Below, piece by piece: positions 1 through 38,506 of a stretch of 38,506 bases of DNA (position 1 is the first letter of the stretch; every line of letters begins with the position of its first letter). The notes below the pieces were generated by a model, which saw nothing but the letters and a program-made list of their open reading frames with translations, did no database searches and was not told the origin of the DNA. Origin of the DNA: an uncultured Micrococcales bacterium (GTDB taxonomy: Bacteria; Actinomycetota; Actinomycetes; Actinomycetales; Microbacteriaceae). Made by a program: the position numbers and the translations under genes. The stretch covers positions 1 through 38,506 of the forward strand of contig CAIZQQ010000165.1 of assembly GCA_903935175.1 (NCBI GenBank), written 5' to 3'.

Positions 1-1102
1 CGGCAATGCCAACGTCGAAGACGCGGTCTGGGAACTTCTTTGCCATTGCATCTAGACCAACCGGCATGAGCATCGCACCGGTGATGCCAACGATGTCTTT
101 GCGCTTACCAGCGATCTCGACGATCTCGTCGCTGAACACCGATGTCCAAGACTTACCGGATGTTTTCTCTAGAGATTCGCCAGTAAGCGGGTCGATCTGA
201 CCGACGGCGTGAAATTGGTCATCCTCGTTGAGGAGTGCTGGGTCGAAACCCTTACCCTTTTGAGTAATGGCGTGAACGATAACCGGATAGGCATACTTCT
301 TAGCCTGACGAAGTGCAGTCTCCATGGCCTGAAGGTCGTGGCCATCGATTGGGCCAATGTATTTGATGTCTAGGTTCGGGAACATCCCTTTGGGAGCCAT
401 AGCACCCATGAGCCCTGTGCCCGCACCTCTGGCTGCAGAATAGGTGAGTTTTCCTAGCAGGCCGAACTTGTCGAAAACCTTGCGCGAAAAACGGTAGGCC
501 TTTCGGTACAGCTTTTCGGTGCGAATTTCATTTAGGTAGCGGGCTAGTCCGCCGATTGTCGGAGCGTATGAACGACCGTTGTCATTAACCACAATGACCA
601 ACTTGCGATCGTTGTCATCGGTGATGTTGTTCAGCGCTTCCCAGGCCATTCCACCGGTAAGGGCGCCATCGCCAATAACGGCGACGACATAACGGTCTTC
701 TTGCTTGGTTAGTTTGAACGCCTTGGCGATACCGTCGGCCCATGAGAGTGACGAAGACGCGTGCGAGCTTTCAACAACATCGTGAACAGATTCTGAGCGC
801 TGAGGGTATCCCGCCAGGCCACCTTTCTGACGAAGGCGACTGAAATCTTGGCGGCCGGTAAGTAACTTGTGAACATAGCTCTGGTGGCCAGTATCGAAGA
901 TTATTGGATCGTTTGGAGAATCAAATACGCGGTGGATCGCAACGGTTGTCTCCACCACTCCTAGGTTTGGGCCGAGGTGACCACCGGTGGCTGCAACACC
1001 TGTGATCAAATGAGCGCGGATGTCACGACAGAGCTCTCTCAATTCGGCTGCGTTCAGCGCGTCAAGGTCTCTAGGACCGGCAATCTTCTCAAGCGCACTC
1101 AC
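1..1102 (-). CDS. dxs: 1-deoxy-D-xylulose-5-phosphate synthase, C-terminus outside window (partial)
   Basis: Minus-strand translation from GTG at 1102: [33 protein letters not shown]...[14 protein letters not shown]...[12 protein letters not shown]...[17 protein letters not shown]...; typical DXS N-terminus. Runs off the left edge, so it is absent from the ORF track. Confidence 0.95.
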
Positions 1103-1139
1103 GATGACCTAAACCCACCCCTCGAGATTGTTTATTCCG

Positions 1140-3818
1140 CTAGGCAACAAGGCTACGCAAAACATACTGGAGGATTCCACCGTTACGGAAGTAATCAGCT
1201 TCACCCGGGGTATCGATGCGAACAACAGCGTCGAACTCAACAACCGACTTGCCGGCCGCAGAGTGTGCAGTTGGTTTAGCAACCACACGAACTGTCTTCG
1301 GCGTGACACCGTTGTTCAGTTCGGTCACACCGATGAAGTCGAATTCTTCGGTTCCGTCGAGTCCAAGACTTGCAGCACTTTGACCCGCCGGGAATTGGAG
1401 CGGAAGCACGCCCATGCCGATTAGGTTGCTGCGGTGAATTCGTTCGAACGACTCGGTTATTACAGCCTTCACACCGAGCAGGCTAGTTCCCTTGGCAGCC
1501 CAGTCACGCGATGAACCTGAACCGTACTCTTTGCCGGCAAGAATCACCAGCGGAATACCGCGCTCTTGGTACGTGACTGATGCGTCGTAGATGAAGGCCT
1601 GCGGAGCATCCGAGGTATTAAAGTCGCGCGTGTAACCGCCCTCAACGCCATCGAGCAGAAGATTCTTTAGGCGGATGTTCGCAAAGGTTCCACGAATCAT
1701 GACCTCGTGGTTTCCGCGGCGTGAGCCATAGGAGTTGAAGTCACTGCGGGCGACACCGTGTTCGGTGAGGTACTTGCCTGCCGGCGAGTCAACTTTGATC
1801 GAACCGGCTGGGCTGATGTGGTCGGTGGTTACCGAGTCGCCCAGAAGAGCTAGCACCCTCGCGCCACTTATGTCGGTGACATCACTAGGCTCGCGTTTCA
1901 TGCCGTCGAAATAAGGCGGGCGTCGGACATAGGTAGATTTCTCGTCCCAGTCGAAGGTTGCTCCAGTTGGCGTTGGAAGCGACTTCCAGCGAGAATCACC
2001 ATCAAAGACACCGGCGTACTGAGTCTTGAACATTTCGGAATTAATCGACTCGTCAATGGTCTTCTGAACTTCTTCAGGTGTCGGCCAAATGTCGGCTAGG
2101 AAAACATCGCTACCCTGTGCATCTTGCCCAAGCGCTTGAGCTTCGAAATCGAAATCCATGGTTCCAGCAAGCGCATAGGCGATTACTAGCGGTGGTGACG
2201 CAAGGTAGTTCATCTTCACGTCTGGGTTGATTCGACCTTCGAAGTTCCGGTTACCCGACAGAACCGCCGTAACGGCAAGGTCATTGCGGTTGATGGCTTC
2301 GCTAATTGCGTCGTCTAGTGGACCTGAGTTACCGATGCAGGTGGTGCAACCGTAACCAACGAGATTGAAGCCGAGAGCATTGAGTGAATCGGTGAGGCCA
2401 GCCTTTTCGTAGTATTCGGTGACTACCTTCGAGCCGGGAGCCAGCGAGGTCTTTACCCAAGGCTTTGCCTTCAGGCCCTTGGCGACTGCCTTTTGCGCCA
2501 GAAGACCGGCCGCGAGCATCACCGAAGGGTTGCTGGTGTTGGTGCAAGAGGTGATCGAGGCGATCGAAACGATTCCGTTGTCGATGTCGAAGTCGGCACC
2601 CTTTACATCGGTCTGGTTAGAGGCTTTGTCGGTGTAGGAAGGCAGAACCTCGTGGAACTTTTGCTTGGCCTGCGAAAGTTCGATTCGATCTTGTGGTCGC
2701 TTTGGTCCAGCGATCGAAGGAACAACTGTCGAGAGATCGAGCTCGAGGTACTCGCTAAAAGTTGGCTCGATCGAAGGGTCGTGCCACAGGCCTTGAGCCT
2801 TTGTGTAGGCCTCGACGAGGTCGATTTGATCTTGCGAACGGCCTGTGATCCTGAGGTAGTCGAGGGTTACGTCATCGATAGGGAAAATAGCTACCGTCGA
2901 ACCGAATTCTGGGCTCATGTTTCCGATAGTTGCTCGGTTTGCGAGTGGAACTGAACCAACGCCAGCGCCGTAGAATTCAACGAATTTACCAACCACTCCG
3001 TGCTTGCGAAGCATTTCGGTGATGGTGAGAACAACGTCGGTTGCCGTCGCGCCGGTAGGGATCTTGCCAGTGAGTTTGAAGCCGACGACCTTCGGAATAA
3101 GCATCGATACCGGCTGACCGAGCATGGCCGCCTCAGCTTCGATACCCCCGACTCCCCAGCCAAGAATTCCAAGACCGTTGACCATAGTGGTGTGTGAGTC
3201 TGTGCCCACGCATGAGTCTGGATAGGCCTGGAGAACACCATCGACCTCGCGGGTCATGACGGTTCTAGCCAAATATTCAATGTTGACCTGGTGCACGATT
3301 CCGGTGCCGGGAGGTACTACCTTGAAGTCGTCAAACGCGGTTTGACCCCATCTCAAGAACTGGTAACGTTCCCCGTTGCGCTCATATTCAAGCTCGACGT
3401 TCTTTTCAAAAGCGTCTGCTCGACCGGCCACATCAATCACCACGGAGTGGTCAATCACCATCTCAGCAGGAGCTAGTGGATTGATCTTTTTCGGGTTGCC
3501 ACCTAGGGCGGCAACGGCCTCGCGCATTGTTGCTAGGTCGACAATGCAAGGAACGCCAGTGAAGTCCTGCATGATCACGCGTGCAGGAGTGAATTGAATC
3601 TCGATATCTGGCTCGGCATTCGGGTTCCAGTTGACCAAAGCCTCGATGTGAGCCGCGGTGATGTTAGCGCCGTCTTCGGTGCGCAGGAGGTTCTCGAGAA
3701 GAATTTTGAAACTAAAGGGAAGATTTGCACCGCCAGCACTCGACAACTTGAAATACCGGTAGGTTTTTCCGCCGACAACCAGATTGTCGGCCGAAGAGAA
3801 ACTGTTCACCTTAGACAA
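1140..3818 (-). CDS. acnA: Aconitate hydratase AcnA
   Basis: 892 aa ORF with [34 protein letters not shown] and [18 protein letters not shown] motifs; TTG start preceded by AAGGAG. Confidence 0.97.
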
Positions 3819-3857
3819 GAAAGGCTCCTTCGCATATATAACCTTTCAAAAATACCA

Positions 3858-4529
3858 CTAACGAGAGGTTTGAATGGTTCGCTTGAGCATTAACCAACTC
3901 AAGAAAATCCATAGAGCGAAGGCTGGCAACCCGATTGCAGATTTGACGATGCCCAGCCAAGCAGCTTCGTTCGCAAAATACAACGGAAGTTGAGCTGCCA
4001 GTCGCATGATGAAAAGACCAGACCAGAAAACTGTGACTCGAATAGACACGGCCAGCAATCTTCGGTCTGCACGCCAATCGGGGGCGATCGCCTCGAAAGT
4101 AGCTAGCAAGTAGCCGATTGCAGGTCGCCGAAGAACGGCTGACAAGAGCAGTCCGGTTGCCCACACGGCATTGGTTATGAGCCCGGGTAGAAAGAAATTC
4201 TTGGCGCTTTCGGCATCATTGCCGCCACTGGTTGCCAAAAAGGCGGCGAAGGCGATACCGATGACCGAGGCAATGGCGTTCATTACTGGTTTTTTGCGAA
4301 TGACTTGCACCACGCCCAAAATCAAAGCGAGACTCAGTGCCACCACTGCTGAAAGCCAGGCATTAGTCCAGATACCGAATGTCACCGAGAATGCGACCGG
4401 CGGTATAGCGGATTCTATGAGCCCAAAGACTCCCCCGATGCTGCGAAGCATTGACGCCGGCGTAACAACATACTCGCCGTCGTCCCCTTTGGTGAGACCC
4501 AGCCAGCGTTCACCGGCCGAAGAACTCAC
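3858..4529 (-). CDS. DUF3159 family membrane protein
   Basis: 223 aa multi-TM protein (GLIESAIPPVAFSVTF...); GTGA overlap with upstream DUF3710 gene; conserved actinobacterial position next to dut. Confidence 0.8.
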   Translation of the reverse strand: MSSSAGERWLGLTKGDDGEYVVTPASMLRSIGGVFGLIESAIPPVAFSVTFGIWTNAWLSAVVALSLALILGVVQVIRKKPVMNAIASVIGIAFAAFLATSGGNDAESAKNFFLPGLITNAVWATGLLLSAVLRRPAIGYLLATFEAIAPDWRADRRLLAVSIRVTVFWSGLFIMRLAAQLPLYFANEAAWLGIVKSAIGLPAFALWIFLSWLMLKRTIQTSR

Positions 4530-5110
4530 TGTGGTCTCGCTGGCGGTGCGATGTTGCCTGGCGGCATCGTAAGTGGAACTAATTCGCGCGGAGGAAGCGC
4601 TTCGGCACCTCGGTCAACGATGATGGATCGGAATATGCGTTCAATCTCAGCCTGCTCGGTTAGGTTGGTGAGTGCTAAACCAGTGACTGACCCCCTAAGC
4701 AGCCAGCGTGGCCCATCAACACCAACGAATCGAATCTGTTGCAGCTCGCTTTCGCCAGCTTGATTGGGAACTTGCATAGTCACCAATAGTTCGCGCCCAA
4801 AGTTTCCGATTACCGAATCAACCTGAGCTTTCTGAGACTCGAGAGATGCAGTCAGCACTTCGAGTACCTCTTGCCACACTGCGTTGTTCTTAGGAGAGGA
4901 GAAGAGCGAAACCTGCAACATCGAACCTTGAGTTTGCAAGGTCAACGCGACAAGTCGACGTGTGTCTTCTTCTAGCTCGACTTTGATCGATAGGTTTCGA
5001 TTGACGTTGGGCAGCTTTATTGCGCCGAAGTCGATTAGGTTATCTAATTTGGCGACTTCGGAAAGGTCGAATGGACCCAACTCTGAGCGTTTAACAATCT
5101 CGCTGTACAT
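4526..5110 (-). CDS. DUF3710 family protein
   Basis: 194 aa (GPFDLSEV...DFGAIKLP...PRWLLRGSVTGLA); abuts dut as in other Actinobacteria. Confidence 0.8.
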   Translation of the reverse strand: MYSEIVKRSELGPFDLSEVAKLDNLIDFGAIKLPNVNRNLSIKVELEEDTRRLVALTLQTQGSMLQVSLFSSPKNNAVWQEVLEVLTASLESQKAQVDSVIGNFGRELLVTMQVPNQAGESELQQIRFVGVDGPRWLLRGSVTGLALTNLTEQAEIERIFRSIIVDRGAEALPPRELVPLTMPPGNIAPPARPQ

Positions 5111-5548
5111 TTACTTTTTTCCGCTCGATCCATAGCCAGACTCGCCACGGTCTGACTGCGGGAGTTTCTCGACTCGAACAAAGTCAGCCTTAGACACTTG
5201 TTGAATGAGCAACTGGGCGATTCGGTCGCCAAGGCTGATGTGAAAATCCTCCTTGGAAGAGTTGAACAAAGTAACCATAATCTCTCCGCGGTAGCCGGCG
5301 TCGATGGTTCCGGGGCTGTTCAGCACGGTTATGCCATGGTTTAGCGCCAAACCAGAACGCGGATGCACGAGGCCGACGTAGCCGCCTGGAAGTGCGAGCG
5401 AGCATCCGGTCTTGACTAAAACTCGATCGCCAGCCGGCACTACGGCATCGTGTGAGGCCCTCAAATCAGCGCCTGCGTCGCCGGGTTTGGCATAGATGGG
5501 AACCATTGATTCGTCGCAGACGATTAGCACTGGAACGGTTTCGGTCAT
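5111..5548 (-). CDS. dut: dUTP diphosphatase
   Basis: Start set to ATG at 5548 (MTETVPVLIV) rather than the long ORF; contains PGDAGADLRA, HPRSGLALNHGITVLNSPGTIDAGYRGE and RGESGYGSSG dUTPase motifs. Confidence 0.93.
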   Translation of the reverse strand: MTETVPVLIVCDESMVPIYAKPGDAGADLRASHDAVVPAGDRVLVKTGCSLALPGGYVGLVHPRSGLALNHGITVLNSPGTIDAGYRGEIMVTLFNSSKEDFHISLGDRIAQLLIQQVSKADFVRVEKLPQSDRGESGYGSSGKK

Positions 5549-5570
5549 GTGTAGAGCGTAATCTAAAGTC

Positions 5571-6044
5571 ATGACCGCTGAACAAAAAGCCCGAGGCCAT
5601 GCGTTTTCAACGAGGGTGTTCCCATCATTATTAGCGCTCCTACCGATAACTCTGGTAGCGCCGAGTGTTGCTTTGGTGGTACTTCCGTTTATGAGTGACA
5701 TCGTCGCGTTGACCATTGGACTCACAGTTGCAATTGGGATATTGGTCGCAGTGCTCGCGAACTCTCCCGTTGTTTCGGTCTCTAGCGGAGAGCAGCCACA
5801 GCTACAGGTTGGCCGTGCAAAGATTGCGCTCAGTTTGATTCAAAACGCCGAAATCGTTGCCGGAAACCAGTTGAGGTTTGAAAAGGGTCCTGGTTTGAAG
5901 GCCAACGCGTATTTCATGAACCAGGCAGGTTCTAAAGCGTTTGTAAAGGTCACAATCGCCGATAAAAACGATCCGACGCCTTACTGGCTGTTTGCGTGCA
6001 ATAAACCCGAGGACTTAGTAGTCGCACTCGGTGCAAACCGGTAG
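5571..6044 (+). CDS. DUF3093 family membrane protein
   Basis: 157 aa, two N-terminal TM segments; divergent from dut with a 22-bp gap, syntenic with the mycobacterial Rv2698 position. Confidence 0.8.
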   Translation: MTAEQKARGHAFSTRVFPSLLALLPITLVAPSVALVVLPFMSDIVALTIGLTVAIGILVAVLANSPVVSVSSGEQPQLQVGRAKIALSLIQNAEIVAGNQLRFEKGPGLKANAYFMNQAGSKAFVKVTIADKNDPTPYWLFACNKPEDLVVALGANR

Positions 6045-6302
6045 GCTCTTCTTCTTTCGCGCCAGAAGGCTGTGGTGTTTCACGATGAAACACTCGCTAC
6101 AGGTGAATTCGTCGTCTTGCGGAGGCAGAACAACAACCTCTAGGTCTTCAGAAATGACCTCGTGGCCCAAGATTCCTTCGCCGTGTTCTGAGTCATCGAT
6201 GTCTGGAGACACAGCGATTTTTTCGGGGATGCGCTCCTTGATTGCCTCTAGCGATTCAGCGTCGTCGTCCGACTTTCGTGGGGCGTCGTAATCGGTGGCC
6301 AT
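6015..6302 (-). CDS. DUF4193 family zinc-ribbon protein
   Basis: 95 aa MATDYDAPRKSDDDAESLEAIKERIPEK...CSEC...CTECDY; two CxxC knuckles. Confidence 0.87.
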   Translation of the reverse strand: MATDYDAPRKSDDDAESLEAIKERIPEKIAVSPDIDDSEHGEGILGHEVISEDLEVVVLPPQDDEFTCSECFIVKHHSLLARKKKSLPVCTECDY

Positions 6303-6495
6303 CGAAAAAACCTTTCTTGAGCGTTTGTTAAGGCGCGCATAGTCTCACCGATTTATTCGTGAAAAGCAACAACAACACGCCTCGTTGGCAAAAAACCAGA
6401 AAATACTCAGAAAACTTCCCAAACGGCACACCGCTTTTGTTACATGGCATAACAAGAACATGCTGACAAACTAAAGCCAAGGTTTGGAGGTTGTT

Positions 6496-7587
6496 TTGAG
6501 CGACTTACGGTTGATCGGTTCAGAGGACGGGTACGTCCTGTTTGAATCCCTAGACGGAACCAAGCATCGCGCCATGGCAGATGATGCATTGAAGAGCGCG
6601 CTGAGAAAGGCCTCTGCGCAAGACACGAGTAGCTACGTTTCTCCGAGGGAGATCCAAGAGCGAATTCGCAATGGTGAATCTGTAGCCCAAATCTGTGAAG
6701 ACACCGCTTCGCCCGAAGAATACGTTACGAAGTTTGCAAAGCCCGTGGTCGATGAACTTGAGCACATGATTGAGTCGGCAAAGGCTGTCAGGTTGATTGT
6801 GCCTGGCGATCGATTCAACGATGAGGGTCAGATAGAGTTTGGCACTCTAATCTCAGCAAGATTAGAACAAGCTAACGCCGTAGACGTCGTCTGGTCAGTA
6901 AGGCGAGCCGGTGCCACAACCTGGGACGTCACAGTCGCCTATACGATCGGTACGAATTCCGGTTTAGCGCTTTGGGCCTTCGACCCGCGAAAGGTTCTAC
7001 TGACACCAGAAAACGAAGCCGCATCAGGTCTTTCGACGGTCGAGGGAGCTTCAGGCCCGATAACCAAGGTGCGTGTCATTGCTGACACACCGGCGGCCTT
7101 CAGAAAGGTAGAGGCATCAGAACCAACCATCGCCAAGGCGAGCAAGGTTGAGGCAGCTGAAAGCGAACCGGTGGCGACCATTGAGTCGCTGGATGACCTT
7201 AGAAAGAAGCGCGAAGCGGCCAAGGCGGCAGAAGAGGCGCAGGCGCAAACTACTGTCGAAGAGCCAAACGTAATCGAAGATGTTTTCCAGCCCGAAGAAG
7301 AGGTTGATGAAGTTATCGTCGAGAATGACATTCCTTTAGAAAGCGAAGCTGAACCAGAGATCGATGACTCCCCCGAGGTTGTCTTCGATGACGGTGTTGC
7401 CGAAGAGGTTATGGCTGAAGAGGCGCACGATGCTGAATCTGATTCAGAGCCAGAGACTCCACCTAAAGAAGTAACTGCGCCAGCCGAAAACATTCAAGAA
7501 CCTTCTGGCGAGCAGCCAGCAAAGAAGCCAAGAGCTTCGATGCCTTCATGGGATCAGATTGTATTTGGAACCAAGTCTGAGGACTAG
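6496..7587 (+). CDS. sepH: Septation protein SepH (DUF3071)
   Basis: LRLIGSEDGYVLFESLDGTKHRAMADDALKSALRKA N-terminus followed by a helix-turn-helix-like segment and a long acidic tail. TTG start at 6496 preferred because GGAGG lies just upstream. Confidence 0.82.
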   Translation: MSDLRLIGSEDGYVLFESLDGTKHRAMADDALKSALRKASAQDTSSYVSPREIQERIRNGESVAQICEDTASPEEYVTKFAKPVVDELEHMIESAKAVRLIVPGDRFNDEGQIEFGTLISARLEQANAVDVVWSVRRAGATTWDVTVAYTIGTNSGLALWAFDPRKVLLTPENEAASGLSTVEGASGPITKVRVIADTPAAFRKVEASEPTIAKASKVEAAESEPVATIESLDDLRKKREAAKAAEEAQAQTTVEEPNVIEDVFQPEEEVDEVIVENDIPLESEAEPEIDDSPEVVFDDGVAEEVMAEEAHDAESDSEPETPPKEVTAPAENIQEPSGEQPAKKPRASMPSWDQIVFGTKSED

Positions 7588-8714
7588 TTCAGGCGAATCA
7601 GCGGAACCTGAGTTTCAGAATCCGTGATCGAACCGTGGTGACCCTTCATTAACAACGACCGGGGCTTGCAGGTTCTTCGGTCATAAAGTGTCACGGCAGC
7701 CTTCGCAAGCAAGACAATGTCAGGCTGTTTGTCTCTTTGTAGACCAGTTGCAACCCATCCCGACGTCTCTAGCTCTTGCCAGGAGGCGCACCAGGCCACA
7801 CCCTCTAATTCGATTGCGAGTTTCTCTCGCAGGCTAGCTAGTTGAAGGTCAGTGGTGTTTTGATCTTGAGAAACATAGATGAGTGATGAACGGGTGTCTC
7901 CACCTGATATGAAATCTGTCGAGGCAAGTGAATCTAGAGTCTCGAGATAGATTTGTCCATCCGTGTCAACATTCACCATCCCGTGATCTGCAGTAAGCAA
8001 AGCGATTGAACGCTTCAGATTGACCAGGTGTCGAACTGCACCATCGATCTCTTCTAAGACGGACAACCACTCTGGGCTGTCAGTGCCAAACCGGTGGCCC
8101 ACTTGATCGAGCTCGGGAACGTAGAGGTAAACCACACCCCCATCGCGTTCCGCAATCTCGGCGGCCATCTTGATTCGGTCTGCAATTTCGTCGGCGCCAT
8201 GAAAAAAGCCGGCCGGCAAGGTCAGGGAGGTGAATCCCGTGTTTCTGTAAATGCTTGGGCTGACAACAGAGATTGCGTATGTTTCACTGAGGGTTGGATA
8301 GGTCTTGTACATTGACGGGTCATTGCCATCAACCTCCCAACCGGATAAGAGATTGTGCAACTCGGTGCGATCCGGGTTTGGAACGTTGTAGCCGATTAAG
8401 CCATGCCGGGCCGACCTGAGGCCAGTTGTGAGACCAGTGAGACTAACTACCGTCGTGCTTGGAAACTCACACCGAACAGTGTTTTTTTGATTGCGCCAAA
8501 ACCTACCGATATTCGGGGCGTGACCAAGATGTGCCTCTAGGTTGTGGCTGCCGAGACCGTCGATGACGAGAACGACGTAACCGCGGGATTTCTCAAACTT
8601 CAGAGCGTTGACCGGCTTTGTCTCGGTTGAAGCAGTGGCGGCGATAGCCGAACTCAACACAAGGCTCAGTATCCCGACATCCTTGGGTGCGGCAGGTATT
8701 CTCGAAACAGTCAT
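7584..8714 (-). CDS. Alkaline phosphatase family protein (type I phosphodiesterase/nucleotide pyrophosphatase)
   Basis: VLVIDGLGSHNLEAHLGHAPNI...FPSTTVVSLTGLTTGLRSARHGLIGY...TADHGMV metal-binding motifs. Confidence 0.88.
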   Translation of the reverse strand: MTVSRIPAAPKDVGILSLVLSSAIAATASTETKPVNALKFEKSRGYVVLVIDGLGSHNLEAHLGHAPNIGRFWRNQKNTVRCEFPSTTVVSLTGLTTGLRSARHGLIGYNVPNPDRTELHNLLSGWEVDGNDPSMYKTYPTLSETYAISVVSPSIYRNTGFTSLTLPAGFFHGADEIADRIKMAAEIAERDGGVVYLYVPELDQVGHRFGTDSPEWLSVLEEIDGAVRHLVNLKRSIALLTADHGMVNVDTDGQIYLETLDSLASTDFISGGDTRSSLIYVSQDQNTTDLQLASLREKLAIELEGVAWCASWQELETSGWVATGLQRDKQPDIVLLAKAAVTLYDRRTCKPRSLLMKGHHGSITDSETQVPLIRLN

Positions 8715-8750
8715 CCCTGACAGTTTCGCACAGTAGTTTTTGAAAGACCC

Positions 8751-11168
8751 ATGAGCTCAGAAATCAATCCCGAAGAACGCATCGTAGATATCGATCTAAC
8801 GGCAGAGATGCAGGACTCTTTTCTGGAGTACTCGTACTCGGTAATCTACGCTCGTGCTCTTCCAGATGCTCGTGACGGCCTGAAGCCGGTTCACCGCCGC
8901 ATCATTTACCAAATGGGAGAAATGGGCCTTCGGCCAGACAAGGGGCACGTGAAATCAGCCCGTGTTTCTGGTGAAGTAATGGGTAAATTACACCCTCACG
9001 GCGATGGAGCAATTTATGACGCAATGGTGCGTATGGCCCAGCCATTCACACTGCGCGTGCCTCTAATCGATGGCCACGGAAACTTCGGCTCTCTAGATGA
9101 TGGTCCAGCCGCAGCAAGGTACACCGAGACTCGTCTGGCGCCCGCTGCGCTGCTTATGAATGAGGGGCTCGACGAGGACGTCGTTGATTTCAAGCCAAAT
9201 TACGATGCGCAGCTTTCAGAACCAGAGGTTTTGCCAGCAGCTTTTCCGAACCTTCTGGTGAACGGATCTTCAGGAATCGCGGTAGGTATGGCGACAAACA
9301 TGCCACCGCACAACATGCGCGAAGTAATTGCGGCAGCCAGACATTTACTGGCCAACCCAGCGGCAACTACAGAAGACCTAATGCGCTTTGTGCCAGGCCC
9401 AGACCTTCCAACCGGCGGAATCATTGTTGGCCTCGAAGGAATCAAAGACGCCTATGAAAGCGGACGAGGTTCGTTCAAGACGAGGGCCAAGGTAAGCGTC
9501 GAGAGTGTCAGCCCCCGAAAGCTCGGCCTTGTGGTTACTGAGCTCCCCTACTTGGTTGGCCCAGAGAAAGTTATCGAGAAAATCAAAGACGGTGTCAACA
9601 ACAAAAAATTGCTTGGAATCTCCGATGTGATTGACCTCACCGACCGAACCAACGGCCTCAAATTGGTTATCGAACTGAAAACCGGATTCGATCCACAAGT
9701 GGTTCTCGACCTTCTTTTCCGATACACGCCGATGGAAGACTCTTTTGGCATAAACAACGTCACGCTGGTTGACGGGCGCCCGAACACACTCGGCCTACGC
9801 GATTTGCTTGGCGTCTACTTGGCGCACCGCGTGCAGGTAACTCGTCGCAGAACAAGCAATCGTCTCGGCAAGAAAAAGGCAAGACTGCACCTGGTTGAAG
9901 GTTTGCTTATTGCAATCGTCGCCATTGACGAAGTCATTCAAGTGATTCGAAGCTCCGAAGAGGTTGACGAGGCTCGTTCGAGATTGATGCAAATTTTTGA
10001 ATTGAGCGAAATCCAAGCCGAATACATTCTCGAACTCCGCCTTCGCAGGCTCACCAAGTTCTCACGTATTGAACTCGAGACCGAAAAGACTCAACTTGAA
10101 GAAGAGATTCGCACTCTTGAGCGAATTCTGTCTAACGACACAGAACTACGGGATCTTGTCAGTAGCGAATTGGCTGAAGTTGCCGAGAAATACGGAGATG
10201 ACCGCCGTACTTTGCTAATGGATGAATCAGAGGTCGTCCGCAGTGTGCCAGTTTCCAGGTCGACTGCCGTGTCAGCCGAATTGGCCGACAGTGCCGCGAC
10301 GGTGCTGCTAACCGTTACCGGACTTTTGGGTCGCATTGCCGAACCGCCTGTGGCAACAGCCAAACGCAAGAAACACGACACTTTCAGCCACCGAATTGAC
10401 ACCACCACTCGAACCGATATCGGTGCCGTGACCAGCGCCGGTCGCATGATCCGAGTTCACGTGGGTGATATTCCGGATGCTGGTGCCGCGCTTGAAGCAA
10501 GTGCAATGGTGCGAGCATCCGAGTTCTTCGGGCTTTCAACAGGAGAGACACTCATTGGGCTGGTTGAACTCAACGATGCAAACGAGCTCGCGTTGGCAAC
10601 CGCCCAGGGAACAGTAAAACGCGTGCAAGCAGATTACCCAGCCAAAGAGCACTTTGAACTGATCGCTCTAAAGGAGGGCGACCAAGTCGTGTCGGCGGTG
10701 CTAGCGAACGAAGCGAAAGAGTATGTCATCGTCACTAGCGACACTCAGGTTTTACGTTTCGCGGCCGACTCGGTTCGCGCCCAGGGGCGTGCTGCTTCAG
10801 GAATAGCGGGTATAAATCTAAGCGATGGGGCCAAGGTTATTGCGTTTGGTGCAGTCACCAATCCAGAAGAAGCCTTTGTGGTCACTGCAGCAAATTCTTC
10901 GGGCGCGCTAGCCGGGACAGATGCCGGAAGTATCAAGCTTTCGAAATTGGACGAGTTTCCTGCCAAAGGTCGAGCAACGGGTGGAGTCAGAGGGCAGAAA
11001 CTACTTCGCAGTGAAGATCAGTTGTACTTCGCGGCCGTTGCAATTGGGGCTCCGGCGGCAAGCGCGTCAGACGGTAAACCGTTTGAATTGCCTGAACCAG
11101 CAAAGCGTGACGCAAGCGGGTCGGCCGCGCAGTCTCCTATCGCGGGCGTTGGGTTCTTACTCAGCTAG
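8751..11168 (+). CDS. parC: DNA topoisomerase IV subunit A
   Basis: 805 aa; YSVIYARALPDARDGLKPVHRRIIY, HPHGDGAIYDAMVRMAQPF, AARYTETRLAP; adjacent convergent parE-like gene. Confidence 0.92.
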   Translation: MSSEINPEERIVDIDLTAEMQDSFLEYSYSVIYARALPDARDGLKPVHRRIIYQMGEMGLRPDKGHVKSARVSGEVMGKLHPHGDGAIYDAMVRMAQPFTLRVPLIDGHGNFGSLDDGPAAARYTETRLAPAALLMNEGLDEDVVDFKPNYDAQLSEPEVLPAAFPNLLVNGSSGIAVGMATNMPPHNMREVIAAARHLLANPAATTEDLMRFVPGPDLPTGGIIVGLEGIKDAYESGRGSFKTRAKVSVESVSPRKLGLVVTELPYLVGPEKVIEKIKDGVNNKKLLGISDVIDLTDRTNGLKLVIELKTGFDPQVVLDLLFRYTPMEDSFGINNVTLVDGRPNTLGLRDLLGVYLAHRVQVTRRRTSNRLGKKKARLHLVEGLLIAIVAIDEVIQVIRSSEEVDEARSRLMQIFELSEIQAEYILELRLRRLTKFSRIELETEKTQLEEEIRTLERILSNDTELRDLVSSELAEVAEKYGDDRRTLLMDESEVVRSVPVSRSTAVSAELADSAATVLLTVTGLLGRIAEPPVATAKRKKHDTFSHRIDTTTRTDIGAVTSAGRMIRVHVGDIPDAGAALEASAMVRASEFFGLSTGETLIGLVELNDANELALATAQGTVKRVQADYPAKEHFELIALKEGDQVVSAVLANEAKEYVIVTSDTQVLRFAADSVRAQGRAASGIAGINLSDGAKVIAFGAVTNPEEAFVVTAANSSGALAGTDAGSIKLSKLDEFPAKGRATGGVRGQKLLRSEDQLYFAAVAIGAPAASASDGKPFELPEPAKRDASGSAAQSPIAGVGFLLS

Positions 11169-11224
11169 CTTGCCTGGCCTTGCGCCCTTGAGTTCTGAGT
11201 TGCCTAGAGATTCAGGCGAAAGAA

Positions 11225-13306
11225 CTAAGCATCCACCTTGTCGGTGTCGAAGTCATCAGCGCTGTCGATTATGAAGTCGCGACGAGGAGCAACATCGTTA
11301 CCCATCAGAAGCTCGAAAACACGCTCGGCGGCCTCTGCGTCTTCGACCCGCACACGCCTCAAGGCGCGCCTGGAGCGATCCATTGTCGTTTCTGCCAACT
11401 GATCGGCATCCATCTCACCCAAGCCCTTATAGCGTTGAATAGGCTCTTGATAGCGCTTGCCCTGTGACTTCAACTTAGCCAGAAGCGACTCAAGCTCCTG
11501 CTGCGAGTAGGTATAAATGGTTTCGTTTGGCTTGGTTCCGGCGTTGATTACTACGACTCGGTGCAGCGGAGGCACGGCCGCATAAACCCGCCCGGCATCG
11601 ACCAAAGGTCTCATGTACCTGAAAAAGAGGGTCAGAAGAAGCGTGCGAATGTGCGCTCCATCGACATCTGCGTCGCTCATCAGAATGACTTTGCCGTACC
11701 GAGCCACATCAAGATCGAACGAACGCCCTGAACCTGCTCCAATAACTTGGATGATCGAAGCGCACTCTGCGTTGCTAAGCATGTCGCTTACCGAGGCCTT
11801 TTGCACGTTCAAAATCTTTCCTCGAATTGGCAGCAGCGCTTGGTATTCGCTGTCACGAGCTAACTTGGCCGTACCAAGAGCAGAGTCACCCTCAACGATA
11901 AAAAGTTCGCTGCCCGCAGTTTCTTGCGTGCGGCAATCAACCAGTTTGGTTGGCAGCGAAGAGGACTCGAGGGCGTTTTTGCGGCGCTGAGTCTCTTTGT
12001 GGGTTCGCGCTGAAATGCGCGACTTCATTTCTGCCACTACCTTTTCTAGCAGCATGGCGGCTTGCGTCTTATCGTCGCGCTTTGAGCTCTCAAGACGCTC
12101 AGTTAGAGCCTTTGCTATGGTGTTTGAAACTATGTTGCGAACCGCTGGGGTTCCTAGAACCTCTTTGGTCTGGCCCTCAAACTGTGGCTCGGCAAGGCGA
12201 ACTGTGACAACAGCGGTAAGGCCGGCGAAAACATCGTCTTTTTCGACCTTGTCGTTACCTGCCTTCAACTTGCGCGAGTTGGCCTCGATTTGAGTTCGAA
12301 GCACTTTGAGTAGCGCCTGTTCGAAGCCGCTTACGTGGGTTCCACCCTTGGGCGTCGAAATGATGTTAACGAAGGACTTCAAAGTGGCGTCATAGCCCGT
12401 CCCCCAACGGAGTGCTACATCAACCTCGCAGTTTCGCTCAACCTCGCGCGATTCCATGTTGCCCTGTTCATTGAGCACGGGTACGGTTTCGGTGAAGGTT
12501 GTTGCGCCGCTCAAGCGCCAAGTGTTCGTTATCGCATTGTCGTTCGCCAAGTAATCGACAAACTCGACAATTCCGCCATCGAACTTGAAGTCGCTAACAA
12601 CGGCTTCACTAGTGCGCTGGTCATTAACTTGAAGTCGTAATCCTGGAACCAGAAAAGCCGTTTGGCGCGCTCGTGACATGAGCTCATCGGTGGCAAAAGA
12701 AGCGTCTTTGATAAAAATCTGAGGGTCGACCCAGTAACGGACTCTTGTTCCGGTAACACTCTTTGCTACCTTGCCCACTACATCGAGTGAGCTGGCATCT
12801 TCAAAAGGCGTGAAGGGGCTGTTTGCTGAGATACCGTTCGAATCATCGAAGCGGCCTGGTTCGCCTCTACGAAACGACATGCGGTGGGTCTTGCCATCAC
12901 GGTCGACTTCTACGTCCAATCGAGCAGAAAGTGCATTCACAACAGAAGCACCGACGCCGTGAAGCCCTCCGGATGCGGCGTATGAACCAGAACCGAACTT
13001 TCCACCTGCGTGGAGTTTTGTGAAAACCACCTCGACACCGCTAAGCCCAGTTTTTGGTTCGATATCGACGGGGATGCCGCGCGCGTGGTCTCGCACCTCT
13101 ACGGACCCATCGGCGTGAAGCTGAATATCGATCGAACTGCCGTGACCGGCAAGCGCTTCGTCTACCGAGTTGTCGATGATCTCCCAAAGACAGTGCATTA
13201 AACCGCGACTGTCGGTAGACCCGATGTACATACCAGGTCGCTTACGAACCGCCTCTAGGCCCTCAAGAACAGAGAGATGTCTGGCGGAGTAATCGGTGTT
13301 GGGCAC
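11225..13306 (-). CDS. parE: DNA topoisomerase IV subunit B
   Basis: 693 aa GHKL/TOPRIM protein; LEAVRKRPGMYIGST, DNSVDEALAGHG, ELFIVEGDSALGTAKLARD, PIRGKILNV, YKGLGEMDADQLAETTMD. Confidence 0.93.
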   Translation of the reverse strand: MPNTDYSARHLSVLEGLEAVRKRPGMYIGSTDSRGLMHCLWEIIDNSVDEALAGHGSSIDIQLHADGSVEVRDHARGIPVDIEPKTGLSGVEVVFTKLHAGGKFGSGSYAASGGLHGVGASVVNALSARLDVEVDRDGKTHRMSFRRGEPGRFDDSNGISANSPFTPFEDASSLDVVGKVAKSVTGTRVRYWVDPQIFIKDASFATDELMSRARQTAFLVPGLRLQVNDQRTSEAVVSDFKFDGGIVEFVDYLANDNAITNTWRLSGATTFTETVPVLNEQGNMESREVERNCEVDVALRWGTGYDATLKSFVNIISTPKGGTHVSGFEQALLKVLRTQIEANSRKLKAGNDKVEKDDVFAGLTAVVTVRLAEPQFEGQTKEVLGTPAVRNIVSNTIAKALTERLESSKRDDKTQAAMLLEKVVAEMKSRISARTHKETQRRKNALESSSLPTKLVDCRTQETAGSELFIVEGDSALGTAKLARDSEYQALLPIRGKILNVQKASVSDMLSNAECASIIQVIGAGSGRSFDLDVARYGKVILMSDADVDGAHIRTLLLTLFFRYMRPLVDAGRVYAAVPPLHRVVVINAGTKPNETIYTYSQQELESLLAKLKSQGKRYQEPIQRYKGLGEMDADQLAETTMDRSRRALRRVRVEDAEAAERVFELLMGNDVAPRRDFIIDSADDFDTDKVDA

Positions 13307-13446
13307 CAGAAAATGTTACGAGTTGAACCCAAAAAAATGGCGCTCAAACACGATGCAGCGAAGAAACTATTCGCAGTTAGCGAAACTGTGTCGATAATGG
13401 GCAGTTTTGACACCGGCATGTGGTTCTATTTACAGCAGGAGGAAGA

Positions 13447-13686
13447 ATGTCAGAAATTCAAGAAGTAACCGAAACCGAGCAAGAGATTGTTGCTACCAAC
13501 AGCCAAACCGCGCCGCTAACCGCCGGAGACCGCTGCGACTCATGCGGTGCACAGGCGTACGTTCGTGCAACATTGGTTTTCGGTGAACTGCTATTCTGCC
13601 TTCACCACGCAACGTTGAACAAAGAGGCCCTGGCCGCCAACACGGTTCACTGGCACGACGAGAGCGACAAGCTACTCGCTCGCTAG
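13447..13686 (+). CDS. DUF7455-like small conserved actinobacterial protein
   Basis: Start at ATG 13447 after AGGAGGAAGA; MSEIQEV...LTAGDRCDSCGAQAYVRATLVFGELLFCLHHA, CxxC...CxxH. Confidence 0.78.
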   Translation: MSEIQEVTETEQEIVATNSQTAPLTAGDRCDSCGAQAYVRATLVFGELLFCLHHATLNKEALAANTVHWHDESDKLLAR

Positions 13687-13704
13687 ACCAAAGCACTTTT
13701 TGCG

Positions 13705-14319
13705 CTAGTGATTTGACTCTAGATTCCAAATTTCTTGAACGTAGCGTTCAGCGCAAATTTTTGAATCACTCGCCGTTGTCTCTCCGCCCAAGATTTCGAT
13801 TATGCGATCTAGCCAAAGTGGATTCTTGGCCAGGAATGGCCCGTGAAGCAGTGTGAGAACTAGATTCCCCTCCACGCGGATTGGCTCTAAACTCAGGTCG
13901 CTGTTCAAGTAACCAAGGGCCTCCGAAGGCCAGCCTTCAGCATCGACATTGGCCAGGACAAACTCACTGCGGCGTTCGCGCTTGGATGAGACATCCACGC
14001 CCGCCCAGGCCAGCGCACTGCCAACAACGATGCCGGGAGTCTTTGCCTCAACCATCTGTAAGAGCAAAGCTTGAATTTGCTCATCGTATGGGGCCAGAGA
14101 TTGCATCGCGGCAGCCGAACCATGTCCGATGGTGACAAAGATGCCGGTCTCGCCACTCTTCACCAGACGTGCGAGCTCAATCAACTCAGTTTCATTCGAG
14201 ACGGGCAAAATCTGGCTTGGCTCCCCAATCCACTGCAGGTTCTTTTTCAAGACCATTGAGTTAGCCGAATCTCCGTTTAGGTTGAGCATTTCAGGAAAAA
14301 GCGTGTAGATCGTTTTCAT
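13705..14319 (-). CDS. gatD: GatD-like class I glutamine amidotransferase domain protein, apparently lacking the catalytic Cys
   Basis: IYTLFPEMLNLNGDSANSMVLKKNLQW and LLHGPFLAKNPLWLD match GatD; ATGA overlap with murT. Nucleophile-elbow region reads TPGIVVGSALAWAG. Confidence 0.8.
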   Translation of the reverse strand: MKTIYTLFPEMLNLNGDSANSMVLKKNLQWIGEPSQILPVSNETELIELARLVKSGETGIFVTIGHGSAAAMQSLAPYDEQIQALLLQMVEAKTPGIVVGSALAWAGVDVSSKRERRSEFVLANVDAEGWPSEALGYLNSDLSLEPIRVEGNLVLTLLHGPFLAKNPLWLDRIIEILGGETTASDSKICAERYVQEIWNLESNH

Positions 14320-15587
14320 CGCTCAACCTCCTCGGCGCTCCAAAATCCAAGTGACCGTCTCATACGACGCATGGCGTCAGCGCTGAAAACTACGGTTTTG
14401 TGTCCGTGTTGAGGTTTCGGCATGTCGAAGAATGTCTTTGTGGCCTGCTCGAGATCATCTGTGACCAAACCAAGTGGCACATCGTTGTAATGCAGCACCA
14501 AGGCGGCCTCATAAGCATTGAATCCGGTGCACACATCGACATGCTTCAAGTTTGAATAATCCACTGTCCAAAGCCATGAGGGGTCGTGCACGTCTCGACC
14601 AATAGCAAACAACAGTTGCTCTGGTTCGCCGACGAGATTATCTAGATTCAGCTGCATCGATCCAGGGTTCTGAACCAAGATGAACTCGACATCCTCACCA
14701 TTAATCTGCACCATCTCGCCGCGAGCAAACACAGGCGGCACCTCACGCAATGCCTTGGTAGCAACTTCGAGTTTGAAATCTTCACCAAGAAACGACTTGG
14801 CGCTTTCGAATGCGGCGACTGCATCTAGTGCGAAGTGCACACCACGTGATGGGAGTTCGAATTCGGTGCTCCCCCAAGATCCGCTGATTTCGGCGTTGAT
14901 TCCGTCTAGGCGGCTAACCTCACTCGAAACCTCTGGCCTCGGCAATTCAGGTAGATAGGTTGGGGCATTCTGTAATCCCCTGCCCTGAGTTTTCAGGACC
15001 CTTGATGAAATGCCGAAGAATTTCGGCTCAACAGCTAAACCTTCGTGGGCAATTAGCAACGTGTTCTGGTCATCTGCATTTAGCAAGACACTCCGAGTCG
15101 CGCGCCGCGCCACCAAGGTCAGGTCAGCGCGCACTAACGCTGGGTCGACGAAACGGTCTAATTGGTCTTCCATGACGTTCAAGATTGTCACCTGCAGTGG
15201 CGAAATCTTTCTGGTTAGCTCTTCGGCGTGCGCTTCATCCATTTCGAGAATCGCCACTTGGCCAGCAACCTTGCCTGACCAGGTCGCGCGTTCGATGATC
15301 GTCGAATAAAAGCCCTGAAGAATGTTAGCCGTCGATGGGTTTGTGAAAACTGCCAAACCATGCTCCCGAACGATGTTCACCAACATCTTGGTGGTGGTCG
15401 ACTTTCCGGCAGATCCCGTCACGATTACTAAGCCTTGTGGAAAAGCCCCGAGAACTCGATAGAGGATGCCGGGAGCGAGCTTGCTGAGAATCAGACCAGG
15501 AAGCGCAGACCCGCCGCCCTTGCGAATAAGGCGAATGAGAACGCGCGCGATTCGACCAACCAGCAAAGCGGGCCAGTAACGAATCAC
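14316..15587 (-). CDS. murT: MurT-like Mur ligase (lipid II isoglutaminyl synthase subunit family), divergent
   Basis: VIVTGSAGKSTTTKMLVNIV P-loop, TNPSTANILQG, EMDEAHAEEL, EDQLDRF, C-terminal DUF1727-like AIGRDVHDPSWLWTVDY. Confidence 0.83.
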   Translation of the reverse strand: MIRYWPALLVGRIARVLIRLIRKGGGSALPGLILSKLAPGILYRVLGAFPQGLVIVTGSAGKSTTTKMLVNIVREHGLAVFTNPSTANILQGFYSTIIERATWSGKVAGQVAILEMDEAHAEELTRKISPLQVTILNVMEDQLDRFVDPALVRADLTLVARRATRSVLLNADDQNTLLIAHEGLAVEPKFFGISSRVLKTQGRGLQNAPTYLPELPRPEVSSEVSRLDGINAEISGSWGSTEFELPSRGVHFALDAVAAFESAKSFLGEDFKLEVATKALREVPPVFARGEMVQINGEDVEFILVQNPGSMQLNLDNLVGEPEQLLFAIGRDVHDPSWLWTVDYSNLKHVDVCTGFNAYEAALVLHYNDVPLGLVTDDLEQATKTFFDMPKPQHGHKTVVFSADAMRRMRRSLGFWSAEEVER

Positions 15588-15594
15588 GGTGTGG

Positions 15595-17379
15595 TTAGTT
15601 CTCTAGGAAGTCGCGCAGCATCTGCGAGCGTGAAGGATGACGGAGCTTCGACATAGTCTTGGCTTCAATCTGTCTGATTCGCTCACGTGTGACGCCAAAC
15701 TCTTCTCCGATTTGGTCCAGGGTTTTCTGAACTCCATCGCCCAAACCGAAGCGGCTACGAATGACGCCCGCCTCTCTTGGGTGAAGTGAATCTAGGATGC
15801 GCTCAAGCTCGCGTTGCAACATCGAGTAGCCAACAGCATCAGCCGGAACAACTGCCTCGGTGTCTTCGATCAAGTCACCGAACTCTGAGTCGCCGTCTTC
15901 ACCGAGAGGAGTTGAAAGCGAAATTGGCTCTCGTCCATACTTTTGAACCTCGACCACCTTTTCAGGAGTCATGTCCAGTTCACGAGCAAGTTCTTCAGGA
16001 GTCGGTTCGCGACCTAGGTCTTGCAGCAACTGACGCTGAACGCGTGCAAGTTTGTTGATGACCTCCACCATGTGAACTGGGATGCGGATAGTGCGGGCTT
16101 GATCAGCCATGGCACGAGTAATAGCCTGACGAATCCACCAGGTTGCATAAGTCGAGAACTTGTAACCCTTGGTGTAATCGAATTTCTCAACTGCACGAAT
16201 GAGACCTAGGTTTCCTTCTTGAATTAGGTCAAGAAACTGCATGCCGCGACCGGTGTAACGCTTGGCCAGCGACACAACTAAACGAAGGTTCGCTTCGAGA
16301 AGGTGTGACTTGGCGCGTTGGCCGTCTTTCATGACCCAACGAAGGTCGCGGGTCATCTCTTTCGAGAGCCTCTTCTCAGTTGCGAGCTTCTCTTCAGCAA
16401 ACAATCCAGCTTCGATGCGCTTAGCCAACTCAACCTCAAGCTCGGCATTGAGCAGTGCGACCTTACCGATCTGCTTTAGGTAATCCTTTACCGGGTCTGC
16501 GGTAGCGCCCGAGATGGTGGTGGTTTGAACTGGGATGTCGTCATCATCGGCATGCGAGATAACGAATCCACCGCCGGCCTCAAGAGCTTTTTCTTTTTCT
16601 TTGGCCTCGGTGTCTTCGTGAGTTTCTTCTTCGTGAGCCTCTTCTTCAGCAAGTTCTACGATGTCGACCGCAGCCGCCGCTTCGGCAACGATGTCGACAA
16701 CCTCGAGGTCGTCTTCGTCTTCAAATTCTTCTTCGTCCGTTGCGGCTCCCTTTGGCAGCTTCGCAACTTTGGCAGGCTTTGCCTTAGCCGGTGCAGGCTT
16801 GACAGCTTCGGCTTTCGACGCGAGGGCCTTTTTAGCGGTCGGCTTTTCTGCGGTCTTCTGCACTTCAACCTTTGGAGTTACCGCTTTGGCATCAGCTTTC
16901 TTAGCCTTGGTAGCTGCAGCTGTCGTCTTTGTGGCTAAGGCTTTGGGTGCTGGGGCTTTAGCGACTGGCGTCTTGGCTGGGGCTTTAGCCTTTTTTTCAA
17001 CTTCTACTTTTGCCTTGGCAACCGGGGTTGTCCCTTTGACTGCGGTTGATTTTTTAGCCTGGGCCGCAGGCGTTTTGAGCGTCTTGACGGCGGGTTTTTC
17101 AGCGGCCTTTGCAGCCTTTGGCTTTGCCGAGCCAGCTTTCAATTCGGGCTTCGCTGCAACCAATTTCTTTGCTGGCGACTTCGATGAAGTCGCCTTTGGC
17201 TGAGCGGCTGCCTTTGGTTCAGATTTGGTCTTTGTGGTCTTGACTGCAGGAGTAATGATGTTGCTTTCTGGCTTGGTGTTCACTTCGGTTTGCTGCTTAG
17301 GTTTGCTGGTCTCAGGGTGAAGCATGCGCGAAAAAAGTCCACGCCTCTTGCCGACAGATTCGTCTTTATCTTTGGCCAC
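15595..17379 (-). CDS. sigA: RNA polymerase principal sigma factor (RpoD/SigA)
   Basis: [16 protein letters not shown]...[75 protein letters not shown]...; start placed at GTG 17379 (AKDKDES) with GAAGGG upstream. Confidence 0.95.
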
Positions 17380-17420
17380 TTTGAACCCTTCATTGGTCCG
17401 ATCACTTGGTAATCGGCGAT

Positions 17421-17449
17421 GATCTAGGCAACACAAGGACCCATGTCAA
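17421..17449 (-). promoter_or_regulatory. Predicted sigA promoter
   Basis: Minus strand TTGACA (17449..17444), 17-nt spacer, TAGATC (17426..17421). Confidence 0.55.
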
Positions 17450-17479
17450 GTTTTGCAAAATGAAAACCGACTGGGTCCT
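17436..17479. promoter_or_regulatory. Long imperfect inverted repeat overlapping the predicted sigA -35 element
   Basis: AGGACCCA-t-GTC-aa-GTTTT-gcaaaatg-AAAAC-c-GAC-TGGGTCCT: 8+3+5 paired bases. Confidence 0.7.
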
Positions 17480-17581
17480 GTTTCAAGTATGCCACCAACT
17501 AACGACATTGAACGGCATATTCTCTAGTGTCTGAAACGTGAAAGACCTGCGAAGTATTCCGAAAATACCTAGCCGAGGTTT

Positions 17582-18751
17582 CTAAGAAAGCAAGGCTTCT
17601 TTGTGAAGTTTGCGATTCGCAACACCGAATCTCCAAAGCCCAAAACCGATAACTGCGAATTGCACGCAAAATGCCAGCTTGAAATGCCCAGCGTCGTAGA
17701 GTGCAACCTCGGGGTTCACGGCTCTCTGAGCGTCGAGTGCGAGGCCGATTGCCCCTATCATGAGCAACCCGGCCAAAAAGCCCCCGATGTTGATGAATCC
17801 GTTGGCAGCACCAAGCTCTCTATTCGAGACATAAGAGCGGGAGTAGTCGAAGGCGACCATCGAAACAGGGCCTCCTATTCCAATAATGATGACCAAAACT
17901 ACGACGATGAAATCAGGTAATGGGCTCGGAAAAAGCAATACCAGTGCCCAAACGGCAAGGATTAAGCCGCCACTGGTGAATACCAATACATGCCGATGAG
18001 CCTGGTAGCGGGCGGTAAAGAAGCCAACCACAGGTCCCATGGCTGCGTTTGTGATGACGAAGAGCGTGAGCATCCCAGAAGCAAATGCAGGGCTTTTGCC
18101 ATTCGCCTCAACGAGAAATGGCACACCCCAAAGCAGGGCAAAGACGTTCCCAGACGACTGGGTTAGAAAGTGTGTCCAGAAAGCCGCCTTCACCGGGCTG
18201 CGGTTGAAGTTGATTCGCAGAGCAGCAACCACACCTGCGAAATTTGATTGCGACTTGACCCTGCCTTGTGGAGAGTCGAGAGCCGCAATGAAGACGAAAA
18301 CGCCTGCGACCAGTCCAGACACGGCCAGCGCTGAGAAAGCGGATGTCCACCCGTAAACGGCGAGACCTGCTGCGAACGGGATGGCTGAGACAATTTGACC
18401 CAGCTGACCAATTGTTGCCAGCCACTGCTGCGCCAAAGCCGCAGCCTTGCCGGCCAACCAGTTGTTGACCATTCGGATCATAGAGATGAAGGTGAATGCG
18501 TCACCCATTCCAACTAACATTCGCCCCAAAACGGCCCATTCCAGCCCAGGAGCGAATGCGACTATCAACTGACCGGCCGCCATGATTAGCGCGCCACAGC
18601 CAAGCATTATTCGCGGTCCAAATTTATCGAGGGCGATGCCGACTGGAATCTGCATCGAGGCGTAGACCACCAACTGTAGCACCGCTAGAGAAGAAAGCTG
18701 CGCCGCCGTTGTGTTGAATCTTTCGGTGGCGTCTAGCGACGCGACAACCAT
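17582..18751 (-). CDS. MFS transporter (N-terminus probably extends upstream of this ATG)
   Basis: Multi-TM protein, GIALDKFGPRIMLGCGALIMAAGQL MFS signature; coding continues in frame upstream to about 18835. Confidence 0.85.
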   Translation of the reverse strand: MVVASLDATERFNTTAAQLSSLAVLQLVVYASMQIPVGIALDKFGPRIMLGCGALIMAAGQLIVAFAPGLEWAVLGRMLVGMGDAFTFISMIRMVNNWLAGKAAALAQQWLATIGQLGQIVSAIPFAAGLAVYGWTSAFSALAVSGLVAGVFVFIAALDSPQGRVKSQSNFAGVVAALRINFNRSPVKAAFWTHFLTQSSGNVFALLWGVPFLVEANGKSPAFASGMLTLFVITNAAMGPVVGFFTARYQAHRHVLVFTSGGLILAVWALVLLFPSPLPDFIVVVLVIIIGIGGPVSMVAFDYSRSYVSNRELGAANGFINIGGFLAGLLMIGAIGLALDAQRAVNPEVALYDAGHFKLAFCVQFAVIGFGLWRFGVANRKLHKEALLS

Positions 18752-18831
18752 GCTGCTGCGCTGCGTAACCGCGATTAAGTAGGCGAGGTTGGCCGCGACG
18801 AGAGCAACGACGCCCCTGCTAGATGTCAGTT

Positions 18832-19752
18832 TCAGCTGTCTTCGCCATCCGTTTTATTGCGACGTCGGGTAGCTAGATACTCTTCGATGTCGGCGGCTAA
18901 ATCATCTGCACTCGGAATTACCGGTGTCACGGGATTCACGCTTGCGCGCATAGGTGCGTTCCGCTCACTTTGGTAGCCCTGTTCTAGATTCTCAACCATT
19001 CGGGCCAGGTCTGCGTTCTCGGCAATTTGCTTGCCAAGCTTTGACTCGAATCGAACATTCTGCTCGCGCAAATCGTCTGTGGGAAAAACCAAACCCGTTG
19101 CTGCGGAAATCAACTCGAAGGCAGTGAAACCGACCTTTGGATACTCGGAATCGGAAATGTAGTGCGGAACCAGCAAAACAAACCCGGTACACGGTAACCC
19201 CAGTCGGGTGAGTCTGTACTCGAGCAAGTGGAGAACGTTGCCAGGAACCTGAGTCTCAGGGCGCCATTCGCTAAATCTCGCGGCCAGGTCGGAACGATTA
19301 CCGCTCACCGTTACGCCCAGAGGACGAGTGTGAGGGACTGGGAAAGGGATCGAGTGAACCCAAACAAACTCAGAGACACTTAGATCTTCAACAATTTTCA
19401 AAATGGCTTCGGCGAAAGCATCCCATTTGAAATCTGGTTCGTAACCGTGAAGAAACAAAAACTGCTGACCGGCTTCGTCTTCGCAGAGGTACAGCCCTAA
19501 GACTGCTGGCTCATATGATTCGATGTGATCTTTTTCGAAATACATCACTGGACGTCGGGAGCGGTAATCGAGCAATTGATCGTTGTCAAACTGAATAACC
19601 AACTCAGAATTGAGCGACGCAAAAATACTGTCTGAGACCTGCGAAATGCTGCCGCCAGCATCGGTGAATCCGTTCAAGCCCGCCAGCATCTTGAGTTCGC
19701 GAGGTATGCGCACCTCAGGGTCGATGAATTTGAAGAGGGTTTGCGTGTTCAC
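18832..19752 (-). CDS. PAC2 family (proteasome assembly chaperone-like) protein
   Basis: 306 aa; LKMLAGLNGFTDAGGSISQVSDSIFASL...FLFLHGYEPDFKWDAFAEAIL...VPHTRPLGVTVSGN, as in actinobacterial PAC2 proteins. Confidence 0.85.
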   Translation of the reverse strand: MNTQTLFKFIDPEVRIPRELKMLAGLNGFTDAGGSISQVSDSIFASLNSELVIQFDNDQLLDYRSRRPVMYFEKDHIESYEPAVLGLYLCEDEAGQQFLFLHGYEPDFKWDAFAEAILKIVEDLSVSEFVWVHSIPFPVPHTRPLGVTVSGNRSDLAARFSEWRPETQVPGNVLHLLEYRLTRLGLPCTGFVLLVPHYISDSEYPKVGFTAFELISAATGLVFPTDDLREQNVRFESKLGKQIAENADLARMVENLEQGYQSERNAPMRASVNPVTPVIPSADDLAADIEEYLATRRRNKTDGEDS

Positions 19753-19787
19753 CTATTCATTGTAAATCGAAAGGTTACGATTGCAGC

Positions 19788-21260
19788 ATGACCAAGCTAA
19801 ACATCGAAGTTGTGAACAAATCCGTCCCGCTATTCAGCGGAGTTGCTTACGTTTTTGGCATCGGCAGTTCCAAAGACAAACTGCAAATAAGCGACAGTTT
19901 GGTCGAGACATCCAGTCTGGCCAAAGTGGACCTTAAGGCACTAGGTGCAAAGACCAGCTTTGAGCACATGACCCGACTTCAGGGGCCTGATGGTTCTATC
20001 TACCTAGCCGTAGGACTCGGTGATGAGGAACTCAATGATGAGCAGTTCAGGCAACTTGCGGGGGCGGCGGTTCGAAATCTTGGCGACTTCGAAAAAGTTG
20101 TTATCGGGTTGCCGACAAACACTTCCAGTGCGTCTCTGGCGGTAATAGAAGGTGCCCTTTTGGCGCATTACGAGTTCACTGAGTACAAATCCGTAAAAAA
20201 GACGCGCAAACTAACCGATGTAACGGTTTTGGCTCGCGAGGTTCCACTGTCTGCACAAATTGCTGAAGCGCAAACTGTCGTAGAAGCAATCAATCTAGTT
20301 CGCGACATGGTCAACACTGCCCCTAACGACCTATATCCTGAAACATTCGCGACGCTGATGCAGAAGGCAGCTCGAGGCAAGGGCGTCACGGTAGAAGTCT
20401 GGGACGAAAAGCGCCTAACTGCCGAAAAATGCTCTGGCATTCTTTCGGTGGGTAAGGGTTCGGTGCGTCCTCCACGCCTGGTGAAGATCGAGTACAAACC
20501 GCGTGGCGCGAAAAAACACCTTGCGCTTGTGGGCAAGGGAATCACATTCGACACCGGCGGTCTTACTCTCAAGCCAGGACTCGGCATGTTGGGAATGAAA
20601 TATGACATGACTGGCGCGGCGACGGTGGGGCACGCCGCTCTTGCAATTGCTGCGCTAAAACTCAACGTTCGAGTTACCGCTTACATGTGTGTAGCCGAGA
20701 ACATGCCTTCTGGCACAGCTACTCGACCAAGCGACATCATCAAGTACCGAAACGGCAAAACCGTCGAAATCACCAACACCGACGCCGAGGGGCGCTTGGT
20801 TATGGCTGACGGCTTGATTCTCGCCAGTGAACAAAAACCCGACCTAATCATCGACGTTGCAACCTTGACTGGTGGAGCGCGCGTGGCCTTGGGTGTGCGA
20901 ACAACTGGTCTTATGGGCGTTGGTGCTGGAATCGACACCCTGGTCGAGGCGGCAAACAAGTCAGGCGAGGCACTGTGGGCCATGCCCCTGCCAAAAGAAT
21001 TACGAGCATTGTTGAATTCAGAAACTGCTGACATGATCAACAGCAAACTGGGAGACCCGACAGGCAGCATGTTGGTTGGTGGACACTTCTTGAAGGAGTT
21101 CGTTGGTTACCACGATCGTGAAAAGAAGAACCAGATTGACTGGGCGCACCTAGACATTGCGGGACCAGCGAGTAACGATGGAGCGCCATTTGGATACACA
21201 GGTAAGGGCGCATCCGGTGTCATGTTGCGCACCCTCGTTCACGTAGCCAAGAGCCTCTAG
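19788..21260 (+). CDS. pepA: Leucyl aminopeptidase (M17)
   Basis: LVGKGITFDTGGLTLKPG and NTDAEGRLVMADGLILA M17 signatures. Confidence 0.95.
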   Translation: MTKLNIEVVNKSVPLFSGVAYVFGIGSSKDKLQISDSLVETSSLAKVDLKALGAKTSFEHMTRLQGPDGSIYLAVGLGDEELNDEQFRQLAGAAVRNLGDFEKVVIGLPTNTSSASLAVIEGALLAHYEFTEYKSVKKTRKLTDVTVLAREVPLSAQIAEAQTVVEAINLVRDMVNTAPNDLYPETFATLMQKAARGKGVTVEVWDEKRLTAEKCSGILSVGKGSVRPPRLVKIEYKPRGAKKHLALVGKGITFDTGGLTLKPGLGMLGMKYDMTGAATVGHAALAIAALKLNVRVTAYMCVAENMPSGTATRPSDIIKYRNGKTVEITNTDAEGRLVMADGLILASEQKPDLIIDVATLTGGARVALGVRTTGLMGVGAGIDTLVEAANKSGEALWAMPLPKELRALLNSETADMINSKLGDPTGSMLVGGHFLKEFVGYHDREKKNQIDWAHLDIAGPASNDGAPFGYTGKGASGVMLRTLVHVAKSL

Positions 21261-21301
21261 TAGGCTTGTCTGGTCCCTCAAACAAATAGATGGAGTAAGT
21301 C

Positions 21302-22678
21302 GTGGCTGACCACAACTTTGACATAGTTATTCTCGGTGGCGGAAGCGGCGGATACGCAGCAGCCCTTCGATCGGCCCAATTGGGTAAGAGCGTGGCTCTA
21401 ATCGAAAAAGACAAACTTGGCGGCACCTGCCTGCACCGTGGTTGCATTCCAACCAAAGCTCTTCTTCACTCTGCTGAGGTCGCAGACGTAACTCGCGAAG
21501 CCGCCAATTATGGCGTCAACGCTCAGTTCCAGTCGATTGACATGCGTGTTGTAAACAAGTACCGCGACGGCATTATCGATCGTCTCTTCAAGGGTTTGAG
21601 CGGACTAGTTGCATCAAAGCCGATCACCGTGGTTTCTGGTGAAGGAAAGCTGACAGCACCGAAGACCGTAACAGTCAATGGTGACAACTACACCGGCACG
21701 AACGTAATTTTGGCAACCGGTTCGTACTCTCGTTCACTTCCAGGCCTTGAAATTGGCGGCCGTGTTATCACTTCAGACCAGGCTCTCGGTCTCGATTTTG
21801 TTCCAAACAAGGTTCTGGTTTTGGGCGGCGGAGTCATCGGCGTCGAGTTTGCTTCGATATGGAAGTCTTTCGGCTCTGAAGTAACCATCATCGAAGGTCT
21901 TGCTCACCTGGTTCCAAACGAAGACGAGAGCCTATCGAAGGGCCTAGAACGCGCCTTCCGCAAGCGTGGCATCGACTTCAAACTTGGCGTTCGCTTCGCG
22001 GGCGTTGAGCAGCACGAAAACGGCGTTGTCGTATCACTTGAAGATGGCAACAAGCTCGAGGCTGAACTGCTACTCGTTGCCGTTGGCCGCGGCCCTAACA
22101 CTGCAGGCCTCGGCTACGAAGACCAAGGCGTCGCGATGGATCGCGGATACGTTCTGACCAACGAGCGCCTTCAGACGAACATCCCAGGTGTATACGCTGC
22201 CGGTGACATCGTGCCTGGTTTGCAGCTAGCCCACCGCGGTTTTCAACAGGGTATTTTTATTGCCGAGGAAATTGCCGGCCTTAACCCTGTCGCAATTGAT
22301 GAAACGGGCATCCCTAAGGTCACTTACTGTGAGCCAGAGGTTGCCAGCGTTGGTCTCAGCGAGGCGAAAGCACGCGAAACCTATGGCGCTGACAACGTTT
22401 CGGTTTACGAGTACAACTTGGCCGGAAACGGCAAGAGCCAGATTCTCGGTACCGCGGGATTCATCAAGTTGGTTCGCCGCAACAACGGCCCTGTCATTGG
22501 CGTGCACATGATCGGTTCCCGTGTTGGTGAACAAATTGGTGAAGGCCAGCTAATCGTTAACTGGGAGGCATATCCAGAGGATGTTGCGACCCTAGTTCAC
22601 GCCCACCCAACCATGAACGAAGCCATCGGCGAAGCACACCTAGCCCTAGCCGGCAAGCCTCTACACGCACACGCTTAG
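21302..22678 (+). CDS. lpdA: Dihydrolipoyl dehydrogenase (E3)
   Basis: GGTCLHRGCIPTKALLHSAE redox motif, two GxGxxG-type nucleotide sites, HAHPTMNEAIGEAHLA C-terminus. Confidence 0.96.
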   Translation: MADHNFDIVILGGGSGGYAAALRSAQLGKSVALIEKDKLGGTCLHRGCIPTKALLHSAEVADVTREAANYGVNAQFQSIDMRVVNKYRDGIIDRLFKGLSGLVASKPITVVSGEGKLTAPKTVTVNGDNYTGTNVILATGSYSRSLPGLEIGGRVITSDQALGLDFVPNKVLVLGGGVIGVEFASIWKSFGSEVTIIEGLAHLVPNEDESLSKGLERAFRKRGIDFKLGVRFAGVEQHENGVVVSLEDGNKLEAELLLVAVGRGPNTAGLGYEDQGVAMDRGYVLTNERLQTNIPGVYAAGDIVPGLQLAHRGFQQGIFIAEEIAGLNPVAIDETGIPKVTYCEPEVASVGLSEAKARETYGADNVSVYEYNLAGNGKSQILGTAGFIKLVRRNNGPVIGVHMIGSRVGEQIGEGQLIVNWEAYPEDVATLVHAHPTMNEAIGEAHLALAGKPLHAHA

Positions 22679-22706
22679 TATTTAAGACGAACCCACAAGG
22701 AGCAAA

Positions 22707-24104
22707 ATGAGCGAGAACGTAGTTCTTCCAGCACTCGGAGAGAGCGTTACCGAAGGAACCGTAACCCGTTGGCTAAAGAAGGTCGGCGACACTGTCGCAG
22801 TCGATGAGCCACTAGTTGAGGTTTCAACCGACAAGGTCGATACCGAGATCCCATCTCCCTTCGCGGGCGTTGTCGAGCAAATCTTGGTTCAAGAAGACGA
22901 AACCGTTGAAGTTGGTGGCGTACTTGCCGTAATCGGTTCGGGTGATGGAGCCGCGGCTCCAGCAGCGCCTGCCGTGCAAGAACCAGTTGCAGAAGCGCCT
23001 GCGCCGGTTGTTGAACCAGCGGTAGTTGAAACTCCAATTGCTGCGGCACCGGTAGCTGCGACTCCAGTCGTTGAGACCCCGGCACCAGCAGCAGCGCCGG
23101 TCTACGTGCCGCCAACTGCTCCAGTCGCTCCTGCTGCACCAGTAGCTGCCCCGGTTGCTCAGGTTGCGCAGACTCACTCGACCGACCCCGGCTATGTCAC
23201 TCCCCTAGTTCGCAAGCTCGCTAGCGAAACCGGTGTCGATCTATCTGGACTAAACGGAACCGGTGTTGGCGGACGAATTCGCAAAGACGACGTCATTGCG
23301 GCTGCCAGCGCACCGGCTGCCGCCGCATCTACCGCCGCTTCGGTAGCTCCAGCTGCTTCTGCTGCAGCCGTTCAGGTTGAGGCATCAGCACTTCGCGGAA
23401 CCACCGAATCTATGTCTCGTCTTCGCAAGGTATTGGCAGAGCGAGCAGTTGCTTCAATGCAGCAGAGCGCGCAACTAACCACTGTGGTTGAGGTCGATGT
23501 AACCAAGATCGCAGCCATGCGTTCAAAGGTTCAGCCGGCATTCGTGGCCGCAACCGGCGGCAAGTTGAACTTCATGCCGTTCTTCACCTTGGCCGCTGCC
23601 GAAGCATTGAAGGCACACCCGAAGTTGAACGCCAGCATCGATGGTGAGAACATCGTCTATCACGCCTCTGAAAACATCTCGTTTGCCGTAGACACCGAGC
23701 GTGGACTTCTGACTCCAGTTATTCGTGACGCCAGTAGCTTGACGCTCGCACAAATCGCGATGCAGATTGCAGACTTGGCTTCTAGAACTCGCGAGAACAA
23801 GTTGAAGCCAGACGAGCTTGGCGGAGGGACCTTCACCCTGACCAACACTGGTTCGCGCGGAGCTTTGTTCGACACTCCTGTCGTGTTCTTGCCACAGGTT
23901 GCCATTCTTGGCACCGGCGTTGTGAGCAAGCGAGCAGCAGTCGTCTCAACCCCTGAAGGTGACAGCATTGCTGTTCGCAGCATGGTGTACCTAGCTCTGT
24001 CTTATGACCACCGTTTGGTTGATGGCGCAGACGCAAGCCGCTACCTAGTCGATGTAAAGACCCGACTAGAAGAGGCAAACTTCGAGCCCAACCTCGGTAT
24101 CTAA
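22707..24104 (+). CDS. sucB: 2-oxo acid dehydrogenase E2 (dihydrolipoamide acyltransferase), single lipoyl domain
   Basis: Lipoyl motif VSTDKVDTEIPSPFAG, Ala/Pro linker, peripheral subunit-binding domain TPLVRKLASETGVDLSGLNGTGVGGRIRKDDV, catalytic SYDHRLVDGADA. Confidence 0.92.
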   Translation: MSENVVLPALGESVTEGTVTRWLKKVGDTVAVDEPLVEVSTDKVDTEIPSPFAGVVEQILVQEDETVEVGGVLAVIGSGDGAAAPAAPAVQEPVAEAPAPVVEPAVVETPIAAAPVAATPVVETPAPAAAPVYVPPTAPVAPAAPVAAPVAQVAQTHSTDPGYVTPLVRKLASETGVDLSGLNGTGVGGRIRKDDVIAAASAPAAAASTAASVAPAASAAAVQVEASALRGTTESMSRLRKVLAERAVASMQQSAQLTTVVEVDVTKIAAMRSKVQPAFVAATGGKLNFMPFFTLAAAEALKAHPKLNASIDGENIVYHASENISFAVDTERGLLTPVIRDASSLTLAQIAMQIADLASRTRENKLKPDELGGGTFTLTNTGSRGALFDTPVVFLPQVAILGTGVVSKRAAVVSTPEGDSIAVRSMVYLALSYDHRLVDGADASRYLVDVKTRLEEANFEPNLGI

Positions 24105-24120
24105 AGCGCGTTCAAGATTT

Positions 24121-24155
24121 GAGCCTGGTCTTTTGATCAGGCTCTCTTCTTTTTT
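24121..24155 (+). terminator. Rho-independent terminator of the E2 gene
   Basis: GAGCCTGGTC-TTTT-GATCAGGCTC (one G.T pair) followed by tcttctttttt. Confidence 0.85.
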
Positions 24156-24628
24156 ACCGACAAGATGTCTCCATCGACGTTAGATGTTTGAGTCAAGATA
24201 AAAAACTCGCTGCGGCATTCGACTTCACCCGTCTCTACCTTTACTCCACCGAAAATAGTCATGGTTCTTGACTCGGCAATGGTGTCGTTGAAGGAGAAAC
24301 CGCAAGTCGCGTCGTTGGGGACTGTTGGCACGCCTGATGGAAAGGTTGGCTCGTCCAGCAGGGCCAGCGGTCCAACGATTGCGTAGGTTGGGACCAGCAA
24401 GGCAAAGGCTAGGAGAAGGCCGATGACAAGTACCCTGGAGTTCTTTGGGCTGACACTTTTTTCTGGGACGCTCGCAATTTGAAGGGACACCGCACGTTCA
24501 CCCAGATGCTGCGGTCGAATATTAGACGAGAACGATTTGAAGGTTAGCTTCGCTTTAGCAACCGCTCTGCGCCTAGATGATCGCCTAAGCAACCTTGGAC
24601 TGAATGGCACTCGACCATGTTTGGGCAA
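24137..24628 (-). CDS. Hypothetical protein with one predicted TM helix
   Basis: Open frame with basic N-terminus, hydrophobic VLVIGLLLAFALLVPTYAIVGPLALL, then extracellular-like domain with 2 Cys. Start uncertain (TTG 24628 or a downstream GTG). Confidence 0.55.
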   Translation of the reverse strand: MPKHGRVPFSPRLLRRSSRRRAVAKAKLTFKSFSSNIRPQHLGERAVSLQIASVPEKSVSPKNSRVLVIGLLLAFALLVPTYAIVGPLALLDEPTFPSGVPTVPNDATCGFSFNDTIAESRTMTIFGGVKVETGEVECRSEFFILTQTSNVDGDILSVKKKRA

Positions 24629-24691
24629 AATCTTTACGAAGCGCAGTCGTGCCTGAAAAATGTGGAGAGTTTCAAGACTTACAATTAGCCA

Positions 24692-25327
24692 GTGCCAGAG
24701 TTCACAATCGCCGGTTTAAATCCCAACTTCGTTGACTATAACGAAGCGTGGAAACTGCAGCGCAGCATCCATGCCGAAGTGGCTTCAAAAATGCGACCAG
24801 ACACAGTCATTTTGCTCGAGCATTCAAGCGTTTTCACCGCTGGTAAGCGCACAGAGGATTCCGAACGACCAACCGATGGCACCCCCGTTGTTGACGTTGA
24901 CAGAGGCGGCAAGATCACTTGGCACGGACCGGGACAGCTCGTTGGCTATCCGATAATGGTGCTTCCCGACCCGATAGACGTCGTTGGATACGTTCGCTGG
25001 CTTGAGCAGGTTTTGATTGACGCAATCGCAGAATTCGGGCTTGAAACTGAACGAGTTGACGGGCGTTCAGGCGTTTGGGCAAAGACCGAAACGGGCTTCG
25101 AGAAGGTTGCCGCGATCGGCATTCGCGTTTCAGAACACACCACTATGCACGGATTCGCGCTCAACTGCAACAACTCGCTCGACCCTTACGACACGATCGT
25201 TGCCTGCGGTATTAGAGACGCAAAAACGACCACTCTCACGAAACTCCTCGGCAAGACGGTAACCCCCGCGATGGCCGCAGAGGTCATCCAAAAGAAATTG
25301 ACCACGATTGGCAAGGTAGCCGCATGA
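24692..25327 (+). CDS. lipB: Octanoyltransferase
   Basis: [43 protein letters not shown]. Confidence 0.95.
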
Positions 25328-26322
25328 CCGAGAACCAAAAACCAGAACGAAAAATGCTTCGCATCGAGGCCAGAAACGCCGCGGTGCCGATTGAGCGAAA
25401 GCCCGATTGGATTAAGACCCGCGCCAAGATGGGGCCTGAGTACCAGGCGATGCATGCCCTGGTTAAAACCGAGAATCTGCATACCGTTTGCCAAGAAGCC
25501 GGTTGCCCAAACATTTACGAGTGCTGGGAAGACCGCGAAGCAACATTCTTGATCGGTGGCGCACAATGCACCCGCCGTTGCGATTTTTGCCAAATTGACA
25601 CCGGCAAGCCGAGCCCGCTAGATGTCGATGAGCCACGTCGTGTCGGCGATTCAGTGACCAAAATGCAGTTGCGCTACGCAACCGTGACAGGAGTTGCTCG
25701 TGACGACCTTGACGACGAAGGTTCTTGGCTATACGCCGAAACCATTCGACAGATTCACCAGCAGTCCCCTGGTACCGGTGTGGAAATTCTCGTCCCGGAC
25801 TTTTCGGGTAACCCTGAACACCTGAAGCGAGTGTTCGACGCTGCCCCTGAGGTTTTTGCACACAACGTTGAAACCGTTCCGCGCATCTTCAAGCAGATTC
25901 GCCCAGCCTTTACCTACGAGCGATCTCTGAACGTGATCGAGCAAGCTCGTGATTACGGGCTTGTCACCAAGTCGAACCTCATTCTTGGCATGGGTGAAAC
26001 CCGTGAAGAAATAAGTGACGCGCTGAGACACCTTTATGAAGCTGGCACCGACATCATCACAATCACGCAGTACCTTCGACCTACTCTTCGTCACCACCCG
26101 GTTGACCGCTGGGTAAAGCCGCAGGAGTTTGTGGAATTGAAAGAAGAGGCCGAAGCTCTTGGCTTCTTAGGCGTGCTCAGTGGGCCGCTGGTTCGATCGT
26201 CTTACCGAGCAGGCCGACTTTGGGCCTCATCCATGGTGAAAAAGGGTCGAGCCATTCCGGCAGATCTTCAGCACCTTGCCGACGCTGCAATCAAAGACGG
26301 GTTTAGCCAGGCTGTCGGCTAG
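25324..26322 (+). CDS. lipA: Lipoyl synthase (radical SAM)
   Basis: [28 protein letters not shown] overlap with lipB. Confidence 0.97.
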
Positions 26323-26332
26323 GCTTTCAAAC

Positions 26333-27025
26333 ATGGCTAAAGAGAACAAAAAACCTAAAGAACCTGGTCGCTGGGGTCAAATCTTCAGACTTTTCCGAGA
26401 AACCATCAAGGTTGACAAGACCGCACTTCTGCTAGTCGTCCTTGCCGTTGTTTTGAGCCTCGGCGTTGGTGTGCTCTTGATTCTCAGCTCGCTAAACAAC
26501 CTGATCCTCGCAATCATTTACGGTGCTCTATCGGTCACCGCAGCCATGATGATTGGTCTACTCGTTCTCTCGAGACGCGCCGAACGCGTCGCTTACTCGC
26601 GTATTGAAGGTCAACCGGGTGCCGTAGGTGCAGTAGTTACCTCGGCGGTTAAACGCGGATGGCGCACCAGCGAGATTCCAGTGGCCGTAAACCCGCGCAC
26701 CAGAGACGCCATCTACCGCTGTGTCGGTTCGGCAGGAGTTGTTCTCATCGCCGAAGGTTCACGCACCGGAACCAAGACCATTCTTGACGAAGAGGTGCGC
26801 AAGTTGAAGCGGGCGACACCTGGTGTGAGTATCCACGTGTTTTATGTCACCGGAGACGAAAGCGGCACGCCGCTAGCGAAACTTGGACGAGAGATTACCG
26901 GCCTTAAGCGCACGCTAAACCGCAACGAGGTTAGCCTCGTAAACGCGCGGCTTCAGGCGATGGGAACGAAGCTTCCAATTCCAAAGGGAATCGACCCGAA
27001 GCGCATCCGCCCGGTTCGTCGCTAG
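26333..27025 (+). CDS. DUF4191 family membrane protein
   Basis: Start at ATG 26333 (MAKENKKPKEPGRWGQIFRLFRETIKVDKTALL), two TM segments; conserved between lipA and glnA1 in Actinobacteria. Confidence 0.83.
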   Translation: MAKENKKPKEPGRWGQIFRLFRETIKVDKTALLLVVLAVVLSLGVGVLLILSSLNNLILAIIYGALSVTAAMMIGLLVLSRRAERVAYSRIEGQPGAVGAVVTSAVKRGWRTSEIPVAVNPRTRDAIYRCVGSAGVVLIAEGSRTGTKTILDEEVRKLKRATPGVSIHVFYVTGDESGTPLAKLGREITGLKRTLNRNEVSLVNARLQAMGTKLPIPKGIDPKRIRPVRR

Positions 27026-27042
27026 CCCAAAAAGTTTTACAT

Positions 27043-27060
27043 TCACGAAACATTTCGTGA
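27043..27060. promoter_or_regulatory. Perfect 18-bp palindrome upstream of glnA1 (candidate nitrogen-regulator operator)
   Basis: TCACGAAA-CA-TTTCGTGA; overlaps TTTAC-n6-GAAAC resembling a GlnR half-box pair. Confidence 0.6.
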
Positions 27061-27153
27061 CAGGCTGGGCGCGGGCTCAAAGGTAGACTTTAGAGCAGAC
27101 GGCTTCGATGGTGCGCCGTTTTCTCCCACTCACCTTTTTGAAGGGATTTCCCT

Positions 27154-28590
27154 ATGTTCAAGACCGCCTCAGAAGTAGTCAAGTACATCAAAGAGAACGA
27201 CGTAAAGTTCCTTGATGTTCGATTCACCGACCTACCGGGTGTACAGCAGCACTTCAACCTTCCAGCAGCAATGATCGACGAAGATTTCTTCCGCGATGGC
27301 CAGCTATTCGACGGCTCGTCAATTCGCGGTTTCGCATCGATTCACGAATCTGACATGCAGTTGATTCCAGACGTAACCACCGCTTACCTTGACGCTTTCC
27401 GCGCCGAGAAGACCCTGGTTATGCTTTTCGACATTTACAACCCACGCAACGGCGAACTATACGGTCGCGACCCACGTCAGACCGCTAAGAAGGCAGAGGC
27501 CTACCTAGCGAGCACCGGCATCGCAGACACCGCTTTCTTTGCACCTGAGGCAGAGTTCTTCATCTTTGATGACGTTCGCTACCACTACAGCCAGAACAGC
27601 TCGGGCCACTTCATTGACTCAGACGAGGCTGCCTGGAACTCAGGCCGCGACGAGCGCGTCAACGGTCTTGGCGGAAACCTCGCCAACAAGACCCCATACA
27701 AGGGTGGCTACTTTCCAGTTACCCCGGTTGACCAGCACGCAGACATGCGCGACAACATTGTTCTAGAGCTTGAGGCCGTTGGTCTTCAGGTTGAGCGCAG
27801 CCACCATGAGGTCGGCACCGCCGGTCAGGGTGAAATCAACTACCGCTTCGACACCCTGGTGAAGGCAGCAGACGACGTTCTAAAGTTCAAGTACGTTGTC
27901 AAGAACGTTGCACACCAGTGGAACAAGTCGGCCACCTTTATGCCAAAGCCACTATTCGGTGACAACGGTTCGGGTATGCACGTTCACCAGTCACTTTGGA
28001 AAGACGGCAAGCCTTTGTTCTACGACGAGTCGGGCTACGGCGGTCTAAGTGACCTAGCACGCTGGTACATCGGTGGAATCCTAAAGCACGCACCATCACT
28101 GCTTGCTTGGACCAACCCAACCGTAAACTCCTACCACCGCCTGGTTCCAGGCTTCGAAGCTCCAGTGAACTTGGTTTACTCGGCTGGTAACCGTTCGGCT
28201 GCGATCCGCATCCCGATGACCGGAACCAACCCGAAGGCCAAGCGCATCGAGTTCCGCGCTCCTGACGCCTCGAGCAACCCTTACTTCGCATTCGCTGCGA
28301 TGTTGATGGCTGGTCTAGACGGAATCAAGAACCGAATCGAGCCACACGAGCCGGTCGACAAAGACCTCTACGAGCTACCTGCCGAAGAAGCGAAGTTGAT
28401 TCCTCAGGTTCCTGGAAACCTCGAAGATGTTTTGAAGGCTCTTGAAGCCGACCACGACTACCTACTTGCGGGCGACGTGTTCACCAAGGATCTAATCGAA
28501 ACCTGGATCGACTACAAGCGTGAGAAGGAAATCAAGCCACTGGCTCTTCGCCCTCACCCTTACGAGTTCGAACTGTACTACGGCGTCTAA
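27154..28590 (+). CDS. glnA1: Glutamine synthetase type I (adenylylatable form)
   Basis: [28 protein letters not shown], adenylylation-site context [14 protein letters not shown]. Confidence 0.96.
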
Positions 28591-28607
28591 ACGCAGATTC
28601 AAACGAG

Positions 28608-28642
28608 AAGTCCCCGTGCACACCGCGCGGGGACTTTCTCTT
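28608..28642. terminator. Terminator hairpin between convergent glnA1 and glnE
   Basis: AAGTCCCCGTGC-ACACC-GCGCGGGGACTT (12-bp stem with one T.G pair) followed by tctctt; T-rich tract weak. Confidence 0.8.
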
Positions 28643-28662
28643 ATGTCTAGGGTTTCGCCTGG

Positions 28663-31662
28663 CTAGTCGGCGAAGAATAGGCGTTCAAACACCGAACGTG
28701 CTCGACGAGTAAAGGAGAGGTAGTCCTGCTCCAGCGCAGAGGCTGAACCCTTCGGGTATTCGAGGATGCGCGCCAAGCCTTCTAACTGACGGCGGTCGTT
28801 CGGTAGAACATCCGTGCGTTTGTTTGCCCACAAAACCGAGGCGGATCGCACGCGTGAGGCCAGCAACCAGGCCTCTTCGAGCACTCGTGCGTCATGCGCC
28901 TCGATCAGGCCTACCGATACACAGGCATTCAACGCATCGAGCGTCTTTGGCGTTTGAATCTCGGGATGCTTCGACCCGTATCTCAGTTGCATGAGCTGCA
29001 CTAGCCACTCAACGTCGCTGATCGACCCGCGCCCAAGCTTGAGATGGCGTTTCGGATCGGCACCTTGAGGTAGACGCTCTGTTTCGACTCGGGCCTTGAT
29101 GCGGCGAATTTCGGTAACCGCGGCGGCGTCGAGTGAATCTGGGTATCGATAGCGGTCAATTAGTTCAACAAAGTCGCTTACCAACTCCGCATCTCCGGCG
29201 ATAGGCGCTGCTCGCAGTAAGGCCTGTGACTCCCAAGTGCTCGCCCACCGCTTGTAATACTGCTCATAGGCATCGAAGGAGCGAACTATCGGGCCATTTT
29301 TACCCTCGGGACGAAGGTCGAGATCTAGTTCGAATTCGAGCACCGAATCAGCACTTAGGCGACGCAATTCAGAAACTATGCGCTCGGCCACCTTGTGCGC
29401 TTCTTGGTTGTCTTCTTGAACCGAACGGTAGACGAACATCACGTCGGCGTCGCTACCGAAACCGAGCTCCCCACCGCCGAAGCGACCCATGGCGATGACG
29501 GCAAATTCAAGAATGTCGCTGACTTTTGACTTGCCCAGATCTAGATGCTTTTCGTTCGTAATTAGACCGAGATAGCCCTCGATGTAAACCCTGGCGATGT
29601 CGGTGAGCGCGGCTTCTATTTGTCTCAGTGTGAGCTCGCCTAGAACGGCACCCATTGCAACTCGCAGAGTTTCGCGCCGGCGAAGCTGCTTGAGAGCTGC
29701 CGATGCTTTTTCGATCTCTTCGTGGCGGGATGTAATCGCCTCGGTTTCGCTCTCCAACTGCTCAAAGGTCTTTGGTGCCAGCTCTTCAACGCGTTCAAGC
29801 CAGGCCGCAGCCTCTGGCAAACGTTCGAACAGCTCAGTTGCCAGGCGTGACAACGACAACACATTTGTCAGACGCTCTGCTGCACCCGAAGAGTCTCGAA
29901 GCATTCTCAAATACCAGGGCGACTCCCCCAAGTCTTCTGAAAGGCGTCTGAAGGCCAAAAGGGCGGTATCTGGCTCGCCACCGTCACCGAACCATTGCAA
30001 CAAGACCGGCAAAAGCTGTTTTTGAATCGCCGCACGCCTGGTTAGACCGCCGGTCAGAGCGCGAATCTGGGCAAGAGCATTCTTTGGGTCAAGGAATCCA
30101 ATGGCCCTCAAGCGGTCTTCCGCCTGCTCAGACGAAATCTCGAGGTCGTCGCTGTCGAGCTTTGCTACTGCCGAGAGCAAAGGTCTGTAGAAAACCTTTT
30201 GGTGTAGCGAACGCACCTCGAGTTTGATTGACTCCCAACGGTCAAGAAGCTCTTGTGCGGTGCGCAAACCCATCGCGCGCGCGAGAACGCGGCGGGTGTC
30301 GTCTGAAGTTGGCATCAGGTGCGTGCGACGCATTTGAGACATCTGGATGCGATGCTCAAGCAACCTCAAGAATCGGTAATGCGCCGAAAACACGCTGGCG
30401 TCGGTTCGGCTCAGGTAGCCCGCATCCATGAGCGCAGCAATCGCACCAAGTGTGTCGCGTTTTCTGATCGTTTCATCGTTTCGACCGTGAACAAGCTGCA
30501 AAAGCTGAACTGTGAATTCGACATCGCGCAAACCGCCGGGGCCAAGTTTGATTTGCGAGTCAAGCTCGTTGGTGGGAATGTGAGCCATGACCCGCTCACG
30601 CATGCGCTGGGCCGATTCAACGAAGCCGTCTCGCTGCGCACTCGCCCAAACCAATGGCTCTAAGGCGTCAACGTAACGAGCACCCAGGGCAAGGTCTCCC
30701 GCTACCGGCCGCGCCTTCACAAGCGCCTGAAACTCCCAATTCTCAGCCCAACGTTGGTAATAAGCGACGTGCGATTCAAGGGTTCGAACCAACGCACCCG
30801 ACTTACCCTCAGGGCGAAGATTGGGGTCTACCTGCCACAGAGCGGGCTCGGATGCGTTGCCATCCATTGCGCGCATCATTCTGGTGGCAAGCCTGGTTGC
30901 AATTTCGAGTGCCCGAGAAGTTTCGGTGCGTTCATTGGTCGACTCAGCGACATAAATGACGTCGACGTCGCTGATGTAGTTGAGTTCTCTCGCGCCACAC
31001 TTACCCATGGCAATCACGGCAAGCGAAGTGTCGGCAAGTTCTTGCTCGCTGAACACCCCGTGCTCGTGCCCCTCGGCAAGTTCGCGGCGCGCAACGAGGA
31101 GCCCAGCATCCAGCGCTGCACCAGCCAAATCACTGAGGTGAGCAGCAACCTGGGCGAAGGCCTCTTGTTGGTGCGCGTGGCTAACATCAAACGCAGCCAA
31201 TCTCAGCAGCTCTCGGCGATAAACCAGTCGAATTGCAGGCCATGCCCGATCGGTTGCCACAGGCGTTGGGCAGTCTCTTAGCGCGCCCTGAAACCTCTTC
31301 GCTAACTCGTCTGAGTTTGGTAACTTTGCCTCGGCTTTATCGAACACCGCCAACATCGACGGCTGTCGGCGAACAAGATCGACCATCGCCGAAGAAGCCC
31401 CGAAGGTAAGGCACACGCGTTTGGCTGAATCTGGGTTTTTTAGCAGTGACTTAACCGCAGACTTTTCTAGTTCGGCGAACTCGATGAGCGCATTCAGAGC
31501 TTGGTCTGGGTTTGCTGCCTGCGAAAGTGGCGCAAGTGCAGCGCGCCCCGGGTCGCCCACCAACGAGACAAGTTTGTCTAGTTTGGCAACCGTGCCGGCA
31601 AGATCTGAGAAGCCTAGGCGTGCAAGCTCAGTAAGCCCTAGCCCAGTTGCGCTTGCCACCAA
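28663..31662 (-). CDS. glnE: Bifunctional glutamine synthetase adenylyltransferase/deadenylylase
   Basis: 999 aa; two nucleotidyltransferase repeats: YISDVDVIYV / LRPEGKSGALVRTL and FGSDADVMFVY / LRPEGKNGPIVRS. Confidence 0.95.
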   Translation of the reverse strand: MVASATGLGLTELARLGFSDLAGTVAKLDKLVSLVGDPGRAALAPLSQAANPDQALNALIEFAELEKSAVKSLLKNPDSAKRVCLTFGASSAMVDLVRRQPSMLAVFDKAEAKLPNSDELAKRFQGALRDCPTPVATDRAWPAIRLVYRRELLRLAAFDVSHAHQQEAFAQVAAHLSDLAGAALDAGLLVARRELAEGHEHGVFSEQELADTSLAVIAMGKCGARELNYISDVDVIYVAESTNERTETSRALEIATRLATRMMRAMDGNASEPALWQVDPNLRPEGKSGALVRTLESHVAYYQRWAENWEFQALVKARPVAGDLALGARYVDALEPLVWASAQRDGFVESAQRMRERVMAHIPTNELDSQIKLGPGGLRDVEFTVQLLQLVHGRNDETIRKRDTLGAIAALMDAGYLSRTDASVFSAHYRFLRLLEHRIQMSQMRRTHLMPTSDDTRRVLARAMGLRTAQELLDRWESIKLEVRSLHQKVFYRPLLSAVAKLDSDDLEISSEQAEDRLRAIGFLDPKNALAQIRALTGGLTRRAAIQKQLLPVLLQWFGDGGEPDTALLAFRRLSEDLGESPWYLRMLRDSSGAAERLTNVLSLSRLATELFERLPEAAAWLERVEELAPKTFEQLESETEAITSRHEEIEKASAALKQLRRRETLRVAMGAVLGELTLRQIEAALTDIARVYIEGYLGLITNEKHLDLGKSKVSDILEFAVIAMGRFGGGELGFGSDADVMFVYRSVQEDNQEAHKVAERIVSELRRLSADSVLEFELDLDLRPEGKNGPIVRSFDAYEQYYKRWASTWESQALLRAAPIAGDAELVSDFVELIDRYRYPDSLDAAAVTEIRRIKARVETERLPQGADPKRHLKLGRGSISDVEWLVQLMQLRYGSKHPEIQTPKTLDALNACVSVGLIEAHDARVLEEAWLLASRVRSASVLWANKRTDVLPNDRRQLEGLARILEYPKGSASALEQDYLSFTRRARSVFERLFFAD

Positions 31663-31668
31663 CGATTC

Positions 31669-33006
31669 CTAAAGGGTTTCGAGATTTTTCTTCAGCTCGA
31701 AAGGAGTCACCTGCGAACGGTATTCGCTCCATTCGCGTCGCTTATTGGCAAGAACGTACGAGAATACTTCTTCGCCCAAAACCTCCGCAGCCAGCTCACT
31801 GTCTTCGAGCTTTCGAATGGCGTGGTCGAGGCTCTGTGGAAGCGGCTGGATGCCCATCGCGCGGCGCTCTGAATCGGTAAGGTTCCAGACGTTGTCTTCG
31901 GTTTCTGACGGCAGTTCGTAACCCTCTTCGATTCCCTTTAGCCCGGCCGAGAGAATTAGTGCATAAGCGAGGTATGGGTTGGCTGCCGAGTCAATGGCGC
32001 GGTATTCGATGCGGGACGACTGACCCTTGTTTGGCTTGTAAAGCGGCACACGAATGAGAGCCGAGCGGTTGTTGTGACCCCAGCAGACGAACGAAGGAGC
32101 TTCTCCCCCACCCCAGAGGCGCTTGTACGAGTTGACGTACTGGTTGGTAACGGCGGTAATCTCTGGCGCGTGACGCAGCAGACCGGCGATGAACTGCTTT
32201 GCGGTCTTCGAAAGGTGGTACTGCGAACTCGGGTCGAAGAACGCGTTGGTGTCGCCCTCGAACAGCGACATGTGGGTGTGCATTCCAGAACCAGGATGTT
32301 CGGTGAATGGCTTCGGCATGAATGTCGCATAGACGCCCTGCTCGATCGCGACCTCTTTGATGACGGTTCTGAAAGTCATGATGTTGTCGGCCATGGTCAA
32401 AGCGTCTGCGTATCGCAGGTCGATCTCGTTCTGACCTGGGCCACCCTCGTGATGGCTGAATTCAACCGAAATACCAAGCTGCTCGAGCATCGATACCGCG
32501 CGACGTCTGAAGTCATGAGCGGTTCCACCTGGAACATTGTCGAAGTAACCGGCGTTGTCGACCGGAATTGGCCCTTCTGGACCGATTTGCGAAGACTTCA
32601 GCAGATAAAACTCGATCTCTGGGTGAATGTAGAAAGAGAAACCCATCGAGGATGCTTTGGCCAACGCCCTGCGCAACACGTTGCGTGGGTCGGCTGCAGC
32701 CGGAGCACCGTCAGGAGTAGTGATGTCGCAGAACATGCGGGCGGTCGGGTCAATCTCGCCACGCCACGGCAGAATCTGGAAGGTGCTCGGGTCTGGTTGG
32801 GCCAACATGTCGGCTTCGTAGGTGCGCGCGAGGCCCTCAATAGCACTGCCGTCGAAGCCAATACCTTCGGCGAACGCGCCCTCAACCTCTGCAGGTGCGA
32901 TTGCGACCGACTTCAATGTTCCGGCTACGTCGGTGAACCAAAGTCGCACGAACTTAACGGAACGTTCTTCGATAGTCCGAAGCACGAAATCTCTCTGCTT
33001 ATCCAT
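31669..33006 (-). CDS. glnA2: Glutamine synthetase, GlnA2-type (no adenylylatable Tyr)
   Basis: 445 aa GS-I; HPGSGMHTHMSLFEGD, FVCWGHNNRSALIRVP; DNVWNLTDSERRAMG at adenylylation-loop position. Confidence 0.93.
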   Translation of the reverse strand: MDKQRDFVLRTIEERSVKFVRLWFTDVAGTLKSVAIAPAEVEGAFAEGIGFDGSAIEGLARTYEADMLAQPDPSTFQILPWRGEIDPTARMFCDITTPDGAPAAADPRNVLRRALAKASSMGFSFYIHPEIEFYLLKSSQIGPEGPIPVDNAGYFDNVPGGTAHDFRRRAVSMLEQLGISVEFSHHEGGPGQNEIDLRYADALTMADNIMTFRTVIKEVAIEQGVYATFMPKPFTEHPGSGMHTHMSLFEGDTNAFFDPSSQYHLSKTAKQFIAGLLRHAPEITAVTNQYVNSYKRLWGGGEAPSFVCWGHNNRSALIRVPLYKPNKGQSSRIEYRAIDSAANPYLAYALILSAGLKGIEEGYELPSETEDNVWNLTDSERRAMGIQPLPQSLDHAIRKLEDSELAAEVLGEEVFSYVLANKRREWSEYRSQVTPFELKKNLETL

Positions 33007-33047
33007 TGCTGGATCCTCTCTTGAAGCCTGCTACTAGGCTAGTGGTT

Positions 33048-34691
33048 ATGCCTAAAGTTCGCTTAGCCCTAGCACAAACCAACCCAACCGTTGGTGCGCT
33101 CGAAGCAAACATTGAGGCGATTCTGGCAACTGTTGCAACCGCTGCCGAGGGCGGAGCCGATCTCGTGGTTTTTGGCGAAATGGTGGTCACCGGCTACCCC
33201 ATCGAAGACCTTGCAACACGAGAGTCTTTCATCGCGAAAAGCGAGTCTGCAGTCACACAGCTTGCCGAAACTTTGGTTCAGCGCGGGTACGGCGAAATGT
33301 CGATCATTGTCGGCCACCCATCAAAGGCGCGCAAACGCGGTTGGGCAATAGCTCACAACTCAATCTCTGTACTCAGAAATGGCACAATCATCGGCCAGTA
33401 CCACAAGCATCACCTACCTAACTATTCGGTTTTTGACGAATACCGCAACTTCGTTGCCGGAAACGAGTTGCTTACCTTCGAACATGGCGGTGTGAAGTTT
33501 GCCACCGTTATCTGCGAAGACATTTGGCAATCAGGCGGACCAGTAGGCGAGATTTCAAATAGCGGTGCGAACGTAACCCTCGTGATCAACGGTTCGCCGT
33601 TTGAAATCGACAAGGATGATCGTCGCTTGCAGTTGGTCCAAGAACTTGCTCGAACCCACCAAACGCCAACCGCCTACGTGAACCTTGTCGGCGGCCAGGA
33701 TGACTTAGTGTTCGACGGAGACAGCCTCATGGTCGACGCATCCGGCGATGTAATAGGACGTTGCGTGCAGTTCGAAGAAGACCTGCTGTACATCGATATC
33801 GACGGTGAGGCCGTGAGCCAAGCAGGCGCGCATCCGGTTGTGAAACGGGATGACCTCTGGCAAACCTGGAACGCACTGACCCTGGGGCTTCGCGACTACT
33901 GCGCAAAGAACGGATTCAAGTCGGTTGTGCTTGGGTTGTCTGGTGGCATCGACTCGGCGGTTTGCGCCGCGCTGGCTGCAGATGCTCTGGGAGGCGAGAA
34001 CGTATTTGGCGTGAGCATGCCGAGTGTTTATTCGAGTGATCACTCAAAGTCAGATGCAGAAGACTTAGCCTCGAGAATCGGTGCTAACTGTCGCACGAAG
34101 CCGATCGCCGAGATGGTGCAAGCGTTCGAAGAAAATCTCGAACTCGGCGGCGTCGCCAGTGAGAACCTGCAGGCTCGTGTGCGCGGCGTCATTCTCATGG
34201 GCATCAGCAACGCAGAGGGTCACCTGACTCTGACTACGGGAAACAAGACCGAATTGGCGGTCGGTTACAGCACTATTTACGGTGACTCGGTCGGTGGATT
34301 CGCCCCAATCAAGGACGTCGAAAAGACACTGGTTTGGCGTTTAGCTAAGTGGCGCAATGAACAAGCCGAACGCGATGGTCTGCCTGCGCCAATTCCAGAA
34401 AACTCGATCACCAAACCACCATCGGCTGAGTTGCGACCAGGCCAGGTCGACCAAGATTCACTGCCGCCGTACGACCTTCTCGATGCAATTCTCGAAGGCT
34501 ACGTATCGCAGAGACATTCGGTTGCCGAACTGGTTGCCGCCGGATTCGAAGAAGAGACCGTCAGGCGAATTACCGGGCTGGTGGATAGAGCAGAATGGAA
34601 GCGTCGCCAAGGCGCCATCGGACCAAAAATCACCGGCATGGCTTTCGGTCGCGACCGCCGACTGCCAATCACAAACAAGCACAAGGAGTAG
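33048..34691 (+). CDS. nadE: Glutamine-dependent NAD+ synthetase
   Basis: Start at ATG 33048 (MPKVRLALAQTNPTVGALEANI); C-N hydrolase domain plus LGLSGGIDSAVCAALAADALG NAD synthase domain. Confidence 0.94.
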   Translation: MPKVRLALAQTNPTVGALEANIEAILATVATAAEGGADLVVFGEMVVTGYPIEDLATRESFIAKSESAVTQLAETLVQRGYGEMSIIVGHPSKARKRGWAIAHNSISVLRNGTIIGQYHKHHLPNYSVFDEYRNFVAGNELLTFEHGGVKFATVICEDIWQSGGPVGEISNSGANVTLVINGSPFEIDKDDRRLQLVQELARTHQTPTAYVNLVGGQDDLVFDGDSLMVDASGDVIGRCVQFEEDLLYIDIDGEAVSQAGAHPVVKRDDLWQTWNALTLGLRDYCAKNGFKSVVLGLSGGIDSAVCAALAADALGGENVFGVSMPSVYSSDHSKSDAEDLASRIGANCRTKPIAEMVQAFEENLELGGVASENLQARVRGVILMGISNAEGHLTLTTGNKTELAVGYSTIYGDSVGGFAPIKDVEKTLVWRLAKWRNEQAERDGLPAPIPENSITKPPSAELRPGQVDQDSLPPYDLLDAILEGYVSQRHSVAELVAAGFEEETVRRITGLVDRAEWKRRQGAIGPKITGMAFGRDRRLPITNKHKE

Positions 34692-34693
34692 CA

Positions 34694-35086
34694 ATGGCTG
34701 CAGATCGCCTCATTTCGTCAGGTGGACCCTGGGAATCCGTGATCGGTTATTCGCGCGCAGTTGTATGTGGCGAATACGTGCACGTTTCTGGCAGCACCGC
34801 GACTGTTGATGGGGTGCTTCAGCACGAAGGCGACGCCTACGGTCAGACCCGAGTGGCCTTCGAAGTAATCGGTGCAGCCCTGGCTCAGGCTGGATATGAG
34901 CTGAAAGACATCGTGAGAACCCGCGTTTACCTAGCTAACGCCGAAGACATGGACGCCGTGGGCAAAGCTCATGGAGAGTTGTTTAGCGAAATTCGCCCAG
35001 CCGCGACAATGCTCGCCGGCATTTCATTCATCAACCCGAAGATGCTGGTTGAGATTGAAGTGGACGCCTGGAAGCGAGCAAATTGA
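34694..35086 (+). CDS. RidA/YjgF family protein
   Basis: Start ATG 34694 after AAGGAG; YSRAVVCGEYVHVSGSTA...TRVYLANAEDMDAVGKAHGELF...KMLVEIEVDAW. Confidence 0.88.
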   Translation: MAADRLISSGGPWESVIGYSRAVVCGEYVHVSGSTATVDGVLQHEGDAYGQTRVAFEVIGAALAQAGYELKDIVRTRVYLANAEDMDAVGKAHGELFSEIRPAATMLAGISFINPKMLVEIEVDAWKRAN

Positions 35087-35892
35087 ACGATCTAACACCC
35101 AAAGTGGTTCGAACCAGCTCTCTGGCGACATTCAAGTCAGAAGGGCGTAAGTTCTCTTGCCTGACCAGTTACGACTCAATCACCGCATCGATTTTCGATG
35201 AAGCCGGCATCGAGGTTCTGCTCGTAGGAGACTCAGCAGCCGACAACGCGCTGGGGTACAGCACCACACTGCCCATAACAGTCGATGAAATGATCCCCTT
35301 TGGGCGCGCCGTGGCGTCAGCAACCAAGCGAGCACTAGTTGTGGTTGACCTACCGTTCGGGTCGTATGAGACGTCACCAGCGGATGCTCTGGCCACGGCC
35401 ATCCGCGTCATGAAGGCTACTGGTGCTCAAGCCGTAAAGCTTGAGGGTGGAGCGCGCAGCGCAGAAGCCATCAAGACGATTGTGGCCGCAGGTATTCCAG
35501 TGATGGGACACGTTGGATTTACACCCCAGAGCGTTCATTCGCTTGGCGGTTTCAAGGTGCAGGGACGTGGCGAAGGTGCAGCCGCCCTGCTCGAAGAAGC
35601 TCGGGCAGTTGAAGCGGCAGGGGCATTCGCAGTCGTTCTTGAACTGGTTCCTGCCGAGTTAGCCGAAGAAGTAACCCGTGAACTATCGATTGCGACCATC
35701 GGTATCGGTGCCGGAAACTCGACTGACGGGCAAATCTTGGTGTGGACGGATTTTGCCGGCATGCACGCTGGGCCGACGCGCAAATTTGTGCGCAAGTATG
35801 CCGAGCTTCGTGAAGTGCTACTGAAAGCAGCGCGCGACTACCGCGATGACGTTGCCAGTGGCGACTTTCCGAACCAAGACGAAGGCTTCTAG
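35083..35892 (+). CDS. panB: 3-methyl-2-oxobutanoate hydroxymethyltransferase
   Basis: LTSYDSITASIFDEAGIEVLLVGDSAADNALGY, GHVGFTPQSVHSLGGFKVQGR, TIGIGAGNSTDGQILVW; TTG start in TTGA overlap with the ridA-like gene. Confidence 0.95.
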   Translation: MNDLTPKVVRTSSLATFKSEGRKFSCLTSYDSITASIFDEAGIEVLLVGDSAADNALGYSTTLPITVDEMIPFGRAVASATKRALVVVDLPFGSYETSPADALATAIRVMKATGAQAVKLEGGARSAEAIKTIVAAGIPVMGHVGFTPQSVHSLGGFKVQGRGEGAAALLEEARAVEAAGAFAVVLELVPAELAEEVTRELSIATIGIGAGNSTDGQILVWTDFAGMHAGPTRKFVRKYAELREVLLKAARDYRDDVASGDFPNQDEGF

Positions 35893-36095
35893 GCCTCGTC
35901 GCGCTCCGATTTCTCCCACTTTGCCGCTCGTTCGGCAATCAGCTTGGGCGCATTTCTCGCCTGATCTTCGGTTTCGAAAGGGCCGACTCGGTCGAGCGAC
36001 TTCGACTGCAGGCCAAACTCAACTTGACGAGTGCGGATGTTGTACCACCAGTATTCGGCGGAATCGGCAACACGTGGCTTTTGTGGGCGAGGCAT
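35889..36095 (-). CDS. Small SPOR-like actinobacterial protein
   Basis: 68 aa MPRPQKPRVADSAEYWWYNIRTRQVEFGLQSKSLDRVGPFETEDQARNAPKLI; divergent from map. Confidence 0.78.
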   Translation of the reverse strand: MPRPQKPRVADSAEYWWYNIRTRQVEFGLQSKSLDRVGPFETEDQARNAPKLIAERAAKWEKSERDEA

Positions 36096-36133
36096 AACAA
36101 GAGCCTAAGGGTTGGCGAAGGTAAACTTGCCCC

Positions 36134-36997
36134 ATGCCAAAAGACGCGAACGGTCACTTGACCGCCGGAAAACTATCCGGGCGAATGGCAGTACCTAGCG
36201 GCATCAAAGCACCCGACTACATTTGGAAGCCGGCCCCAGCCAAATTCACGGGCACCGATGTTTGGCAGCCCGAGCAGATCGAAAAAATTCGAGCCGCGGG
36301 CAAAATTGCCGCCGGTGCCATCGAATTGGCCGGTGCAAACGTTAAACCCGGTGTGACCACCGACGAACTCGACAAACTCGTCCACGAATACGTCCTCGAC
36401 CACGGTGCTTACCCAAGCACGCTCGGCTACCGCAACTACCCAAAGTCTTGCTGCACCTCGGTGAACGAGGTCATTTGTCACGGCATCCCCGATGACACTG
36501 TTCTAGAAGACGGCGACATAGTGAACGTCGACGTAACCGCATATCTCGATGGATTTCACGGCGACAGCAACCAGACGTTTGCTGTTGGTCAGATTAGCGA
36601 AGAGCGGTCTGACCTTATCGACCGCACTCGCGAGGCACTGAACCGCGGGCTGATGGCAGTAAAGCCAGGACGTGAGGTCAACGTGATCGGTCGAGCAATC
36701 GAGTCATACGCGAAGCGCTTCAACTACGGTGTGGTGCGCGACTTTACGGGTCACGGAATCGGTGAGGCATTTCACTCCGGGTTGATCATTCCGCACTACG
36801 ACACCGACCGATACAGCGATGAAATGCAGGTAGGCATGGTTTTCACGATTGAACCGATGCTGACGCTCGGAAGCTACCAGTGGAACATGTGGGATGACGG
36901 TTGGACCGTCACAACCCGAGACAAGAGCATCACCGCGCAGTTTGAACACACATTGGTCGTCACAGAAGACGGCTACGACATTTTGACCCTGGCTTAG
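36134..36997 (+). CDS. map: Type I methionine aminopeptidase
   Basis: [65 protein letters not shown]. Confidence 0.96.
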
Positions 36998-36999
36998 GA

Positions 37000-37761
37000 G
37001 TGAACGTGGGTAAGAAGGCAATCGGCATCGACATCGGTGGCACTGGCATCAAAGGCGCCATCGTAGATCTAAAAGAAGGGCGACTCGCTTCGGAGCGTGT
37101 TAGGTACGCAACACCAGTAGGCGGAACACCCAAAGACATCGCAGATGTGGTTGCCCAAGTGATCAAAGACCTTGGCGGACCTTCCAGTCTCGAAGTAGGT
37201 ATCTGCTTTCCCGCGGTTGTCAAACACGGATTCACTATGTCGGCCGCAAACATCTCAGATGAGTGGATCGGCCTAGACGCTGATTCGCTTTTTGAGAAAC
37301 GTCTTGGCCGACACGTGCACGTTATCAACGATGCGGATGCCGCTGGAGTGGCCGAAGTGAGATTCGGTGCCGCCAGAAAGCGCAAGGGGCTGGTCATTCT
37401 GACCACACTTGGCACCGGAATCGGTTCAGCGCTGCTATACAACCGCGAATTGGTGCCAAACTCAGAGCTCGGGCACATCGAAATCGAAGGTGTCGACTGG
37501 GAGACCATGGCATCATATGCAGCTAAAGAGCGCGAAAACCTAACCTGGGAGCAGTGGGCTGAGCGCCTGCAAAAGTACTACTCAAGACTCGAGGCCTTGC
37601 TGGTTCCAGATTTATTCATCGTCGGCGGCGGCGTGAGCAAAGAGCACGAGAATTTCCTGCCACTGCTCAAACTGAAAACCGAGATCATTCCGGCTACCAC
37701 TCGCAACAGTGCGGGAATCATTGGCGCGGCTGCTCTCGCATACAAAAACCGCGACGAGTAA
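37000..37761 (+). CDS. ppgK: Polyphosphate glucokinase (ROK family)
   Basis: IGIDIGGTGIKGAIVDL, NDADAAGVAEVRFGAA, LTTLGTGIGSALLYN, ELGHIE. Start could be GTG 37006, which sits better behind TAGGAG. Confidence 0.92.
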   Translation: MNVGKKAIGIDIGGTGIKGAIVDLKEGRLASERVRYATPVGGTPKDIADVVAQVIKDLGGPSSLEVGICFPAVVKHGFTMSAANISDEWIGLDADSLFEKRLGRHVHVINDADAAGVAEVRFGAARKRKGLVILTTLGTGIGSALLYNRELVPNSELGHIEIEGVDWETMASYAAKERENLTWEQWAERLQKYYSRLEALLVPDLFIVGGGVSKEHENFLPLLKLKTEIIPATTRNSAGIIGAAALAYKNRDE

Positions 37762-37762
37762 A

Positions 37763-38118
37763 AAAGGCGGATGGGTCGGCCGATACGCCGGGTTTTGTGC
37801 CTCTTGCGAGGTGACGATCATCTATCTGGAGTTGCCGTTACCGACAACTTCTAGCAACCTACCCGTTGGAAAGAGCGAGCCGCTCTATGCTCCAACATAT
37901 TTGGTCTTGCTCCTGACGAGGTTTACCTAGCCGGTTCGGTTACCCGAGCCGCTGGTGGTCTCTTACACCACCGTTTCACCCTTACCACTTGCGTGGCGGT
38001 CTGCTTTCTGTTGCACTTTCTCGCGGGTTACCCCGAGTGGGTGTTACCCACCATCATGCTCTGCGGAGCCCGGACGTTCCTCGACATTGCTGCCGCGATC
38101 GTCTGGCCAACCCATCCA
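37763..38118 (-). ncRNA. rnpB: RNase P RNA, bacterial type A
   Basis: Minus strand contains GAGGAACGTCCGGGCTCC, AGAAAGCAGACCGCC, GGTAAGGGTGAAACGGTGGTGTAAGAGACCACC and 3' ACAAAACCCGGCGTATCGGCCGACCCATCC ending in TTTTTT. Exact ends approximate. Confidence 0.95.
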
Positions 38119-38124
38119 CTTAGA

Positions 38125-38152
38125 ACGATACAGCAGGTCGAATGCTCGACAA
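38125..38152 (-). promoter_or_regulatory. Predicted rnpB promoter
   Basis: Minus strand TTGTCG (38152..38147), 16-nt spacer, TATCGT (38130..38125), about 7 nt before the expected RNA 5' end. Confidence 0.55.
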
Positions 38153-38168
38153 AAGGCTCGAGTACCGT

Positions 38169-38506
38169 CTAGGCCAAATGGTGAGTGGCATTGATGGTGA
38201 CAACCTCGGTTGCCTGCCTGCCCCATAGCCGCAAAATCGTGATTGAACACGGTGCAACCTGTTGGTTCCAATAGGACTCAATTCCACCGCCGATTGCCGC
38301 TCGAATGATTCCTCGAATCGGCATCACGTGCGCGACAACAGCAACGGTTCTGCCCGAGTATTCGCCGAGAATGCGATCTAGCCCGGCTATAACCCTGGTG
38401 TCAAAAACTTCGAGGCTCTCACCCTTTGGTGGTGAAACCGTGAATGAGCCGCGCCATTGTTCAAAAAGTTCGGGCCACTTTTCGGCTACTTCGTCATTGG
38501 TGTGCC
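38169..38506 (-). CDS. Histidine phosphatase domain protein, probable C-terminus of RNase HI/acid phosphatase fusion (partial)
   Basis: Manual translation: HTNDEVAEKWPELFEQWRGSFTVSPPKGESLEVFDTRVIAGLDRILGEYSGRTVAVVAHVMPIRGIIRAAIGG...NATHHLA*; runs off the right edge. Confidence 0.82.
   Translation of the reverse strand, partial: HTNDEVAEKWPELFEQWRGSFTVSPPKGESLEVFDTRVIAGLDRILGEYSGRTVAVVAHVMPIRGIIRAAIGGGIESYWNQQVAPCSITILRLWGRQATEVVTINATHHLA

Follow-up and report, generated by a model that had tools for sequence, protein, structure and literature searches.

A cysteine-less GatD homologue and its altered MurT partner behind sigA in Microbacteriaceae: a candidate ligase for the group B peptidoglycan bridge

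Results

The gatD*/murT* locus

We analyzed a 38,506-nt stretch of DNA from an uncultured Micrococcales bacterium (assembly GCA_903935175.1, contig CAIZQQ010000165.1), referred to here as the window. On its minus strand, the gene for the principal sigma factor, sigA (15595..17436), lies directly upstream of murT* (14316..15587), which encodes a MurT-like Mur ligase of 423 aa. Its partner subunit is encoded by the following open reading frame, gatD* (13705..14319, minus strand), a GatD homologue of 204 aa without the nucleophile Cys, and the two genes overlap by ATGA. sigA marks a conserved position, the ligase slot, whose equally conserved far border is a parE/gyrB-type topoisomerase gene (11225..13306, minus strand). 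An earlier note had described gatD* as an intact gene, coupled to murT, for a GatD homologue that had lost its catalytic cysteine; its coordinates, strand, length and ATGA coupling were all correct.

When a profile of 42 family members was aligned by hhalign with a profile of 14 canonical, Cys-bearing GatD proteins (probability 100, E 1.3e-62), Gly100 of GatD* (codon GGC, 14020..14022, minus strand, read out from the ORF) fell directly beneath the nucleophile Cys (TPGIVVGSA vs. VPMLMICGM), bearing out the proposed loss. The active-site His is present as His159 (codon 13843..13845, minus strand) within an HGP motif and is equivalent to His189 of S. aureus GatD, and the sole Cys, Cys189 (codon 13753..13755, minus strand), lies near the C-terminus; both had been read correctly. 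The note had also called the protein short and its GFENHGGR-type segment unrecognizable. The protein does lack approximately 35 aa in the region of the canonical GlGif and GNN segments, but the profile alignment places a shrunken form of the GYENHSG segment at G136-Y137-L-N139-S.

No Pfam match was found in the window's GatD*, and the NCBIfam GatD model, which is Staphylococcus-specific, gave 20.6 bits against a cut-off of 450. An AlphaFold2 model of GatD* made from an input of eight sequences (pLDDT 91.1, pTM 0.89) was compared with known structures by Foldseek, as the note had suggested, and the nine best PDB matches were all GatD chains from S. aureus, S. pyogenes and S. pneumoniae (E 9.8e-10 against 6h5e). 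By homology and fold, GatD* is a GatD that has the catalytic His and lacks the nucleophile Cys. Against the two nearest relatives, dN/dS was 0.16 and 0.10 for gatD* and 0.11 and 0.05 for murT* (NG86; dS was near saturation in the second comparison), and both genes are under purifying selection.

Distribution of the cysteine loss

The closest named record, a Rhodoluna sp. MAG (L157), encodes a MurT 97% identical and a GatD 92% identical to those of the window, again with Gly at the nucleophile position. A homologue is present in 30 of the 34 other genomes of the window's genus, and all 29 that were read are Cys-less at this position; of 58 relatives searched, the 31 that matched all belong to the same genus, and the 30 read were likewise Cys-less. 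GatD in this genus is fast-evolving and markedly shortened, to ~200 vs. 245 aa. One genome of the genus (L030, G003) encodes a full-length GatD in which Cys is replaced by Gly and His by Asn.

In a first survey, GatD encoded beside MurT was extracted from 161 loci. The nucleophile Cys was found at 0 of 109 Microbacteriaceae loci vs. 52 of 52 loci from other actinobacterial families. In its place, the Microbacteriaceae loci have Gly (62), Ala (22), Ser (21), Asn (3) or Thr (1), and the catalytic His is kept at 86 loci and lost at 23. The loss that the note had read from a single gene is thus clade-wide, although the substituting residue is not always Gly. No Cys is conserved among the Cys-less GatD homologues, and 72 of 113 have none at all. 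A sequencing or gene-calling error, or an alternative Cys acting as the nucleophile, is refuted by these Cys-free proteins, by the same loss at >100 independent loci and, for the window itself, by the same Gly in Rhodoluna sp.; we found nothing in favor of either and consider their probability to be practically nil.

Among 118 near-complete Microbacteriaceae genomes, ~77 carry the main Cys-less pair, 10 a canonical Cys-bearing pair, 8 another Cys-less pair and 23 neither gene, where the main type was assigned partly by profile score and the canonical and other Cys-less classes came from a further targeted sample. gatD* and murT* are adjacent wherever they occur, and elsewhere both are missing. 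The canonical pairs of the 10 genomes are located away from the slot that holds murT* and gatD*, and in the eight other Cys-less genomes, a zinc-ribbon MurT is accompanied by a GatD-like partner without Cys and His. These counts rule out two broader statements, namely that Cys loss is universal in Microbacteriaceae (10 of 118 genomes have canonical pairs) and that MurT*/GatD* is the sole ligase of the family (23 of 118 lack the pair).

Several variant pairs were seen. In class IV (L164-L168, L309, L310), the zinc-ribbon MurT and its GatD-like partner (THNALEVLG) sit in the sigA slot with an adjoining ATP-grasp_ST gene. Class V (L169 and L170, from G105 and G166) is another Cys-less MurT/GatD-like pair with a divergent CofE-like gene directly beside it. 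Two genomes (L087 and L088, from G165 and G198) have a second Cys-less MurT/GatD paralogue away from sigA besides the main pair, and in a highly reduced genome of 927,303 bp (L182, G069), a divergent MurT is still accompanied by a GatD without the Cys, which has Ser at the nucleophile position.

The MurT* partner

MurT* matches PF08245 and PF08353, the latter (the MurT C-terminal domain) with 25.4 bits, above the cut-off of 25, and has PDB matches to MurT (6fqb, 9sq9 and 7q8e). Its P-loop reads GSAGKST (15396..15416, minus strand) instead of the canonical GTNGKT. The segment that corresponds to canonical NDxYADGRDxSWLW is IGRDVHDPSWLW (14568..14603, minus strand), in which the ND..ADG part is replaced (IGRDVHDPS) and D335, the equivalent of S. 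aureus MurT D349, is kept. These changes are fixed in the clade, where GTNGKT has become GS[AS]GKS, KNPAG an NP[SG]S-type motif and ND..ADG a GxD-type motif, while Lys62 of the P-loop, Glu115, Asp335 and Ser337 are kept.

In a maximum-likelihood tree, the main Cys-less MurT proteins form one clade of 100 rows (SH-aLRT 100), all from Microbacteriaceae, a family of soil and water bacteria; the wall type is known for few of the surveyed genomes, and the sampling was without the group B Firmicutes Erysipelothrix and Acetobacterium. With midpoint rooting, the sister of this clade is canonical Actinomycetales MurT. Most canonical MurT rows of Microbacteriaceae are scattered near other families and therefore look like later acquisitions. 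Since the tree has a midpoint root, SH-aLRT support only and some long rows, the single-clade result is all that we draw from it. By this tree, the MurT* clade lost the Cys once, and none of its rows regained it.

The fixation of new residues in the P-loop, KNPAG and ND..ADG motifs indicates that MurT changed together with GatD. This bears on the reading in which GatD* is in decay or left as a structural remnant only, and MurT* depends on it for stability but has gained no new activity. While the shortening and rapid evolution of GatD in the window's genus would agree with decay, the purifying selection on gatD*, the concerted change in MurT and the appearance of new conserved motifs such as GHGS and LNLNGD would not, and the pair is retained in streamlined genomes of 1.3-1.6 Mb and even in the 0.93 Mb genome G069. 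We therefore regard a mere remnant as quite improbable.

The slot behind sigA

The pair lies directly behind sigA in the window and at 60 loci of the MurT* clade with visible upstream sequence. The same position is taken by class IV pairs at 5 of 5 loci, vs. 0 of 10 canonical family pairs and 0 of 24 sister-family loci. In most MurT-less genomes examined, the slot is filled by a CofE-like gene (PF01996, E 3e-13); we observed such a gene downstream of sigA at L264, L271, L274, L276, L278-L283 and L285, all from Microbacteriaceae without MurT/GatD. The CofE-like gene (E < 1e-110) occurs in 17 of the 118 genomes, all of them among the 23 without MurT/GatD, and in none of the ~77 that carry MurT*/GatD* (Fisher p 1.5e-14, which overstates independence because the genomes are related). 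One MurT* genome, G188, has a distant CofE-like homologue elsewhere (E 7.5e-38). Both states of the slot are found within genera g28, g30, g74, g88, g90 and g97, implying repeated exchange. Six of the 118 near-complete genomes yielded no MurT and no ligase of either type. As CofE is a ligase that adds amino acids, MurT*/GatD* and the CofE-like protein look like alternatives for a single amide-forming task.

An alanine-racemase-like gene is located within ~5 kb of the ligase gene in 22 MurT* genomes and 11 CofE-like genomes, often together with another gene whose match is to the C-terminal half of Alr. At L295, L297, L303 and L305-L307, paired genes resembling the N-terminal and C-terminal halves of Alr adjoin a ligase gene of either type; the paired genes possibly encode a split D-diamino-acid racemase. 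At L304 (G074), a gene for diaminobutyrate-2-oxoglutarate transaminase (EctB type; TIGR02407, 4e-181) is situated between sigA and the CofE-like gene. An ATP-grasp_ST gene adjoins the CofE-like gene at most loci read and also adjoins class IV pairs. No racemase or transaminase gene was found near the pair in Rhodoluna. The window's genome has one Alr match, away from the pair, and racemase, transaminase and ATP-grasp_ST genes do not adjoin the pair in the window.

As an indicator of wall type, we also considered the motif of MurE, which proved only partly useful. Nearly all Cys-less genomes have MurE with D[HF]HPR-like motifs. MurE proteins with DDDVH or EDDPY encoded outside the dcw cluster were seen in six genomes (L204-L209; four canonical and two empty or CofE-like), for which a change of wall type is possible. 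Of the 10 genomes with only a canonical Cys-bearing pair, 5 carry a Microbacteriaceae-type MurE.

Discussion

Group B, the wall type of the Microbacteriaceae, is defined by a D-Glu-alpha-CO-NH bond, and such walls have reportedly served as a hallmark in taxonomy since the work of Schleifer and Kandler in 1972. In these walls, the alpha-carboxyl of D-Glu carries the bridge and is the acyl donor, and it is also the group that MurT activates. As the acyl donor, this carboxyl must itself be activated, which calls for MurT chemistry rather than Fem/tRNA chemistry. In the open papers that we searched, no enzyme joining the group B bridge to D-Glu was named, nothing directly tied MurT or GatD to group B peptidoglycan, and there was no account of a Cys-less MurT/GatD. 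The peptidoglycan of R. lacicola is of type B2beta with D-Dab (PMC4156110), and D-Orn, L-Lys or Dab occur in other Microbacteriaceae walls (PMC10757982, PMC10011130); within Microbacterium, walls with L-Lys, D-Orn and Dab alternate (PMC10757982). Genome editing has been reported for R. lacicola (PMC11577799).

Because the carboxyl that MurT activates is the one that carries the group B bridge, we propose for MurT*/GatD* the activity of a D-Glu alpha-carboxyl:amino-acid ligase. We think it fairly likely that it joins a diamino acid, not ammonia, to this carboxyl and so makes the group B bridge, where we infer the complex, the substrate and the product. The C94G and C94S variants of S. aureus GatD abolish lipid II amidation (PMC6113224), which makes glutaminase activity of GatD* very unlikely. 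GatD* would have lost the glutaminase chemistry and kept the fold, the HGP loop that faces MurT and the helix at the C-terminus, and may act as a structural or amine-guiding subunit. MurT* would still bind ATP and, on the D-Glu that occupies position 2 of the peptidoglycan precursor, phosphorylate the alpha-carboxyl, but an amino acid would then supply the attacking nucleophile through its amino group. The most likely amine would be the bridge diamino acid itself, D-diaminobutyrate in Rhodoluna and D-Orn or another elsewhere, and the predicted product is the D-Glu-alpha-CO-NH bond. An active glutaminase would leave the D-Glu alpha-carboxyl capped, in the form of isoglutamine, and thereby prevent the bridge from forming; this may be the reason for the Cys loss. 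Most rows retain two members of the glutaminase triad, GatD His159 and MurT Asp335, and part of the ancestral chemistry could therefore still operate. The earlier note had suggested a retained structural or non-glutaminase role for GatD*; our results support this, and within it they favor a switch to another amine substrate rather than a part that is structural alone.

Synthetase subunits of amidotransferases can often use free NH3, and MurT* retains the P-loop Lys62, Glu115 and Asp335, so that it might still amidate D-Glu with free ammonia or with ammonia from another glutaminase, leaving GatD* as a scaffold only. Such amidation would, however, block the carboxyl on which group B bridges depend; it would also have to be reconciled with the clade-specific changes in the active-site motifs of MurT* and with the exclusive replacement of the pair by a CofE-like amino-acid ligase, next to which racemase and diaminobutyrate transaminase genes are found. 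We judge this explanation unlikely. To a similar degree we doubt that the pair is an amino-acid ligase for some other carboxyl, for instance on a bridge residue, on the residue at position 3 or on a second bridge residue in B1 walls. The two MurT* paralogues of G165 and G198 and the recurrent ATP-grasp_ST gene beside the CofE-like gene and class IV pairs could be understood in this way, but the pair is single-copy in most genomes, and all characterized MurT enzymes act on the D-Glu alpha-carboxyl (PMC6113224, PMC6085368).

Returning to a diamino-acid ligase for the D-Glu alpha-carboxyl, the CofE-like protein would be its replacement in genomes without the pair. We place roughly even confidence in a wider scenario in which the two are interchangeable makers of the group B bridge and the glutaminase was inactivated when the clade arose, because amidation and bridge formation compete for one carboxyl. 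If the 6 ligase-less genomes and the 10 with only a canonical pair have group B walls, another enzyme must exist. The proposal offers concrete candidate genes for the group B bridge, with two solutions that are not homologous but share a single chromosomal slot, and it outlines how an amidotransferase might be recycled as an amino-acid ligase. Throughout a large family, glutamine amidotransferase is probably the wrong annotation for these genes.

The closest known system is the lipid II isoglutaminyl synthase MurT/GatD of S. aureus, S. pneumoniae, S. pyogenes and M. tuberculosis, which has the same operon order and in which both subunits are homologous to those of the window. The window pair resembles it in the GatD fold, the HGP loop and the equivalent of MurT Asp349, and differs in having no nucleophile Cys and, in the window's genus, a shorter GatD. 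MurT* departs from canonical MurT in the loss of the P-loop Asn (GTNGKT to GSAGKS) and in the replacement of ND..ADG and KNPAG. Dead-nucleophile proteins of the amidotransferase fold in general likewise keep a glutaminase fold without the glutaminase residues; unlike in these, the loss in MurT*/GatD* is fixed across one clade of dozens of genera, and the partner has changed too. The proposed counterpart in the sigA slot belongs with CofE, the F420-0:gamma-glutamyl ligase (PF01996), which is unrelated to MurT but is also amide-forming and adds an amino acid. The Microbacteriaceae CofE-like proteins score 34.9 bits against the CofE equivalog, far under its cut-off of 180.65, and thus appear to form a separate subfamily.
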